From Ferribacterium limneticum (GTDB lineage Bacteria; Pseudomonadota; Gammaproteobacteria; Burkholderiales; Rhodocyclaceae), in the NCBI RefSeq assembly GCF_020510565.1, contig NZ_CP075189.1, positions 558,001-622,000 of the forward strand: 64,000 nucleotides of DNA. The letters are read 5' to 3'. Under the pieces are notes generated by a model that was not told the origin of the DNA, ran no database searches, and was given only the letters and a program-made list of their open reading frames with translations. A program made the position numbers and the translations under genes. Shown one piece after another: positions 1 to 64,000 of this stretch (positions are counted from its first letter, which is position 1; each line of letters starts with the position of its first letter).

Positions 1-366
1 AGTGGCGTCGGGGCGCAGGTAAAGCGTACCGGGGCCGAACTGCCAGCGGCTACGGCCGACATCGGTGAAGGCGACGGTCAGCGGCTCACCGAGCGTGGAA
101 ATCACGGTGCCGTCGGTGATCTCCTGCTTGCCTTGGGCCGGGCGATCGCGCCAGGCGGCCAGTTTGTCGAGCACCCACTGGCCGTGCTCGTGGATCAGGT
201 TTTCGATATCGCCGATGCGCGCCCGGGTCGGGGCGCCGACGCGCAGGCCACGGTGGTCGATGGCCAGGCCGATGGTCCGGCGCTGGCTGCGCCGCAGCTG
301 GTAGGCGACAGCCTGGCCGGCAATGACGATGCTGCGCGCCGGTTCAGGTGGCGTTGTGCGAGGCAT
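1..366 (-). CDS. SprT/YgjP-like metallopeptidase (DUF45), C-terminus missing
   Basis: Open on the minus strand from an ATG at 366 through the window edge (122 codons, no stop). The N-terminus contains YQLRRSQRRTIGLAI followed by an LRV-x-AP segment and a W-x-KL segment, typical of the YgjP/DUF45 family of putative zinc metallopeptidases. The HExxH zinc motif would lie further on and is not in the window, so catalytic competence cannot be judged. The start overlaps the end of plsC by 23 nt, so the two are probably translated as one operon with gmhB and glyQS upstream. The family assignment rests only on the N-terminal half. Confidence 0.72.
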   Translation of the reverse strand, partial: MPRTTPPEPARSIVIAGQAVAYQLRRSQRRTIGLAIDHRGLRVGAPTRARIGDIENLIHEHGQWVLDKLAAWRDRPAQGKQEITDGTVISTLGEPLTVAFTDVGRSRWQFGPGTLYLRPDAT

Positions 367-1096
367 CCGCGTAGCGGTGCGGCGAGATGCGGTGCATCTC
401 GTCTTCGATCCAGGCTTCGGCCCGCTGATTGACTTCGGCCTCGGTCATGCCGGTGGCGTCGAAAGCCGGGCCGATGCTCATCGTGACGGTGCCCGGCGTT
501 TTCAGGAAAGCCTGACGCGGCCACAGTTCGCCGGCGTCGTGGGCGACCGGCACGACCTTGCAGCCGACACGGGTGGCAAGGTAGGCACCGCCCGGCTTGT
601 AGCGTTTTTTCTGGCCCGGCGCGACGCGCGTGCCTTCCGGGAAGAGGATGACGTAGAAGCCCTGCTTGAGGCGTTCGCGGCCCTGAACGACGACCTGGTC
701 GAGTGCATCCTTGCCGGCAGCGCGGTCGATTGAAATCATCTTCATGGCGCCCAGCCCCCAGCCAACCAGCGGCACCCGGAGCAATTCCTTCTTGAGAACG
801 AAGACGCAGTAGGCGCCGGTCGGGACGAGATCCTGGATGGTCATCGTTTCCCAGGCCGACTGGTGTTTGGAAAGAATGACGCAAGGCTCCTTCGGCATGT
901 TTTCCAGGCCGATGACCTTGGGCCGAATGCCGAGGATGTTCTCGACGCCGAACTGGATGCCGAGGCGCCACAGCTTGCCGAAGCGATAGCCCCACAGCCC
1001 GCGCAAGGCGAGGGCGGCGATGATAACGAGCGGCGCCGTGAGGATCGACCAGACGAGGGCGTAGGCCATGAACAGCGTTGAGCGCACCGCCCTCAT
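344..1096 (-). CDS. plsC: 1-acyl-sn-glycerol-3-phosphate acyltransferase
   Basis: 250 residues. It should transfer a fatty acyl group to lysophosphatidic acid to make phosphatidic acid, at the inner membrane. A hydrophobic N-terminal segment (about residues 8-30) precedes the acyltransferase motif, seen here as KHQSAWET in place of the usual NHxSxxD-type block, and the substrate-binding FPEGTR motif lies near residue 165. The ATG at 1096 overlaps the gmhB stop in an ATGA arrangement, which fixes the start; a longer upstream reading only runs in the wrong frame through gmhB. The KHQ-x4-E form is the AGPAT variant common in betaproteobacteria. Confidence 0.9.
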   Translation of the reverse strand: MRAVRSTLFMAYALVWSILTAPLVIIAALALRGLWGYRFGKLWRLGIQFGVENILGIRPKVIGLENMPKEPCVILSKHQSAWETMTIQDLVPTGAYCVFVLKKELLRVPLVGWGLGAMKMISIDRAAGKDALDQVVVQGRERLKQGFYVILFPEGTRVAPGQKKRYKPGGAYLATRVGCKVVPVAHDAGELWPRQAFLKTPGTVTMSIGPAFDATGMTEAEVNQRAEAWIEDEMHRISPHRYADASHNAT

Positions 1097-1644
1097 GGCG
1101 TGGTTTCCTTGAGGATGGCGTCGACCGCAGCCGACAGGTCCTTGTATTCCAGCGTGCCTTCCGGCAATTCGTTGTCGGCCTTGGTTTTCTCGCCCTTGCC
1201 GGTCATCACCAGCATCGGCTGGCAGCCGGCGGCAGCGCAAGCCTGCAAATCGCGCAGCGAATCGCCGATGGCCGGGACGCCATTGAGATCGATATTGAGC
1301 GTTTCGGAAATACGCTTGAACATGCCGGGCTTTGGCTTGCGGCAGTCGCATTTTGAATCGGCCGCATGCGGGCAATAGAAAATGGCGTCAATCCGCCCGC
1401 CTAGCGCGACGACGGCCTTGTGCATCTTGGTGTGGATCTGGTTGAGCGTTTCCATGTCGAACAAGCCGCGCCCGACGCCCGACTGGTTGGTCGCCACGAC
1501 CACCTTGTAGCCGCACTGGGTGAGGCGGGCAATCGCTTCCAGACTGCCCGGGATCGGCTTCCATTCGGCCGGCGTCTTGATGAACTGGGCGGAATCGAAG
1601 TTGATAACCCCGTCGCGGTCGAGGATGACGAGTTTGGTCGGCAT
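1093..1644 (-). CDS. gmhB: D-glycero-beta-D-manno-heptose-1,7-bisphosphate 7-phosphatase
   Basis: 183 residues, a HAD-superfamily phosphatase of the ADP-heptose branch of LPS inner-core synthesis in the cytoplasm. The nucleophile motif DRDGVIN lies at residues 9-15, and the zinc-binding loop C-P-H-(x5)-C-D-C near residue 100 is diagnostic of GmhB against other HAD enzymes. Its stop overlaps the plsC start by 4 nt, and its start is 16 nt after the glyS stop, so glyQ-glyS-gmhB-plsC read as one operon, an order common in betaproteobacteria. Confidence 0.93.
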   Translation of the reverse strand: MPTKLVILDRDGVINFDSAQFIKTPAEWKPIPGSLEAIARLTQCGYKVVVATNQSGVGRGLFDMETLNQIHTKMHKAVVALGGRIDAIFYCPHAADSKCDCRKPKPGMFKRISETLNIDLNGVPAIGDSLRDLQACAAAGCQPMLVMTGKGEKTKADNELPEGTLEYKDLSAAVDAILKETTP

Positions 1645-1660
1645 GGCGTTCTCCCGGCTC

Positions 1661-3832
1661 TCAGGCAGACAGCTTGGAAATGTCGGCGACCTTGTTCATC
1701 GCCACGTGCAGCTTGGCGAGCAGGCCGAGACGGTTGGCGCGCAGGGCCGGATCGTCGGCGTTGACCATGACGCCGTCGAAGAAGGCATCGACCGGGGCGC
1801 GCAGCGCGGCCAGCGCCTGCAGCGATTCGGCGTAGTCGCCGGTGACGAAGGCGGCATCGGCCTGCGGCACGACATCGACGAGGGCATCGTGCAGGGCGAT
1901 TTCCGGCGCTTCCTTGAGCAGGGCGTTGTCGACCGTCGGTTCGACAGTACCTTCTGCTTTCTTGAGGATATTGCCGACGCGCTTGTTGGCAGCCGCGAGT
2001 GCAGCCGCTTCCGGTAGCGCAGAGAAGGCACGCACGGCAGCCAGACGCTTGGGAATATCGCCCAGCCGTTGTGGCCGCTGCGACACCACAGCATCGACTT
2101 CCTGCGCCGAGTAACCCTGCTCGCGCAGGCTACCGGCAAGGCGGTCATAGATGAAGTCTGCTAGTTGGGCTGGGTTGCTCTTGAATCCATCGATATTCAT
2201 GAACGCAAACTCGGCCTGGTACAGCAGATGGTCCAATCCAATAGGAAGATTGTTCTCGGACAACATCCGAATTACCCCCAACGCATGGCGGCGTAGCGCG
2301 AACGGGTCGCGGTCGCCGGTCGGGATCTGCCCGATGCCGAACATGCCGACCAGCGTTTCCAGCTTATCCGCTAGTGCAGCGATGGTACCAACCACACCGC
2401 GCGGCAAGCTGTCGCCGGCAAAACGGGGCTTGTAGTGGTCTTCGATAGCATCGGCGATCTCGGCGCTGAGGCCGTCATGCAGCGCGTAGTAGCGGCCCAT
2501 GATGCCCTGCAGCTCCGGGAATTCGCCGACCATGTCGGTCAGGAGGTCGGCCTTTGCTAGCAACGAGGCGGTTCGGGAGGCTTTCCACGTCTTGCTGAGT
2601 TCCGGATGGTTCTCTTCGATTTGCGGGCCTTGAGGCAACAAATCGTAATGTTTCTCTGCACGTGCTAGCAACGAGGTGATGGCATCGACAATTGTTGTGA
2701 CCCGGTTGACGCGGTCGCCCTGTGTGCCCAGCTTGTTGTGATAGACGACCTTGGACAGCCCGATGACGCGGCTTTCCAGCGACTTCTTGCGATCCTGATC
2801 GAAGAAGAACTTGGCATCCGCTAACCGTGGACGCACGACGCGCTCGTTGCCGCCGATCACGGCCGAAGCGTCTTCCGGGCTGATGTTGCTGACGACGAGG
2901 AACTTGTTGGTCAGCTTGCCGGCCGCGTCGAGCAGCGGGAAGTATTTCTGGTTGGCCTTCATGGTCAGAATCAGGCATTCCTGCGGCACGGCGAGGAATT
3001 CTTCTTCGAACTGGCCGATCAGCACGTTCGGGCGTTCGACCAGTGCGGTGACTTCATCGAGCAGGGCATCGTCGTCAATCGGCTTGCCACCGGCCTTGGC
3101 CGCTGCAGCTTCAAGCTGGCGGGCGATTTCGGCGCGACGTTCGGCGAAGGAGGCGATGACGGCACCGTCGGTCGCCAGTTTCGTGGCGTATTCGTCGGCA
3201 TGGGCGAAGACGACCGGATCGACGACGGCTTCAAAACGGTGACCATGAGTTTCACGACCCGAGTTGAGGCCGAGAATGGCCAGCGGCACGATATCGCTGC
3301 CGTGCAATGCCACGAGGCCATGCGCCGGGCGGACGAAATTGACGCTGCTCCAGCCGTCCTGCAACTGATAGGTCATGACCTTGGGGATGGGCAGCGCGGC
3401 GAGGGCGGCTTCGAGGGCCTTTTGCAGACCTTCGGACAGCGTCGCGCCCTTGGCCAGGCTTTCATAGAACAGGACGTCAGCCTTGCCGTCATTCTCGCGG
3501 CGCAGGTTGGGCACGCAGGAAGCGTCGGCGCCGAGGGCGGCGAGTTTCTTGAGCAGGGCCGGGGTGGCGTTGCCGGCGGCGTCGAGGCCAACGGCAACCG
3601 GCATGAGTTTCTGGACCACTGGCTTGTCGGCGGCAACGGCAGCGACCTCGGTGACGTGGGCAGCCAGGCGGCGCGGCGAGGCGTAGGCGGTGACGGCTGC
3701 GGTCGACGCGGCCAAACCAGTAGTTTTCAACGAGGTTGCCAGCGTGGCAGCAAACACTTCGCCCAGCTTCTTGAGTGCCTTGGGCGGCAGTTCTTCAACA
3801 AACAGTTCAACGAGCAGGTTTTTCGACGACAT
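1661..3832 (-). CDS. glyS: Glycyl-tRNA synthetase beta subunit
   Basis: 723 residues, the usual length for the beta subunit of the heterotetrameric bacterial glycyl-tRNA synthetase, which binds tRNA-Gly and supports glycylation by the alpha subunit. The N-terminus NLLVELFVEELPPKAL is the family signature. The C-terminal segment with FDGVMVNADDPALRANRL is the conserved anticodon-binding end. The start at 3832 lies one base past the glyQ stop, so the pair is translationally coupled; an upstream in-frame extension would run back into glyQ and is rejected. Confidence 0.96.
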   Translation of the reverse strand: MSSKNLLVELFVEELPPKALKKLGEVFAATLATSLKTTGLAASTAAVTAYASPRRLAAHVTEVAAVAADKPVVQKLMPVAVGLDAAGNATPALLKKLAALGADASCVPNLRRENDGKADVLFYESLAKGATLSEGLQKALEAALAALPIPKVMTYQLQDGWSSVNFVRPAHGLVALHGSDIVPLAILGLNSGRETHGHRFEAVVDPVVFAHADEYATKLATDGAVIASFAERRAEIARQLEAAAAKAGGKPIDDDALLDEVTALVERPNVLIGQFEEEFLAVPQECLILTMKANQKYFPLLDAAGKLTNKFLVVSNISPEDASAVIGGNERVVRPRLADAKFFFDQDRKKSLESRVIGLSKVVYHNKLGTQGDRVNRVTTIVDAITSLLARAEKHYDLLPQGPQIEENHPELSKTWKASRTASLLAKADLLTDMVGEFPELQGIMGRYYALHDGLSAEIADAIEDHYKPRFAGDSLPRGVVGTIAALADKLETLVGMFGIGQIPTGDRDPFALRRHALGVIRMLSENNLPIGLDHLLYQAEFAFMNIDGFKSNPAQLADFIYDRLAGSLREQGYSAQEVDAVVSQRPQRLGDIPKRLAAVRAFSALPEAAALAAANKRVGNILKKAEGTVEPTVDNALLKEAPEIALHDALVDVVPQADAAFVTGDYAESLQALAALRAPVDAFFDGVMVNADDPALRANRLGLLAKLHVAMNKVADISKLSA

Positions 3833-3833
3833 A

Positions 3834-4778
3834 TCAGGCAGCTTTCTTTGCGTTCTGTTCTTCCAGCTTGGCCAGCACTTCGGCGGCCCATTCCTTCGGC
3901 GCCATCGGGAAGCCAAGGCGGGCGCGGGAATCGAGGTAGGCTTGCGCCACGGCGCGGGCGAGGTTGCGGATGCGGCCGATGTAGGCTGCGCGTTCGGTGA
4001 CCGAGATGGCGCCGCGGGCGTCAAGCAGGTTGAAGGTGTGGGCGGCCTTGAGCACCTGCTCGTAGGCGGGCAGGGCGAGCTGGTTGCCCATCAGGTGCAC
4101 CGCGGTTTCTTCATGCTTGCCGAAGGCGTGGAAGAGGAATTCGACGTTGCTGTGCTCGAAGTTGTAGGCCGACTGCTCGACTTCGTTCTGGTGATAGACG
4201 TCGCCGTAGGTCAGGCCTTCCGTCCAGGTCAGGTCGAAGACGTTTTCGACGCCTTGCAGGTACATGGCGAGGCGTTCGATGCCGTAGGTGATTTCGCCGG
4301 TGATCGGCTTGCAGTCGATGCCGCCGACCTGCTGGAAGTAGGTGAATTGGGTCACTTCCATGCCGTTCATCCAGACTTCCCAACCGAGACCCCAGGCGCC
4401 GAGTGTCGGGTTTTCCCAGTCATCCTCGACGAAACGCACGTCGTTCTTCTTGAGGTCGAAACCGAGGGCTTCGAGCGAGCCGAGGTAGAGTTCAAGGATG
4501 TTGTCCGGGGCCGGCTTGAGGACGACCTGGAACTGGTAGTAATGCTGCATCCGGTTCGGGTTCTCGCCGTAACGACCATCTTTGGGACGGCGCGACGGCT
4601 GCACGTAGGCGGCTTTCCATGGCTCGGGGCCGATGGCGCGCAGGAAGGTGGCGGTGTGGCTGGTGCCGGCGCCGACTTCCATGTCGTAGGGCTGGAGCAG
4701 GGCGCAGCCCTTGTCGCTCCAATATTGCTGCAGGCGCAGGATGATTTCCTGAAACGTCGGTTTTTTGGTGGTGCTCAT
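3834..4778 (-). CDS. glyQ: Glycyl-tRNA synthetase alpha subunit
   Basis: 314 residues. This is the catalytic subunit carrying the class II synthetase core. The N-terminus [13 protein letters not shown] and the following [13 protein letters not shown] segment are near-invariant in the family, and the active-site region [18 protein letters not shown] is complete. The ATG at 4778 (MSTTKK) is chosen over one three codons upstream because family members start close to this point. No strong Shine-Dalgarno sequence is visible. It is divergent from msrA, with 116 bases between the two starts. Confidence 0.96.
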
Positions 4779-4894
4779 CGGATGCAATCGGTGATGTTCT
4801 GAGACGCACGATTTTACTTGCTTTTGCCATGGATGGCGCGGAACGAAGCCGGTGCCATACTGTCTGCCACATCTCTGGATGAATAACAGGAACG

Positions 4895-5449
4895 ATGATG
4901 GCGGAAACGATGACCACGCAAAAAACGACTCTGGCCGGTGGCTGCTTTTGGTGCCTCGAAGCGGCTTTCGAACAACTTGACGGCGTTGTCTCTGTTCTGC
5001 CCGGCTACATGGGCGGGCAGGATCCGCGGCCGAGCTACGAGGCGGTGTGCCGGGGCGACAGCGGCCACGCCGAAGTCGTGCAGATCGAGTTCGACCCGGC
5101 GAAGATCGACTTCGAGACGCTGCTGACGGCCTTCTTCACGATCCACGATCCGACCGCGCTGAATCGTCAGGGGCACGACGTCGGCACGCAATACCGCTCG
5201 GCCATCTTCTTCCACGATGTCGGCCAGCAGGCCGTGGCCGAGGCGATGATCGCCCGCCTCAATGGCGAGGGCATTTGGGGCGCGCCTATCGTCACCGAGG
5301 TGACGCCGGCCTCGACTTTCTTCGTTGCCGAGGAATATCACCACCAGTATTTTCGCCGCAATCCTTACCAGGGTTATTGCATGGCCGTGGTGGCGCCCAA
5401 GGCGCTCAAGTTGCGCCAGGTTTTCGCCGAGCGGATCAAGGCCGGCTAG
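4895..5449 (+). CDS. msrA: Peptide methionine (S)-S-oxide reductase
   Basis: 184 residues. It reduces the S epimer of methionine sulfoxide in proteins and free methionine. The catalytic motif GCFWC lies at about residues 15-19, and the later EEYHHQYF and GYC segments provide the substrate pocket and resolving cysteine. Two tandem ATG codons (4895, 4898) follow the AGGAA at 4888; the second has the better spacing. It stands alone, reading away from glyQS, and its stop is followed after three bases by a copy of the dispersed repeat. Confidence 0.94.
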
Positions 5450-5452
5450 GCG

Positions 5453-5495
5453 ATTCCACGGTCAACCGGAAAAATTGGCCAAAATTGAAATGTCG
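5453..5495 (+). repeat. Dispersed repeat copy 1
   Basis: Begins ATTCCACGGTCAACCGGAA and continues with an A/T-rich tail containing GGCCAAAATTGAAA. It sits directly after msrA. The core holds the short palindrome CGGT-CA-ACCG. Read on the opposite strand it translates as an FNFGQFFRLTVE-like peptide, the same frame used by the copies inside phoH and murE. Confidence 0.85.
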
Positions 5496-5780
5496 TATTT
5501 CGGCCTGTTTTTGACTGGACGCCGAGGCAGCGTTTCAAGCGCTTTTGTTGCGGCGATGCAACACTGAATCCCCTGTGTGGCGAGTGATGGATTGACAATA
5601 ACCATATAAATCAATACACTGGAATCAATGCTGCGGTGCAGCATCGGTTTCCGTGGCAATTCGCCTGTCTGGCTGCGGTATCCAGCGACCCCTCTCTTGG
5701 GCTCTGGCCGATGTCGTACCCCCTGTAACCGTTCGCTGTCGAGGAAGCTTCTTGGCAGTGGCAACAGTGAAGGAGGTCGC
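5496..5780 (+). other. Long leader before the transglycosylase gene
   Basis: About 285 bases without a convincing gene. It contains a perfect 7-bp hairpin, ATGCTGC-GGT-GCAGCAT at 5628-5644, and further GC-rich potential stems before the AGGAGG at 5771. I do not recognise a known riboswitch class in it. A reading frame continues through from 5628 into the transglycosylase, but the strong ribosome site at 5771 argues against using it. Confidence 0.45.
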
Positions 5781-6470
5781 ATGTTTACCTCAACAGTTTT
5801 TCCCTCATCGATGCTTCGCCTGTCGGCGCTCGCGTCTTCAATGTTTCAGAAGTTCCTGATGCTGGCCGGCGTGTTGTTCGTACTTGTCCTGGTCGGCGTC
5901 CAAAGTGGCAACCCCACCATGCTCGGCGGCTTGAAGTTCCTGCTGCCGGCCGGTGAAGAAGTGGCGCTGGACGACGAGCTGGCGGTCGAGGATATCGACC
6001 CCGCTACCGAGACCCTCAGTGCCCAAATGCGCGGTGCCATGGACTACGTCTCCCGGCGCTATCGCGTCGCACCGGATGCGCTGGAGCCCATTTTCGCCAC
6101 GGCCCAGTCGGCCGGTCGGCAATTGCATCTCGATCCGCTGCTCATCATTGCCGTCATCGGTATCGAGTCGCGTTTCAATCCGTTCTCCGAAAGCGTCGTC
6201 GGCGCCAAGGGCCTCATGCAGGTGATGCCGCGTTTCCATCAGGACAAGTTGCCGGAAGACGCCGATCAGGCCGCCTTTCTCAATCCGGTGATCAATGTCC
6301 AGGTCGGCGCCAAGGTGCTCAAGGAGTCGATCCGCCGCAACGGCGGGCTGGAAAACGGCCTGCAGCAATTTGCCGGGGCGACCAGCGATCCGGAGCGGCG
6401 CTACGCCACCAAGGTGCTGGCCGAAAAGCTGCGCCTCGAACAGGCCGTCCAGAAGTTCCGGACGACCTGA
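5781..6470 (+). CDS. Membrane-anchored lytic transglycosylase (SLT domain)
   Basis: 229 residues. One membrane segment (about residues 18-38) is followed by a linker and a C-terminal SLT domain, facing the periplasm, where it should cleave peptidoglycan glycan strands to 1,6-anhydro ends. The catalytic glutamate is in VIGIESRFNP and the downstream GAKGLMQVMP is the second family motif. The start at 5781 follows an excellent AGGAGG six bases upstream. Single-gene unit with a long leader; the specific type (MltC/EmtA-like or other) cannot be assigned. Confidence 0.88.
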   Translation: MFTSTVFPSSMLRLSALASSMFQKFLMLAGVLFVLVLVGVQSGNPTMLGGLKFLLPAGEEVALDDELAVEDIDPATETLSAQMRGAMDYVSRRYRVAPDALEPIFATAQSAGRQLHLDPLLIIAVIGIESRFNPFSESVVGAKGLMQVMPRFHQDKLPEDADQAAFLNPVINVQVGAKVLKESIRRNGGLENGLQQFAGATSDPERRYATKVLAEKLRLEQAVQKFRTT

Positions 6471-6477
6471 TCACGGC

Positions 6478-7314
6478 TTAGTCCGGCGGGTTGATGAAGT
6501 CCATCAACTCGCGGACGAAGCGCTCGCGCTGCCACTGGTGCGGCGAATGGTCGGTGCCTTCGTAGATGCGCAATACCGCGTTCGGAATATTGTCGGCGAC
6601 GAAGTGCGCGGTCGACGAGTGGTAGAAATTGCTCTCGCCGCCATAGACGAGCAAGGTCGGTAGCGGGATGTTGGCCAGCACGTCGCGATAATCGGCGGCG
6701 GTCAGGCTCAGCCAGCAGTTGATCAGCGGTTCCGGGTTCTGGGCCTGCAGCGCGGCGCGCGAGCGTTGCCAGCCTGAGGCGTTCTGCAGGTACTTCTCCT
6801 CGGCCCGCTTGTTGAGGCCGTGCGCCGTCAATTTGAGCACGCCCTCGGCGAAGTCGTCGCGTAGCCAGTCGACCAGTTCATCGTTACGGTGAACCGGAAA
6901 ATCGCCGTAAATTCCATGTTCCCAGTCGTCGGCCGTCAGCAGCTTGGGCGATTGGTCGATCAGGCACAGCTTGCCGAGGCCGTGCGTGCCGTGGTCGCGC
7001 AGGTATTGCCAGAGTGTCAGTGCGCCCATCGAGTGGCCGACGGCGGTGGCATCGTGCAGGCCGTAATGGTCGATCAGGTTGCGCAGATCGCGCGCCATGC
7101 GCTCGACCGTCGCCGAACCGGCATGGGCCAGCGTATGACCGCCGTGACCGCGGGCATCCCAGCGAAAGACGCGGTGCCTCGCATTCAGCTCGGCCATGAA
7201 CGGGAACCATTCCTGCGCGCTGGAAGTCCAGCCATGGAGCAGGATCAGCGGCGAACCCTCGCCGGAAATTTTGACGTGAATCTTCTCGCCATCGTCGGCC
7301 ACGAAATGCGTCAT
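6478..7314 (-). CDS. Alpha/beta-hydrolase-fold protein
   Basis: 278 residues. The oxyanion segment LLHGWTSSAQEW, the nucleophile elbow GHSMGA (about residues 93-98) and the C-terminal histidine in GTDHSPHQW define a complete Ser-Asp-His hydrolase of the esterase/peroxidase-like group. No signal peptide is visible, so it is probably cytoplasmic. The substrate cannot be told from sequence. It converges with the transglycosylase (8-base gap) and is divergent from the MBL hydrolase at 7382. Confidence 0.85.
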   Translation of the reverse strand: MTHFVADDGEKIHVKISGEGSPLILLHGWTSSAQEWFPFMAELNARHRVFRWDARGHGGHTLAHAGSATVERMARDLRNLIDHYGLHDATAVGHSMGALTLWQYLRDHGTHGLGKLCLIDQSPKLLTADDWEHGIYGDFPVHRNDELVDWLRDDFAEGVLKLTAHGLNKRAEEKYLQNASGWQRSRAALQAQNPEPLINCWLSLTAADYRDVLANIPLPTLLVYGGESNFYHSSTAHFVADNIPNAVLRIYEGTDHSPHQWQRERFVRELMDFINPPD

Positions 7315-7381
7315 CGGCTCACTCTTCGAAATCGTCAGGCCGCCAGTATAATCGCCGCCATCAATACGCAGGAGTATGGAA

Positions 7382-8326
7382 ATGTTCGACTGGAGAGACT
7401 ACGGCAACGGCATCATCGCCTTCGACGCCGGCTACGTGCGCCCGATCCTGGCTGCCATCCACATGATCGTCGACGACGGCCGCGTCGCCTTCATCGACAC
7501 CGGCAGCAACGACTCGCTGCCCAACGTGCTCGAAGCGCTGACCAAGGTCGGCCTGGGCCGCGAGGCCGTCGATTACGTCATCCTCACCCACATCCACCTC
7601 GACCACGCCGGCGGCGCCGGCTCGCTCATGCGCGAATTCCCCAATGCCAAGCTGGTTGTCCACCCGCGCGGCTCGCGCCACATGGCCGAGCCGTCCAAGC
7701 TCGTCGCCGGCGTCACCGCCGTCTATGGCAAGGAATACGTCGAGAACGTTTACGGCGACATCCTGCCCATCCAGGCCGACCGCATCATCGATGCCCACGA
7801 AGGCCTGACCATTCGGCTCGGTAGTCGTGAACTGCTCATGATCGACACTCCGGGCCACGCCAAACACCACATCTGCATCGTCGACGAGAAGGCCAAGGCC
7901 ATCTTTACCGGTGACATGTTCGGCCTCTCGTACCGCGAATTCGACGTCGACGGCCGCCAGTTCATCCAGCCGACGACCAGCCCGACCCAGTTCGACCACG
8001 CCGAAATGCGTGCCTCGATCGACCGCCTGATGAGCTACAAGCCGCAAGCGATGTACCTGACCCACTACGCCCAGGTTGGCGACCTGCCGGCCCAGGTCGC
8101 CAACCTGCAGCGCCGCCTCGACGCCCACGTCGCCATCGCCGAAGCCCACGCCAAGGACGGCGAATCCCGCCATGCCGCGACCAAACAGGAGCTCACCGCC
8201 TACCTGCTGGCCGAGTTGCGCGCCCACGGCTGTATGCTGCCCGAAGAGACCATCCTCGACATTCTGGCGACTGATATCGAACTCAACGTGCAGGGACTGA
8301 CCTGGTGGCTGGACCACCGCGGCTGA
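7382..8326 (+). CDS. Metallo-beta-lactamase-fold hydrolase
   Basis: 314 residues. The HxHxDH motif appears as THIHLDHAGGAG near residue 75, with further metal ligands in DTPGHAKHH and a later LTHYAQ segment. This is the arrangement of glyoxalase II-like/RNase Z-superfamily hydrolases with two zinc ions. The start at 7382 is preferred over 7376 because GGAG at 7371-7374 is then seven bases away. No membrane or signal sequence. The substrate is unknown; it stands alone between an intergenic repeat and a divergent hydrolase. Confidence 0.85.
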   Translation: MFDWRDYGNGIIAFDAGYVRPILAAIHMIVDDGRVAFIDTGSNDSLPNVLEALTKVGLGREAVDYVILTHIHLDHAGGAGSLMREFPNAKLVVHPRGSRHMAEPSKLVAGVTAVYGKEYVENVYGDILPIQADRIIDAHEGLTIRLGSRELLMIDTPGHAKHHICIVDEKAKAIFTGDMFGLSYREFDVDGRQFIQPTTSPTQFDHAEMRASIDRLMSYKPQAMYLTHYAQVGDLPAQVANLQRRLDAHVAIAEAHAKDGESRHAATKQELTAYLLAELRAHGCMLPEETILDILATDIELNVQGLTWWLDHRG

Positions 8327-8378
8327 TTTGCGGCTTGCCGGGCCTTAACCGAGGCTCGGCGCCGGCTGGCTGCGCAAT

Positions 8379-8420
8379 GCCACGGTCAACCGGAAAAATC
8401 GCCGAAATTTGAAATTCTCG
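8379..8420 (+). repeat. Dispersed repeat copy 2
   Basis: GCCACGGTCAACCGGAAAAA followed by a GCCGAAATTTGAAATT tail, in the 134-base gap between two converging genes (the MBL hydrolase and the chemoreceptor). Same orientation as copy 1. Confidence 0.85.
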
Positions 8421-8460
8421 CCTCACGGCCAACCCGGAGGCGATCCCGCTCGAGGTGGTC

Positions 8461-10689
8461 TCAGACCACCGACCACTCGGCGTCTTCGCTCGACGGGGCG
8501 TGCAGTTCGGCCCTCGCCCTGGCGGTGCCGGGCGATCCGCGCGAGGGCAGGGCTTTGATGCCCGATCCGCTGCTCGGCGCACCGTGGCTGAGCTTGAAGG
8601 TCGAAACCTGCTGCTTCAGTTGTTGCGCCTGTTCTTCCAGCGATTCGGCAGCGGCGGCAGCTTCTTCGACCAAGGCGGCATTTTGCTGGGTGACTTCGTC
8701 CATCTGGGCGACCGCCTGGTTGACCTGTTCGATGCCGATGGTCTGTTCGACCGAGGCGGCGCTGATGCCAGCGACGAGGGTGGACAGGCGCGAGATGGCG
8801 GCCATGATTTCGGTCATGCTCTGGCCGGCTTTTTCGGCCTGCTTGGTGCCGTGTTCGACCTTGCCGGCTGAATCCCGGATCAGCCCGGAAATTTCCTTGG
8901 CGGCTTGCGCCGTACGATGCGACAGGGCGCGGACTTCGGTGGCGACGACGGCAAAGCCCTTGCCTTGCTCGCCGGCGCGGGCAGCTTCGACCGCGGCGTT
9001 GAGGGCGAGGATATTGGTCTGGAAGGCGATGCCTTCGATAACGCTGATGATGTCGCCGATTTTGCGCGAACTGTCGCGGATTTCGAGCATGGTGGCGGCC
9101 GAAGCGCTGACGATCTCGCCGCCGCGCTGGGCGATTTCGGCGGCCGACTGGCCGAGGCGGTTGGCCTGTTTGGCGCTGTCGGTGTTCTGCTGGGCCGTGG
9201 CGGTAAATTCTTCGATGCTCGCCGCCGTTTCTTCCAGGCTGGAGGCTTGTTCTTCGGTGCGCACTGAGAGGTCGCTGTTGCCGGCGGAAATCTCGTGGGC
9301 GGCGGTTGATATCGTATCGACAGCGCCGACGACGTTGCCGATCAGCCCCTGCAGGTTGTCCACCGTGGCGTTGAGGCCTTCGGCCGTTTCGCCAAACAGG
9401 CCGGGATAGTGCTTTTCGATCCGCCGCGTCAGGTCGCCTTCGGCCAGCGCTTGCGACACCGATGAAATGTCGGAAAGCGCCTGTTCGGCCGTGGCGCTCA
9501 GGCTGTTGAGCAGGTCGATCAGCGTCTTCGCATAGCCCTGCTTGCGCGTGGTGTCGATCTGCTGGGCAAAATCCCCCTGCGCTGCGGCATCGACGATGGC
9601 GCGCACTTCATCGACCACCTGCACCAGGGCACTCACCGTGGCATTGACGGCGCTGGCCGTCTGCCCGAAAGCCCCGGGGTAAACCGCGTCCACTTTTTGC
9701 GAAAGATCGCCGGCGGCCAGCGCCGAGGCGACGCGCGAAACGTCTTGCAGGCTGGTGTCGGTAACGACCATCAACTGGTTGAGGGCGGCGGCGATCTCCT
9801 GGCCGAAACCTTGTTTTCCGGCCAGGGGAATCCGTTTGCCGAGATTGCCCTTTTCCGCCGCATGGACCATTTGCCGGATTTCATCGACCAGGCCGCCCAG
9901 GCTGTCCTGCATCGACTTCATGGCTGCCAGCATGCTCGCCGAATCGCCCGGCTGAACGACGACCGTGCCACCCAGGTCGCCGCGGGCGATGCGGTTGGCC
10001 ACGTCGACGGCTTCGGACGGCTCGCCGCCGATCCGCCGATTCAGCGACGCGGCCAGCGATTTCATGCCGAGCACGACCAGCGCACAGCCCAGAATGCCGG
10101 CGATGATCGCCAGAATGCTGCTGTTCCGGCTGGTCTCCAGCAGTTGCTGCATGGACGTTTCGGCAAACTGGCCGGCCACGCTGACGGTCTCCTCAACGCC
10201 AGCCCGGTGGGCTTCGTAGTATTGGCGCATCTGCTTGAGCGACGCGTCCATTGCCGCCTGCTCCTGCGCGGCCACCGCCGGCATGAAGTTCTTGTCGAGT
10301 TCGGCCCAGAACAGGTCGGCCTGGCGGCGCTGTTCGCCGAGCAACTTCCCTCTTACGCCGGCGTCGAGATCGCTCTCGCTCCAGAATTTGTTGCGAAGGT
10401 CGTAATCTTTCTTCAACTGAGCAATTTTTTCGATCAGTTTCGGACGCTGCTCAACCGTCGCGCTGGCGATGTCGTAGGCGACCAGCTGGGCTTCGATGAC
10501 ATAAAGCGGCGGCGGCAGGATGTCGGCGACGACGTCCTTGCCCTGTCCCATCAAGGAGGCGGCTGAGGACACCTTTTGCAAGGCGGCAATGCCGACGCCG
10601 CCGATGATCAGCAGCACCACGAAGACCATCAAGGATATGAAGCGCAGAAATTTGCCCAACGGCAGATTTTCAAGGAATTGCATGCTCAT
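8461..10689 (-). CDS. Methyl-accepting chemotaxis protein
   Basis: 742 residues. Layout: TM1 (about 13-36), a four-helix-type periplasmic domain, TM2 (about 190-212), HAMP, two further HAMP-like repeats (each with a GDL/GDF motif and a YPG-x-FG-x-T stretch, about 310-450), then the signalling domain. The kinase-contact hairpin is seen as [20 protein letters not shown] near residue 550. It should control CheA from the inner membrane in response to an unknown ligand. The C-terminus lacks an NWETF-type CheR/CheB tether. Two starts, 10689 and 10683, are possible. Confidence 0.92.
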
Positions 10690-10753
10690 TCAGCCTGGGT
10701 GAAGGGGTGGGAAGAAAGCAGTAAATCGCCAGCGAGCGGGAGTTCTGCGCCCA

Positions 10754-10759
10754 ATTATA
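10754..10759 (-). promoter_or_regulatory. Candidate -10 box of the chemoreceptor gene
   Basis: On the minus strand the hexamer reads TATAAT, a perfect sigma-70 -10 box, 65 bases upstream of the start. An upstream ACATTG at 17-base spacing is only a weak -35. No sigma-28 motif was recognised. Confidence 0.45.
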
Positions 10760-10809
10760 GAGTGAATCTTTTCGCTCAATGTTTGCGCAATGGCCCGCGA
10801 ATTACACCG

Positions 10810-10855
10810 ATTCCACGGTCAACCGGAAAAAAACGGCCAATTTTGAAATTTTTGC
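10810..10855 (+). repeat. Dispersed repeat copy 3
   Basis: ATTCCACGGTCAACCGGAA followed by five more A residues and GGCCAATTTTGAAATTTTTGCC. It lies just past the lnt stop, between lnt and the chemoreceptor, in the same orientation as copies 1 and 2. Confidence 0.85.
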
Positions 10856-10872
10856 CGCGCTGTCCGGCGCGA

Positions 10873-12348
10873 TCAGGCGGTGCGCCGGCGCTTTCCGGTC
10901 AGGCCGAGGAGGGCCAAGGCCGCCATCAGCCCGAGCGCCAGCCCGTTTCCGAAGCGGGCAAAGGGCGTCATGCCCTCGTAGGCGCGGACGTTGCCGTGCA
11001 GCACGCCGGTCGTGAAGGCGGGCAGGGTGGCGGTGAGGCGTCCCTGAGCGTCGATGATCGCGGTCATCCCGGTATTGGTGGCGCGCAGCATCGGCCGGCC
11101 GGTTTCGGCGGCGCGCATCCGGGAAATTTGCAAATGCTGCGGCTGAGCGAGCGAATGGCCGAACCACGCGGTGTTCGACAGGTTGGCCAGGATGCCGGCC
11201 TGCGGCAGGGCGCGGATGATCTCTTCGCCGAAGACGTCTTCGTAGCAGATGTTGGCCGCCACGTGCTGGCCGGCGACGGCGAGCGGTGTCTGGACTTCCG
11301 GCCCGCGCGTGAAGGACGACATGGGGATGTTGGCATAGGCCATGAACCACGCGAAGCCGGCCGGGATGAATTCGCCGAAGGGGACCAGATGGTTCTTGCT
11401 GTAAACCTGCAGCGGCGAGGTGCCGACGCTGACGGCGCTGTTGTAATAGCCGCGGTCGTCGCCGGTCAGCGTGCCGAAGATGATGTCGCCGTTCTGGCGT
11501 TTGGCCAGCGCCTTGAGTTCGTCGAGGTATTCGCCGGGAATCTGGTCGATGAAGACCGGGATGGCCGTTTCCGGCAGTACGGTCAGTTGCGCCGGGTTCT
11601 GCGTGATCAGTTCGCGGTACAGGTCGAGCGTGCGAAAGAAGGCTTCCGGCCGGAATTTCATTTCCTGCGGCACGTTGCCCTGGACCAGCGCGACGCTGAT
11701 CGGCTCGCCAACTGGTGTCGTCCACGCCACCTGCTGCAGGCCGAAACCGATCATGGCGAGCAGCGCCGCAAACGGCGCGCCGACCCGCCAGCGGACGAGC
11801 AGCGCGCCGCTCAGCGCGACGAGCAGCGACAGGCCATGCACGCCGAGCAGCGGCGCGAAGCCGGCCAGCGGGCTGGGTGCGGCTTGCGAGTAGCCGACAG
11901 TGAGCCAAGGGAAACCCGTGAATATCCAGCCTTTGAGCCAGTCTGCCGCCGCAATCAGCGCGGCGAAGAGCAGGGCTTGCCGCCAGAATGCCGCCGGTTG
12001 CCAGCGTTTGAAGACGTAGCCGGCGACCATCGGAAACAGCGCCATCACGGTGCAGAACAGGAAGGCAGCCGGCCCGGCCAGCCACCACGGCATGCCGCCA
12101 AAGACCGAGAGGCTGACGAAGACCCAGGAAACGCCGGTCAGGAAAAAGCCCATGCCGAAAGCCAGGCCGGTGAGCAGGCCCTGACGCGGGCTGTCAGCCT
12201 CGCGCAGCAGCACGAACAGGCCAAGCCAGACGAGCGGCGCCAGCCAGAACAACCCGAAGGGCGCGAAGCAGCCGACGCCGACGACGCCGATGGTCGTGGC
12301 GATCAGGTAGCGCATTGCCCTGTTTTTAGCCAGCAGCGTTTTCAGCAC
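10873..12348 (-). CDS. lnt: Apolipoprotein N-acyltransferase
   Basis: 491 residues. It adds the third acyl chain to the N-terminal cysteine of lipoproteins at the outer face of the inner membrane. About seven hydrophobic helices occupy residues 12-210, followed by the nitrilase-fold domain. The catalytic triad is visible: Glu in VLPETAIP (about 261), Lys in YSKNHLVPFGEF (about 317) and Cys in ANICYEDVFG (about 366). The start overlaps corC by 23 nt; an internal ATG at 12315 is an alternative. The corC-lnt order is conserved across proteobacteria. Confidence 0.95.
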   Translation of the reverse strand: MLKTLLAKNRAMRYLIATTIGVVGVGCFAPFGLFWLAPLVWLGLFVLLREADSPRQGLLTGLAFGMGFFLTGVSWVFVSLSVFGGMPWWLAGPAAFLFCTVMALFPMVAGYVFKRWQPAAFWRQALLFAALIAAADWLKGWIFTGFPWLTVGYSQAAPSPLAGFAPLLGVHGLSLLVALSGALLVRWRVGAPFAALLAMIGFGLQQVAWTTPVGEPISVALVQGNVPQEMKFRPEAFFRTLDLYRELITQNPAQLTVLPETAIPVFIDQIPGEYLDELKALAKRQNGDIIFGTLTGDDRGYYNSAVSVGTSPLQVYSKNHLVPFGEFIPAGFAWFMAYANIPMSSFTRGPEVQTPLAVAGQHVAANICYEDVFGEEIIRALPQAGILANLSNTAWFGHSLAQPQHLQISRMRAAETGRPMLRATNTGMTAIIDAQGRLTATLPAFTTGVLHGNVRAYEGMTPFARFGNGLALGLMAALALLGLTGKRRRTA

Positions 12349-13177
12349 CGGCTTGGGGGGGTGCGGGCGGGGTGACGAGCAGGGTGTACAGCCGGCGGCT
12401 GTCGGCGCGCAGAACCTGGAAGCGGATGCCGTCGATGTCCATCACCTCGTTGCGCTTGGGCACGCAACCCAGGTGGTGCAGGACGAGGCCGCCGACGGTG
12501 TCGAATTCCTCGTTGGAGAAGGCAGTCTTGAAGGCTTCGTTGAAGTCCTCGACTTCGGTGTGCGCCTTGACGCGGTAGCGGCCGGAGGCGTCGAGGCGGA
12601 TATTGTCGTGCGCTTCGTCGAAGTCGTATTCGTCCTCGATGTCGCCAACGATCTGTTCGAGCACGTCTTCAATGGTGACCAAGCCGGCGACGCCGCCGTA
12701 TTCGTTAACGACGATGGCCATGTGGTTGCGCGAGACGCGGAATTCGCGGAGCAGCACATTGAGGCGCTTCGATTCCGGGATGAAGGCGGCCGGGCGCAGC
12801 CAGTCGCGCAAATTGAATTCCGGTTCGATCTGCAGGCGCAACAAATCCTTGGCAAGCAGCACGCCAAGCACCTTGTCGCGGTCGCCATCGACCACCGGGA
12901 AGCGCGAATGGGCGGTTTCGATGACGATGGGGATGATCTCGTTGAGCGGGTCGTCGATGTCGATGACGTCCATCTGGGCGCGTGGCACCATGACGTCGGT
13001 AACGCGGGTGTCGGCGGCGGCCAGCGCGCCTTCGATGATGGTCAGCGCGTCGGCGTCCATCAGTTTGCGCTCGTGGGCGCTGTGCAGAATTTCCAGTAGC
13101 TGCTCGCGGTCTTCAGGTTCGCGCAGCAGCAGGGAAGTCAGTCGTTCAATGAAACTCGGTTTACTGTCACTGTCCAT
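12326..13177 (-). CDS. corC: CBS-domain transporter-associated protein (CorC/HlyC family)
   Basis: 283 residues. Two CBS domains (about 65-195, with ADTRVTDVMVPRAQMDVI and the GVAGLVTIEDVLEQIVGDI signature) are followed by a C-terminal transporter-associated domain. There is no N-terminal DUF21 membrane part, which matches short CorC rather than the full-length transporter type. It is linked to magnesium/cobalt efflux in enterobacteria; its role here is inferred from orthology only. It forms an operon with lnt, ybeY, phoH and miaB. Confidence 0.92.
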   Translation of the reverse strand: MDSDSKPSFIERLTSLLLREPEDREQLLEILHSAHERKLMDADALTIIEGALAAADTRVTDVMVPRAQMDVIDIDDPLNEIIPIVIETAHSRFPVVDGDRDKVLGVLLAKDLLRLQIEPEFNLRDWLRPAAFIPESKRLNVLLREFRVSRNHMAIVVNEYGGVAGLVTIEDVLEQIVGDIEDEYDFDEAHDNIRLDASGRYRVKAHTEVEDFNEAFKTAFSNEEFDTVGGLVLHHLGCVPKRNEVMDIDGIRFQVLRADSRRLYTLLVTPPAPPQAGAENAAG

Positions 13178-13182
13178 GATGT

Positions 13183-13632
13183 TTAAACCGCATACGGGTC
13201 TGGATAACCCAGCGCGGCGAGAATCTCCCTTTCTTCGTCTTCCATGGCCTGGGCATCATCGTCGTTTTCGTGATCCCAACCCTGTAAATGCAGCATACCA
13301 TGCACCGTCAGGTGGGCGTAATGCGCGGTCAGCGGCTTGTTCTGCTCGGCCGCCTCACGCGCCACGACACTCGGGCAGATGACCAGATCGCCCGTCACCA
13401 GCGGTTCCGTGTCATACGGAAAGGACAGCACGTTGGTTGCGTAATCCTTGCCTCGGTACTCGTTGTTCAAGGTCCGGCCTTCGTCGGCGTCGACCAGACG
13501 GATCGTCACTTCGCCGCCGCCAACCAGCCCGGCACGCGCCCATTTGACGAAATCCGCCCGCAAGGGTAAGCCCTCACGGTTACAGGCATATTGCACCGAC
13601 AGGTTAAGGCGTTTGCTTGGTGTTGGATTCAT
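13183..13632 (-). CDS. ybeY: Endoribonuclease YbeY (rRNA maturation)
   Basis: 149 residues, a single-domain metal-dependent RNase involved in 16S rRNA 3'-end maturation and ribosome quality control. The zinc-binding H-x3-H-x5-H motif is present as [11 protein letters not shown] near the C-terminus, and [18 protein letters not shown] is the conserved core. Overlaps the end of phoH by 29 nt, so the two are coupled; the pair ybeZ-ybeY is a widespread functional unit. Confidence 0.95.
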
Positions 13633-14620
13633 AGGCTTCGACGATGCGCGCGACTAGCGGATGGCGCACGACGTCTTCCTTCTTGAAATGGGTGAAAGCC
13701 AGGCCACGCACGCCCTTGAGGATGCTGATGGCTTCGTTGAGGCCGCTCTTGTGGCCCTTGGGCAGGTCGATCTGGGTGATGTCGCCAGTGACTACGGCCT
13801 TGGCGCCGATGCCGATGCGGGTCAGGAACATCTTCATCTGCTCGGGCGTCGTGTTCTGCGCCTCGTCGAGGATGATGAAAGCGTGGTTGAGCGTGCGGCC
13901 GCGCATGAAGGCGAGCGGCGCGATCTCGATGGCGCGCTTTTCGTAGAGCTTGCTGACGCGGTCGGCGCCCATCAGGTCGTAGAGCGCGTCGTAGAGCGGG
14001 CGCAGATACGGGTCGATCTTCTGCGTCAGGTCGCCGGGCAGGAAGCCGAGGCGTTCGCCGGCTTCGACCGCCGGCCGGGTCAGGATGATGCGTTCGACCA
14101 GATCGCGCTCGAAGGCATCGACGGCGGAAGCGACGGCAAGATAGGTCTTGCCCGTGCCGGCCGGGCCGATGCCGAAGGTGATGTCGTGTTCCTGGATGTG
14201 CTTGAGGTACTCGACCTGGCGCGGCGTGCGGCCGTGCAGTTCGGTCTTGCGGGTGATCAGTTGCGGACCGTCGACCGGGCCTTCGGCGCGGCGCGAAATG
14301 CGGCGCACCGGCGCATTGAGCAGTTCGATCAGGCCGAGCTGGATTTCGTCGACGGTCAGCGCCTGGCGCGCCATGCCGTAGAAATGCTGGAGCGCTTCCA
14401 CGGTCAACCGGGATTTTTCGCCAAAAACGGAAAAGCGTTCATTGCGCCGACGGATGACGACATCGAAGGCCGTTTCGATCTGCCGGATGTTCTCGTCGAG
14501 CGGGCCGCACAGGTTGGCAAGCAGGACGTTTTCGACCGGCGCCAGGGCGATTTCCACCGGCTTGGTCTTGGGAGCAGGCTTGGCCCGCGCCGCCGGCTTA
14601 TCAGTCTTCGCGGATGACAA
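13604..14620 (-). CDS. ybeZ: PhoH-family ATPase (YbeZ)
   Basis: 338 residues. A PhoH/RecA-like P-loop ATPase: Walker [14 protein letters not shown] near residue 155, Walker [10 protein letters not shown] near residue 250. It is thought to act with YbeY on RNA. The N-terminal KH-like part contains the segment [10 protein letters not shown] (about residues 64-73), which is encoded by a copy of the dispersed repeat read on its reverse strand. The alignment to the family remains ungapped by eye, so the insertion replaced rather than lengthened the protein. Overlaps miaB by 20 nt. Confidence 0.94.
14394..14436 (+). repeat. Dispersed repeat copy 4, inside phoH
   Basis: CTTCCACGGTCAACCGGG followed by TTTTTCGCCAAAAACGGAAAA. 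The left half is identical to the intergenic copies; the right half is diverged but keeps the GCCAAAA and GGAAAA blocks. It is entirely coding, in frame, on the reverse strand. Confidence 0.65.
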
Positions 14621-15938
14621 TTTCGCCTCTCAGCGTGTGCGACAGCGACGAGGTGATGCGGACATCGACGAAGGTGTTGATCAGCCGCGGATTGCCAGCG
14701 AAATTGACGATGCGGTTGTTGTCGGTACGCCCGGCCAGTTCATGCACGTCCTTCTTCGACGTGCCTTCGACCAGCACGCGCTGGATGCTGCCGACCATCG
14801 TCTGGCTGATCGCCTGCGCCTGTTCGTCGATACGCTTCTGCAAACGCAACAGGCGGGCCGATTTGACCTCGGCCGGTGTCGAATCATCGAGTTCCAGCGC
14901 CGGGGTGCCCGGACGCGGGCTGTAAACAAACGAGAACGAGCTGTCAAAACCGACCTCGTCGATCAGCTTCATCGTCCTCTCGAAATCCTCGTCCGTCTCG
15001 CCGGGGAAGCCGACGATGAAGTCAGAGGACAGCGAAATGTCCGGCCGTGCCGCGCGCAGTTTGCGGATGATCGACTTGTATTCGAGCGTCGTGTAGCCGC
15101 GCTTCATGGCCGCCAGCACACGGTCAGAACCGGCCTGAACGGGCAGATGCAGGTGCGACACGAGTTTCGGCACGGTGGCGTAGGTGTCGAACAGGCGCTG
15201 CGTCATTTCGCGCGGATGCGAGGTCGTGTAACGAATGCGCTCGATGCCCGGCACTTCGGCGATGTACTCGATCAACAGCGCCAGATCGGCCTTCTCGTCG
15301 GTCTCGGCCATGTCACCGCGATAGGCGTTCACATTCTGGCCAAGCAACGTCACTTCGCCGACGCCATTGGCAGCCAGTCCGGCCACTTCGGTCAGCACAT
15401 CTTCAAACGGCCGGGAAACCTCGCCGCCGCGCGTGTAAGGCACAATGCAGAAGGTGCAGAACTTCGAGCAGCCTTCCATGATCGAGACGAACGCCGAGGC
15501 GCCCTTCACTTCAGCCGGCGGCATCGAATCGAACTTCTCGATTTCCGGGAAGGAAATATCGACCGCCGCCTTGCCCTTGGCCTTCCGCTCAGCCATCAAC
15601 TGCGGCAAACGGTGCAAGGTCTGCGGCCCGAAGACGATATCGACGTAAGGTGCCCGCGCCACAATTGCATCGCCCTCCTGGCTGGCAACGCAACCGCCAA
15701 CGCCGATCACCAGGTTCGGATTCAGCTTCTTCAGGTGACGAACCCGGCCGAGGTCGTGGAAAACCTTCTCCTGCGCCTTCTCGCGCACCGAACAGGTGTT
15801 GAACAGGATGATGTCGGCTTCTTCAACGTTGTCGGTCCTGACAATCGGCTCGGAGGCATTGAGCACGTCGGCCATCTTGTCCGAATCGTACTCATTCATC
15901 TGGCACCCGAAGGTGCGGATGAATAATTTCTTGGGCAT
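14601..15938 (-). CDS. miaB: tRNA-2-methylthio-N6-dimethylallyladenosine synthase
   Basis: 445 residues, a radical-SAM methylthiotransferase that modifies A37 of tRNAs reading UNN codons. Order: N-terminal UPF0004 domain with three Cys ([13 protein letters not shown], then [10 protein letters not shown] and GVGGCVASQ), the radical SAM cluster motif [15 protein letters not shown] (about 150), and a C-terminal TRAM domain. The ATG at 15938 matches the family N-terminus; an upstream extension is not supported. It is the first gene of the miaB-ybeZ-ybeY-corC-lnt run. Confidence 0.96.
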
Positions 15939-16068
15939 GGGTAACACTTCACAAATCAGTGGGTGCCGCTTAGGTCGTCGCGCAGCACAAAAGTTCGCCA
16001 TTATAACCGACCGGAAATTTGGTTGACCCGCCAACCCCCGGCAAACTATAATCCGCGCCCTCAAGCGT

Positions 16069-16145
16069 GGTGATGTAGCTCAGTTGGTTAGAGCGGTGGA
16101 TTCATAACCCACAGGTCGGCAGTTCAATTCTGCCCATCACCACCA
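16069..16145 (+). tRNA. tRNA-Met (anticodon CAT)
   Basis: 77-nt cloverleaf including an encoded CCA. The acceptor GGTGATG pairs with CATCACC, the D-arm region is GCTCAGTTGGTTAGAGC, the anticodon loop is TTCATAA, and the T-arm is GCAG-TTCAATT-CTGC. The acceptor starts with a normally paired G, so it is the elongator type rather than the initiator. Its 3' end is the integration target of the adjacent island. Confidence 0.95.
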
Positions 16146-16172
16146 AAAATATCTCCAAAGTAGTCCGATAGA

Positions 16173-16212
16173 GGCCGGAAACCCAAGTAAATACAAGGGT
16201 TCCGGCCTTTTT
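16173..16212 (+). terminator. Terminator downstream of tRNA-Met
   Basis: Stem GGCCGGAA(A)CCC / GGGTTCCGGCC (16173-16184 with 16197-16208) followed by TTTTT. It separates the tRNA gene from the integrase region and must have come with the island. Confidence 0.75.
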
Positions 16213-16248
16213 CATGTCCGATACTCTCCAAAGGCATCCATTGTGATC

Positions 16249-16309
16249 CGGGTAAAAAACGGGTAAAAACACGGGTAATAGATTCTGTTCGTGATTTTTG
16301 TTACCCGTT
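16249..16309 (+). promoter_or_regulatory. Left integrase arm-type repeats
   Basis: Three direct copies of (A/C)CGGGTAA at 16249, 16260 and 16272 and one inverted copy (TTACCCGT) at 16302. The 16260/16272 pair has the same 12-base period as the pair at the right end of the island. Such iterated motifs flanking att are expected for arm sites of tyrosine integrases; they also overlap the likely integrase promoter, which would allow self-regulation. Confidence 0.55.
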
Positions 16310-16326
16310 TTTTCTCGGAGATCGTT

Positions 16327-17571
16327 GTGGCACAAGTAAAGTCAAGATTGACGGCTGTCGAGGTTCGGCAGGCAAAACCAGCCGAAACGGGTAAAGCGCG
16401 TATTTTTCCCGACGGTGGCGGGCTACGGCTTGTCGTCAAACCCAACGGTAGCAAATACTGGCAGTTCCGCTTTACACTGGACGGCAAGGAATCATCGGTA
16501 CAACTCGGTAGTTATCCCGATGTGGATCTGGCGACAGCGCGAGATCTTGCCAACGAAGAGCGTCGGCGAGTGAAATCCGGTGCCGATCCAGTCTTGGAGC
16601 GAAAGCTCGATAAGCTTGGAAAGGCAGCCGAAGCCGCCATTACCTTCAAGGCCGTTGCAGAGGAACTGCTTTCTATCAAAAAGCGGAACGGCATTTCAGC
16701 TAGCTATTACAACAAAATCGAAGGCGCGCTGAAGGCCAATCTCTATACCTGTCTCGGTGACGTACCGATCGGACGGATTGAGCCGGCGCTACTCAAGAAT
16801 GAACTGAAACCCATCGAAGCTCGCGGTAGCCTCGATATGCTGCGCTTTATCTTGCAGATAGCGGGCGAAGTCTTCGATTTGGCCAAAGCTGATGGACGAT
16901 TCAAAGGCGATAACCCAGCCCAAGCGCTGCGTAAGAACGTCTTCGCCAAACACAAGAAAGGCCAAATGAAGGCCTTGCCTTGGAATGAGATGCCTGGGTT
17001 TCTCCATCGTCTGGATGGGTTCCATGGTGAATTTGCAACTGCCTGTTGCATCCGCCTCATCCTCTGGACGGCAACGCGCCCTGGTGAGGCTAGGGATGCA
17101 CGCTGGTCAGAGTTTGACTTGAATAAGGCATGCTGGACCATTCCCGCAGAACGCATGAAGCTTCGCCAGGAGCATCGCATTCCCTTGCCTCTGCAAGCTG
17201 TCACCATGCTCAAGGAACTCAAGCTGCTAACTGCTAGCAAGGAGTATCTGTTCCCCAGTAAGCGAGGCTCGAAAGCAACGACTATCAGCGACATAGCTAT
17301 CCTCAAGGCTATTCGGAGAACTGTTGGGCATGAGATTGTCGATGCGCATGGATTCAGGGCTGTGTTTCGCACTCATGCCGGAGAGTCTTTGCTTTGGAAT
17401 GAAGCTGTACTTGAAGCTGCACTCGCACATGGGAAGAAGAACGCAGTAGTCGGTGCCTATGATCGTGCAACGCACTATGAAGAGCGCAAGAAGCTGATGC
17501 AGTGGTATGCCGATGAGCAGGACCGCCTTAAGAAGGGCATCGGCGGTATTCCTGCTTCAAAGGTTGCCTGA
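16327..17571 (+). CDS. P4-type tyrosine integrase
   Basis: 414 residues from a GTG at 16327 with GGAG seven bases upstream; an in-frame ATG at 16291 lies inside the repeat region and has no ribosome site. Domains: N-terminal DUF4102 arm-binding domain (residues 1-90), SAM-like core-binding domain (about 95-190), catalytic domain (about 210-390). Catalytic residues: Arg in TATRPGEAR, the HGFRAVFRTHA box, and the likely Tyr in GAYDRATHYEERKKLM. It should excise and integrate the island at tRNA-Met. Length and motifs look intact. Confidence 0.94.
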   Translation: MAQVKSRLTAVEVRQAKPAETGKARIFPDGGGLRLVVKPNGSKYWQFRFTLDGKESSVQLGSYPDVDLATARDLANEERRRVKSGADPVLERKLDKLGKAAEAAITFKAVAEELLSIKKRNGISASYYNKIEGALKANLYTCLGDVPIGRIEPALLKNELKPIEARGSLDMLRFILQIAGEVFDLAKADGRFKGDNPAQALRKNVFAKHKKGQMKALPWNEMPGFLHRLDGFHGEFATACCIRLILWTATRPGEARDARWSEFDLNKACWTIPAERMKLRQEHRIPLPLQAVTMLKELKLLTASKEYLFPSKRGSKATTISDIAILKAIRRTVGHEIVDAHGFRAVFRTHAGESLLWNEAVLEAALAHGKKNAVVGAYDRATHYEERKKLMQWYADEQDRLKKGIGGIPASKVA

Positions 17572-17614
17572 TCTAACGGCAAGGCGAAAGAACGAGAAAA
17601 TTCCCTTGAATAGC

Positions 17615-18703
17615 TTACGCGGCCATCAGTATTATCAGCGGTTTGCCACGACGAAGCAGTTTGTGTAAATCGCCGGTTTTAAGCTTGGCGAACTGATCTG
17701 GTTTCAGCAAATAACGGACGACACGAGTCCGGAAGTTTTCCCTGCGAGCATGATCATTGATGTTGATCGGGCCTATCCCACATACGCCCCATCTCTCGAA
17801 TTCATGAATTTTGTCGTTCACGTTCCAATAGTCACCGGTGTTTTTGGTAATGGTTCCGCTCCAGTATGCCCCGACTCGGCGTCCAATCGTGATGTGATTA
17901 GGTAAGTCAGGCTTTGATCCGTCGTACACGAGTATCAGGTGGATATGAATCCGACCCAAGAGCCCGAGTTCAATTTTCGCCATAAAGCAGAGTTTGTGAC
18001 GGAAAATTTTGTTGCATCGATAGTATTCAACCAGACGACTCAGATCTTCGCAGGCCCGCTCAAGCGTAATCGAGTCTGCCAACGTTGGGAGATAGAAGAG
18101 TTCGAGCCTTGATACGACAATATCATCCGTGACTTGGAAGACAGAATCCATGTATTCAACAAAGTTATCGGAAATCCTGGCTAGATCTCGAATCCTAGTG
18201 CTTCGTTTGGCAGCGTATCCGCACGTACGGTAGATTTCCTTGCATTCACGGCACAATTCGTTGAAGACCACTGCATTTGGTAGGTTATTGAACTCCAAGC
18301 ACGGTAGCACTGGCGCCTTGTAAACGCCCCAATCAAAGGTTTTTCCGATAATGCCGAGTTTTGAACAGGCTTGGCGAAATGTGTCGATGTATTCGCTGTA
18401 CAGGTATTTGTCAGAGAGAGTGCCGATCATGGCGATCGACTGAGCTACGGACCTGAAATGCTTCTGTGCCAGTGTCGATTGATGGTAGCCCTTCTCAAAG
18501 TTTTCACTCATCTTGGGTATAAAAGGCACCTCTTTGCTTGCCAGTGCATCCGCAACGAAGGATTCGAGCTTGCTCAGTGCTCTGGCGTACTGCCTTTGCA
18601 GGTTGCGACGCTCTTTCAAGCGAGGATCATTAAATAGCGTGTCCGATAGGTTTGAATAAACCGTTCTGGAAAAATTCTCGTCATCCAGCAAGTATCTGCT
18701 CAT
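17615..18703 (-). CDS. Inovirus Gp2/YagK-YfjJ-type protein (HUH-related)
   Basis: 362 residues from an ATG at 18703 preceded by GGAGG. The C-terminal 200 residues follow the inovirus Gp2 pattern: a SRLELFYLP strand, a paired-histidine segment GRIHIHLILVYDG, IGRRVGAYWSGTIT, and the ending RTRVVRYLLKPDQ. The HxH placement is that of HUH replication or nicking enzymes, but a catalytic tyrosine could not be placed. Such proteins sit next to AlpA in cryptic satellites such as CP4-6. Probably involved in element replication or control; function unproven. Confidence 0.72.
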   Translation of the reverse strand: MSRYLLDDENFSRTVYSNLSDTLFNDPRLKERRNLQRQYARALSKLESFVADALASKEVPFIPKMSENFEKGYHQSTLAQKHFRSVAQSIAMIGTLSDKYLYSEYIDTFRQACSKLGIIGKTFDWGVYKAPVLPCLEFNNLPNAVVFNELCRECKEIYRTCGYAAKRSTRIRDLARISDNFVEYMDSVFQVTDDIVVSRLELFYLPTLADSITLERACEDLSRLVEYYRCNKIFRHKLCFMAKIELGLLGRIHIHLILVYDGSKPDLPNHITIGRRVGAYWSGTITKNTGDYWNVNDKIHEFERWGVCGIGPININDHARRENFRTRVVRYLLKPDQFAKLKTGDLHKLLRRGKPLIILMAA

Positions 18704-18717
18704 TTTAGCCTCCGGAT

Positions 18718-19845
18718 TTATAGCAACGGCAAGGCCGTAAGGTGCGTGGTTGGAATGTGACTCGCTTGATGCTGCACGCCTGCAACACACCCATTCAAGC
18801 CCTGAATACTAGTTTCCGTATTCATCGAAGATGCCAGTTTTATAGTGCCGAAATGCTCCATTTCAGGTGGCGTATCCAGCCGGAAGTGCAGCTCGCGGTG
18901 GAGCATCAATGCGATGCTGTCCAGCAGCTGGCTCTTTACGTAGATCAGCAGCCCGGTACTGCCCCAGGTTCTGGGCTGATCTTGCATTGCCAAAAGCGGA
19001 AAAGTATGCCCTCTGGATTTTGCTGATTGTGACCAAAGCTTTTGAAGTTCCTGTACAACCTGGTCTCGTGCCGAGGAGGGATGCATGCCATCGATAAGGA
19101 AGACAAAATGGAAACGCCATCCAGTCTCAGAGAGGTGCTCGCGAAACCACAGGCCAGCCACCGCAGATGGTAATCCCCCGTCGTAGAGAGCTTCTAGGAA
19201 GCGCTGAAAACGCTTGTTCGCCTCCTTCAACGGAAGCTCGGGCCATTCTCGTTCAAAGGTCAGTTCGACGCGTTCGCAGCGCAACTGGCTTCGTCCGTCC
19301 ATCGAGCGCTCAATGAGGCGCATGGCCTTGGCATTTGCCTGTTTAATTCGTCGTTTCTGGGCGTTAAGCCGATCCTTGAAAACGGTATTTTTCTTGCGTT
19401 CGTAGACTCGCTGACCAAAAGCATTCGCGAGTTCGGCTTCGCGATAGCCATCAATACCAACGACGGCCATGGGATTGCCAGAGAACATCGCTCGGTGGAT
19501 GTTCAGCTCAACGGCTACCTCGTGCAGTAAGTCAGACACCTCGCCGAATCGATAGGCAAGAGGAGGATTTGGTTTGGGAGCTGCAATCAAGTGGTAAAAA
19601 CGATGCCCGGCCGCATGCTCCTTGGAAATCCAGGTCCGAGAGCGATCTCGGTCCAGTTGGAAGGCCACGCCATTGCTTGCGTCCAGGCTCTCGATGTATT
19701 GCTGCTCGCGAATGATGTTTTCCAAGAGGCCGTGCGTCGCAAAGTCACGGCTGACGTCGTGCTCGATATGTCCGTGTCGGTTGAATTGATAGGTTGTCGT
19801 GCTTGCTATAGCGCTGACCACATCTCGGGTGCTGTATTTTTTCAT
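18718..19845 (-). CDS. Second Gp2/YagK-YfjJ-type protein
   Basis: 375 residues, 14 bases upstream of its neighbour in the same direction. The central and C-terminal part repeats the family layout in a more diverged form: CERVELTFEREWPELPL, then WRFHFVFLIDGMHP where the HxH reads FHF, so one metal ligand is lost. The N-terminal 170 residues are not recognised. Either a diverged duplicate of the downstream protein or a distinct partner; with one histidine missing it may be regulatory rather than catalytic. Confidence 0.6.
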   Translation of the reverse strand: MKKYSTRDVVSAIASTTTYQFNRHGHIEHDVSRDFATHGLLENIIREQQYIESLDASNGVAFQLDRDRSRTWISKEHAAGHRFYHLIAAPKPNPPLAYRFGEVSDLLHEVAVELNIHRAMFSGNPMAVVGIDGYREAELANAFGQRVYERKKNTVFKDRLNAQKRRIKQANAKAMRLIERSMDGRSQLRCERVELTFEREWPELPLKEANKRFQRFLEALYDGGLPSAVAGLWFREHLSETGWRFHFVFLIDGMHPSSARDQVVQELQKLWSQSAKSRGHTFPLLAMQDQPRTWGSTGLLIYVKSQLLDSIALMLHRELHFRLDTPPEMEHFGTIKLASSMNTETSIQGLNGCVAGVQHQASHIPTTHLTALPLL

Positions 19846-19948
19846 GGTATTCGAATAGTTAATCAGGTTGGTAGGTGACCAACCTGGTTGTGTTTGTTCA
19901 TCGATGTTGTTGATTCAAAAGGTTGTTATTATTTTTGTTTCAGAAACA

Positions 19949-20317
19949 CTATATAGTCGGCTTCTGTGTCGTAGCACCAGAAGTCTCCTTGTTCCGAATC
20001 GTTTTTTCGCTAACCACCGGCATTCCGAGTGTTTTTGATTGTGGTGGGATTTCGAACTTATCCCGGTTGTCATGCGGATTGCGAGAAGACGAGGATTCGC
20101 TCGGCGTGAGGCTTTTCTGTGCCCGTAACTCCAGCCAGGCCTCAATAGAACTTATGCGCCACGCCTTGGCTCCACGCGGCGAGCTAGAGAGCGCGATGGG
20201 GCGTGGAAAATCGGGGTCGTAGTACAGCGATTTTGGGTTCATCTTGTCGTACAGCGTCGACTCGCCGTAATTGAGCATCTTGCTGAGTTCGCGCATGCGG
20301 ATGAGTAAAGTGTTCAT
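19949..20317 (-). CDS. AlpA-like helix-turn-helix protein
   Basis: 122 residues from an ATG at 20317. The first 65 residues fit an AlpA/excisionase-type winged helix: IRMRELSKMLNYGESTLYDKM, then DFPRPIALSSSPRGAKAWRISSIEAWLELR. The tail is polar and unstructured-looking. AlpA proteins activate excision or late functions of P4-like elements, so this is a candidate excisionase/regulator for the integrase at 16327. Upstream of and co-directional with the Gp2-like pair. Confidence 0.72.
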   Translation of the reverse strand: MNTLLIRMRELSKMLNYGESTLYDKMNPKSLYYDPDFPRPIALSSSPRGAKAWRISSIEAWLELRAQKSLTPSESSSSRNPHDNRDKFEIPPQSKTLGMPVVSEKTIRNKETSGATTQKPTI

Positions 20318-20989
20318 GATTTTTCCATCGAATTTAGCCGCAGGTTTGTCACTGCGTGCCGAGGTCGCAAAAATTAGAATACGCATCGCGAACATCGACA
20401 GCCCAAGGCTCTAGACGAGCATGAGCAGCACGATGAAAAGCGCGAGTGCGAAACTAAGAATAAAAAACGTTATTTGCGCCGATCAGGTAGGCCCAAAGGG
20501 CTTACGACCAGACCAAGGACAGAGCCTTGATTGTGCGAGGCGGGATTTTGCGACCCATTATTTGCCGTTGCAGGCTTGATGTTGTCCCGGCTTCTTTTGC
20601 CAGCACTTGTAATACCTCGCCGACAAATCTATCAGGGGATTTTGTAGCTTGCAAGCGATTTTTTGCTTCCTTCGTCTCGTTTCCTACTGAATCAGTTCGG
20701 CTATCTTCCTGCTGGGGCAGTGGTAAGCAGTGCACTCTTATATATGCAATGACTCACTACTGAGGATGCCCGTCAGTTTTCCAGATTCTTGGCGAGTGCC
20801 TTGTAAGCCAGATGGATTGGCCCTACTGGAGCAAGTCCGTATAGGTCAATCAGCGGAAAAATCCGCGGTTTTGCGCGGTTTCCTCCTCGCTTTCTGGATT
20901 CCAAAATATTTGAATTACATATCACCAGATGGAGTGCGCAATGGCTTCGCCGATTGCGAAATATTTCATCAATCATCTGGAGATTAGGT
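20318..20989. other. 672-base control region between divergent units
   Basis: Lies between the AlpA/Gp2 leftward unit and the rightward recombination unit, so both promoters should be here. No RNA gene or clear operator was recognised. The only plausible gene is a short minus-strand frame at 20502-20735, listed separately. Confidence 0.4.
20502..20735 (-). CDS. Possible small hypothetical protein
   Basis: 77 codons. The middle part (KEAKNRLQATKSPDRFVGEV and the following VLAKEAG) has protein-like composition with charged residues in a plausible helical pattern. There is no recognisable domain and no clear ribosome site, and an overlapping opposite-strand frame exists. Could be a small regulator in the control region or chance. 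Confidence 0.25.
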   Translation of the reverse strand: MHCLPLPQQEDSRTDSVGNETKEAKNRLQATKSPDRFVGEVLQVLAKEAGTTSSLQRQIMGRKIPPRTIKALSLVWS

Positions 20990-21322
20990 ATGAACACTCG
21001 TTGTCTGCATTGCAATTCGAGACGTGTGGTGACCCGTGACGCTGCTAAGCATGCAGGCAGTGTCGTAGGTGGTGCTGCTGGCGCTGCTAGTGGATGGGCT
21101 AGTGCTCTTTCTGGCGCAGAGGCAGGCGTAATCGTTGGCCTGATTGCCGGATTTCCTGGAACCGTCATTGGTGGTCTTGCTGGCGCTGTCGTCGGCAGCA
21201 TGGTCGGTTGTGTTACTGGCAGCCTGGCTGGTGCTCGTTTGGGCGCGATCATCGATCGGCGTGTTCTGCGCAATTATCGGTGTCTCGACTGTAGCCATAC
21301 ATTTAGCTTCACCGTTTTTTAG
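20990..21322 (+). CDS. Split zinc-ribbon protein with glycine-zipper core
   Basis: 110 residues from an ATG at 20990 with GGAG upstream. The first residues MNTRCLHCNS carry a CxxC, and the end CLDCSHTFSF carries a second CxxC, separated by about 80 residues rich in Gly/Ala with small-xxx-small spacing (a glycine-zipper hydrophobic stretch, about 20-85). The two CxxC knuckles could form one zinc ribbon closed by a membrane hairpin. No function is known to me. First gene of the rightward recombination operon. Confidence 0.7.
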   Translation: MNTRCLHCNSRRVVTRDAAKHAGSVVGGAAGAASGWASALSGAEAGVIVGLIAGFPGTVIGGLAGAVVGSMVGCVTGSLAGARLGAIIDRRVLRNYRCLDCSHTFSFTVF

Positions 21323-21401
21323 TCAGTTTTTCCTGTTTTTGACTGCCCGCTGTTTGTTCTCAGCAGCTTTGTCACGTCCACTTTTCCTGAAAGGAAATCC
21401 C

Positions 21402-22370
21402 ATGGCACACCTCGTTTCTCAAATGGCCTACGTCGGCGCCGAACCCTGGCATGGTCTCGGCAATCATCTTCCTGCAAAACAATCCATCGAAGTCTGGCAG
21501 CGTGAGGCAGGCATGGACTGGCAGATCAAGGAAAGCCCAGTCCGCTTCATGGCTGACAGCATCGGCAGTCTGGGCAGCATTCATTCCTTCGAAGATCAGA
21601 AAGTGCTCTATCGGTCTGACACCAAGGAAGCGCTGTCGGTCGTTTCTCAGCGGTATCAAGTAGTGCAGCCCCGCGAGGTGCTGGAGTTCTACCGTGATCT
21701 CACCGACGTTTCCGGCTACGAGCTGGAAACGGCCGGTGTACTTAAAGGGGGCAAGAAATTCTGGGCCTTGGCCAAGACCGGTCAATCGACAGCGCTCAAG
21801 GGCAACGATCAAGTCAATGGCTATTTGTTGTTGGCCACCTCTTGTGACGGTAGTTTGGCAACCACTGCTACCCCGACCACCATCCGCGTCGTCTGCAACA
21901 ACACCCTGACCATTGCGGTCAACGGTGCCACGCAAGCGATCAAGGTGCCACACAGCACTCGTTTCGATCCGCAAGCGGTCAAGCAGCAACTCGGCATCTG
22001 TGTTTCCCAATTCGATGGCTTTATGTATCGCATGCGCACCCTGGCCGAACGCAAGGTGAAATCACACGAGGCCATGAATTACTTTCTTCGTGTGCTTTGC
22101 GATGTCCAACCAGGCAATGTCGAATCGGCTGGCTTGGCCAACGAACGAGCCTTGAAACGCGTCCAGGCGCTCTATGACGGACAAGGCAAAGGAGCTGAGC
22201 TAGATGCAGCCAAGTGCAGCGCGTGGGGGTTACTCAACGCCGTGACGGAATATGTGGATCACGAACGCCGTGCCCGCAGCACGGAGTACCGCATGGATTC
22301 CGCGTGGTTTGGGCAAGGCGCTGTTATCAAACAGCGAGCCCTCGATACCGCTCTGCAACTCGTCTCCTGA
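21402..22370 (+). CDS. DUF932 phage/plasmid-like protein
   Basis: 322 residues from an ATG at 21402 with AGGAAAT upstream. The start EPWHGLGNHLP and the mid-segment LLLATSCDGSLATTA with TTIRVVCNNTL are the hallmarks of the DUF932/TIGR03299 family, found in many plasmids and integrative elements beside single-strand annealing and exonuclease genes. The biochemical role is unknown. It is followed by the YqaJ exonuclease gene with a hairpin between. Confidence 0.88.
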   Translation: MAHLVSQMAYVGAEPWHGLGNHLPAKQSIEVWQREAGMDWQIKESPVRFMADSIGSLGSIHSFEDQKVLYRSDTKEALSVVSQRYQVVQPREVLEFYRDLTDVSGYELETAGVLKGGKKFWALAKTGQSTALKGNDQVNGYLLLATSCDGSLATTATPTTIRVVCNNTLTIAVNGATQAIKVPHSTRFDPQAVKQQLGICVSQFDGFMYRMRTLAERKVKSHEAMNYFLRVLCDVQPGNVESAGLANERALKRVQALYDGQGKGAELDAAKCSAWGLLNAVTEYVDHERRARSTEYRMDSAWFGQGAVIKQRALDTALQLVS

Positions 22371-22406
22371 ATCACTGTTTCACCCTTTTATCCCCAGCAA
22401 ATGCCC

Positions 22407-22447
22407 AGTTCAGCTTATGGCTGACTGGGTATTTTGCATTTCAGGAA
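22407..22447 (+). terminator. Hairpin between DUF932 and YqaJ genes
   Basis: CCCAGTTCAGC / GCTGACTGGG stem with a short loop, followed by TATTTTGCATTT and then the ribosome site of the next gene. It could be an attenuator, a partial terminator or an RNA-processing site. Confidence 0.45.
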
Positions 22448-22457
22448 GGAAATCAAC

Positions 22458-23465
22458 ATGCAATCTCAAGCCGTACCCAATGCCAGTCCGATCAAGAATC
22501 GTCCGGCACTCAAGCTGGTCAATACCAAGGAACTTCCCCGTGAAGACTGGCTAGCCGTTCGCAAGCAAGGGATAGGTAGTTCTGACGCAGCGTCAGCCTG
22601 CGGGCTTAATCCCTATCAGTCGCCACTCGAATTGTGGCTCATTAAAACGGGCCGTGATGGTGGATTGCCCAAGGCCGATCCGCACGATGAGGAAAGCCCA
22701 ATGTATTGGGGGAACATCTTGGAGCCCATCGTTGCAGCCCACTATACCAAGCGCACCGGCAATCGGGTACGGCGCATCAATGCCGTGTTGCAGCACCCTG
22801 ATCCGGCTCTGCCGTGGATGCTGGCCAATATCGACCGAGAAGTCACGGGCGCACCAGATGTCCAGATCCTAGAATGCAAAACCGCCGGTATCAATGGCGT
22901 TCGTCTCTGGAAGGATGGCGTCCCTGAGTATGTCCAGTTGCAGGTCCATCACCAGTTGGCAGTCACAGGCAAACAAGCTGCTGATGTAGCAGTGTTGTTG
23001 GGTGGACAGCATCTGGAAATCCATCGTATTGAACGTGACGAATCCCTGATTGCTCGCCTGATCGAACTGGAGCGGCAGTTCTGGCACTTCGTTGAAACCG
23101 ATACGCCACCACCGGCCGATGGCTCCGACTCGGCTGATACCGCATTGCGCTGCCTATATCCCGAAGACAAAGGCCAAACCTTGGACTTCAAGGATGAACG
23201 GAACCTGTCGGCCTGCTTTGCCGACCTGGTAGCCGTACGTCAGTCGATTGCCGAGCAGGAAAAGCTTGAAGCCCAGCTCAAGCAGACCTTGCAGCAAGTC
23301 ATGGGGGATGCCAGTCGGGCTGATTTCGACACCGGCAGCGTTACCTGGAAGAAGTCCAAAGACATCGTGGTTATGGATATGACGCGACTGCTCAAGGACC
23401 TACCCGATCTGCAACAGCGCTACGCCGCTACGAAACCAGGCAGTCGGCGCTTTCTCATCGTTTGA
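22458..23465 (+). CDS. YqaJ-family viral-type exonuclease
   Basis: 335 residues, ATG at 22458 with AAGGAAA upstream. A PD-(D/E)xK nuclease of the YqaJ/lambda-exonuclease class: the N-terminal GIGSSDAASACGLNPYQSP motif, a glutamate in YWGNILEPIVA, and catalytic Asp/Glu-x-Lys in GAPDVQILECKTAG, with QVHHQLAVTG downstream. It should resect double-stranded DNA for annealing recombination. The C-terminal 100 residues are coiled-coil-like. An associated annealase is expected; the next gene may supply that or a related role. Confidence 0.9.
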   Translation: MQSQAVPNASPIKNRPALKLVNTKELPREDWLAVRKQGIGSSDAASACGLNPYQSPLELWLIKTGRDGGLPKADPHDEESPMYWGNILEPIVAAHYTKRTGNRVRRINAVLQHPDPALPWMLANIDREVTGAPDVQILECKTAGINGVRLWKDGVPEYVQLQVHHQLAVTGKQAADVAVLLGGQHLEIHRIERDESLIARLIELERQFWHFVETDTPPPADGSDSADTALRCLYPEDKGQTLDFKDERNLSACFADLVAVRQSIAEQEKLEAQLKQTLQQVMGDASRADFDTGSVTWKKSKDIVVMDMTRLLKDLPDLQQRYAATKPGSRRFLIV

Positions 23466-23468
23466 TTC

Positions 23469-23524
23469 AAATCACCGAATGCTCACGCCGACCTTGGTCA
23501 GCGTAAGCAATCGGTGATTTTTAC
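23469..23524 (+). terminator. Long nested hairpin after the YqaJ gene
   Basis: AAATCACCGA pairs with TCGGTGATTT (23469-23478 with 23511-23520), enclosing TGCT-c-ACGC-c-GACC / GGTC-a-GCGT-a-AGCA, followed by a T-run. It is a near-continuous 23-bp stem with small bulges, and is either an intrinsic terminator or an attenuator before the next gene, whose ribosome site (AGGAG) starts at 23525. Confidence 0.6.
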
Positions 23525-23538
23525 AGGAGCCACAAATT

Positions 23539-24459
23539 ATGTTGAAGGGTCTTGCTATCACTCCGCCAATCCTAGGTCGGATTTCCATCGGGAAGGTCGT
23601 CGAAAAAGCTGGCAAGCGTCTGCCGGAAAAGGACGACCAATTCACCATCACTAGCCAGGTGCAAAACAAGGATGGCTGGCTGGTCCATCCTCACGATGAA
23701 GGCCTGCGCAAGGAGCAGGGCGGAAAAATACGCAGCATTCCGATCCGGCTGCTGTTCAACGATCCGGTTCTGAATTTCCGGGCTGAGTACAGCTTGTTCG
23801 ACCGTAATACGGGCAGGCCTTTGTGCGTTGGCAACGGAGAAACCTCCAAACGTCAGTCCGAGGATGGCATCAAGTCGCTACCCTGTCCGTCCCCGGATGG
23901 CTGTTCGTTGGCGAAAAATGGTGGTTGCAAACCCTATGGCCGCTTGAACGTTGCGCTGGCTGACGACGATCCACTGGGAAGTTTCGTGTTCCGGACGACA
24001 GGGTTCAACAGCATCCGTACGCTGGCGGCGCGCTTGCAGTACTTTCAGGCCATTTCGGGTGATCGGCTGTCCTGCTTGCCGCTGGAACTGAGGTTGCGCG
24101 GCAAATCGACGCGGCAGAGCCATGGCACGCCGATCTACTACGTGGACATCACCGTGCGCAGTGGCCTGTCTGTCGAGGAAGCACTGGGGGAGGCAAAACG
24201 GCTGGACGAGGCCAGACAGATGGCTGGTTTCAACCAGGCGGCTCTGGATGACGTAGCCCGACAAGGTCTAGGCAACGGTGCTTTCGAGGACAGCGAGGAA
24301 GATAGCGGCGCGGTCGTCGAGGAATTCTTTTCCGAAGTCCAGGAGAGCGCTACGGCAGAACGATCACTGACTTCCCGTCAGGCCGATTCAAGGACGCCAG
24401 CCACAAGCTTGAACCAGAAGCTCGAAGCCAAAGCACTTGCCTTGGTCGAACAGGCGTAA
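23539..24459 (+). CDS. Recombination-associated metal-binding protein (RDF-like)
   Basis: 306 residues. It resembles proteins annotated as hydrolase/metal-binding or recombination-directionality-factor-like that accompany DUF932 and YqaJ genes in integrative elements. Seen: a basic N-terminal half, a Cys cluster LPCPSPDGCSLAKNGGCKPYG (C-x5-C-x6-C, about 115-135) that could bind zinc, then FRTTGFNSIRTLAARLQYF, and an acidic, low-complexity C-terminus. Probably assists recombination or excision of the island; its biochemical role is not established. Confidence 0.65.
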   Translation: MLKGLAITPPILGRISIGKVVEKAGKRLPEKDDQFTITSQVQNKDGWLVHPHDEGLRKEQGGKIRSIPIRLLFNDPVLNFRAEYSLFDRNTGRPLCVGNGETSKRQSEDGIKSLPCPSPDGCSLAKNGGCKPYGRLNVALADDDPLGSFVFRTTGFNSIRTLAARLQYFQAISGDRLSCLPLELRLRGKSTRQSHGTPIYYVDITVRSGLSVEEALGEAKRLDEARQMAGFNQAALDDVARQGLGNGAFEDSEEDSGAVVEEFFSEVQESATAERSLTSRQADSRTPATSLNQKLEAKALALVEQA

Positions 24460-24464
24460 CGAGA

Positions 24465-24710
24465 TCAGAGCCCCGCTTCAATGAACAGATCGGACGGCTT
24501 GCATTGAACTGCCTTTGCGATCCGCAAAATGTTCAGGAACGTGACGTTACGTTCGCCCCGTTCGATCTTCCCCATATGCGAACGATCAATCTCGGCATAG
24601 TCGGCTAAGGCCTCTTGAGAAAGGGCGAGCGCCATACGCCGTGCGCGTATGACCACGCCTAATTTTACGAGGTCTTGGTTCGAATCGAGTTTTGCTGAAA
24701 CCCTTGCCAT
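24465..24710 (-). CDS. Small XRE-family repressor
   Basis: 81 residues made almost entirely of one helix-turn-helix domain: LGVVIRARRMALALSQEALA-DYAEIDRSHMGKIERGERNVTFLNILRIAKAV reads as five helices with the recognition helix at DRSHMGKIERG. This is the size of controller (C) proteins of restriction systems and of simple phage repressors. No restriction genes are adjacent. An inverted repeat directly upstream (24719-24743) is its likely operator. It converges on the RDF-like gene with a 5-base gap. Confidence 0.85.
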   Translation of the reverse strand: MARVSAKLDSNQDLVKLGVVIRARRMALALSQEALADYAEIDRSHMGKIERGERNVTFLNILRIAKAVQCKPSDLFIEAGL

Positions 24711-24718
24711 GCCAAGAA

Positions 24719-24743
24719 TCGTGACGTTATGATGCTTTCACGA
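24719..24743. promoter_or_regulatory. Inverted-repeat operator upstream of the XRE gene
   Basis: TCGTGA-N13-TCACGA, perfect arms, in the divergent gap between the XRE repressor (start 24710) and the rightward small gene at 24781. A TATGAT (24728-24733) inside it could serve as the -10 of the rightward promoter, so binding would block it. Confidence 0.45.
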
Positions 24744-24780
24744 CCACGGCATTTACGACCCATTTATTAGGGAATAACGT

Positions 24781-24909
24781 GTGTTGAACCAATCACCATT
24801 AGAAACCCTGGCTTCGTATGCCATTGCATTTGTTGCTGGTGCTTGCTCGGTAGTATTTGTATCCGCTTACGGGCGGTGGATGAAACAGCAAGGCCAATTA
24901 TCAGCTTGA
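24781..24909 (+). CDS. Small single-pass membrane protein (42 aa)
   Basis: Begins with GTG at 24781 (or TTG at 24784) after GGGAATAA. The predicted peptide has a polar start (LNQSPLETLAS), one strongly hydrophobic helix (YAIAFVAGACSVVFVSAYG) and a basic end (RWMKQQGQLSA), the positive-inside layout of a small membrane protein. It follows the operator of the XRE repressor and precedes a lipoprotein gene. No homology recognised; could be a small toxin-like or regulatory peptide. Confidence 0.45.
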   Translation: MLNQSPLETLASYAIAFVAGACSVVFVSAYGRWMKQQGQLSA

Positions 24910-25003
24910 TTTCAACGTAGATCCTGAAATGGCAACGTGCCGAGGCAAGTTAAGCCTTTCTGGCATTGAAGCACGAAGGGAGCTCAATTTTATGGAGCAG
25001 GAA

Positions 25004-25843
25004 ATGAAGAAGGTCTTTATCACTCTCGCCATTGCTGTCTCATTGACTGGCTGTGGTGATCCGAAAATAGACGGTTCAGATAAACAGTCATTTGAGAAGT
25101 CTGTGCAAGCAATACTGGAAAGTTTGCCGAAAGAGAAGCGAGATGGCTTCAGGGCTGACCTCGGGATTGCAAACCTACTGGCAATGAAAGGGTTGAGTAC
25201 TGGCGATAGCGTTGCAGAAATCAATATGCAGGTTCTCAAAAGCCTGGATGGAAAGTCTGCCACCGAAATACATCAGATAGCGAATGCGGAGCGAAAGGTA
25301 AAGAATGATCGTGCCATCGCTGACATGAACGACCAGCTAGTGAGCAGGCAGAAGCTTCTGGATGATGCCGTTGCTCAGGATTTGGAATTCAAAAAGGTAT
25401 CTGTTGGTCGTGAGAGCTACCAAGTAATTGGTGTCTCAAAGCCGGAGGATCGGCAGAAATATTTTGACCACAAGATCAAAATTACGGTGACAAATAACTC
25501 GGGCTGCAACATTGAGAGTGGTCAGTTGCAGCTGACGTTTGAGCGCTCACCTGAGAATGCCAATGCTGTTGATAGTCAGCGGGTCAGCTTTGAAACTGAC
25601 GCCCCTATTGGTCTAGGAAAGTCGAGTGCTGTTGAGTCAGTTATCGGACGATTTGAAGATCCAAGCCCAACTTACTTCGGCAAATTGGTCGCTGTTGCAC
25701 CATTGCATTATCACTGTACGGAGGTCAACGGCCAGTCTGCTGGTCTTTCACCGTTGACTGAAGAAACGAAGACGTCCTATACAGACGGTGTTGAGTCAGC
25801 AAAAAAGCAGTTGGACGAATTGAAGAGCATGAAGTTTGAATGA
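25004..25843 (+). CDS. Lipoprotein, DUF6694-like
   Basis: 279 residues. ATG at 25004 gives MKKVFITLAIAVSLTGCGDP, a signal peptide with lipobox LTGC; upstream in-frame ATG codons would bury it. After the cysteine, PKIDGSDKQSFEKSVQAILE and the following SLPKEKRDGF match the start of the DUF6694 lipoproteins. The C-terminal part (about 140-260) looks like a beta-rich domain with ITVTNNSGCNI. Location: periplasmic membrane-anchored. Role unknown; on mobile elements such lipoproteins sometimes act in exclusion. Confidence 0.7.
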   Translation: MKKVFITLAIAVSLTGCGDPKIDGSDKQSFEKSVQAILESLPKEKRDGFRADLGIANLLAMKGLSTGDSVAEINMQVLKSLDGKSATEIHQIANAERKVKNDRAIADMNDQLVSRQKLLDDAVAQDLEFKKVSVGRESYQVIGVSKPEDRQKYFDHKIKITVTNNSGCNIESGQLQLTFERSPENANAVDSQRVSFETDAPIGLGKSSAVESVIGRFEDPSPTYFGKLVAVAPLHYHCTEVNGQSAGLSPLTEETKTSYTDGVESAKKQLDELKSMKFE

Positions 25844-25885
25844 TCCACTGTTGTAGCTCATGTTTTGTTAAGCGATCACTAATGA

Positions 25886-25920
25886 AATGCATGAAGAGGC
25901 TTTGAGCCTCTTCATGCATT
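25886..25920. terminator. Bidirectional terminator-like palindrome
   Basis: Perfect 15-bp arms AATGCATGAAGAGGC / GCCTCTTCATGCATT around a TTTGA loop, between the rightward lipoprotein gene and the leftward defence block. No long T-run follows on the plus strand, so termination may be partial. Confidence 0.6.
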
Positions 25921-26055
25921 GTGGGTCGTATTTTTTCTTGATGATTTTTTTGGCAACAAGTGGCAGCGAGACAGTCGAAGCTTCCTTCTATCGCTCCTAT
26001 AGCAGCTATTGAGGAGCTGAGCCAATCGATTTAGACATTACCGTATGAGCTTCTA

Positions 26056-27141
26056 TCAGAAGAGATTTACAACGCTGGCATGGCTATTTTGAGTTTCATT
26101 TCCAAGTAAATTATCTAGCAACCGTGGCTGAACGCCCATCTTGCGAGCCACAGCGGAAAGTGGGACGCCAAGTTGTTCATTCATCACCTGCAGGCCATCG
26201 GATACAACCTCTGGCGTTTCGAGCGGCATCATTGAGTCTTCGTCCTCTGTTACCGCCTCTCCATGGCGATTCAGAGTGATGTAGCCCGCTCGAACTTGAT
26301 CATCACTAAAAATCCCCAATTGCCGACCTCGGTAAAGTAGTGCTGCCTTTGAAACGCCCCAGCGCAACTTCAGTTCACTCAGTCCATCCCAGTTCAATCG
26401 TGAACGGCGCAATGCCAGATGACTCTCTGCCAGAAAAGAGGCACGAGGAAGGAGAAAGGCGCTTGCAAAGCGATTGGCCTGGGTTTCTGTCAGTCGGTCA
26501 CCCGTCAGGACGCCGCAATGAAGTGCAAAATGGCCAAGTTCATGAGCAATACCAAAACGCGCACGGCATGCTGATCTCCCCGCACCATTTAGGGCGATTA
26601 CAGGACGACGAGTCGCGAACGAGACTGCGTCCACTTCATTAGCCAGGCCATTTACGCGCATCACTACTGCACCTGCATTTTCAGCGACTCGCGTAACGTT
26701 GCTGATCGGCCCCATGCCTAATCCCCAATTTACTCGGCAGCGTTCTGCTCCTCGTTCAATCGCCTCTTCAGAGGATGGGTCAGCCTCAGCAATGCTGTGC
26801 TCTGGAAGATTCAGATATTCATCTAGGACACACACAAGGCGCTTCAGCATTTCGCCACGCGCACGAGCATATTGGCGTAGTGCAACTTTCGTTGTCAGCT
26901 GCTTTCGGAAGTGACATTGTTCTTCCGTGAGGGGCATCGGGTCCACGTTCCGCAGGAACTCAGGCAAGACTCCTAGTGATTCGACCAAGGCTTGCTCAAA
27001 CGCAGCAGAGACAGGCTCTGCTCCTGTCTCTACGCGACTTAAGTATTGCTTCGACTTGCCCAGCAAATCGCCCAACTCGTTGAGCGAATAACCGTTAAAG
27101 AGACGGGCAAGTCGAATATTTGATCCGAGGATCGGAGTCAT
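26056..27141 (-). CDS. XRE + ImmA/IrrE-type metallopeptidase
   Basis: 361 residues. N-terminal XRE helix-turn-helix (about 6-62, SLNELGDLLGKSKQYLSRVETG), central IrrE/ImmA zincin domain with HELGHFALH near residue 210 and DAVSFATRRPVIALNG before it, and a C-terminal 80-residue region. This is the repressor-cleaving or antitoxin-peptidase layout. The start overlaps the upstream gene at 27138 by 4 nt, so the two are coupled. It resembles the antitoxin half of RosmerTA-type defence pairs; the similarity is in architecture only. Confidence 0.82.
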   Translation of the reverse strand: MTPILGSNIRLARLFNGYSLNELGDLLGKSKQYLSRVETGAEPVSAAFEQALVESLGVLPEFLRNVDPMPLTEEQCHFRKQLTTKVALRQYARARGEMLKRLVCVLDEYLNLPEHSIAEADPSSEEAIERGAERCRVNWGLGMGPISNVTRVAENAGAVVMRVNGLANEVDAVSFATRRPVIALNGAGRSACRARFGIAHELGHFALHCGVLTGDRLTETQANRFASAFLLPRASFLAESHLALRRSRLNWDGLSELKLRWGVSKAALLYRGRQLGIFSDDQVRAGYITLNRHGEAVTEDEDSMMPLETPEVVSDGLQVMNEQLGVPLSAVARKMGVQPRLLDNLLGNETQNSHASVVNLF

Positions 27142-27737
27142 GCTCCAGCAGATGCTGCTGCATCATCATCCTGGTCACGCCGCTTCGGCGTAATAACCGG
27201 CTTTTGAATCTCGACCGGCGCTGGCATGGTTTTCTTGGCATCACCAAGCTTGCGCAGAATACCGCCCGAACGCCAGCGGCAGGCTTCCTGTCCAGAGGCA
27301 GAGAATCCCAGAAGCAGGACGTGTGGCTCTTCAATTTCGCCAAAACCTTGGTCGATGACGAAAACGAATCGCGCAGCCTCGCCTGGGGCTGCTTCTTCAA
27401 TCAGGCTCATTTGGAAGGGATGAACTTCCAATACAGCACGCTTTTTCGGTGCATCCGCATTGTCGTTACTGAAGCGACAGGGGATTCCGTTTACAGAGAA
27501 GACAATATCCAGGCCATTGTTTTCAACGCGAAGCCACGAATGGCGACGAGACACATATTCGTTGCTGATCCGCTGTTTCTGGCGGCCAAAGCGAGTCGTG
27601 CCAATGGTGTACGGTGTGTCCGTATCACGCACGAGATCATCTTCTGTCGCATACCACTCTTCAAGGAACCAGCTGGCGACAAGGGTCAAGTATTCCTCTT
27701 TGAGGGCCGAAGGCAGGTTAGATCTAGAACGTTGCAT
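27138..27737 (-). CDS. Unknown partner of the XRE-ImmA protein
   Basis: 199 residues from an ATG at 27737 with GGAG eight bases upstream; a longer start at 27761 lacks a ribosome site. N-terminal helical segment ALKEEYLTLVASWFLEEWY, then a beta-rich core with RQKQRISNEYVSRRHSWLRV, and a disordered basic/acidic tail (PKRRDQDDDAAASAGA). No domain recognised. First gene of a two-gene operon whose second gene is an XRE-ImmA protease, so it may be the toxin or the protease substrate. Confidence 0.65.
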   Translation of the reverse strand: MQRSRSNLPSALKEEYLTLVASWFLEEWYATEDDLVRDTDTPYTIGTTRFGRQKQRISNEYVSRRHSWLRVENNGLDIVFSVNGIPCRFSNDNADAPKKRAVLEVHPFQMSLIEEAAPGEAARFVFVIDQGFGEIEEPHVLLLGFSASGQEACRWRSGGILRKLGDAKKTMPAPVEIQKPVITPKRRDQDDDAAASAGA

Positions 27738-27764
27738 TGTGCAATCTCCGAAAAACGTCAACGT

Positions 27765-27793
27765 ATTATGTGCATTTTTTATATTTCGTCAAC
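27765..27793 (-). promoter_or_regulatory. Promoter of the XRE-ImmA operon
   Basis: On the minus strand: TTGACG (-35), 16-base spacer, CATAAT (-10), 28 bases before the start at 27737. The heptamer GTTGACG occurs twice, once over the -35 (27787-27793) and once after the -10 (27756-27762), a possible binding pair for the operon's own XRE domain. Confidence 0.5.
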
Positions 27794-27874
27794 AAGGAAA
27801 AAATATTTAAATTGTTTTTGGAGCTACGTGCCTTGATTGTTTCGCCCGTCAACCTCGACTGAAGGTGATGTGCT

Positions 27875-28777
27875 CTAGATCTCAGACCAAAATATAGTGG
27901 TGATTTTGGTCTCATTCACCCCTAAATCCTGAAGGAGTGAGATTCTTTCTTCCAAGTCATCTTCTGGGAGAACAGCCAATTGCCATTGAGCGTCGGTAAG
28001 TTTTCCTCCTGCGAGAAGTGCAGCGAAGTACGGTGCGTCGACTGGCATAAGTGAGTGCCCAAGTACTGACACAATTTGAATCTCTGCCTGCTGCTCAAAA
28101 AACGAACGGTAGTCTTGAATCAACCGTGTCGAAGGCTTAAATGTGTTTGCGAAATACTCATCGAGGATATCGTGCGCTTCCATTAGCCGAGTATCTATGT
28201 CTTCAATGTCGTTTCTATCGTTAAGAGATCGTCGTTCCATGGGGTTCCAGGCATGCCCCAAGATGAGATCACTGTCATGGATGTCAGATCTCCCATGTAT
28301 GTGCAGAATGCGATCGTCAGCGACTCCGTAAAGGATCTGGAGAGTAGAGGTGTAGTTGAAAGATAAGAAGTTGGCTGCTGAATTGATCGTTTTCAGGCAC
28401 TGAGGTGCTGTCATCGGCGTTGGGATGGAGAGTTGTCGTATCCACGCGGCAAATTGTTTCCGGAGCTCACTCGAAAGCATTTGGACAGTGCGTTCGACCT
28501 CATACTGGAAATCATTGTGACCCGAGTCGCTCCAATCATCCGCTCCATAGGAGGACATGAAATGCCCCAGATCATCAATGATGCGGTCTACGTCGATTCC
28601 TGCAAGCGAAGACTCTAGATCACTCCAATCCTTCCCGGCTGGTAGGTAGTCTTCAACCGTATGGAGCAAATCTCGGTCGTGTTCTTCTAAATATGATTTG
28701 AATTCCCTGTATCTAGAGGGAATCCCGTGCCACAGATCGAAGCCGTTGCCGATAATGTATAAGTGGCGATTTTTCAC
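27875..28777 (-). CDS. AbiH-family abortive infection protein
   Basis: 300 residues. The N-terminal IIGNGFDLWHG (residues 8-18) and the later FLSFNYTSTLQILYG and ILHIHG motifs are the AbiH signature, also related to SIR2-like NAD-binding folds. AbiH proteins block phage multiplication by host arrest or death; the mechanism is not settled. No signal peptide. The start overlaps the end of the upstream CoiA/HAD gene in an ATGA arrangement, so it is the second gene of a two-gene operon, unlike most AbiH genes, which are solitary. Confidence 0.86.
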   Translation of the reverse strand: MKNRHLYIIGNGFDLWHGIPSRYREFKSYLEEHDRDLLHTVEDYLPAGKDWSDLESSLAGIDVDRIIDDLGHFMSSYGADDWSDSGHNDFQYEVERTVQMLSSELRKQFAAWIRQLSIPTPMTAPQCLKTINSAANFLSFNYTSTLQILYGVADDRILHIHGRSDIHDSDLILGHAWNPMERRSLNDRNDIEDIDTRLMEAHDILDEYFANTFKPSTRLIQDYRSFFEQQAEIQIVSVLGHSLMPVDAPYFAALLAGGKLTDAQWQLAVLPEDDLEERISLLQDLGVNETKITTIFWSEI

Positions 28778-30315
28778 AGTGACCTTCGGTTTTTTCGAAG
28801 ATATTGCCGGAGTTCATCAGCATCCCAGTCGGTTAGTCCGGTACGAATGGAAACGTCGAGTACATGCCGATTGCCAAATCCGCCGCTAGAACCATCTATC
28901 ACCACGCTGCGTATCCCTGGATTGGCTTTTTCCCAGCTTTCAATTTCTTTAGCGCGGTTCCCGTAAGGATCTGAAGGGTCAAGAATCGGTGTCACTCCAA
29001 CATGCCGCCCTCCTAGTGGAGTGAGCAATTGTGCTATTTCATACGCCGAGTGATCGTGACGAATTTCAGAAGTGACGACAATGTCGCAAAGCGTATCTCG
29101 AAGTGCGTCGGCTATGCAGCGTAGCCGATCTATAAAGCCGCGCTCTTTAGGCTGTAGCGCGCTATCTAGATCAAGGAATAGTACAAATCCATTTAGCGGT
29201 AAGTTTGGCGAAGGATGGCCTTCTCGCAAGGCGACAATAGCAGTTTCACGACGTACAGCCTCTTCGGCATCCAACAGCCGCTGCTTGGCCTCTTCCTCAG
29301 CTTCACTCTTTTGTCTCTCCGCTGCCTGCTCTGCTTCCCACTTTATAGTGGCTGCACGTGCCGCAGCTTGGACCTTTCGGAATTCGGCAGCACGTTCCGC
29401 AGCTAACTTGGCTTCTGCTGCTTGAATCTTGGCCGCAAGTTCCTGTTTTTCCGCGAACTGCGCCGCTGTTTCGACCTCTCTCCGCTTACGTTCATCCCGC
29501 CATGCCTGTACCTCCTGCGCACGTCTTGCGGCATCTGCTGATCGTTTTGCTTCAGCATCGCGCCGAGCCTTTCGAATTGGCTCCTTGTCTTGGTAATCGG
29601 CTTCAGCAATTGACTCTGCTCGCGGACTGAAGGCCCATTGTTTCCCGTTGCTCTGGTTCAGCACCAGCTCTCGCAGCTCATCCCATGACGTCGCAGTTCG
29701 TGGCACCAGAATTTCTATGGCCGCGGTCTGCCGTGTTCGGATTCGATTCAGTTTCTTTGCGTCAATTCTGTGGGTTACGGCGACCTCAATGTACAAGCGC
29801 CGATCACCCTTGATCCCGATTAAGTCTGGGCGTAAATCACCTTCCCATTGCTCAACCAATACCTGGTCAAACTCTGCCATTTGCGGAGATTCGGGTACCG
29901 TTGCCAGGCCCGCACCAAAGCGTTCGATCCAGCTGCGATAGTTGCTTACTAAGGTTGTGTATCGATAAGGCGGTGCAACAAACCCTTCTGATTCCCATTT
30001 TAATTCTGACTGACAATCATCGGGGTATCGAATGACGTCGCAAGTGGGAAGTAGCAGGCGCTTCTCCTGTTCGATGATTGTTTTAACTGCGAGATGCAAC
30101 GCAGACTCAAGCGCTCCTGCGCAACTAGTGCCAGCGGCATGACCGAAGTACCAAATTTTCAGTCGGCGATCACCTTGGTAGGCGACAAGAGGGGCTTTGC
30201 AGCAAGGACACGTGCATTTGCAGGCCAGTCCTCTAGGAACATCAAGGATGGAGGCAGCTTGTCCATCTGGGCCAAGAGCAAACGGAATGCGATGATTTAG
30301 GTACGCGGACGACAT
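28774..30315 (-). CDS. CoiA-like nuclease / coiled coil / HAD fusion
   Basis: 513 residues, three parts. (1) CoiA-like N-terminus: Zn motif CKCTCPCC (about 32-40), IWYFGHAAG, and a PD-(D/E)xK-type core RPDLIGIKGDRRLYIEVAVTH (Asp about 163, Glu about 177). (2) A long charged Ala/Glu/Lys coiled coil (about 245-370). (3) A C-terminal HAD domain of the SAK type: GFVLFLDLDSALQP (about 373), VVTSEI, and an end TGLTDWDADELRQYL. Motif IV is DG instead of the usual DD. Likely a DNA/RNA-processing effector or sensor acting with AbiH; not a competence gene here. Confidence 0.7.
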   Translation of the reverse strand: MSSAYLNHRIPFALGPDGQAASILDVPRGLACKCTCPCCKAPLVAYQGDRRLKIWYFGHAAGTSCAGALESALHLAVKTIIEQEKRLLLPTCDVIRYPDDCQSELKWESEGFVAPPYRYTTLVSNYRSWIERFGAGLATVPESPQMAEFDQVLVEQWEGDLRPDLIGIKGDRRLYIEVAVTHRIDAKKLNRIRTRQTAAIEILVPRTATSWDELRELVLNQSNGKQWAFSPRAESIAEADYQDKEPIRKARRDAEAKRSADAARRAQEVQAWRDERKRREVETAAQFAEKQELAAKIQAAEAKLAAERAAEFRKVQAAARAATIKWEAEQAAERQKSEAEEEAKQRLLDAEEAVRRETAIVALREGHPSPNLPLNGFVLFLDLDSALQPKERGFIDRLRCIADALRDTLCDIVVTSEIRHDHSAYEIAQLLTPLGGRHVGVTPILDPSDPYGNRAKEIESWEKANPGIRSVVIDGSSGGFGNRHVLDVSIRTGLTDWDADELRQYLRKNRRSL

Positions 30316-30451
30316 ATCGGAATGCTAAGGCTTCCTTCCCAAGTATTAGAGTTGAATCACACGCGAGTTCCTGGTGGTCAAATATGCAGGTAAGTAATTA
30401 CGTTTTAAGGGCGAGGGTAGGTATCTAAACTCTCATTCGCCGCCGAGAGCA

Positions 30452-33400
30452 TCAGTTTTCCGATACAGCTTCTTCCTCTATCTTCAGTACGCGAACCTTC
30501 CGATCAGCGCGGCCCTCGACTACCATGATTCCGACCTCCCCAACCTCAAGGCCGAGGAGGGCAATTGCCAGCGGTGTATCTTCACCAATCGTTCCAGTGG
30601 CGGTCGAATGCCCCTCAACGATATGAATTGTGTGGCGCTCTTGTGGCTTGTCGATGAAGCAGTAGGTGACAACGTTGCCGACATCAACGAAGGCATCGTC
30701 AGCTTCCCTTTCATCTGGTTCCACGACCTCAACAATCGGTGGTTGGATTACTGGCGCCTCAACCTGGACATCGTCATACTCTTCTTCAAGCTCCGTTTCT
30801 TCGGAGAAGGCTGGAGCTTCAAGGCTGGAAAGGCGACGGCGCTCTTCAAGAAACTCGATCAGGCGCTTGGTTTCCTGTCTTGGGTTGTAGAACCAGTCGG
30901 CTGACCAAATGCGCCAGATACGGCCACGCCAGCCAAGGGACTCTAGGATCTCCTGACGGATGCGGTCACGATCACGAGCAGATGCTGAGCTATGATAAGT
31001 GGCTCCATCGCATTCGATACCAGCAATGAACTCGCCTGGCCTGTCAGGATTGCGAACGGCCATATCAATGAAGAAGTTGGCTACGCCGAGTTGAGGCTTG
31101 ACCTCGTATCCCTGCGACGTTAGTACGTTGGCGACAGAGATTTCAAAGTCGCTATCAGGCTCTCGATCCAGGTAGTCGGTTGCTACCAGCACGCCACGCT
31201 TTGCGAAATCGAGGTAATCGCGCAGTGCTTTTGTGCCGGCAGGCGATTTCTCATCAATCACAATGTCCTCAGGCTGCATTGAGGAGAAGAGGACCAAGCG
31301 ACGACGGGAGCGAGTGAACAGAACGTTTAGGCGACGCCAACCATCCGGCCTGCTTATCGGGCCGAAGTTTTGACGAACCTTGTCTGTGCCTGGTGCCTTT
31401 CCGTAGGTAGTGGAGATGAAGATAACGTCGCGCTCATCACCTTGGACGTTTTCAAGATTCTTCACGAAGAAAGGCAGTCCTTTCTCTTCCCAGTCAGCAA
31501 GGAAACGATCACCTTCGTCGAAGGACTTCAGTTTCTTCTCCAGCAAGTCCTGAATCAGATCTCGTTGCGTCTGATTGAGAGAAACAACACCCAACGATTC
31601 TTTAGGCGATTTTAGGATGTGCTCAACGACAGCATCGACAATCCGGGCGGCTTCCGGGATGTTGCGACGATCCTTGTAGGAGCCTTCTTTCACATAACGC
31701 CAGGACACACCAAGGTTCTTGCCGCGCACATAGGGCGACGGGAAGACAACCAGGCTGCTTTTGTAGAAGTGGAAGTTCGAGAAGGCAATAAGGGACTCAT
31801 GTTGCGAGCGATAGTGCCAGCGCAGCGTGCGAACCGGGCTGAAGAGTTGTTGGCAGATATCGAGAATGCTTTCGGAGCCATCCAGCGCAGCAGGCGTCTC
31901 TTCACTTTCATCGTCGTCAGCACTATCTGCCATTCGGTCGAAGAAGGAGGTCGGCGGCAACTGCTTGGGGTCTCCCACAACGATTAGTTGCTTGCCACGC
32001 GCAACCGCACCCAGAGCGTCTTCAGGGCGTAGCTGGGATGCTTCGTCCATCACGACCAGATCGAAGTCTAGTGAGCCGGGTTCGAGGTACTGAGCAACAG
32101 ACAACGGCCCCATCATGAAGCAAGGTTTCAGTGCTTGGAGTGCCCGACCGGCACGTTTAACCAACTGACGAATTGGGATATGTTTCTTCATCTTTCCAAG
32201 TTCACGCCGCAGCAAATACATCTCGGATTGGTCAGATGCCTTGATGCCGGTGGTGCCTGATGGAACGACTTTGTTCTTGTCTATTTCATGGGCAATACGC
32301 AGACCGTTGATCTTGATGATCTCCTTGTCGAGCGCCATGAAATCAGCCCGCAGCTTGTCGTGGGTTTGCCCTGAGAAGCCCGCGAGTTCGTTGTGTTGGC
32401 GATAAATTTCCTTTCCGATCGAAGCGTAGAAAACACGTTCGAAAGCGGTGGGAAGTGCTTCTGGAGGCAACTGTCCCTGTTCAAGTAACTGAACAAATCC
32501 AGACAGTCCACGATCATCGCAATTGCGTTTGGTGTCGAAGTATCTTGCCCAGGACAACACGTCATCAGCAGCATCAACTGCTGCCTTGATCCGTGCCTCA
32601 AAGTTGGCCGGGCGTTCGTCGTCTCCGGCAGCGGTTTGACGCAGCCATTCTGACCAGTCCAAACGACCAAACTGACTCAAGGTTTCTAGCGTGGTGCGTG
32701 CGGCGTGATACGCCTCTTGGCCAGCAGAAGCACGCTTTCTGAGGAAGGTAAGTGTTTGTGGGCCTTCGTTGATGATGGCGAACTTGATAAAACGGGGCAG
32801 GGCGCTGTTGGCAATTGCGCTCCCCCAGTTCCATGTTGAATCCAGCGCCTCAAGATCAGTGCTTTCAGAGTCCAGAACCAGGCCGAAATAACGTTGGATA
32901 TCCGGATCGGTTAGCAGCAGTTCATCCTTAGAGTCGGCAGCGACCTTTGCTTCGATTGCCTTGATTACGCTCGATGCAGTGTGATCAACTTCGGCGAACG
33001 ACTCAAGCTGTCCAAGCAGAGATTCAACACGCTCCTCCAGATTTCTCGCCAACTGGATATAGCCGTCCCAGCTCGTGGGTTTTACCTTCGAGAGGATTTC
33101 AGAGAAGGCTTCAACGGCATGATCAACAGCAATTTTCGAGTTCAAGAGTCGAATGGCTGTCTTAGGTGAGGTCGACTCATCAACGAAGCGATCCAGCAGC
33201 CCGGCCAGTGTGCCGAGTTGTGTTGAAAGGCTTTGCACGGCTTCAATCCGCTCCTGCCAGGGACGCGAACTCAATGCGGCAAGATCTGCGAACTCTGGTC
33301 CTGCGGCTTGAGCAATGCTATCGCCCCCGTGGATGAGCGTTTCCAGTTCCTGGTTGGCATTGGCCAGATCGCGTTTTGCTTCCAGTAGCTCCAATGTACG

Positions 33401-36400
33401 TTGGGGAGAGACAGATCCTCGTGCCTTGGTCTTGAAGAAGTTGAGAAGCGATTGAACGTGCTCAACTTGTTGCTTGAGACCTTCAAGGTAGCTGTTCCAA
33501 CCCCCTGTTTTCAGGTGGTCACGCGGATTTGCTGATTGCGGGAGCAGGCTGGCAAGAGCCTCTTCAAGGCCATTCAGTGCTTGCGCCGAAGCCTCAATCG
33601 ATTTGGTTCTGGCCGACAATTGACCAATTTTCCGATGATCCAGACCTGTGAGGTCAAACCGGTCAGCAAGTGAGCCGCAGGAGATCAAAGCTTCCTGGCT
33701 CTCGCGATACCATGCAGCCAGACGATCAATCTTCTCGAAGTCAGTATCGACCCCGTTAAATAGCTCGCCCAGCCAGTCCGAGTAATCTTTGTTTCCAAGG
33801 AATGTCTGGCGGTGCTCCTGCCATTCGGCAATTTTCAGACATTCCTTCATCAGCGTATCGGCGCTGTGCTTACTCTTGACCTGAGCAATGCTCTTGTAGA
33901 GCTTCTTGGCTTTGCGCCAGTCACCCTTGAAGATGTTGAAGAAGCTGTCGCCTTCACGGAAAATGCGGGCAGCCCACTTCAGTTCATCGGTGCCCGGCAG
34001 CGCATCAAGGAAGTAGGAGTCACCAAGCTCGCGTCGCCCCGATGCTTCACGGCCATGGTCATCCTTGGCTTTCTTCAGCACCTCAGGATGGCGCGTATGC
34101 TCGTATTGCTTTTTTCGATAGGAGAGCAGTTCTTCTGGGGCACGGCTTGCAACAGTAGAGACGCAAATTAACTCGGAAACAGAGGTGGTCGTGCCATCGA
34201 ATGCTTGCCCAGTTTCTTGGGCGCACTTCGTCAGGGTTTCGTGTGCCTTCTCGATATCGTTGATGAGACCGCGCAAGGCACTCAGGTTTTGCTCGATGTC
34301 ATCAATCGTGCGGTTGGCAAAGGGCGAAGTCACCCATTGTTTGGACTCTGCAATGGTGGCTTCGTCGGCCTCGGCAGTAGGGATCAGGTCAGCAAGGCCA
34401 ATTGGGTTCGCCAAGTCTCTGACGGCTTCAACAGACCCATCAAACGGAATGTGCCACTTGGCCGCCTTTTCGGTCACGACGCCTAGTGCCTGATTCAATA
34501 TTGCTGCTATATCGGCCAGTGCATGCTCACGGGAGCGCAGGTAAGAGAGTGGCGTTTCTGAGATCGGGTAGGCCGAAAGCTTGGTGATAGCCTGGGAGAC
34601 TGCGTTGATCGCATTGGGGCCAACGGCTTCGAATTTTGGTTTGAGGTCTTCAACCTGTTCTGAGAAATCGTCGGTCTTGTCGCGCAGCTTCCTGAGCAGC
34701 AGCTTCAGTTCACTGATTTTCTGATCAAGTGCCTCTGGTTTCAAAATCTGATGAGCGCCAATCTTGGCGAAGGCAGTTTCTTCAGCAAGTTTTAGTTCAG
34801 CCTCACGTGGATTCGCTCCACTCAACAGCGTTTTGCGCTGAATGGCACGGGCGGTACGGATATCATTGATGAGCTTGATGATGGTGGCCAACGCTTGATG
34901 GCTGGGCTTGTCAGCAAGGGTATGGTCAAACAGGACTGGAAGTTGATCTGCAATCAGCTTTGCAGGAGGCTCAGGAAGGTTCTCTGCCGCATCTGCGATA
35001 GCGATGATCTCAACGATAGAGAGTTCGTCCCCATCCTTGCCCAGCGATTGAATGGCCTCTGCCGAAACGGTCAGGTTCTGAGCAAAGCCCAGCGCCTTGG
35101 ATGCGATATCTCCAGCGTCTCGCTCATCGCCTGGCGTTAATTGGTTCGGCCAGAAGCCCCACCACGGGTGATGGCGACCAAAGCCACCCATGCTTCGATA
35201 CTTTTCACCGACATCGTTGAGCACGGCACGACGTACTTCGTAGGCGCCATGGTCCATGTCCCAAGCACCTTTTATTGCCAAGCCATGCATTCGGTCGTCT
35301 AGGTCACCAAGTTCTTGCCGGGGACGCTCGGCTGCCCAGAACACCTCTGCTACAGTCAATCCAAGCTTGTTTGCCACCTGCAAGCCCATGATCTCAGCGT
35401 GCCGTTGCAGCGTTTTCTTCTGCTCGATGAGTACGGCTAGCTTCGCGGCAAGATGATTTTGCGGCGTGAATTTTTCATCAATTCGCGCCTGGATATCCTC
35501 AAGCAGCTTCTTTTTCTGCGTTTTGTGGCTGTGCAGTTCAAGGCAGAAGTGACCGAGATTGGCTCTATCCAAGCGATGGCGAACAACCTCAAGAGCTGCG
35601 AGCTTTTCCGAGACGAAAAGGACTTTCTTCCCGGCCTGAAGGGCTGCGGCAATGATGTTGGTAATGGTCTGGGATTTGCCTGTTCCAGGAGGCCCGTTGA
35701 TCACCATGTTCTTCCCATCAAGAGCATCAATCAGCGCACTGTGCTGTGATGAGTCCGCGTCATAGATGATGGGGAGATCAGCCTTTGCGTGGCCATCGAT
35801 CTCATAGTCTTCTGCCATCAGCGGATCGTTACCGTCACCGGAGCCACCTCCGCCTTCAAACAGATTTTTCAGTAGATCGTTTTTAAGCAGATCAGGCCAT
35901 TTATTCGGATCGAGATCGGCCCAGATAGCCAACTTGCCGAAGGCCAGCATCGCAAGAGATAGCTGACGGCGAACACGCCATCTGGCTTTCTTGCTCACCG
36001 TATCCTGGATAGCCCTGAAATACTCCTCGGGACATTCATCTTCGCCAAGCTCTGGCAGGTTGAGCCTGAAATCCTGCTTCAGTTTCTCGCGCAGCGTGTA
36101 ATTCTCGGCAACGTCTTCACCTGTGTAGGACAGGGAGTAGTTATAGACATGGGTATCAGGATCGATATTGCCTTTGGTCAGGCTGACGGGAACAGACAAA
36201 AGCGGTGCCAGCAGCGGCTTTTCTGACGCATCTGAGTCGTAAAACTCAAGGAAGCCGAACACGAGATAGAGCATGTTCGAGCCGGTTTCTTCGATGACCG
36301 TACGAGCTTCCGTCGAGATCTTGCGAGCCTGCTTTTCCAGATCTGCGGGGTAGAGCAGGGTCTGGATGATGGTTCCCTTGGGGCCGGGGTGTTTGTCCTG

Positions 36401-36769
36401 AATTGGCTCGGCCAGATCGAATGATGTGCTGATGCCCTCAAACTTGGCCTGCTCCTTGGCATCAGGCTTCGCTGTACCAACAGGGATGTACTTAGGGTCC
36501 GGTTCTGGGACTGGCAGCAGCAGTGCTTGCCGACCATCCAGAATCCGATCAAATAGCACGTCCATGTTCTTGACCGCTACGTACTGCATCGAGCGACCCT
36601 TGGGATGCTTGAAGTTGAGCAATCGATTGCGGGTAGAGAGATCCAGCAGCCGCGCACGAAGCTTCTGTAGCGCCATGGCGATGTTTAAGCCACCGCTGAA
36701 AATCTCCTGAGTGTCGCTGGCAACCGGGGTTGCTTCGTACTCAATGGAGTTGGAGTCAGAGTTCTTCAT
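30452..36769 (-). CDS. DUF4011 helicase-nuclease with GreA-like C-terminus
   Basis: 2105 residues; ATG at 36769 with GGGGAGAG upstream. DUF4011 N-terminus (RLLDLSTRNRLLNFKHPKG, about 30-50); Walker A GPPGTGKSQT (about 360); a 1150-residue insertion rich in helices; helicase motif II VVMDEASQLRPEDAL and GDPKQLPPTSFF (about 1575-1600); C-terminal SF1 lobe (to about 1830); a Vsr/DUF559-like REase (Asp in FIDMAV, Glu in IECDGATYH, about 1890-1960); and a final 80 residues resembling the GreA/GreB C-terminal domain. The first four parts match single-gene DUF4011-helicase-Vsr (Hhe-like) anti-phage proteins. Coupled to the WYL regulator by a 4-nt overlap. Confidence 0.85.
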   Translation of the reverse strand: MKNSDSNSIEYEATPVASDTQEIFSGGLNIAMALQKLRARLLDLSTRNRLLNFKHPKGRSMQYVAVKNMDVLFDRILDGRQALLLPVPEPDPKYIPVGTAKPDAKEQAKFEGISTSFDLAEPIQDKHPGPKGTIIQTLLYPADLEKQARKISTEARTVIEETGSNMLYLVFGFLEFYDSDASEKPLLAPLLSVPVSLTKGNIDPDTHVYNYSLSYTGEDVAENYTLREKLKQDFRLNLPELGEDECPEEYFRAIQDTVSKKARWRVRRQLSLAMLAFGKLAIWADLDPNKWPDLLKNDLLKNLFEGGGGSGDGNDPLMAEDYEIDGHAKADLPIIYDADSSQHSALIDALDGKNMVINGPPGTGKSQTITNIIAAALQAGKKVLFVSEKLAALEVVRHRLDRANLGHFCLELHSHKTQKKKLLEDIQARIDEKFTPQNHLAAKLAVLIEQKKTLQRHAEIMGLQVANKLGLTVAEVFWAAERPRQELGDLDDRMHGLAIKGAWDMDHGAYEVRRAVLNDVGEKYRSMGGFGRHHPWWGFWPNQLTPGDERDAGDIASKALGFAQNLTVSAEAIQSLGKDGDELSIVEIIAIADAAENLPEPPAKLIADQLPVLFDHTLADKPSHQALATIIKLINDIRTARAIQRKTLLSGANPREAELKLAEETAFAKIGAHQILKPEALDQKISELKLLLRKLRDKTDDFSEQVEDLKPKFEAVGPNAINAVSQAITKLSAYPISETPLSYLRSREHALADIAAILNQALGVVTEKAAKWHIPFDGSVEAVRDLANPIGLADLIPTAEADEATIAESKQWVTSPFANRTIDDIEQNLSALRGLINDIEKAHETLTKCAQETGQAFDGTTTSVSELICVSTVASRAPEELLSYRKKQYEHTRHPEVLKKAKDDHGREASGRRELGDSYFLDALPGTDELKWAARIFREGDSFFNIFKGDWRKAKKLYKSIAQVKSKHSADTLMKECLKIAEWQEHRQTFLGNKDYSDWLGELFNGVDTDFEKIDRLAAWYRESQEALISCGSLADRFDLTGLDHRKIGQLSARTKSIEASAQALNGLEEALASLLPQSANPRDHLKTGGWNSYLEGLKQQVEHVQSLLNFFKTKARGSVSPQRTLELLEAKRDLANANQELETLIHGGDSIAQAAGPEFADLAALSSRPWQERIEAVQSLSTQLGTLAGLLDRFVDESTSPKTAIRLLNSKIAVDHAVEAFSEILSKVKPTSWDGYIQLARNLEERVESLLGQLESFAEVDHTASSVIKAIEAKVAADSKDELLLTDPDIQRYFGLVLDSESTDLEALDSTWNWGSAIANSALPRFIKFAIINEGPQTLTFLRKRASAGQEAYHAARTTLETLSQFGRLDWSEWLRQTAAGDDERPANFEARIKAAVDAADDVLSWARYFDTKRNCDDRGLSGFVQLLEQGQLPPEALPTAFERVFYASIGKEIYRQHNELAGFSGQTHDKLRADFMALDKEIIKINGLRIAHEIDKNKVVPSGTTGIKASDQSEMYLLRRELGKMKKHIPIRQLVKRAGRALQALKPCFMMGPLSVAQYLEPGSLDFDLVVMDEASQLRPEDALGAVARGKQLIVVGDPKQLPPTSFFDRMADSADDDESEETPAALDGSESILDICQQLFSPVRTLRWHYRSQHESLIAFSNFHFYKSSLVVFPSPYVRGKNLGVSWRYVKEGSYKDRRNIPEAARIVDAVVEHILKSPKESLGVVSLNQTQRDLIQDLLEKKLKSFDEGDRFLADWEEKGLPFFVKNLENVQGDERDVIFISTTYGKAPGTDKVRQNFGPISRPDGWRRLNVLFTRSRRRLVLFSSMQPEDIVIDEKSPAGTKALRDYLDFAKRGVLVATDYLDREPDSDFEISVANVLTSQGYEVKPQLGVANFFIDMAVRNPDRPGEFIAGIECDGATYHSSASARDRDRIRQEILESLGWRGRIWRIWSADWFYNPRQETKRLIEFLEERRRLSSLEAPAFSEETELEEEYDDVQVEAPVIQPPIVEVVEPDEREADDAFVDVGNVVTYCFIDKPQERHTIHIVEGHSTATGTIGEDTPLAIALLGLEVGEVGIMVVEGRADRKVRVLKIEEEAVSEN

Positions 36770-37659
36770 TGTTTTTCTCTCCCCGGAGCAAGAGATGCGC
36801 TCTCTACTCCGTACAGCGTTTCTTGGTTTCTCAGCCAAAGGTGATGTCGGCTGGAGTCGAGGGAATGGTTCGGCGAACAGTCCACGTTCCAACGGTTGAG
36901 CGCATACCCAACCAGTGCTGCTCGCATTTGAAGTCGTAAATGGCCATCGCGCATGCCGTAGTCGGCTTCGATGGCTTCAGGGAATGCAATCCCCGGATGC
37001 GGGGCGATCTCAAGATCAACAAGGCGTGCCCATTGAGCATCCGCCCCCAATTGTTCTGATTCGTCGGATTTCTCATCAAGCGACTTGGCTTTGGTGATCC
37101 GGGTCAGAACGAAATCTGAGAATCGGTTTCGGTTACGGTCGTAGGCACGGACATGCCAGCGTAGACCGTTGTCTGCCAGTGCGACAGGAACGATTACTCG
37201 TTTGCTCGGGCCCGAGGATAGGGAAAGATAGGTCACCTGAACCGGGCGCTTGTTCAGTATTGCTCGGGTCAAGATAGCTAAAACCTGAAAATCAGGGGCT
37301 ATCAATTGACTCGGCCCTTCGCATGGAATCGCTTTGCGAATCCTGAGATCTAGTCCATCCCCAAAACCTTGGAGCAGCCAGGCCAAGATGCGCTCGGGCG
37401 AAAATTGGAACAGCGGTTTGAACTGGGCTAAAGGGACGTAAGCCTTCTGGCTGCTGTCATAGCTCAGATTCTGGGGGGCAAGAGCTCGGTATGAGTTAAG
37501 GTCTCGTGTCGCTGCGGCTGGTGCAATCCCGAATCGAGCTTCCAAGTCTGCACGCTGTAACTCACCGAAGAAATACAGCCGAAGTTCGAGATAGGCCAAT
37601 CGCTCGCGCTGCGCTTGCGAGAACCGGGATTCCGAGCTTCCCTTGTGACTGGGTTCCAT
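36766..37659 (-). CDS. WYL-domain regulator, CapW/BrxR type
   Basis: 297 residues. N-terminal winged helix (about 15-75, GELQRADLEARFGIAPAAATRDLNSY), WYL domain (about 130-215, with RPVQVTYLSLSSG and LRWHVRAYDRNRNRFSDFVLTRI) and a C-terminal WCX-like extension. CapW/BrxR proteins of this layout repress phage-defence operons and release them on infection, probably by ligand binding at the WYL site. Its end overlaps the start of the giant helicase gene by 4 nt, so it is the likely repressor of that gene and of itself. Confidence 0.85.
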   Translation of the reverse strand: MEPSHKGSSESRFSQAQRERLAYLELRLYFFGELQRADLEARFGIAPAAATRDLNSYRALAPQNLSYDSSQKAYVPLAQFKPLFQFSPERILAWLLQGFGDGLDLRIRKAIPCEGPSQLIAPDFQVLAILTRAILNKRPVQVTYLSLSSGPSKRVIVPVALADNGLRWHVRAYDRNRNRFSDFVLTRITKAKSLDEKSDESEQLGADAQWARLVDLEIAPHPGIAFPEAIEADYGMRDGHLRLQMRAALVGYALNRWNVDCSPNHSLDSSRHHLWLRNQETLYGVESASLAPGREKQ

Positions 37660-37668
37660 CGACAGCCA

Positions 37669-37694
37669 TTCGCTATGAGTAGAACGAAATCATA
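37669..37694 (-). promoter_or_regulatory. Promoter and possible operator of the WYL-helicase operon
   Basis: Minus strand: TTATTG (-35), 17-base spacer, TATGAT (-10, 37689-37694). TTCG-N12-CGAA (37669-37688) is an inverted repeat lying just past the -10, over the expected transcription start, where a repressor would act. The repeat is short and could be chance. Confidence 0.4.
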
Positions 37695-37826
37695 CCAGAA
37701 TGAACAGTGCACAATAATCAAAATGATGATGTTGATCTATGCATGTTCTTAAGCCATATGGCTTGAACTTCAGTCCTAGGGGATGTTTAGTGAAATCGGC
37801 TGATCAAGCAAGTCAATCATTTCTGC

Positions 37827-38951
37827 TTATTCAATAACGGTAACGTTGTCGATTGAATCGATGGAGGCTTCAAGATTTTCCTCAATCACTTCTGCTGATA
37901 CCTCTTTCACCAAGGCAGGATCAATCGACAGCTTCACCAACCCTTCAACATGAATATCGATTTCTGACTCGGCCTCGAAGTAGTGGTCGTTGTGGTCCGA
38001 AACGCTTGGCATTTTTTCCTCATCCATCAGGTAGAAATCGGATTTAAAAATGTAGTACGTGATGGAGACAGTCATATCGAACTTAAACGGAAGCCCAAAT
38101 TCGCCGTTGCCGAAATAATGCAACTCGTCGTAGTCCAGCGCTAGATCGGTTGGATGCCAGTATGAGGTGATGGTCCCTTCGTTGTTGTCGTCTGGGATTG
38201 TTCGGGAATGGACCGTCCTTCCGTAGAGCTTTTGTCCGACATGGTGCTCCATCAAATAAGCAACCTCGCCACTTTCGCTCTCCTGATTCTTGAATGCAAC
38301 GCGAAGTGCAGAAAGGTTATCTACCACATCGAGTTCTAGGATCTCATCCTGTATGTCAGGCAATTCGATGAACTCAGCGAGGCTTTTGTAGGCGCGAACG
38401 CCATCTAAGGCAGCTGATGCGTTGAAAACTTTTCCATCCTCAGCAATAACAACAAGTGGAACGTGATTACGAGCCAGTTGAGAGATGTTTTGGAAAATAA
38501 AGGCGTCAGGGATGTCCTCGCGTTCCTTGGCAACCGTCAATGGAGGCTTGCCCAAAAAATAGGCCTCCATTGCTGCCTGGGCATCTTTTTTGGTGAGTGG
38601 CAGCTTGCTACCTCCTATCGACTCAATCCATTTCGGCAAGGCGGCATTTACTTGAGCTAGAGTAGGCTCCTTGATAGCATCTAATTTGGTTTTGATTGTC
38701 TCAATTTGGCGCATTTGTTTTGGTGCCTGCTTCTTTCGCAAGAGCCCATCGATCCCTTTCGAAACTAGGTCAAACTCCTTTTTATAGACATCAATCTGCT
38801 GTGTCTGGAACTCGCGCTCAACGACATAAGGTAGATAGAGCTTTAACACTCCTTCCTTGCAAAGCCTTTCTAGTGCCTTGAAGGCCAAATCGTCGCGACC
38901 TGGACACTTTCGGTAGATGTTAGTGTCGATCAAAAGGTTATATTTCGGCAT
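37827..38951 (-). CDS. PIN-domain RNase-like protein
   Basis: 374 residues. N-terminal PIN fold: Asp in LLIDTNIYR (residue 9), Glu in VVEREFQTQ (about 45), Asp in REDIPDAFIF and AEDGKVF (about 150-172) make the acidic metal site. The C-terminal 190 residues are beta-rich, acidic and unrecognised. The ATG at 38951 has GAGG six bases upstream. Much longer than VapC toxins (about 130), it resembles the PIN_12/DUF4935-type standalone PIN proteins. No obvious antitoxin adjoins. Likely an RNA-cleaving defence effector; inference only. Confidence 0.72.
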   Translation of the reverse strand: MPKYNLLIDTNIYRKCPGRDDLAFKALERLCKEGVLKLYLPYVVEREFQTQQIDVYKKEFDLVSKGIDGLLRKKQAPKQMRQIETIKTKLDAIKEPTLAQVNAALPKWIESIGGSKLPLTKKDAQAAMEAYFLGKPPLTVAKEREDIPDAFIFQNISQLARNHVPLVVIAEDGKVFNASAALDGVRAYKSLAEFIELPDIQDEILELDVVDNLSALRVAFKNQESESGEVAYLMEHHVGQKLYGRTVHSRTIPDDNNEGTITSYWHPTDLALDYDELHYFGNGEFGLPFKFDMTVSITYYIFKSDFYLMDEEKMPSVSDHNDHYFEAESEIDIHVEGLVKLSIDPALVKEVSAEVIEENLEASIDSIDNVTVIE

Positions 38952-39079
38952 CGCATTCCTCTTTGTGCTTGTTGACTTGTCGGACTTTGTGGAGCGTCCT
39001 GAACGCGCTGCTAGTCAAGGGTTCATCAAATACTTTGAACAATTCGGAACCGATCAGCAGCTTCCTTAACGTCTTGAAG

Positions 39080-39259
39080 CTATATCGCCCTTGAATTGCT
39101 GACCTCATCGGGCAACTGCTGGATGGCCAGAGTACAGGCCTGCGCAAGGTTGGTCCAGCCGTCACTATGGTCGTACTTGGAGGCTAGCTTAGTCCGTTGG
39201 CCGAGGCATACCTGAGAGTGCTTCCGGAGCAAGCGGGCGAATCGCTGCCACAAATACAC
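39080..39259 (-). CDS. Possible small protein overlapping its neighbour
   Basis: A frame from GTG at 39259 to TAG at 39080 encodes 59 residues with strongly protein-like composition (MYLWQRFARLLRKHSQVCLG at the start, DGWTNLAQACTLAIQQL near the end). It overlaps the last 71 bases of the gene at 39189-39566 in another frame. Either a coupled small gene, or the true C-terminus of that gene read after a frameshift. No clear ribosome site. Confidence 0.35.
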   Translation of the reverse strand: MYLWQRFARLLRKHSQVCLGQRTKLASKYDHSDGWTNLAQACTLAIQQLPDEVSNSRAI

Positions 39260-39566
39260 TGTCGTGCTGGATGCATTGGCTCCGCAGAATGTACGGCGTG
39301 GCTTCCTTGCTGGCCATTAACTTTCGCACTTGGGAACGAGATGTCGTCTTTCCAACGCGCGACGTAGACCAGCCATGCGTAAAGAGCACGTACTGTTTCC
39401 CTTGAGCCTGTGCTGCCTGCAAGCTCTCAAGCGCGACACGCCAAACCGTCTCCATATTTTCCCAGTAAGCACCGGTCTGCGTTTCGCCGGCCCAATGCAA
39501 ATCGCGCTCCATTAAGTTGGGCAGCTCGCGGAAACGCACCCAGTCACCCGTCATGCGCTTGACCAT
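39189..39566 (-). CDS. Hypothetical protein near the right end of the island
   Basis: 125 residues from an ATG at 39566 with GGAGG seven bases upstream; longer starts lack a ribosome site. Helical N-terminus with a W-rich patch (GDWVRFRELPNL, GAYWENMETVWRVALESL), then a beta strand and loop QYVLFTHGWSTSRVGKTTSR and an ending QHDSVFVAAIRPLA. The VLFTHG-x-S segment recalls Smr- or Rossmann-like folds but is not enough to name it. First gene of the leftward block at this end. Confidence 0.65.
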   Translation of the reverse strand: MVKRMTGDWVRFRELPNLMERDLHWAGETQTGAYWENMETVWRVALESLQAAQAQGKQYVLFTHGWSTSRVGKTTSRSQVRKLMASKEATPYILRSQCIQHDSVFVAAIRPLAPEALSGMPRPTD

Positions 39567-39993
39567 CTCTTTGCCTCCTTTGCTCAAAGATAAAACTTTA
39601 GGACCATCGCGGAATGCCAAATTGTCGCAACATTACTTCAACAGACTCTTACAATCCATGTGTCTGCTCAGCAATAAATGGATGGTCATGAGTCAACTTG
39701 CTGGACGGGTATCAAGGCGGCAGGCGAGCATCGCTCGTTGGTACTCTGGGAAATTATAGACACTGCGAGGATACGAGAAGATTGAGAGCGCCTCTGATAC
39801 ACGACGCAGCTTTGGCTGCATCGATAACTAAGTTTGCGGCAATGTTTTTTTCTATATCCGGTGGTCGTTTTCAGGTGTATTTCGAGTGAGTGATTGCCCC
39901 AGCTCGTTTTAAAACGGGTAAAGCGACGGGTAACAATAAATTCACAACTATGTTTTTCCTATAAATGGCAAAGGCTGTAGTGATGCAGTTGTG
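39567..39993. other. Right terminal region of the island
   Basis: About 430 bases with no convincing gene. Besides the arm repeats at 39914-39933, an inverted TTTTAAAA sits just before them at 39908-39915. Confidence 0.5.
39914..39933 (+). promoter_or_regulatory. Right integrase arm-type repeats
   Basis: ACGGGTAA-AGCG-ACGGGTAA, the same octamer and the same 12-base period as the pair at 16260-16279 next to the integrase. The shared pattern at opposite ends is good evidence that this marks the other end of the element. Confidence 0.6.
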
Positions 39994-40010
39994 TTCCGCC
40001 CATCCCACCA
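39994..40010 (+). repeat. Degraded att copy of the tRNA-Met 3' end
   Basis: TTCCGCCCATCCCACCA against TTCTGCCCATCACCACCA of the tRNA (16128-16145): one substitution and one deletion. Expected at the far end after integration into the tRNA 3' end. An intrinsic terminator follows 12 bases later, as it would after the original tRNA. The mismatches mean excision may be inefficient. Confidence 0.5.
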
Positions 40011-40021
40011 GTCATACGAAA

Positions 40022-40050
40022 AACCCGCCGATTCGTCGGCGGGTTTTTTT
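40022..40050 (+). terminator. Terminator at the right island border
   Basis: AACCCGCCGA-TTCG-TCGGCGGGTT stem of 10 bp followed by eight T. Probably the native terminator of tRNA-Met, displaced here by the island. Confidence 0.8.
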
Positions 40051-40122
40051 TGCCCCTGATTCTGGGCCGAATATTGCTAGTACTACCTCGTGGTTTCGTC
40101 TTGTTGGAAAGCGAGGTGCGTC

Positions 40123-40350
40123 ATGCATGATTTTCCGAACTCATTTAATGCCAGTCCGAGCTTGACTGAAGAGGCCATGTTCTGGATGCGTTTGGCCGCA
40201 TTTGCCGGCGTTTCGGAGTATGTGCTGTCGACGGGGGCTTCTTTGCTCGATGCCGAGGAGCTTTTGTTCGGCTATTGCCTGCCAGGCGATTTGCCGTCGC
40301 GCTTTGCCAGTCTTTCCGGCGGGGCGGCGAATCCGCGCATTCTGGTTTGA
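40123..40350 (+). CDS. Small hypothetical protein
   Basis: 75 residues from an ATG at 40123 with GAGG six bases upstream. Sequence-like features: SLTEEAMFWMRLAAFAGVSE and LLDAEELLFGYCLPGDLP suggest two amphipathic helices. High GC as in the backbone. No homology recognised. Confidence 0.5.
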   Translation: MHDFPNSFNASPSLTEEAMFWMRLAAFAGVSEYVLSTGASLLDAEELLFGYCLPGDLPSRFASLSGGAANPRILV

Positions 40351-40780
40351 TGTGGCTTGGGCTTGTCTGTCGTCTGTTGCCTTGTCGACAAAGGGCTAAG
40401 CATTGGTGCACGGTATTGGTGCGTGGTGCTTGAAAAGGAGCGTTGATCGGATTGCTCCGGTATCGCCTTCTGCTGCATGCTCTGCGTGCTGGATGGGAGT
40501 GAGAATGCTTGGGGAATAAGGTTGTCGCGTCTCCGGGATTATGGTGTATGACTTTCGACTAAAAGACAGCAGTGCGCAGAATCGTGATAATTATCACGTT
40601 CGTCAATATTGCTTCGTGCAGTATTGGCGTTGAAAAGGTTCTCCCTTTGCAAGTGTCATCTGTTACTTCCGTATGTTTCGGTGGTTTGGCGGGGGGCAAA
40701 GGCGTGTGCTGGTAGCTCAAAGACGACTACTTTGCGCTGACGGCGTGAAAAATTATTGACTACCTGGTTTGGTCTGAAAA
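40351..40780. other. 430-base region before the glycan operon
   Basis: No supported gene. It contains a perfect 16-bp palindrome at 40583-40598 (listed separately) and should hold the promoter of the operon starting at 40781. Confidence 0.5.
40583..40598. promoter_or_regulatory. Perfect palindrome upstream of the glycan operon
   Basis: CGTGATAATTATCACG, 183 bases before the first gene. The GATAAT/ATTATC halves recall Fur-type sites but with overlapping arms, so the binding protein is uncertain. Confidence 0.4.
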
Positions 40781-41764
40781 ATGCGCTACTTGGATTCACG
40801 TAAAAAAATATTGGTTACTGGTGGTGCTGGGTTTCTCGGTTCGCACCTGATCGACCGCCTGATCGCACGTGGGGACGAAGTGGTTTGCGCAGATAACCTT
40901 TTTACCGGCACCAAGCGCAATATCGACCATCTGCACGGCCATCCTCGTTTCGAATTCATACGCCACGACGTTACGTTTCCGCTCTATATCGAGGTTGATC
41001 AGATCTATAACCTGGCTTGCCCGGCGAGTCCGATTCATTATCAGCATGATCCGGTACAAACGACCAAGACCAGCGTACATGGCGCCATTAACATGCTGGG
41101 TCTGGCCAAGCGTCTGAAAGCCCGTATCTTTCAGGCGAGTACGAGCGAGGTGTACGGCGACCCTGTCGAGCACCCGCAGACCGAGAGTTACAGGGGGAAC
41201 GTAAATCCAATCGGGCCGCGTAGTTGCTATGACGAAGGCAAGCGCTGCGCCGAAACCTTGTTCTTCGACTACCATCGACAACACCGACTCGATATCCGTG
41301 TTGCGCGCATTTTCAATACCTACGGTCCTCGCATGCATCCCAACGATGGTCGAGTGGTGAGTAATTTCATCGTCCAGGCACTGAGGGGAGAGGACATTAC
41401 GCTGTGTGGCGATGGTCGGCAGACGCGCAGTTTTTGTTATGTGGATGACCTCATCGAGGGTTTTATCCGGTTTATGGACATGCCTTCCGGAGCGAACGGC
41501 GAGCCGGGCCTGCCTGGGCCGATCAACCTGGGAAGCCCGTGCGAATGCACTATCCGGCAACTCGCAGAAATCGTGATTGAATTGACGGGGGCCAGTGCAA
41601 AGATCATCTTCCTCCCCTTGCCGGTGGATGATCCCATGCAGCGCAAGCCGGATATTTCCCTGGCGCGCAAACATCTAAACGATTGGCAGCCTTCCGTTTG
41701 TCTCGAGGATGGCCTTCGTCGGACCATTGAATATTTCGACCAGCTGTTGAGTCACGGTAAATGA
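40781..41764 (+). CDS. UDP-glucuronate decarboxylase (UDP-xylose synthase)
   Basis: 327 residues, extended short-chain dehydrogenase. NAD-binding [12 protein letters not shown] (residues 14-25), the catalytic STSEVYGDP and [12 protein letters not shown] (Tyr-x3-Lys), and the ending of the UXS subgroup. It should make UDP-xylose from UDP-glucuronate in the cytoplasm, using bound NAD+. The CYDEGKR form separates it from dTDP-glucose 4,6-dehydratases. Its stop overlaps the start of the next gene by 4 nt, so it is the first gene of a sugar-transfer operon. Confidence 0.92.
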
Positions 41765-42714
41765 GTGCGCACAAGCTGATCGTCGTTACGCCGGTCTACG
41801 AAGATCGCGATGTTGCTGAGCGCCTTTTTCGTGAACTTCGGGCGTTGTACGGGGCGACGCTCTTTGTTTTGGCAGTGGATGATGGTTCGGTCAGGGAGCC
41901 GCTGACCGTGGAGGTTCTTGAGCGTGCCAAGGTTGATGGAGCGATCCTGCGGCTTGTGCGTAATGTTGGGCATCAGCGAGCAATCGCCATTGGCCTTGGG
42001 TATGTGGCGCAAATTGTTCAGGAAGGGCAAACCGTTGTTGTCATGGATTCAGATGGTGAAGACTTACCCGGGAGCATAAAGGACCTGCTTGACGAGCTGC
42101 GTGATGAGCGGGTCGATATGGCTGTTGCCGCCCGTAGAAGCCGGGTTGAGACCTTCCGGTTCAAGGCTTTCTATGTTTTGTATCGGCTCATGTTTCGTGT
42201 GATGACCGGTAAGCAGATTGGCTTTGGCAACTTCATGGCGCTCAAGCCCCATGCGGTTAGGCGCTTGGCCTCGATGCAGGAGTTGCAGATACACGCAGCA
42301 GCCACGGCGATTTCTTCCAAGCTCAGGATTGCAGTGACGTCCATAGCTCGTGGTCCGCGTTACGCGGGGCAATCGAAAATGAACTTTGTTGGCCTCGTAC
42401 TTCATGGATTCAAGGCCATGATGGTGTTCGCCGAGGATGTTCTGGTTAGGGTCGGCGTGAGTTGCGCGGGCGTCGGGGTCATTACGGTTCTGGGGATCGT
42501 TTCCGCTATTGCACTCAAGCTTACGGGCTATTCGACACCGGGATGGTTCTCTGTTGCGCTCGGTCTAATGACACTGATACTCATGCAAACAGGCGCGTTG
42601 ACGCTGATGACGCTGATGCTGGTCGGGGTTATGCGCGCAGGGAATGTGGCAACGAAGGTCTGTTACCAGGATTTCATTGAAAAAATCATGGAGCACCGTG
42701 TTTCCAATGATTAG
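41761..42714 (+). CDS. Membrane GT2 glycosyltransferase (GtrB/ArnC-like)
   Basis: 317 residues. Catalytic GT2 domain: [16 protein letters not shown] (start), DDGS (about 41), then MDSDGEDLP as the metal-binding motif (about 98), followed by two C-terminal membrane helices (about 230-295). Such proteins link a nucleotide sugar to undecaprenyl phosphate on the cytoplasmic face. With a UDP-xylose synthase upstream and GtrA downstream, the product is plausibly undecaprenyl-phosphate-xylose; the sugar is inferred. Confidence 0.88.
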
Positions 42715-43084
42715 AGGGGAAACTGCTCGCTATGCCATTAATGGTGCATTTTCCACCCTCGTCCATTTTTCTGTGCTGAGTGTCGCGATAGAGGGCTTTG
42801 ACATGCCATCGGCCAGCTTGGCGAATTTGTTGGCGGCTTGCATTGGAATAACGACTTCGTTCATTGGCTCGAAATACTATGTTTTCAGGCGGCATCGTGA
42901 TCCGCTTCACGAGCAGGCCGCAAAATTCGTCGCGCTTTATGGGGTAATTGCTTTGCTGCATGCAGGTGTTATGGCGCTGGTAACCGACATTGGCGGAGTC
43001 AATTACAGGATTGGATTGGTCCTGGCTACGGCGCTTCAGGTTTTGCTCAGTTTCAGCGGTAACCGGCGTTTGGTATTCAAGTGA
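42707..43084 (+). CDS. GtrA-family membrane protein
   Basis: 125 residues, ATG at 42707 overlapping the GT2 stop. Four membrane helices; RYAINGAFSTLVHF and SFIGSKYYVFR are the GtrA signature, and the end SFSGNRRLVFK is typical. GtrA proteins flip polyprenyl-phosphate-linked sugars across the inner membrane, here the product of the preceding gene. Confidence 0.88.
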   Translation: MIRGETARYAINGAFSTLVHFSVLSVAIEGFDMPSASLANLLAACIGITTSFIGSKYYVFRRHRDPLHEQAAKFVALYGVIALLHAGVMALVTDIGGVNYRIGLVLATALQVLLSFSGNRRLVFK

Positions 43085-43680
43085 GGAAGGGGTTTCAATT
43101 CCTTGCCGGCACGGCGCTCTGGTTCCTGGCGACGGTAGCTTTCTACGTACTCAGTGTGCGTAATCTCAAGGTTGATGTGGTGTTCTACTCAGCCCTTGGC
43201 GATACCGCGCTGGCCACGATGGTTGCCGCAGTGATCTTGTTCTGGTCGGGGTTTTTCAAGAGCCTCACGAAATTTGAGAAGTTTCTCTCGGTCTTGCTCT
43301 GGCTCACGCTGGGCTATTCGCTTGCGATTTCTCTTCCGACTGTGATTGACCGCTCGCTGTCCATCTACATTTTGGAAAAGCTTGAGCAGCGGGGAGGCGG
43401 GATTCGGCAGGACGCTTTTGCCCGGGTTTTTACTGAAGAGTATCTGCGTGAGCACCATCTGGTTGAGGTGCGGCTTACCGAGCAGCTCGAGTCCGGGACG
43501 ATCAATCTCAAGGCAGGGTGCGTAAAGCTGACACCAAAGGGGGCATCGGTAGTGCGCTTCAGCCGCTTCTTCCGCCAGAATCTGTTGCCGAGACAACGTC
43601 TTTTGATGGGGGCGTATAGCGACGAATTGGTGGACCCATTCAGGGAAAGCACTGATAGCCCCGATTACCGATGCCAATAG
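43081..43680 (+). CDS. Membrane protein of unknown function in the glycan operon
   Basis: 199 residues from a GTG at 43081 overlapping the gtrA-like stop. Three to four hydrophobic segments in residues 5-105, then a soluble C-terminal domain (about 105-199) with EKLEQRGGGIRQDAFARVF and VRLTEQLESGTINLKAGCV. No family recognised. Conserved placement between GtrA and an ArnT-like transferase suggests an accessory role in sugar transfer. Confidence 0.7.
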   Translation: MRKGFQFLAGTALWFLATVAFYVLSVRNLKVDVVFYSALGDTALATMVAAVILFWSGFFKSLTKFEKFLSVLLWLTLGYSLAISLPTVIDRSLSIYILEKLEQRGGGIRQDAFARVFTEEYLREHHLVEVRLTEQLESGTINLKAGCVKLTPKGASVVRFSRFFRQNLLPRQRLLMGAYSDELVDPFRESTDSPDYRCQ

Positions 43681-45189
43681 ATGCTTTGTTCGTCCAAAAA
43701 CATGGGTAAGCCTGATAGCGGGTGGTGTCTCTTCTTGATAGTGGCTTGCGGCGGACTTTATGCCGGGCTCTGGTCGGACGGGCATAACTGGGGCGGTGAC
43801 TTTGCAGCCTATATCATGCAGGCGACCAGCATCGTAAATGGTTCTGCAGACGAATTCGTGGTTCGGAACGCATTCACCGTGAACCAGTCATCAAGTCCGG
43901 TGGGGCCCGTCGCATATCCGTGGGGTTTCCCTCTGCTGTTGGCGCCGGTTTATTCGGTATTTGGAATGAGTTTGTTTGCCTTCAAGGCGGTGGGTTTGTT
44001 TTTCTATCTGCTGTTTTTGGTAACGCTATGGTTTGGCTTCAAGCCTTTGCTCAAGCCGGCGGAGCTTGTTGTATTCGTTGCTTTGTTCGCATTTAATCCG
44101 GCTATGTTGCTGTTCGGTGACAACATCCTGTCAGACGTTCCATTCCTGTATTTTTCTACGCTGAGTATCGTTATGCTCAGTCGTCTGAATTGCAGTCGCA
44201 GCCTAAAGCGCGAATTTGTCTTTAGGTTAATTCTCGGCGCTGTGATCGGGGCTGCCTTTCTTGTTCGGACAAACGGGGCCTTGCTTGTTCTCGTGTATGC
44301 CGTCATGGGCGTACTTGGTTCGCAGAAGAAAATCGGGAGTTCTGCTTTTGAGCGGAGACTGATTGCCAGCATACCCGTGGTCGTTTTTTTCCTTACGGTA
44401 GCGATTGCCTCCTTGTTTTTGCCTGATGGGCAATCGTCGCACTTCAGTCATCTGAGCAAAATCAGCCTATGGTTTCTGCTGCATAACTTCATCTACTACG
44501 CTGAACTTCTCAAGGAGTTTTTCTCTCCCAATGCGTGGCGGTTACAGCTCGGTTTTGTTATTTATATACTTACGATTCCCGTTGTTGTTGCGGCTATCCG
44601 AAGTGCATGGCGGGAGTCAGTCGCTATGCTTTTGTATTTATTCCTGACTATTGTCTTATATGTTGCTTGGCCATACCAGGAAGGTTTGAGGTTCATTTTT
44701 CCGATAATACCGATTTATATTTATTTCTTGATTATCGGATTGAGGAGCTTTGCCCTGTCAATTCCCTCTGTTGGTAAATGGTATATGTTGCCTCTTGCAG
44801 GATTGGCTTTTATCTTTGCGGTGAGTACTGCATACGCGGTTTACCAGAGCCAAATGAGCGGTCGTGTTATTCCGCAGGGCCCCTATACCGAGCAGGCCGT
44901 TGAAATGTTTGCTTTTATTGCGCATAACACTTTAGAGGGGGATATTGTTGTATTTCGAAAGCCTAGGGTTATGAGACTTTTTACCGGGCGGTCTTCCATA
45001 AGGGTAGATAATGTCGTCGAGTTGCCACGGGGCGATCTTTTGGTAATTGATAGGAATAATCAGACTCACCAAATCGGGATGCTAGAAACGCAAGCGCTCC
45101 TATCTGATGAAACCATTAGTTCCGTCTTTTCGAATGAATCATTTGAGATTTTTCGCTTGAAAACCAAAGCAGAAAACTCGCTCCCTTGA
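43681..45189 (+). CDS. ArnT/GT39-like membrane glycosyltransferase
   Basis: 502 residues. About 11-12 membrane helices; an acidic patch GGDFAAYIMQATSIV early in the first periplasmic loop, where GT-C enzymes carry their catalytic Asp, and a C-terminal periplasmic domain of about 100 residues. It should move a sugar from the lipid carrier to a target in the periplasm, probably lipid A, a glycan or a protein. The start is immediately after the previous stop; 43702 (MGKPDSG) is an alternative. Confidence 0.75.
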   Translation: MLCSSKNMGKPDSGWCLFLIVACGGLYAGLWSDGHNWGGDFAAYIMQATSIVNGSADEFVVRNAFTVNQSSSPVGPVAYPWGFPLLLAPVYSVFGMSLFAFKAVGLFFYLLFLVTLWFGFKPLLKPAELVVFVALFAFNPAMLLFGDNILSDVPFLYFSTLSIVMLSRLNCSRSLKREFVFRLILGAVIGAAFLVRTNGALLVLVYAVMGVLGSQKKIGSSAFERRLIASIPVVVFFLTVAIASLFLPDGQSSHFSHLSKISLWFLLHNFIYYAELLKEFFSPNAWRLQLGFVIYILTIPVVVAAIRSAWRESVAMLLYLFLTIVLYVAWPYQEGLRFIFPIIPIYIYFLIIGLRSFALSIPSVGKWYMLPLAGLAFIFAVSTAYAVYQSQMSGRVIPQGPYTEQAVEMFAFIAHNTLEGDIVVFRKPRVMRLFTGRSSIRVDNVVELPRGDLLVIDRNNQTHQIGMLETQALLSDETISSVFSNESFEIFRLKTKAENSLP

Positions 45190-45243
45190 TCAGCGTTCGT
45201 CAGTAAACTCTGACGAGTGACCGGGTAGGGCAGCGAGTTTTCG
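45172..45243 (+). terminator. Nested terminator at the end of the glycan operon
   Basis: Outer stem GAAAACTCGCTCCC / GGGCAGCGAGTTTTC and inner hairpin CGTCAG-TAAACT-CTGACG. The outer arm lies inside the end of the last gene. It may stop transcription from both sides. Confidence 0.65.
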
Positions 45244-45276
45244 TTTCGGTGCTTCGGGCTTTGCCTACGCTGAGTT

Positions 45277-46842
45277 TCAGGCCGGCGCCGAGCTACGGAT
45301 CAGGTGATCGAAGGCGCTGAGCGAGGCGGTGGCACCGGCGCCCATGGCGATGATGATCTGCTTGTAGGGCACTGTGGTGCAGTCGCCGGCAGCGAAGACG
45401 CCGGGTACGTTGGTTTGGCCCTTGGCGTCGATTTCGATTTCGCCGAAGCGGCTCAGGTTGAGCGTGCCCTTGAGCCAGTCGGTGTTGGGCAGCAGGCCGA
45501 TCTGGACGAAGATGCCTTCGAGTTCGACGTGCCTGATCTCTTCCGTCACGCGATCCTTGTAGGTGATGCCGTTGACCTTCTGGCCGTCGCCGGTGACTTC
45601 AGTGGTTTGCGCTGATTTGATGACGGTGACGTTGGGCAGGCTGTAGAGCTTCTTCTGCAGGACGGCATCGGCGCGCAGGGTGTCGGCGAACTCAAGTAGC
45701 GTGACGTGGGCAACGATGCCGGCCAGGTCGATGGCGGCTTCGACGCCGGAGTTGCCGCCGCCGATGACGGCAACGCGCTTGCCCTTGAAGAGCGGGCCGT
45801 CGCAGTGCGGGCAGAAGCAGACGCCCTTGGCCTTGTATTCCTGTTCGCCGGGCACGTTCATTTCGCGCCAGCGGGCGCCGGTGGCGAGGATGACCGATTT
45901 CGATTTGAGCGAGGCACCGTTTTCGAGCTGGATTTCAACCAGGCCGCCGGCTTCGCTGGCCGGCACGAGTTTGGCGGCGCGTTGCAGGGTCATGATGTCG
46001 ACTTCGTAATCCTTGACGTGCTGTTCCAGCGCAGCGACCAGCTTCGGTCCTTCGGTATGGCTGACCGATATGAAGTTTTCGATGCCTAGCGTGTCCATGA
46101 CCTGACCGCCGAAGCGCTCGGCCAGGATGCCGGTGCGGATGCCTTTGCGGGCGGCGTAAACCGCTGCCGCTGCGCCAGCTGGCCCGCCGCCGACGACGAG
46201 GACGTCGAACGCTTCCTTCTGGCCCAGTGCCTCGGCGGCACGGACAGCGGCGCCGGTGTCGACCTTGGCGAGGATTTCCTCAATGAGCATCCGGCCGGCG
46301 CCGAATTCTTCGCCGTTCAGGTAGGTGGTCGGCACGGCCATGATCTGGCGTGCGTTGACCACGTCCTGGAACATGGCGCCGTCGATCATCGTGCTCGTCA
46401 CGCCGGGGTTGAGGACGGCCATGAGGTTGAGCGCCTGCACGACGTCAGGGCAGTTGTGGCAGGACAGCGAAATGTAGGTTTCGAAATTGAAGCTGCCGGG
46501 CAGGGCTTTAATCTGTTCGATGACCGACTGTTCCACCTTGGGCGGGTGGCCGCCGGTCTGCAAGAGGGCGAGGACGAGCGAGGTGAATTCGTGGCCCATC
46601 GGGATACCGGCGAAGGTGATGCGCGGCGCTTCGCCGGGCAGGCCGATGGCGAAGGATGGGCGCAAGGCGGCGGTGCCGTTTTCGCGCAGGCTGACTTTGG
46701 GCGAGAGTTCGGCGATGTCGATCAGCAGGCCACGCATTTCCTGGGCCTTGGCGCTGTCGTCGAGCGAGGCGACGAGTTCGATCGGGCGTTGCAATTTTTC
46801 GAGATAGGCCGCGAGTTGGGCCTTGATGTTGCTGTCGAGCAT
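45277..46842 (-). CDS. ahpF: Alkyl hydroperoxide reductase flavoprotein subunit
   Basis: 521 residues from an ATG at 46842 with GGGAG upstream; a longer reading to 46932 would pass through the dispersed repeat and is rejected. N-terminal thioredoxin-fold pair with [11 protein letters not shown] (about 130), FAD motif [22 protein letters not shown] motif [14 protein letters not shown], and the second redox pair CFCPHC. It passes NADH electrons to AhpC. Located downstream of ahpC in the same direction. Confidence 0.95.
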
Positions 46843-46880
46843 GTTGTTCTCCCTGTGCTGAATTTCACTGGTTTTTTCGA

Positions 46881-46918
46881 TTGCCACGGTCAACCGGAAA
46901 AAAGCGCTGAAATCCAAA
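46881..46918 (+). repeat. Dispersed repeat copy 5
   Basis: TTGCCACGGTCAACCGGAAA followed by AAAGCGCTGAAATCC, between ahpC and ahpF, which are read leftward through it. Confidence 0.8.
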
Positions 46919-46963
46919 TGATTGGGCGGCATTTGCCGCCCAATCCGGTTTGCGGCTAGTTAA

Positions 46964-47527
46964 TTAGATCTTGCCAACGAGGTCCAGCGACGGAGCCAAG
47001 GTCTTTTCGCCTTCCTTCCACTTGGCCGGGCAGACTTCGTTCGGGTGCGAGGCGGTGTACTGAGCGGCCTTCAGCTTGCGCAGGGTCTCGGAAATGTCGC
47101 GGGCGATTTCGTTGGAGTGGATTTCAACGGTCTTGATGACGCCGTCCGGGTTGATGACGAAGGTGCCGCGCAGGGCCAGGCCTTCGGAGTCGATATGCAC
47201 GTCGAAGGCACGGGTCAGGGCGTGCGTCGGGTCGCCGACCAGCGGGAACTGGGCCTTGCCAACGGCCGGCGAGGTTTCGTGCCAGACCTTGTGCGAGAAG
47301 TGGGTGTCGGTGGTGACGATATACACCTCGGTGCCGGCCTTCTGGAATTCGGCGTAGTTGTTGGCGGCATCTTCGATTTCGGTCGGGCAGTTGAAGGTGA
47401 AGGCAGCCGGCATGAAAATCACGACGGACCATTTGCCCTTGAGGCTGGCTTCGGTGACTTCGATGAACTTGCCGTTGTGGAAAGCCTGGGCCTTGAACGG
47501 TTGAACCTGGGTGTTGATGAGCGACAT
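46964..47527 (-). CDS. ahpC: Alkyl hydroperoxide reductase C (2-Cys peroxiredoxin)
   Basis: 187 residues. The peroxidatic motif Pxxx(T)xxC appears as PAAFTFNCPTE (Cys about 48), and the resolving Cys is in NEVCPAKW (about 166). The typical PADFTFVC is altered at two positions without loss of the key residues. Start at 47527 matches the AhpC N-terminus. It reduces organic peroxides and H2O2 with AhpF. An OxyR-like half site lies 94 bases upstream. Confidence 0.95.
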   Translation of the reverse strand: MSLINTQVQPFKAQAFHNGKFIEVTEASLKGKWSVVIFMPAAFTFNCPTEIEDAANNYAEFQKAGTEVYIVTTDTHFSHKVWHETSPAVGKAQFPLVGDPTHALTRAFDVHIDSEGLALRGTFVINPDGVIKTVEIHSNEIARDISETLRKLKAAQYTASHPNEVCPAKWKEGEKTLAPSLDLVGKI

Positions 47528-47620
47528 TTGTTTTCTCCTGAGTGGGTGTTGGAAATTGAACACAACGCCATATTAGTGGCTGTTGTTTGATCAGGCTAAT
47601 TGATTGGTCAAATATCAGTG

Positions 47621-47635
47621 ATAGGTCTTGGCTAT
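47621..47635. promoter_or_regulatory. OxyR-like half site upstream of ahpC
   Basis: ATAG-N7-CTAT matches one half of the OxyR consensus. A second half is not convincing on either side. Confidence 0.4.
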
Positions 47636-47720
47636 TGTGATATGTCCGTTCGGTCGCTAGTCAAAAGGTACTAGTCATTCTTTCCATTGGCACTATTCCG
47701 GCCCTTCCGGCAGTATGGAA

Positions 47721-47734
47721 TTGATGCACATCAA
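47721..47734. promoter_or_regulatory. FNR/ANR box of the nap operon
   Basis: TTGATGCACATCAA is a perfect match to the TTGAT-N4-ATCAA consensus, 78 bases before the napD start. It predicts low-oxygen activation of napDABC. Confidence 0.75.
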
Positions 47735-47811
47735 TTGAAGTCCCGGTGCGGATCGGGATCATTGCCTGCCATGGCGGCATTGGGCTGCCAAAGCTTGAGG
47801 AGGTCGGCCGG

Positions 47812-48072
47812 ATGAATATTTCCAGCGCCATTTTGTACATCGCTCCGGAACGCCTGTATGAAGCGTGCGAAGCACTTCTCCTGATGCCCGGGGTGGATAT
47901 TCATGCCCGGAGTCCGGAGGGTAAGGTGGTCGTTACTCTGGAGGATGACGACACGAACTCGGCTGCTGATAAATATGTAGCCCTGCATGGTGTACCCGGC
48001 GTCGCATCGGTGGCCATGGTTTATCAATATAGCGACGACGAATCAGTAGATACCGAGGAGGTAGAGGCGTGA
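47812..48072 (+). CDS. napD: NapD chaperone of periplasmic nitrate reductase
   Basis: 86 residues. [21 protein letters not shown] and [18 protein letters not shown] are the family core. It binds the Tat signal of NapA and proofreads its maturation in the cytoplasm. ATG at 47812 after GAGGAGG. Overlaps napA by 4 nt (GTGA). Confidence 0.93.
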
Positions 48073-50582
48073 AGCTCAATCGACGCGATTTTATCAAGGC
48101 CAACGCAGCTGCGGCGGCCATGTCAGCGGCAGGCTTGTCCGCGCCCGGTACGGCCGTGGCCCAGGGCAAGGACGAGATCCGCTGGGACAAGGCAGCCTGC
48201 CGTTTCTGCGGCACCGGTTGTGGTGTTCTGGTCGGGACGCAGGAAGGCCGCGTGGTGGCCACCCAGGGCGATCCTGATGCACCGGTCAATCGGGGTCTGA
48301 ACTGCATCAAGGGCTATTTCCTGTCCAAGATCATGTACGGCGCTGATCGTCTGAAGACGCCGCTGTTGCGCATGAAGGACGGCAAGTACGACAAGAATGG
48401 CGAGTTCGCGCCGATTTCCTGGAAACAGGCTTTCGACATCATGGAAGAGAAGGCAAAGGCGACGCTCAAGGCCAAGGGGCCAAACGGCCTGGCCATGTTC
48501 GGCTCGGGCCAGTGGACGGTGTGGGAAGGCTACGCCGCCGCCAAGCTCATGAAGGCTGGCTTCCGCACCAACAACCTCGATCCCAACGCCCGCCACTGCA
48601 TGGCCTCTGCCGTTGCCGGCTTCATGCGCACCTTCGGTATCGACGAGCCGATGGGCTGCTACGACGACATCGAGCACGCCGACGCCTTCGTGCTGTGGGG
48701 CTCGAACATGGCCGAGATGCACCCGATCCTGTGGACGCGCATCACCGACCGCAAGCTGTCGAACAAGGGCGTCAAGGTCGCGGTGCTGTCGACCTTCGAG
48801 CATCGCTCCTACGAGCTGGCCGACATCCCGATGATCTTCAAGCCCCAGACGGACTTGGCGATCCTCAATTACATCGCCAACTACATCATCCAGACCGGCA
48901 AGGTGAACCAGGCTTTCGTCGACAAGAACATCAATTTCAAGAAGAGCGCCACCGACATCGGCTACGGCCTGCGTCCGACGCATGCGCTGGAAAAGGATGC
49001 GACGAGCAACGGCTACCCCGGTGCCGATGGCAAGCCGAAGGGCGATACCGGTAAGTCCGAGGCGATTACCTTCGACGAGTTCAAGAAATTCGTTTCCGAA
49101 TACACCGCCGAGAAAGTCTCCAAGCTGTCCGGCGTTGCCGAGAAGGATCTCAAGGCCCTGGCCGAGCTGTATGCTGATCCCAAGGTCAAGATCGTTTCCT
49201 TCTGGACCATGGGCTTCAACCAGCACACCCGTGGTACCTGGGCCAACAACCTCTGCTACAACATCCACCTGCTGACCGGCAAGATTTCCGAGCCGGGCAA
49301 CAGCCCGTTCTCGCTGACCGGCCAGCCGTCCGCCTGCGGTACGGCGCGTGAAGTTGGTACCTTCTCGCATCGCCTGCCGGCCGACATGGTCGTCACCAAT
49401 CCCGAGCATCGGAAGCACACCGAAGAGCTGTGGCAACTGCCGGAAGGCACGATCCCCGACAAGGTCGGCCTCCACGCCGTGGCCATGGCCCGTGCCCTCA
49501 AGGATGGCAAGGTCAATTTCTACTGGCAGCAGTGCAACAACAACATGCAGGCCGGTCCGAACATCAACGAAGAGCTCTACCCGGGCTGGCGCAAGCCGGA
49601 GAACTTCATCGTCGTCTCCGACCCGTATCCGACGGTCTCGGCGATGGCCGCCGACCTTATCCTGCCGACCGCCATGTGGGTCGAAAAGGAAGGCGCCTAC
49701 GGCAACGCCGAGCGGCGTACCCAGTTCTGGCGTCAGCAGGTCAAGGCGCCGGGCGAGGCCCGCTCCGATCTTTGGCAGGTCATGGAATTTGCCAAGCGTT
49801 TCAAGATGGAAGAGGTCTGGCCGGCCGAGTTGCTGGCCAAGGCGCCCAAGCTGAAAGGCAAGACGATGTATGACGCGCTCTTTGCCAATGGCGTGGTCAA
49901 CAAGTACAAGACCAACGAAACCGCTGCCGGCTTCGATAACGACGAGTCCAAGCACTTCGGCTATTACGTCCAGAAGGGCCTGTTCGAGGAATATGCCTCG
50001 TTTGGTCGCGGCCATGGCCACGATCTGGCCCCCTTCGATACCTATCATCAGGCTCGCGGTCTGCGCTGGCCGGTGGTGGGCGGCAAGGAAACGCTGTGGC
50101 GTTTCCGCGAGGGCTACGACTCCTACGTCAAGAAGGGCGAGGGAGTTAAGTTCTACGGCCACAAGGACGGCAAGGCAATTATTTTCGCGCTGCCCTACCA
50201 GCCGCCCGCCGAGTCGCCGGACAAGGAATTCGACCTCTGGTTATCCACCGGGCGCGTCCTCGAGCACTGGCACACCGGCACCATGACCCGCCGGGTTCCC
50301 GAGCTGTACAAAGCCTTCCCGGATGCTGTTCTCTTTATGCACCCGGATGACGCCAAGGCGCGTGGCTTGCAGCGCGGCATGGAGGTCAAGGTGGCTTCGC
50401 GGCGTGGTGAAATCCAGCTGCGCGTCGAGACGCGTGGCCGCAACAAGCCACCGCGTGGTCTGGTCTTCATCCCGTTCTTCGATGCCGGTCGTCTGGTCAA
50501 TAAATTGACGTTGGATGCGACCTGTCCGATTTCGAAGGAAACGGATTACAAGAAATGCGCCGTCAAGGTTACTCGGGCCTGA
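48069..50582 (+). CDS. napA: Periplasmic nitrate reductase catalytic subunit
   Basis: 837 residues from a GTG at 48069. Twin-arginine signal [12 protein letters not shown] at residues 5-16, [4Fe-4S] motif [12 protein letters not shown] with the fourth Cys in GLNCIKG, and the Mo-ligand Cys in ARHCMASAV (about 177) identify Nap rather than Nas. It reduces nitrate to nitrite in the periplasm with bis-MGD molybdenum. Electrons come from NapB and NapC encoded downstream. Full length with no frameshift. Confidence 0.97.
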
Positions 50583-50590
50583 TAAGGCCG

Positions 50591-50628
50591 GATTCCACGG
50601 TCAACCGGAAAAATGAGCCAAAAAGCGA
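50591..50628 (+). repeat. Dispersed repeat copy 6
   Basis: GATTCCACGGTCAACCGGAA then AAATGAGCCAAAAAGCG, between napA and napB inside the operon, so it is transcribed with them. Confidence 0.82.
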
Positions 50629-50668
50629 ATGGAGCTCCGGCTCCAGACGCTCATCGGAGGTAATGAAT

Positions 50669-51112
50669 ATGAGATTGATCACTGCACTGGCCCTGGCCGC
50701 CGGCATGCTCCTGGGGGGAGTTGGCGGCGTCAGCGCGCAGGAATTGCGAGTGAATGAGATCGGCATCGAGTCGATCGAGGGGAATGCCAAGGTCGATATG
50801 TTCCGGCCGGAGAAGGATCAGGACATCATTCCGCGCAACTTCCAGAAGCAGCCGCCGCTGATACCGCACAGCATCAAGGGCTACAACATCACGCAGAATT
50901 TCAACAAGTGCATGGACTGCCACTCGAAGGAACGGGCCGAGGAAACCGGCGCGACGAAGGTCGCCAAGTCGCACTATCTCGACCGCGAAGACAAGAAGCA
51001 GTCGAATATTTCGCCACGCCGTTATTTCTGCATGCAGTGCCACGTGCCGCAGTTCGACGCCAAGCCGCTCGTCGCCAATACCTATAAGCCGGCTGCCAAG
51101 AAGGGGGAATGA
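50669..51112 (+). CDS. napB: Diheme cytochrome subunit NapB
   Basis: 147 residues from the second of two near ATG codons (50669), which has a normal distance to CGGAGG. Signal peptide (residues 1-22, ending VSAQ), two heme c motifs CMDCH and CMQCH, each with a nearby distal His. It is the small electron-transfer subunit of NapAB. Overlaps napC by 1-4 nt depending on the napC start. Confidence 0.94.
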
Positions 51113-51759
51113 TGAGTCTCGATAAATTCACGCCCGCATGGGTCAAGCGCATCGGGCTGGTCACCGTATTTGGCCTGTTTGCTGCCGGTATCGTTTTCTG
51201 GGGTGGCTTCAACTGGGCGCTCGAGGCGACCAACAAGGAATCGTTCTGTATCTCATGCCACGAGATGGAGGAGAACGTTTTCCGCGAATACCAGAACACG
51301 GTCCACTACACGAACCGCACCGGCGTGCGTGCCACCTGCCCGGATTGTCACGTGCCCAAGGAGTGGGGCCCGAAGATGATCCGCAAGATCCAGGCTTCCA
51401 ACGAAGTGCTGCACAAGGTTTTGGGCACCATCGATACGCCTGAGAAGTTCAATGCCAAGCGCGCCCAGCTCGCCCAGAACGAGTGGAGACGCATGAAGGC
51501 GAACGACTCGCAGGAATGCCGCAACTGCCATCGCTACGACTACATGGATTACACCGAGCAGGGCAACCGTGCTGCCAAGCAGCATCCGCAAGCCTTCACC
51601 GAGGGTAAGACCTGTATCGACTGCCACAAGGGCATTGCCCACCAGTTGCCGGCAATCGACCAGCACATTGGCAAGCAGAACGACGGTGCAGTGGCTATCT
51701 CGCACGGCGAAAAACCGGCAGAGCCAGCCAAGGAAGAAGAGAAGCCAGCGGCCAAATAA
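51109..51759 (+). CDS. napC: Tetraheme quinol dehydrogenase NapC
   Basis: 216 residues. One N-terminal membrane anchor (about 15-36) and four CxxCH heme sites: CISCH, CPDCH, CRNCH, CIDCH (NapC/NirT family). It oxidises quinol and passes electrons to NapB. Tandem ATG codons at 51109 and 51112 are both possible. Charged, Lys/Glu-rich C-terminal tail. Confidence 0.94.
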
Positions 51760-51781
51760 TCCCTTTGCCGATGGCATCAAG

Positions 51782-51815
51782 ACAAACCCGGCCGAGTGCC
51801 GGGTTTGTTCTTTTG
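51782..51815 (+). terminator. Terminator of the nap operon
   Basis: ACAAACCCGGC-CGAGT-GCCGGGTTTGT stem, 11 bp, followed by TCTTTTG. Confidence 0.75.
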
Positions 51816-51983
51816 TGGCCAAAAGGGTTGTTTGGCGTATGGAAATTACAAATATTCACGCAATCGCCTGCAAATAGGCGCTCTCGGGGCAACACTTATT
51901 CAAAAAGGTATGCTACTTTTGTCGTGCTGCCGTTCCGACGGCCAGTTTTCTTAAACATTGATAGGTAACTAGGAGGCACTTAG

Positions 51984-52283
51984 ATGAATAAATCCGAGCT
52001 GGTCGAAGTTGCTGCAAAAGAAGCTGGTATAACCAAGGCTGCTGCCGACAAGGCGCTGTCGGCCATCATCGGCGCGGTAGTCAAGACCGTGACCGCAGGG
52101 GAGTCTGTTACACTCGTTGGTTTCGGCACGTTCAAGTCCGCAAAGCGCGCAGCGCGCACCGGCAAGAATCCAAAAACCGGCGCTACGCTGAAAATTCCCG
52201 CTACTACGGTTCCGAAATTTACTGCTGGTACGGCTTTCAAGGCATCGGTCGCCGCCAAGAAGACCGCCGCCAAAAAGAAGTAA
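51984..52283 (+). CDS. HU-family DNA-binding protein
   Basis: 99 residues. The HU/IHF fold with GFGTFKSAKRAARTGKNPKTG (DNA-binding arm; shown split: GFGTF, then RTGKNPKTG) and a Lys/Ala-rich tail (AAKKTAAKKK). It bends and compacts DNA as a dimer. Preceded by TAGGAGG. The basic tail is longer than in E. coli HU and is common in betaproteobacteria. Confidence 0.95.
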   Translation: MNKSELVEVAAKEAGITKAAADKALSAIIGAVVKTVTAGESVTLVGFGTFKSAKRAARTGKNPKTGATLKIPATTVPKFTAGTAFKASVAAKKTAAKKK

Positions 52284-52299
52284 TCCGGTGTTAACGAAT

Positions 52300-52332
52300 G
52301 CGGGGTTCGTCTTCGACGGGCTCCGCTTTTTT
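52300..52332 (+). terminator. Terminator of the HU gene
   Basis: GCGGGGTTCGTC-TTCG-ACGGGCTCCGC followed by six T; a few mismatched pairs in the stem. Confidence 0.65.
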
Positions 52333-52340
52333 AAGTTGCA

Positions 52341-52703
52341 ATGACCAATCAGAATCCAGAAAATCCCCCTGAAGCTCCCGTTACGGTAGCCCCGCCGCCT
52401 GATACGCGTCGCCGCTTGCGTGACCTACTTTCGATCCCCGAGCGTGATCGAACCGACGAGCAGTGGGACGAAATCATCGAGCTGGAAATCCAGCTCGCTC
52501 CCGGTAACCGTGTTTCCAGCAACGAGCCGCTTGGTGGCAATCCTGGCCGCAGCAACATGCAGCATGGTAAGCCGGGCGGCAATGCCGGCACCGGCGGCGG
52601 CCTTGGCCAGCAGCAAAAGAAGCATCGTCCACGCACCAACAACAATCGCCGGCCGCGCCAGAACAAGCCGCAAACCGGCGGTGGTGGTGGCACTCCCGCC
52701 TGA
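52341..52703 (+). CDS. Hypothetical basic low-complexity protein
   Basis: 120 residues. The N-terminal part has RRRLRDLLSIPERDRTDEQW, a charged helical patch; the rest is Gly/Asn/Gln/Arg-rich and probably disordered (HRPRTNNNRRPRQNKPQ). Could bind nucleic acid. Codon use matches the surroundings. Not recognised. Confidence 0.6.
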   Translation: MTNQNPENPPEAPVTVAPPPDTRRRLRDLLSIPERDRTDEQWDEIIELEIQLAPGNRVSSNEPLGGNPGRSNMQHGKPGGNAGTGGGLGQQQKKHRPRTNNNRRPRQNKPQTGGGGGTPA

Positions 52704-52743
52704 TCTGCTTGTTTCATTCTCCTGAAACGGCATAATCGCCGTC

Positions 52744-53907
52744 ATGCAGCAGTTTGATCTGATCATCGTTGGCGGAGGGCTGGCCGGCGCCAGCCTGGCC
52801 TTGGCCTTGCGCGACACCCGCTTGCGTATCGCGCTCGTCGAGAACAATCCTCCGCATCTTTCCGATGGCTGGGATTCGCGTATCTACGCGATCAGCCCGG
52901 CCAATGTCGCGTTTCTTGAATCGATCGGGGCTTGGCGTCATCTGGATGCATCAAGAATGGCGCCGATCCGCGCCATGCAAATCCAAGGCGATGGTGGCGG
53001 CAGGCTGGATTTTTCCGCGTTCGAAACCGGCGTTTCCGAATTGGGCTGGATTCTAGAGTCGTCGCAGATGGCTTGCGAGTTCTGGGAAAGCGCCAAGCGC
53101 CAAGGCAATCTGACGCTGTTTTGTCCGGCTCGGCCGGACGGCCTGGAGTTTCGCCAGGATGCTGCAGTCCTTCATCTGAGCGATGGCACGGTGTTGTCGG
53201 CCCGCCTCCTGGTTGGGGCGGATGGTCGCGATTCCTGGGTGCGGCAGACTGCAGGCCTTGTTGCAGTAAATACGCCCTATGGAGAAAAAGGCCTGGTCGC
53301 CAATTTCGCCACGGAAAAACCGCACAACAACACGGCGTTCCAGTGGTTTCGTGACGATGGCGTGCTGGCCTATCTTCCCTTGCCGGGAAATCGCATTTCC
53401 ATCGTGTGGTCTACGCCCGATGGCCATGCTGATGAACTCTGTTCTTTGTCTTCTGAACTGCTTTGCGAGAGAGTCGCCGAGGCCGGGAGTCTGGTGCTGG
53501 GCAAGCTCGAGTTGCTTACGGCTCCGGCGGCTTTCCCCTTGCGCTTGATGCGCGTGCCGCAAACAGTCGCGCCACGCCTGGCTCTGGTCGGTGATGCTGC
53601 GCATGGAATTCATCCCTTGTCCGGCCATGGTATCAATCTTGGCTTTCAGGATGCCATGACGCTGGCCGGTCAACTGGCAGCAACACAACCATGGCACGAT
53701 ATCGGTCAGGAGCGTTTCCTGCAGCGTTATCAGCGCGCACGACGCGAGGAAACCATGTTGATGCAGACAACCACAGACAGTTTGCGGCGCTTGTTCAAAA
53801 ATTCGCCGCCAGGATTGCGTCCGTTACGAAATCTTGGGATGAATCTGACCAACGGCCTGCCCTTAATTAAAAATGCCTTGGTGCGGTATGCTCTCGGCGC
53901 CCTTTAG
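52744..53907 (+). CDS. UbiH/COQ6-family FAD monooxygenase
   Basis: 387 residues. FAD dinucleotide motif IIVGGGLAGASLALAL at residues 7-22, GADGRDSWVRQ (about 160), and GDAAHGIHPLSGHGINLGFQD (about 283-303; shown in two parts GDAAHGIHP and GHGINLG). It should hydroxylate the ubiquinone ring. Which ring position cannot be told. Followed 9 bases later by dsbC. Confidence 0.88.
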   Translation: MQQFDLIIVGGGLAGASLALALRDTRLRIALVENNPPHLSDGWDSRIYAISPANVAFLESIGAWRHLDASRMAPIRAMQIQGDGGGRLDFSAFETGVSELGWILESSQMACEFWESAKRQGNLTLFCPARPDGLEFRQDAAVLHLSDGTVLSARLLVGADGRDSWVRQTAGLVAVNTPYGEKGLVANFATEKPHNNTAFQWFRDDGVLAYLPLPGNRISIVWSTPDGHADELCSLSSELLCERVAEAGSLVLGKLELLTAPAAFPLRLMRVPQTVAPRLALVGDAAHGIHPLSGHGINLGFQDAMTLAGQLAATQPWHDIGQERFLQRYQRARREETMLMQTTTDSLRRLFKNSPPGLRPLRNLGMNLTNGLPLIKNALVRYALGAL

Positions 53908-53916
53908 GAGAATCGC

Positions 53917-54621
53917 ATGTTGAAAAAATTGTTGCCGATGGCTTTGGCGATGGCATTTTGTCTGAATGCCGTGGCTGACGAAGCCGATATCCGCAAGCAA
54001 ATGGAGGCCAAGCTCGGCACCAAGGTCGAAAGCGTCACGAAATCCGGTTACCTTGGACTTTACGAAGTCTACGCCGACGGCAATATTTTCTACACCGACG
54101 AAAAAATGTCAGCCATCGTGGTCGGCGGTCAGTTGATTGACGCTAAAACGATGAAAAACGTCACCGATGAGCGCATGAAAAAGCTTACGGCGATCAGGTT
54201 TGGCGATTTGCCGCTGGATCGCGCCATCAAGCAAGTGCGCGGCGACGGCAAGCGCGTGCTGGCCACCTTCGAAGATCCCAATTGCGGCTATTGCAAGCGT
54301 TTGGCCAAGGAGTTGTTGAAGCTGGAAAATGTGACGGTCTATACCTTCCTGCTGCCCATTCTTTCCGAAGACTCGGTGCGCAAGTCCAAGCAGATCTGGT
54401 GTTCCGGCGATCGAGCCAAGGCATGGAACGACTGGATGGTCGACGGCAAGGCTCCGAGCGGTCGCGAAGATTGTGATACCTCCGCCGTGACCAAAAATCA
54501 GGAATTTGGCCGCAAGCTCAATATCACTGGTACGCCGACCATGTTCTTTGCTGATGGCGAGCGGGTTCCCGGCGCAATACCGTTGGCCCGCATCGAGCAG
54601 AAACTCGGTCAGGTCAAGTAG
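53917..54621 (+). CDS. dsbC: Thiol:disulfide interchange protein DsbC
   Basis: 234 residues. Signal peptide (residues 1-20, ending NAVA), N-terminal dimerisation domain, and a thioredoxin-fold domain with the active-site CGYC (in DPNCGYCKRL, about 123) and cis-Pro in TGTPTMFF. It isomerises wrong disulfides in the periplasm. A second Cys pair (C...EDC) near 165-190 is present as in the family. Confidence 0.93.
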   Translation: MLKKLLPMALAMAFCLNAVADEADIRKQMEAKLGTKVESVTKSGYLGLYEVYADGNIFYTDEKMSAIVVGGQLIDAKTMKNVTDERMKKLTAIRFGDLPLDRAIKQVRGDGKRVLATFEDPNCGYCKRLAKELLKLENVTVYTFLLPILSEDSVRKSKQIWCSGDRAKAWNDWMVDGKAPSGREDCDTSAVTKNQEFGRKLNITGTPTMFFADGERVPGAIPLARIEQKLGQVK

Positions 54622-54670
54622 TACCCACGGGCAGTGATACTCGGCGCACTCTCGGCGCCTATTGTGATTC

Positions 54671-54702
54671 GCCCATTCCGAAGGCATGATTCCTGAATGG
54701 GC
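54671..54702 (+). promoter_or_regulatory. Hairpin covering the start of the diguanylate cyclase gene
   Basis: GCCCATTC ... GAATGGGC (8-bp arms, 16-base loop) includes the ATG at 54697. Folding would hide the start. Confidence 0.35.
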
Positions 54703-56664
54703 ATATCCACCTCCGGACAAATGATCAGCCGTGCGTTCGGAGCACGTGTTCGGCTGGTGCTGTTTTTCGTCTTTACCTGGCTGGGTGTCGCCCTGTTGCT
54801 GGCATTTTTGCTCAACGAAGGGCGGCGCGAGGCGGAACGGAAAGCCCCCTCCGACGCCCTCGGTGTTACCTCCCTGTTGGAGGCTCGCCTTGCCGCAGCG
54901 ATGCGGCGCCTCCAGGGCAACCTTGAACACCTTGCCGCCTCATTGCCCCGGGATGCTTTCAAGCCAGCAGCGGTCGGGCGCTACCGGGAAAGTGTTGTCA
55001 ATGAACTGGAGCTCTTTTCCGGACAATTTCCGGAAGTGAGCGGTTTTCGGGTCATGGATGCTGCGGGCACCCTCCTCTACGCTTCCGGCGTCGCGCTGCA
55101 GTCTCCGGGATTTGCTGATCGCAGTTATTTCAAGGCGCCAGCGGCACAGTCCGGCAATGGCCTTTATTTTTCTGAAGTGATTGCCGACAAGCTGTCTGGG
55201 CGCACATTCCTGTTTGTTATCCAGCCGGTACTTAATGCTGATGGTGGTTTGCTTGGATTGGTGGCGGCGCCGCTTGATCTGGATGTTCTGGCGAAGATAT
55301 TCGAGACGATCAACGTTGGCACAAAGGGCGTTGTTGCGATCTGGCGGGCCGATGATGGGCGGCAGATTCTGCGGCGACCGGCCGTTACAGATCAGGTTAA
55401 TCAGGTGCTGGCGAATAATCCGCTGCAGCGGCGGATCGAGTCCGGAGAAAAGCTGGGCACGATGCGCTTGCCGGCTGCACTCGAAGGGTTTGAGCGGGTT
55501 TATGCATTTCAGCGGATTGCGGACTATCCCTTGTATGTTGCTGGTGGCCTGGCGGTCGATGATTACCTGGCTGAGTGGCGCCAGACCCTTTGGGTTGCTG
55601 CTGTGTCGGCGCTCTTGCTTTTTTTGTCCCTGTCCCTCGTCCTGATTCGCTTGCTTCGTGCGGAGAACGAAGAGGAGGTGATTGCCAGAAAGTTGTCGCA
55701 AAGCGAGGCCCGCTATCGCATGCTGGCGGAAAATAGCCATGACGTTATCTGGACGCTCGATATTCCGTCACGGCGCTACACCTACGTCAGTCCCTCGATT
55801 ACCGACATGTGCGGCTATTTGCCCGAGGATGTGGTCGGCCAGTCGATCGACGCTCGCCTGACCCCGGAGTCGGCTTCGCGGCTGGCCCGGGATATTGACC
55901 AGCGCTTGCGGCGCATGGCGGCGGGTGACAAGGCGGCGAGTGTCGTGGTCAGTGAACTGGAACAGGTTTGCAAGGATGGCGAGGTTATTTCAACCGAGGT
56001 GGTTTCGAGTTATCTACAGGATGCCGATGGCGTCGCCCATACCATTCTCGGTATCACCCGCAATGTCAGCGAACGCAAGGCGGCCGAACTGGCTTTGCGC
56101 GAAACCAACCGGCAACTGCATGCACGGATCGAGGAAATCGGTCGCTTGCAGGTGGCGCTGCAGGAACTGGCCGTGCGCGACAGCCTGACTGGACTGTACA
56201 ACCGGCGCTATCTCGATGAAACGCTCGAGCGCGAGGTTTCCCGGGCGCGTCGGGAAGGGAATCCGCTGGCGCTGGTCATGCTCGATATCGATTATTTCAA
56301 GCGGGTTAACGACACCTACGGCCATCAGGTGGGTGATGAGGCCTTGCGCATGCTGGCGACGACTTTGCTGGCCGATGTCCGGACGGAAGACGTGGCCTGT
56401 CGTTATGGTGGTGAGGAATTCCTTATCCTGCTGCCCAATATGCCGCTGGAGACGGCTATCCAGCGGGCCGAAGCCTGGCGACAGGCGATCGAGGAGTTGT
56501 CCGTTGCCCTTGGCAACTTCCATATCACATTTACCATTTCCCTCGGGGTGGCGGCCTATCCCGAGCACGGCAAAACACCGGACGACCTGACCCGCTGCGC
56601 CGATCAGGCGCTCTATCGGGCCAAGCGCGAAGGCCGTAACCAGGTTTCCGTCTTTTCCGCCTGA
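54697..56664 (+). CDS. Membrane diguanylate cyclase with PAS domain
   Basis: 655 residues. TM1 (about 20-42), periplasmic dCache-like sensor (about 50-290), TM2 (about 295-320), PAS domain (about 335-460), GGDEF domain (about 490-650). The active site is GGEEF in RYGGEEFLILLP, and the inhibitory I-site RxxD is seen as RTED five residues before it. It should make c-di-GMP, with product feedback. Alternative start at 54721. Stands alone. Confidence 0.9.
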   Translation: MGISTSGQMISRAFGARVRLVLFFVFTWLGVALLLAFLLNEGRREAERKAPSDALGVTSLLEARLAAAMRRLQGNLEHLAASLPRDAFKPAAVGRYRESVVNELELFSGQFPEVSGFRVMDAAGTLLYASGVALQSPGFADRSYFKAPAAQSGNGLYFSEVIADKLSGRTFLFVIQPVLNADGGLLGLVAAPLDLDVLAKIFETINVGTKGVVAIWRADDGRQILRRPAVTDQVNQVLANNPLQRRIESGEKLGTMRLPAALEGFERVYAFQRIADYPLYVAGGLAVDDYLAEWRQTLWVAAVSALLLFLSLSLVLIRLLRAENEEEVIARKLSQSEARYRMLAENSHDVIWTLDIPSRRYTYVSPSITDMCGYLPEDVVGQSIDARLTPESASRLARDIDQRLRRMAAGDKAASVVVSELEQVCKDGEVISTEVVSSYLQDADGVAHTILGITRNVSERKAAELALRETNRQLHARIEEIGRLQVALQELAVRDSLTGLYNRRYLDETLEREVSRARREGNPLALVMLDIDYFKRVNDTYGHQVGDEALRMLATTLLADVRTEDVACRYGGEEFLILLPNMPLETAIQRAEAWRQAIEELSVALGNFHITFTISLGVAAYPEHGKTPDDLTRCADQALYRAKREGRNQVSVFSA

Positions 56665-56925
56665 TTCTGCGGTGGCCGGCTAAATGCCGGATCGGTGGCT
56701 TCTTCGCCGCGCACATTCCACTTTTTACCACGTCGGCATGCGTTGCCCGGGAATGTTTTTGATTTGCCTCAACTCCTGATAAGTCACTTTAAGTGTCAAT
56801 GTTCTTGCATTGATTTTTAAGGATAATTTTTCTCAAAATCTGTCGCGAAAAATAACCGTAAGTCCTTGTTGCGTAAGAAAAAATCCCAATTTCTCGCTTG
56901 ACTGAGCAGTGTTGTTGTTCTAAAG
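56665..56925. other. AT-rich region before mraZ
   Basis: No gene. AT-rich stretch from about 56770 to 56890, consistent with a promoter zone for the division cluster. Confidence 0.45.
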
Positions 56926-56960
56926 TGGGAAAACGTGTTGAAAAGTGGGTAAACGGGGGC
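56926..56960 (+). promoter_or_regulatory. MraZ-type operator (TGGGN repeats)
   Basis: TGGGA, TGTTG, TGGGT and GGGGC at 56926, 56936, 56946 and 56956: exact 10-base steps with 5-base spacers, just before mraZ. MraZ binds such repeats in other bacteria and represses its own cluster. Confidence 0.65.
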
Positions 56961-56970
56961 GAGACGAGAG

Positions 56971-57417
56971 ATGTTCGAAGGCGCGGCGGCACTAAATCTG
57001 GATGCGAAGGGACGGCTTGCCATACCGGCAAGACACCGTGAGTCCCTGCTCGCCGCCAGTGAGGGCGCCCTGGTCCTGACGGCGCATCCGCATCGCTGCC
57101 TGCTGCTTTACCCGTCGCCGGCCTGGCAGCCGATCCGCGAGCAGATCCTCAAGGCCTCAAGCCTTGATCCGCGTTCGGCCTCGATCAAGCGTGTGCTGGT
57201 CGGTAATGCCCGTACCGAAGAACTGGATTCTGCTGGCCGCATCTTGGTCGCGCCAGAGTTGCGTGAGTACGCCAAGTTCGAAAAGACCGTCTATCTGGTC
57301 GGTATGGGGACGCATTTCGAAATCTGGAGCGAGGCGGGCTGGAAACAGCAAAACGACCTGGCTGCCGAAGCACTGTCCGGAGATTTGCCGCCGGGCTTCG
57401 GGGATCTTGTCCTGTGA
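56971..57417 (+). CDS. mraZ: Division/cell-wall cluster regulator MraZ
   Basis: 148 residues, two AbrB/MraZ-fold repeats ([16 protein letters not shown] at 9-24 and [17 protein letters not shown] near 85-101). It acts as a ring-shaped DNA-binding repressor of the dcw genes. Stop overlaps rsmH (GTGA). Confidence 0.95.
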
Positions 57418-58340
57418 CCCGCGGTGCCGCCCATGTGACGGTACTGCTCGAGGAGGCGGTGGATGCGCTGGCGATCAAAGCCGACGGCATCTACGTTGAC
57501 GCCACCTTCGGGCGCGGTGGCCATAGCCGCCGGATTCTTTCCGCGCTGAATGAAAAAGGCCGCTTGGTGGCGGTCGACCGTGACCCGCAGGCAATTGCCG
57601 CGGGTGCGGCTATCGATGATTCCCGGTTTTTGCTCGTGCACCGCGCTTTCGGCGAACTGGCCGAGGCGGCGGACGAGGCTGGTGTAAGTGATGTTGATGG
57701 GGTTTTGTTTGATGTAGGGGTGTCGTCGCCGCAAATCGACGACGGGGAGCGCGGCTTCAGCTTTCGTTACGACGCGCCGCTCGATATGCGTATGGATACG
57801 ACGCAGGGCGAGACGGCGGCCGAGTGGCTGGCGCGGGCCGAGATAAGAGACATCACGGAGGTCATTAGAAATTATGGCGAAGAACGGTTTGCTTTCCAGA
57901 TTGCAAAGAAGGTTGTGGCTGCTCGGGTCGAACAACCTATTGTCACAACAGGTCAGTTCGCGGCCCTCGTACGCGAGACCGTGCGCACCCGTGAGCCAGG
58001 GCAGGACCCGGCGACGCGCAGCTTTCAAGCTCTACGGATTCATATCAATCAAGAACTCCGCCAGCTGGAGATAGCCCTGCCGCAGGCGCTCGGCTTGCTG
58101 AAGCCGGGTGGCCGACTGGTCGTGATCTGTTTTCACTCGCTCGAAGACCGCATCGTCAAGAATTTCATGCGCAACGAGTCGGTTGCCGATGATCTGCCCA
58201 AGGGTTTGCCGCTACGGGCTGACCAGCTGCCGAAGCCGAAGCTGCGCCTGGTCGGCAAGCCCTTCAAGCCCTCCGCGGCGGAAGTCAGTGCCAATCCGCG
58301 GGCGCGCAGCGCCGTCATGCGCGTGGCTGAAAAACTGTAA
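57414..58340 (+). CDS. rsmH: 16S rRNA (cytosine(1402)-N(4))-methyltransferase
   Basis: 308 residues from a GTG at 57414. [15 protein letters not shown] is the SAM-binding motif; [15 protein letters not shown] and the C-terminal [15 protein letters not shown] are family signatures. Methylates C1402 in the ribosomal P site. Coupled to mraZ and ftsL by short overlaps. Confidence 0.96.
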
Positions 58341-58597
58341 TGCTGCGTTTCAATGTGATCCTTCTCATGATCGTCGTCTTTTGCGCCCTTGGTGTGGTGA
58401 CCTCCCAGCACCGGGCGCGCAAGCTGTTCCAAGCGCTAGAGACGGAGCAGGAGCGGGCGCGCCAGCTTGATGTCGAATACGGCCAATTGCAGCTCGAGAT
58501 GTCGACCTGGGCCAACCATCCACGGATCGAAAAGATCGCTCGCGAGCGTCTGCACATGGTGACGCCGAATTCGGCAGTTCCCAAGGGGGCGCGCTGA
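58340..58597 (+). CDS. ftsL: Cell division protein FtsL
   Basis: 85 residues: one membrane helix (3-22), then a coiled coil (about 28-60, FQALETEQERARQLDVEYGQ), and the conserved end PRIEKIARERLHM. Works with FtsB/FtsQ to activate septal synthesis. Overlaps rsmH (TAATG) and ftsI by one base. Confidence 0.93.
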   Translation: MLRFNVILLMIVVFCALGVVTSQHRARKLFQALETEQERARQLDVEYGQLQLEMSTWANHPRIEKIARERLHMVTPNSAVPKGAR

Positions 58598-60345
58598 TGG
58601 TCGTGCGTCGTCGCCCGCAACGCGGTCACCGTTTTACCGAAAGCCCGGTGCTGCAACTAGCCTTGCAGGGCTGGCGTTCGCGCACCGTGGGGCTGCTGCT
58701 AATGGCGGCCTTTCTGGCCCTCGTGGCGCGCGGCTTCTATTTGCAGGTCATCAATAATGACTTCCTGCAGCAAAAGGGTGATTCGCGCTATCTGCGCGAC
58801 ATTGAGATTTCCGCCTCGCGCGGCAAGATCGTCGATCGCAACGGCGACATGCTGGCCGTGTCGACGCCGATGAAGACGATCTGGGCGATTCCCGCCGATG
58901 CGCGGACGATGAACGGCGAGCAGAAGCGCCAGCTGGCCGGCATGCTCGACATGAACGTGCGCGAGCTCGACGGCAAGATCGCCTCGGAAAAGACTTTTAC
59001 CTTCGTCAAGCGTCAGGTTTCGCCGGAGACGGCTGATCGCATCGGCGCCCAGAAATTCCCCGGCGTGCATCAGGAAAAGGAATATCGCCGCTTTTACCCG
59101 ACCGGCGACATGACGGCGCACATCGTTGGTTTTACCGGCGTGGACGACAAGGGTCTGGAAGGCGTCGAGCTGGCTTTCCAGAACAGCCTGCTTGGCCGTC
59201 CGGGCAGTCGCACGGTGATTCGTGATCGGCGCGGCAATATCGTCGAGGACGTCGGCGCGACCAAGCCGCCGCAAGATGGCAAGGATGTCCGTCTGGCGCT
59301 CGACTCGAAGATTCAGTACCTCGCTTTCAGTCAGCTCAAGGCGGCGGTCGAGGCCAACAATGCCAAGGCTGGCGGCGCCATCGTCATCGATGCGCGGACC
59401 GGCGAAATCCTCGCCCTGGCCAACTGGCCGACTTACAACCCGAACAACCGCGAGCGCCTGTCCGGGGCGCAATTGCGCAATCGCGCGATTACCGACACTT
59501 TCGAGCCGGGGTCGGTGATGAAGCCGTTTACGGCGGCGCTGGCGCTGGAAAAAGGCAAGGTTCGTTTCGACACGATCATCAATTGCGCACCGGGCCGGAT
59601 GACGATCGGCAGCGCGACCATTTCCGATGCCCATCCGCATGGTGCCCTGAGCGTCGCCGAGGTCATCCAGAAATCCTCCAACGTCGGTACGGCCAAGATT
59701 GCGCTGGGTTTCCCGCCGAAAGAGATGTGGGAAATGTTCGACAGCATCGGCTTCGGTCAGATGCCGAATCTCGGTTTCCCGGGCGAGGTCAATGGCCGCC
59801 TGCGGCCGTGGAAGAACTGGCGGCCGATCGAGCAGGCGACGATGTCCTACGGTCACGGCATTGCGGTCAGCCTGGTGCAGCTAGCCCGGGCCTACACGGT
59901 TTTTGCCCACGACGGCGAACTTATGCCGCTGTCGCTGACCAGGATCGACGACGCGCCGCCGCATGGTGTCCGCGTCTTCTCGCCGCAGACCATGCGTGAA
60001 TTGCGCATCATGCTCGAAATGGCCGTTCAGCCCGAAGGCACGGCGCCCAAGGCGCGCGTTGCCGGCTATCGCGTCGGCGGCAAGACGGGGACGGCCTACA
60101 AGATCGAAGGCGGTGTTTATGCCCGCAAATACGTCGCTTCCTTCGTCGGCATCGCGCCGATCAGCGATCCACGTCTGGTCGTCGCCGTGATGATTGACGA
60201 GCCGACCGGCGGCGCCCACTACGGCGGCGACGTGGCTGGTCCGGCTTTTTCGCAGATCGTCGGCGGTGCCTTGCGCACGCTTGGCGTGCCGCCGGATGCG
60301 CCGATCCAGGTGGCCGATGCATCGAGCGGAAAGGGCAAGCTGTGA
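58597..60345 (+). CDS. ftsI: Septal peptidoglycan transpeptidase FtsI (PBP3)
   Basis: 582 residues. N-terminal membrane anchor (about 28-48), pedestal domain with ISASRGKIVDRNG, transpeptidase with Ser in EPGSVMKPF (SxxK), KSSNVG (SxN) and GGKTGTAYK (KTG). Cross-links septal wall in the periplasm. Overlaps murE by 4 nt. Confidence 0.96.
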   Translation: MVVRRRPQRGHRFTESPVLQLALQGWRSRTVGLLLMAAFLALVARGFYLQVINNDFLQQKGDSRYLRDIEISASRGKIVDRNGDMLAVSTPMKTIWAIPADARTMNGEQKRQLAGMLDMNVRELDGKIASEKTFTFVKRQVSPETADRIGAQKFPGVHQEKEYRRFYPTGDMTAHIVGFTGVDDKGLEGVELAFQNSLLGRPGSRTVIRDRRGNIVEDVGATKPPQDGKDVRLALDSKIQYLAFSQLKAAVEANNAKAGGAIVIDARTGEILALANWPTYNPNNRERLSGAQLRNRAITDTFEPGSVMKPFTAALALEKGKVRFDTIINCAPGRMTIGSATISDAHPHGALSVAEVIQKSSNVGTAKIALGFPPKEMWEMFDSIGFGQMPNLGFPGEVNGRLRPWKNWRPIEQATMSYGHGIAVSLVQLARAYTVFAHDGELMPLSLTRIDDAPPHGVRVFSPQTMRELRIMLEMAVQPEGTAPKARVAGYRVGGKTGTAYKIEGGVYARKYVASFVGIAPISDPRLVVAVMIDEPTGGAHYGGDVAGPAFSQIVGGALRTLGVPPDAPIQVADASSGKGKL

Positions 60346-61829
60346 GCAGTCCGCGCCAACTTCTCGACCGCCTCGAAGCCATGGGCGTCACACCGACCGG
60401 CGTTGCTGACGACAGCCGTCAGGTCCAGCCGGGCGATCTCTTCCTGGCTTATCCGGGCGATCTGGCCGATGGCCGTCGCTACATCGCCGATGCGCTGGAA
60501 CGTGGCGCCGTGGCCGTCTTCTGGCAGCCGGGTGGCGATTTCAATTTTGGGCAAAATTTCGGGTTGACCGTAGCAAACCTGCCGGTCGATGCCCTACGCC
60601 CGCTGGCCGGCCCGCTCGCCCACACCGTCTATGGCCATCCGAGCGAAGGGTTGTCGTTGATCGCCATCACCGGCACCAACGGCAAAACGACGATCAGCCA
60701 GTGCCTGGCCCATGCCTACCCGAAACCCTGCGCCATCATCGGCACGCTCGGCGCCGGCTTCCCCGAAGCGCTGACCGAAACCGGTTTCACGACGCCGGAA
60801 GCGACGACTCTGATGCGCTATCTGGCCGGCTTCCGTGCCGCTGGTGCGGCCGCCTGCGCCCTTGAGGCCAGCTCGATCGGCATCGAAGAGGGCCGGATGA
60901 ACGGCGCCCGCGTCGATGTCGCCGTGTTCACCAACATGACGCGCGACCACCTCGACTACCACGGCACGATGGATGCCTACGCCGAGGCCAAGAAAAAGCT
61001 CTTCCACTGGCCGCGTCTGCGCACGGCGATCATCAATCTCGACGACGAGTTCGGTCGCCTGCTGTCGCGCGAAACGACGGCCATGCGCATTCTCGGCTAC
61101 GCCATCGGCGAACAGCGGCGCGATTATCCGGCGCTGGTGCGCGCCGAAAACCTCGTCGACACCCCGTTCGGTCAGCGTTTCAGCCTGGTCCTGCCGAATG
61201 GCCGGGCTACCGTCGAAACCGTTCTGGTCGGTCGCTACAACATCTCCAACCTGCTCGCCATCGCCGCCGTGCTGCACGACGCTGGCGTGCAGGCTTCCGA
61301 AGTGGCGCGTCGCCTGTCCGAACTGACGGCACCGCCGGGCCGCATGGAATGCCTTGGCGGCCAGGGCGAACCGCTCGTCGTCGTCGATTACTCGCATACC
61401 CCCGATGCCCTGGAAAACGCCCTCGTCGCCCTGCGCCCCGTCGCCGAGTCGCGCGGCGGCAAACTGGTCGTCGTCTTCGGCTGCGGTGGCGACCGCGATC
61501 CCGGCAAGCGCCCGCTGATGGGCGCATTAGCCGAACGCCTGGCCGACCGCGTGCTGGTCACCAGCGACAATCCGCGCAGTGAGCAGCCGCAGGCCATCAT
61601 CGACGCCATCGTCGCCGGCATGAAGCTGGCCGAGGTCGAAGCCGATCGCGCCGTCGCCATCGAGCGCGTCATCGGCGAGGCTGACGTCAGTGACGTCGTC
61701 TTGCTTGCCGGCAAGGGCCACGAAACCTATCAGGAAATTTCCGGTGTTCGTCACCATTTTTCCGACATCGAGCAGGCTGCCGCCGCCCTGGCCCTGCGTC
61801 GAACCAATCACAAGGAGGAGGCAGCATGA
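60342..61829 (+). CDS. murE: UDP-MurNAc-tripeptide (meso-DAP) ligase
   Basis: 495 residues from a GTG at 60342. ATP-binding ITGTNGKTTISQ (about 108), and SDNPRSEQPQ near 408, where DNPR selects meso-diaminopimelate. Near residues 66-78 the segment FNFGQNFGLTVAN is encoded by a dispersed repeat copy; relatives have a different, slightly shorter linker there as I recall. The insertion is in the N-terminal uridine-binding domain and leaves the frame open. Confidence 0.95.
   Translation: MSSPRQLLDRLEAMGVTPTGVADDSRQVQPGDLFLAYPGDLADGRRYIADALERGAVAVFWQPGGDFNFGQNFGLTVANLPVDALRPLAGPLAHTVYGHPSEGLSLIAITGTNGKTTISQCLAHAYPKPCAIIGTLGAGFPEALTETGFTTPEATTLMRYLAGFRAAGAAACALEASSIGIEEGRMNGARVDVAVFTNMTRDHLDYHGTMDAYAEAKKKLFHWPRLRTAIINLDDEFGRLLSRETTAMRILGYAIGEQRRDYPALVRAENLVDTPFGQRFSLVLPNGRATVETVLVGRYNISNLLAIAAVLHDAGVQASEVARRLSELTAPPGRMECLGGQGEPLVVVDYSHTPDALENALVALRPVAESRGGKLVVVFGCGGDRDPGKRPLMGALAERLADRVLVTSDNPRSEQPQAIIDAIVAGMKLAEVEADRAVAIERVIGEADVSDVVLLAGKGHETYQEISGVRHHFSDIEQAAAALALRRTNHKEEAA
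60537..60574 (-). repeat. Dispersed repeat copy 7, inside murE
   Basis: On the minus strand: TGCTACGGTCAACCCGAAA then TTTTGCCCAAAATTGAAAT. Compared with copy 1, only a few bases differ over 38. It is the only copy in the opposite orientation, and it is read in frame as part of MurE. Confidence 0.72.
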
Positions 61830-63193
61830 AGTGGCTGCTCTCACAGGTCGCCCAGGCGACCCATGGCCGTCTGATCGGCGGCGACGTCGATATCACCGGC
61901 GTGTCGACCGACACACGTACTGTCGCCGAAGGCCAGTTGTTCATCGCCCTGAGCGGCGAACGTTTCGACGCCCATGATTTTCTCGATCAGGCCGTGGCGG
62001 CGGGCGCCGTCGCCCTGCTCGTCGCCGATGAAAGCAAGGTGCCGGCAGGCGTGTCCGCCGTTGTTGTCGATGACACCCGTCTCGCCCTCGGCCGTTTCGC
62101 CGCCGCCTGGCGCGCCCAGTTCACGCTGCCGGTGATTGCCGTGACCGGCTCAAACGGCAAGACGACGACCAAGGAAATGGTCGCTGCGATTCTCAAGGCC
62201 GCCTTTGGCGCCGCCGTGTTGTCCACGCGCGGCAACCTCAACAACGATATCGGCCTGCCGCTGACCCTGCTCGGCCTGCGTCTCTCGCATCGTGCCGCCG
62301 TCATCGAGATGGGCATGAATCATCCCGGCGAAATCGCCTATCTGGCGCCGATTGGCGCGCCGACCGTGGCGCTGGTCACCAACGCTCAGCGCGCCCACCT
62401 CGAAGGCATGGGCGACCTCGATGAAGTGGCGCGCGAAAAGGGCAGCATTTTCGCTGGCCTGCAGCCGAACGGCATCGCCGTGATCAACGCCGACGATGCC
62501 TACGCAAGTTTCTGGTGCAGCCAGGCCGCGCCGCATGCCGTGCGGACTTTCGCTATCGACCACGCCGCTGATGTGCGCGGCACCGTGCGCCAGCACGGTC
62601 TGGAAATCGCCATCGAACTGACCGCGCCGGAAGGCGAAGCAGCGATCACGCTGCATATCCCCGGTCGCCACAATGCCCGCAACGCCGTCGCCGCTGCCGC
62701 TGCCTGTCTTGCGGCCGGCGTGCCGATGGCCGCCGTGGCGGCAGGTCTGGAGGCTTTCTCGGGGGTCAAGGGCCGTCTGCAGCGGCGGGCCGGCAACAAG
62801 GGCGCCGAAATTCTCGACGACACCTATAACGCCAACCCCGATTCGGTCCGCGCCGGCATCGACGTGCTGGCCGCCACCATCGGTCGCAAGCTCTTCGTGC
62901 TCGGTGACATGGGCGAAATCGGCGAGGCCAGCGGCCAGTACCACGACGAAATCGGCGGCTATGCCAAGAGCCAGGGCATCGACCGTTTGTTTGCCCTCGG
63001 CGATGCCTCGCAACTGGCCGTCCGCAACTTCGGCGAAGGGGCCCGGCATTTCTGCAACATCGAAAAGCTGATTGCTGCGGTCGACAAGGAATTGGGCCCG
63101 GAAACCACAGTGCTGGTCAAGGGCTCGCGCTTTATGAAAATGGAACGTGTGGTCGATGCGCTGGCCGCGCCGGCCGCCGAGGAGAAACACTGA
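61826..63193 (+). CDS. murF: UDP-MurNAc-tripeptide-D-Ala-D-Ala ligase
   Basis: 455 residues. ATP-binding [13 protein letters not shown] (about 105-117), central [11 protein letters not shown]-terminal [10 protein letters not shown]. Adds D-Ala-D-Ala to complete the pentapeptide precursor. Overlaps murE by 4 nt and mraY by 1 nt. Confidence 0.96.
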
Positions 63194-64000
63194 TGCTGCT
63201 GGCTCTTGCCCAATGGCTCGCCCAGGACGTTCGCTTCTTCAACGTCTTTAACTACATCACGCTGCGTACCGTGCTGGCGACGCTGACGGCACTGCTTATC
63301 TCGTTTGCCGCCGGCCCCGGCGTCATCCGCTGGCTGGCCGCCAAGAAGATCGGTCAGGCAGTGCGCACCGACGGACCGCAAACCCATCTCGTCAAATCCG
63401 GCACGCCGACCATGGGCGGTGTGCTGATCCTGATCTCGATCGGCATCACGACGCTGTTGTGGGGTGACCTGAGCAACAAGTACGTGTGGACGGTGCTCGT
63501 CGTTACGCTCGGTTTTGGCATCGTCGGCTGGTACGACGACTGGAAAAAGGTCGTTTATCGTGACCCGAATGGCCTGGCCAGTCGGTGGAAATTCTTCTGG
63601 CAATCGGTGCTCGGCCTCGGAGCCGCGCTCTTCCTCGCCTACTCGGCCAAGTCGGGGGCGCAGACCGAACTGATCGTGCCCTTCTTCAAGACCATCGCCT
63701 ACCCGCTCGGCATCGTCGGTTTCATCACGCTGACCTACTTCGTCATCGTCGGCACCAGCAACGCGGTCAATCTGACCGACGGCCTCGACGGCCTCGCCAT
63801 CATGCCGACCGTCATGATCGCCGGCGCCTTCGCCATCTTCGCCTACGTCACCGGCCACGCCGGGCTCGCCAAGTACCTGCTCATTCCCTACGTGCCGGGG
63901 GCGGGCGAGTTGTGCATCCTGCTCGGCGCCATTGCCGGGGCGGGGCTCGGCTTCCTGTGGTTCAACGCTTACCCGGCCGAAGTGTTCATGGGTGACGTCG
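63193..64000 (+). CDS. mraY: Phospho-MurNAc-pentapeptide transferase (cut at window end)
   Basis: First 269 codons. Multi-pass membrane enzyme that makes lipid I. The motifs [17 protein letters not shown] and [13 protein letters not shown] are complete; the last is a catalytic site. Truncation is only the window edge. Confidence 0.95.

Follow-up and report, generated by a model that had tools for sequence, protein, structure and literature searches.

A Gre-type C-terminal domain in a DUF4011 helicase-nuclease of Ferribacterium limneticum and its possible docking on RNA polymerase

Genes of the locus and their domain composition

Two overlapping genes of the minus strand were analyzed in the window, the whole stretch of 64,000 nucleotides of Ferribacterium limneticum DNA. 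The first gene, P0002 (36766..37659, read from 37659 to 36766), encodes a WYL regulator of the BrxR/CapW type (PF13280, E 8.9e-13). Residues 12–294 align to the PDB entry 7qfz (E 1.9e-85), and matches to CapW (7.7e-38) and BrxR (3.9e-26) were also obtained; homology to the solved proteins covers nearly the whole length of P0002, but the gene precedes a single-gene helicase-nuclease and is not part of a CBASS or BREX operon. The preliminary description had reported a CapW/BrxR-type regulator overlapping the large gene by 4 nt, and this was borne out, the overlap being a shared ATGA that joins start and stop. A scan upstream of the WYL gene for a promoter or operator gave nothing clear; near the gene, a 15-nt pair with 73% complementarity (37804–37818 and 37851–37865) lies partly inside the next gene. 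The search for an island attachment repeat gave a 14-base match only.

The second gene, P0001 (30452..36769, minus strand, read from 36769 to 30452), comprises 2105 codons and a stop. Pfam matches and sequence reading showed the following regions, all on the minus strand: the DUF4011 domain, residues 40–230 (36080..36652; Pfam E 4.2e-38); the SF1 helicase core, residues 340–1830 (31280..35752; AAA_11, AAA_12 and AAA_19 matches), split by a long middle region; a nuclease of the restriction endonuclease (REase) fold, MTES_1575, residues 1875–1974 (30848..31147; Pfam E 5.9e-35); an acidic linker read from the sequence, about residues 1975–2024 (30698..30847); and the GreA/GreB C-terminal domain (Gre-C), about residues 2025–2105 (30455..30697), with the motif TPLAIALLG at 2065–2073, delimited by profile searches and a structural model. 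Walker A GPPGTGKS (359–366) and DEAS (within 1572–1580) are present, as are the nuclease stretches DFE (from 1874), FFID (from 1899) and IECDG (from 1917). The helicase and nuclease motifs are intact. Coordinates and Pfam matches thus agree with the preliminary layout of a 2105-residue protein with DUF4011, SF1 helicase, nuclease and Gre-like end, the nuclease being specified as MTES_1575.

The best-scoring NCBIfam model for P0001 is that of Hhe, NF042953, with 1510.4 bits, under the equivalog cut-off of 2000; three relatives, L016 (1398.9), L030 (1368.3) and L004 (1433.1), also score below it. The anti-phage ProA model NF058533 gives 1166.8 bits, under its cut-off of 1500. DUF4011, SF1 helicase and REase in one chain, which we take to define Hhe, are all found in P0001, and the single large gene and the split helicase are also common to P0001 and Hhe (NF042953; PADLOC Hhe and PDC-S37). 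In contrast to Hhe, P0001 bears the Gre-C tail, and no in-frame copy of this tail was detected in the 13 additional relatives taken from other genomes or in any row outside the clade described below.

Identity and conservation of the Gre-type tail

In the whole P0001 protein, the Pfam model GreA_GreB matched residues 2027–2098 with E 1.1e-5 and 25.7 bits versus the cut-off of 26.9, while the tail alone reached 31.3 bits and the genome search 32 bits, both above the PF01272 gathering score of 26.9. The match covers positions 4–76 of PF01272, i.e., only the C-terminal globular Gre domain without the coiled coil. The N-terminal coiled coil with its acidic tip, characteristic of the cleavage factors GreA and GreB, is absent, and the greA model gives 17.6 bits versus 139, at positions 69–151. 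The genome of the window also contains two ordinary gre genes. The globular domain is common to the tail and to GreA, GreB, Gfh1 and Rnk, but in P0001 it lacks the N-terminal coiled coil and ends an enzyme of 2105 residues.

GreA_GreB was detected in 46 of the 72 tails examined, which remained from 81 available after near-duplicates and the very short ones had been removed. The profile built from 47 tails, including the window protein's own, retrieved from the PDB GreA 1grj (1.1e-5), Gfh1 and a GreA/Gfh1 chimera as top matches; Rnk was seventh (1.3e-3), after one unrelated entry, and GreB was weak (0.36). Among the frames of the window of at least 50 aa, P0001 was the sole match of this profile. 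The single-sequence PDB search with the last 97 residues of P0001 returned no Gre protein, the best match (E 0.5) being a kinase. The AlphaFold model of the tail is confident (mean pLDDT 85.8, pTM 0.74) and contains five strands and one helix; it is in keeping with the globular domain of GreA, described in the available text of PMC7527559 as a barrel with one helix. The Pfam matches in other tails, the PDB result of the profile and its specificity within the window rule out a chance match. The tail of P0001 is homologous to Gre-C by profile in both directions, and the approximately 80 Gre-like terminal residues noted earlier are therefore real.

Among the conserved tail columns is the stretch NExxPLAQALLG (P in 48, A in 47, A in 46 and G in 42 of 50 rows), which is equivalent to the NSP stretch of MtbGre. 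Substitution S127E in the latter abolished polymerase binding (PMC3132773, as far as its text was available), and E. coli GreA S124L retained binding according to the accessible part of PMC7527559. At the position of the NSP serine, the 50 tail rows have T (23), R (19) or S (4). In the short form, median dN/dS was 0.15 for the tail versus 0.024 for the nuclease, each region being represented by different pairs; among the four regions for which dN/dS was determined in relatives, the linker gave the highest value. The tail domain is under purifying selection.

Distribution of terminal domains and of the WYL gene among relatives

The Gre tail is present in 50 of the 60 rows of one nuclease-core clade, spanning several phyla; in the maximum likelihood core tree, these 50 rows lie inside one 60-row side of a branch with SH-aLRT 99. 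Seven clade rows are tail-less without a downstream trace, one has the tail out of frame, and one contains an FGE-sulfatase-like domain in its place. Since some clade rows lack it, the tail is not needed everywhere. Frame errors account for the loss only in L035 among nine cases examined. Behind the FGE-like tail of L062, located on a short contig, no repeats were found and no reverse transcriptase of a diversity-generating retroelement was recognized.

The tail is not confined to the genome of the window, as other genomes carry it, and it is not general to the superfamily, being absent in frame from sampled relatives in the same phylum. Among 398 evenly drawn genomes of this phylum, 49 matches were obtained, including the window's own; for 40 of the other 48, the sequence starting at the REase was retrieved, and neither reading nor the tail profile revealed an in-frame Gre tail in any of them, some of the frames being fragments. 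A differently tailed relative from the window's order, L137, has a cut-off Gre-C remnant (66.2 bits) at its very end, in an overlapping 103-aa frame other than that of the main protein. The tail-profile match in L127 (18.1 bits) is a separate gene on the opposite strand, which looks like Rnk. The nuclease-plus-tail part matched 351 plasmid records, none covering 80% of it, and among the 12 matches listed the alignment ends at the nuclease; one phage record matched, likewise without the tail. Plasmid near-copies of the short form were represented only by pieces of the WYL gene, in three records.

The nearest sister protein, L016, has a DksA domain in place of the Gre tail. It lies inside the 60-row clade, where the window protein and L004 form its sister group (support 98, and 99/96 in a second tree). 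DksA/TraR is another secondary-channel factor of a domain family different from Gre-C; its coiled-coil part is retained in L016, the tail of which is 71–72% identical in protein sequence to the DksA encoded by the genome that carries L016 and to that of a second genome from the same family. This tail passes the Pfam DksA cut-off and is below every NCBIfam DksA cut-off. It is a single case, from one MAG, among 62 genomes of the order of L016, and no viral contig with a DksA-tailed fragment was confirmed. Misassembly of L016 with the dksA gene of the same genome is unlikely, because the intact dksA is on another contig, the encoded protein is 29% different, and the fused part and the fused gene are alike in their low GC content (0.36 and 0.40, versus 0.44 in the flanks and the host dksA region); the tail may be a chimera with DNA of another strain.

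A second family of giant helicase-nucleases, without DUF4011, bears the same kind of tail. Four of its tails score 57.6–66.8 bits with the tail profile, and every further match in that search was at most 38.7 bits.

Among the 39 Gre-tailed loci for which 1 kb or more of upstream sequence was available, 10 have a relative or remnant of the WYL gene, seven of the ten being near-copies, and so does L067, a relative without the Gre tail. The coupling of the WYL gene to the Gre-tailed gene proposed in the preliminary description thus holds at the window locus but not in general: WYL is not a constant but an optional partner of Gre-tailed proteins.

Possible role of the tail at RNA polymerase

Association of Gre-C with immunity has a precedent in the TPR-GreA/B-C-PIN conflict proteins, described in 2021, reportedly by Kaur et al. 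According to the accessible part of PMC8195603, Gre-C was proposed there as a polymerase-association module of a predicted immune protein that, similar to P0001, combines it with a nuclease, the proposed target being the beta-prime coiled coil of RNA polymerase. Unlike P0001, in which Gre-C is terminal, these proteins, as described in that part, have Gre-C before a constant PIN domain and no DUF4011 or SF1 helicase; neither TPR repeats nor a C-terminal PIN are among the 25 Pfam families listed for P0001. No report of a DUF4011-Gre fusion was found in literature searches, and a search for the secondary channel together with phage defense was empty. The earlier remark that no description of the fusion was known accordingly agrees with these searches for the DUF4011-Gre architecture, but does not extend to Gre-C as an immune polymerase module, which was already proposed (PMC8195603, available text).

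Docking on RNA polymerase is the best-supported reading of the tail. The globular C-domain of Gre-type factors binds RNA polymerase; even Rnk, with its short coil, is able to bind and is a competitor of Gre and DksA (PMC4598747, in the text available). The DksA tail of L016 and the tails of the second family favor docking; the former, an unrelated polymerase-gripping part at the same place, suggests that these enzymes ride the transcribing machinery. Of the two placements suggested earlier, on RNA polymerase or in its secondary channel, entry into the channel is unlikely, since the tail lacks a coiled coil; a position at the rim is to be expected. In GreA, both the N- and C-terminal domains seem to be required for specific binding (PMC7527559, accessible part), which weakens a dock built from the C-terminal domain only. 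Counting against docking are also the tail-less members, the frequent Arg at the key serine, the single DksA case, the faster evolution of the tail than of the nuclease, and the single-sequence PDB search without a Gre protein.

With a probability of about 0.6, P0001 is an anti-invader helicase-nuclease tethered by Gre-C to RNA polymerase, cutting transcribed DNA nearby and repressed by the WYL protein. As we infer, this single-chain enzyme of the Hhe-like (DUF4011-SF1-REase) superfamily would be held by its tail at the entrance of the secondary channel, on the rim helices of beta-prime; the tethered helicase motor would meet transcribed DNA, for example where a polymerase on phage DNA has stalled, backtracked or collided; the REase domain would cut DNA near the tethered polymerase; and the WYL protein would keep the operon repressed until repression is lifted by infection or DNA damage.

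A less probable, though realistic, reading is that the tail serves as a sensor or guard of RNA polymerase state. It would register, e.g., that the secondary channel is occupied or that phage proteins have abolished host transcription, and would then unlock the helicase-nuclease to act on whatever DNA is present, as abortive infection systems do. The terminal module is indeed changeable (Gre, DksA, FGE-like and other tails) and faster-evolving. The FGE-sulfatase fold is presumably the FGS of the published list of immune modules. That list, in the part of PMC8195603 available, assigns invader sensing to lectin-like FGS domains and also names GreA/B-C as a module of immune systems. The present evidence fits sensing and targeting alike, and the optional nature of WYL, the sole partner gene looked for, speaks against the guard. 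It is rather unlikely that the tail, as an FKBP-like domain derived from Gre, no longer binds polymerase and instead provides a fold or a means of self-assembly, or has a different binding partner; the 19 of 50 rows with Arg at the motif Ser, the absent coiled coil and the seven tail-less rows of 60 would suit this, but the sister protein has at this place DksA, which shares with Gre the binding site on the polymerase and not the C-domain family, and the domain is under purifying selection. The high scores with the Hhe (1510 bits) and ProA (1167 bits) models and the tail-less relatives inside and outside the clade would also agree with an ordinary Hhe-type protein with an incidental, functionless fusion; retention of the tail in 50 of 60 clade rows from several phyla under purifying selection, and the same kind of tail in the second family, make this highly improbable.

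Beyond docking of P0001 itself, a transcription-coupled restriction can be put forward tentatively, at somewhat less than even odds: an interchangeable terminal cassette derived from secondary-channel factors (Gre-C in two families, DksA of the host family in one lineage) would bring several giant immune helicase-nucleases to RNA polymerase or activate them there, and the anchor could be adapted to the polymerase of the new host when a gene moves from one phylum to another. The DksA tail of L016 represents a natural swap experiment pointing at the secondary channel. We know of no answer to the question of how Hhe-like single-chain helicase-nucleases tell invading DNA from the chromosome; a polymerase-docking tail, if true, would provide a concrete one for one clade. 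UvrD and Mfd tie repair to transcription, and docking, if true, would establish a similar link for anti-phage nucleases.

Gene pair and C-terminal Gre domain of the window locus

Two minus-strand genes with a common ATGA were found within 30452–37659: the gene of a WYL regulator (P0002, 36766–37659, 297 aa), whose best solved relatives are the WYL protein 7qfz (E 1.9e-85), CapW and BrxR, and the gene of a large helicase-nuclease (P0001, 30452–36769, 2105 residues). Both the 4-nt overlap and the architecture given for the large protein in the preliminary description are borne out. P0001 contains Pfam DUF4011 (residues 40–230), SF1 helicase parts flanking a long middle region on both sides, the restriction-endonuclease-like domain MTES_1575 (residues 1875–1974), an acidic linker and the GreA/GreB C-terminal domain (residues 2027–2098). 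The Walker A, DEAS and later helicase motifs, as well as the acidic nuclease residues, are retained.

Against Pfam GreA_GreB, full-length P0001 scores 25.7 bits, slightly below the curated 26.9, while its tail (the region C-terminal to the nuclease) scores 31.3 bits alone and 32 in the genome search. The profile built from 47 tails, including that of the window, matches the C-domains of both ordinary gre genes of the window's genome and ranks GreA (1grj) first in the PDB, followed by Gfh1 and a GreA/Gfh1 chimera; Rnk is seventh, behind one unrelated entry, and GreB reaches merely E 0.36. As a single sequence, the window's tail does not find Gre proteins in the PDB, so its identity rests on profiles, and the Gre-like end proposed earlier is upheld by the profile searches but not by the single-sequence one. 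The AlphaFold model of the tail from the alignment (pLDDT 85.8, pTM 0.74) has five strands and one helix.

The tail domain is under purifying selection, yet looser than that on the nuclease (in the short form, median dN/dS 0.15 in 21 of 210 pairs vs 0.024 in 45 of 210; for the long form just 1 and 4 of 28 pairs qualified). In the PLAQALLG stretch, P, A, A and G are present in 48, 47, 46 and 42 of the 50 Gre-tailed rows, respectively.

Distribution and possible exchange of the tail

When 84,980 species genomes were scanned by a pattern-based method with P0001 as query, 141 relatives were confirmed, the best 80 of which were kept. Reading of the tails revealed the Gre domain at 49 of these 80 loci, in addition to the window; Pfam GreA_GreB was found in 46 of the 72 tails examined (out of 81), which equals the number of the 50 Gre-labelled rows included in that scan. 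In the maximum-likelihood core tree (quick method; 81 rows, the best 80 of 141 relatives and the window), one branch (SH-aLRT 99) sets off 60 rows containing all 50 Gre-tailed ones; their labels, taken as given and in many rows those of MAGs, are Pseudomonadota, Thermodesulfobacteriota, Myxococcota, Bacteroidota, Bdellovibrionota, Nitrospirota, Planctomycetota and others. The ten remaining rows of the clade are L016 with a DksA tail, L062 with an FGE-like tail, and eight without in-frame Gre; downstream of these eight, Gre lies in a different frame in L035, and no trace of it was found in the stretch examined in the other seven. Outside the clade, 17 of 21 rows end in a different C-terminal region, and three of these 17 (L063, L064 and L070), scanned singly, gave no above-cut-off Pfam match.

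In L062, a member of the Gre clade from a Chlorobium MAG, the FGE-sulfatase-like domain (L062:1529–2440) takes the place of Gre at the C-terminus; its relatives L057, L058 and L060 stop short of the Gre domain. An extra region beyond the Gre tail of L012 (L012:13203–14351) has DZR and Zn_ribbon_Top1 matches, both under the Pfam cut-off. Two of three viral-collection contigs matched with P0001 are Gre-tailed (L176, 122.5 bits; L177, 109.8 bits).

The nuclease is present in 47 of 398 evenly drawn genomes of the window's phylum, the window's own counted, and an in-frame Gre tail was found in none of the 40 fetched of 48 other matches there. In the order of Brachymonas, 29 of 399 genomes have a match, and 3 Gre-tailed proteins were found among 17 further genomes fetched (L160 being the same record as L038). 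L137, one of the 40 fetched and from the window's order, is a DUF4011-type gene with a different tail, and a 103-aa frame (L137:1025–1333) overlaps its 3' end; this frame contains the linker and Gre-C of the tail type (tail profile, 66.2 bits), halts short of the Gre-C end and is a putative remnant or split cassette.

Among 297 genomes from the phylum to which L005, a further relative, belongs, 84 had a match to the tail profile at 1e-6: after L005's own tail came four tails of another giant protein (57.6–66.8 bits), the remainder (at most 38.7 bits) being largely gre-gene-sized frames. One such protein, L189 (L189:2990–7792, 1600 aa), contains AAA_11/AAA_12, MTES_1575 and GreA_GreB (56.5 bits), with no DUF4011 match; together with L190, L191 (broken into several frames), L192 and L193 it represents a second giant SF1 helicase/MTES_1575 family that has a Gre tail but lacks DUF4011. 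Among four plasmid relatives examined, L193 from Microvirga ossetica ends in a Gre domain that scores lower (32.8 bits), the Streptomyces and Acinetobacter ones lack it, and the Deinococcus one has a different C-terminal region. The Acinetobacter gene (L196:176–4906) lies directly 3' of brxL.

In the core tree the two families are widely separated (support 100/100). In the tail tree, the tails of 13 DUF4011 proteins and of four out of five second-family members cluster apart from seven gre genes (83/89 on the tail side, 98/93 on the gre side), the L193 tail, on a long branch, being placed among the gre genes. The contrast of core and tail trees and the L137 remnant fit, with moderate support, a tail that would be an exchanged cassette.

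L016 (2183 aa), from a MAG that carries the label Akkermansia (three members of its genome family in the search set), has the DUF4011-helicase-nuclease body of P0001 and a DksA domain at its end: zf-dskA_traR at 31.6 bits vs a cut-off of 24.9, a phmmer match to the structure of a DnaK suppressor (E 1.8e-17), and NCBIfam yteA (6e-21) and DksA_like (1e-14), each under its own cut-off. This tail comprises the coiled-coil part and C-terminal extension of host-type DksA. It shares 71% identity with the intact DksA that its own genome encodes separately, and 72% with the DksA of a second genome from the family. Since both core trees place L016 as sister to P0001 and the relative L004 within the Gre-tailed set (98; 99/96), a DksA tail would most simply have replaced a Gre tail in this lineage; it is a single case, seen in just one genome among the 387 searched in the phylum and the 62 in the order.

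WYL gene and genomic surroundings

Among the 39 Gre-tailed loci for which 1 kb or more of upstream sequence was available, 10 have a P0002 relative within 1.3 kb, as seven full copies at near-identical loci and three C-terminal remnants; tblastn with P0002, covering relatives of P0002 only, found none at the other 29, which contradicts general co-occurrence of tail and WYL gene. The proposed coupling thus holds at the window, but elsewhere WYL is an optional regulator of Gre-tailed loci, one that would act by repression. Near-identical WYL and 1814-aa Gre-tailed genes were present in L028, L030, L031, L033, L036 (large gene split), L047 and L056, from different bacterial families, and therefore recent mobility of the pair is suggested.

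P0001 has no match in any of 35 genomes of the window's genus, which suggests acquisition by transfer.

The island at 16069–40000, behind tRNA-Met, has a GC content of about 0.49–0.56 vs 0.59–0.65 in the left flank; its right edge is approximate. It encodes a tyrosine integrase (16291–17571), an AlpA-like regulator, DUF932, YqaJ recombinase, a Gp3-like recombination directionality factor and a minus-strand regulator with HTH and IrrE-like M78 peptidase domains (26056–27141); no convincing attachment repeat was found. The AbiH gene (27875–28777, minus strand, GTG start) overlaps by 4 nt a gene (28774–30315, minus strand) whose 513-aa product has a HAD_SAK_2 domain and matches CoiA_N weakly; the two look like a two-gene operon adjoining the Gre-tailed nuclease gene. 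Directly upstream of the WYL gene, on the same minus strand, a PIN_12-domain protein is encoded (37827–38951), whose C-terminal half has no domain assignment.

Known systems and putative docking at RNA polymerase

The nearest NCBIfam model to P0001 is Hhe (1510 bits, under the equivalog cut-off of 2000); PADLOC ranks candidate family PDC-S37 first and Hhe next. Gre-C in immunity is an idea already in print, in a 2021 eLife article by Kaur et al. The accessible part of that article (PMC8195603) presents TPR-GreA/B-C-PIN proteins, predicted to act on polymerase hijacked for viral DNA transcription, and, unlike P0001, this part does not mention DUF4011. GreA and DksA as whole words are absent from the main texts of PMC12839542, PMC10853773, PMC7159879, PMC11090510 and PMC5512222, and from the accessible main text of PMC3482391. 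Literature searches found no account of DUF4011-type or related helicase-nucleases that end in Gre-C, or that have DksA in its place; the preliminary description likewise knew of none for the DUF4011-Gre fusion.

Tail conservation supports docking in part. MtbGre needs the serine preceding the proline to bind polymerase (S127E; PMC3132773); at this position T is found in 23 of 50 rows, the window's included, R in 19 and S in four. The S124L change of E. coli GreA, placed at the same position by numbering from the profile alignment, retains binding and S121P does not (PMC7527559); as the serine varies and S124L binds, the dock may differ between forms. Gre and DksA are classed together as secondary-channel factors competing for binding, and the beta-prime rim helices are the site of both globular domains (PMC4598747 and PMC7527559, respectively). 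A tail swap that would preserve secondary-channel binding gives the best clue so far to what the tail does.

Domain layout, homology of the tail, its conservation and its replacement are shown by the sequence analysis. Most likely, the tail would dock the enzyme at the secondary-channel rim of RNA polymerase. Without a coiled coil it would leave the active site out of reach, and it is therefore predicted neither to stimulate transcript cleavage nor to block NTP entry. As to target, timing and a role in defence, we infer that the helicase-nuclease, once docked, would attack DNA where polymerase has stalled, backtracked or collided, sites in which heavily transcribed phage DNA would be rich.
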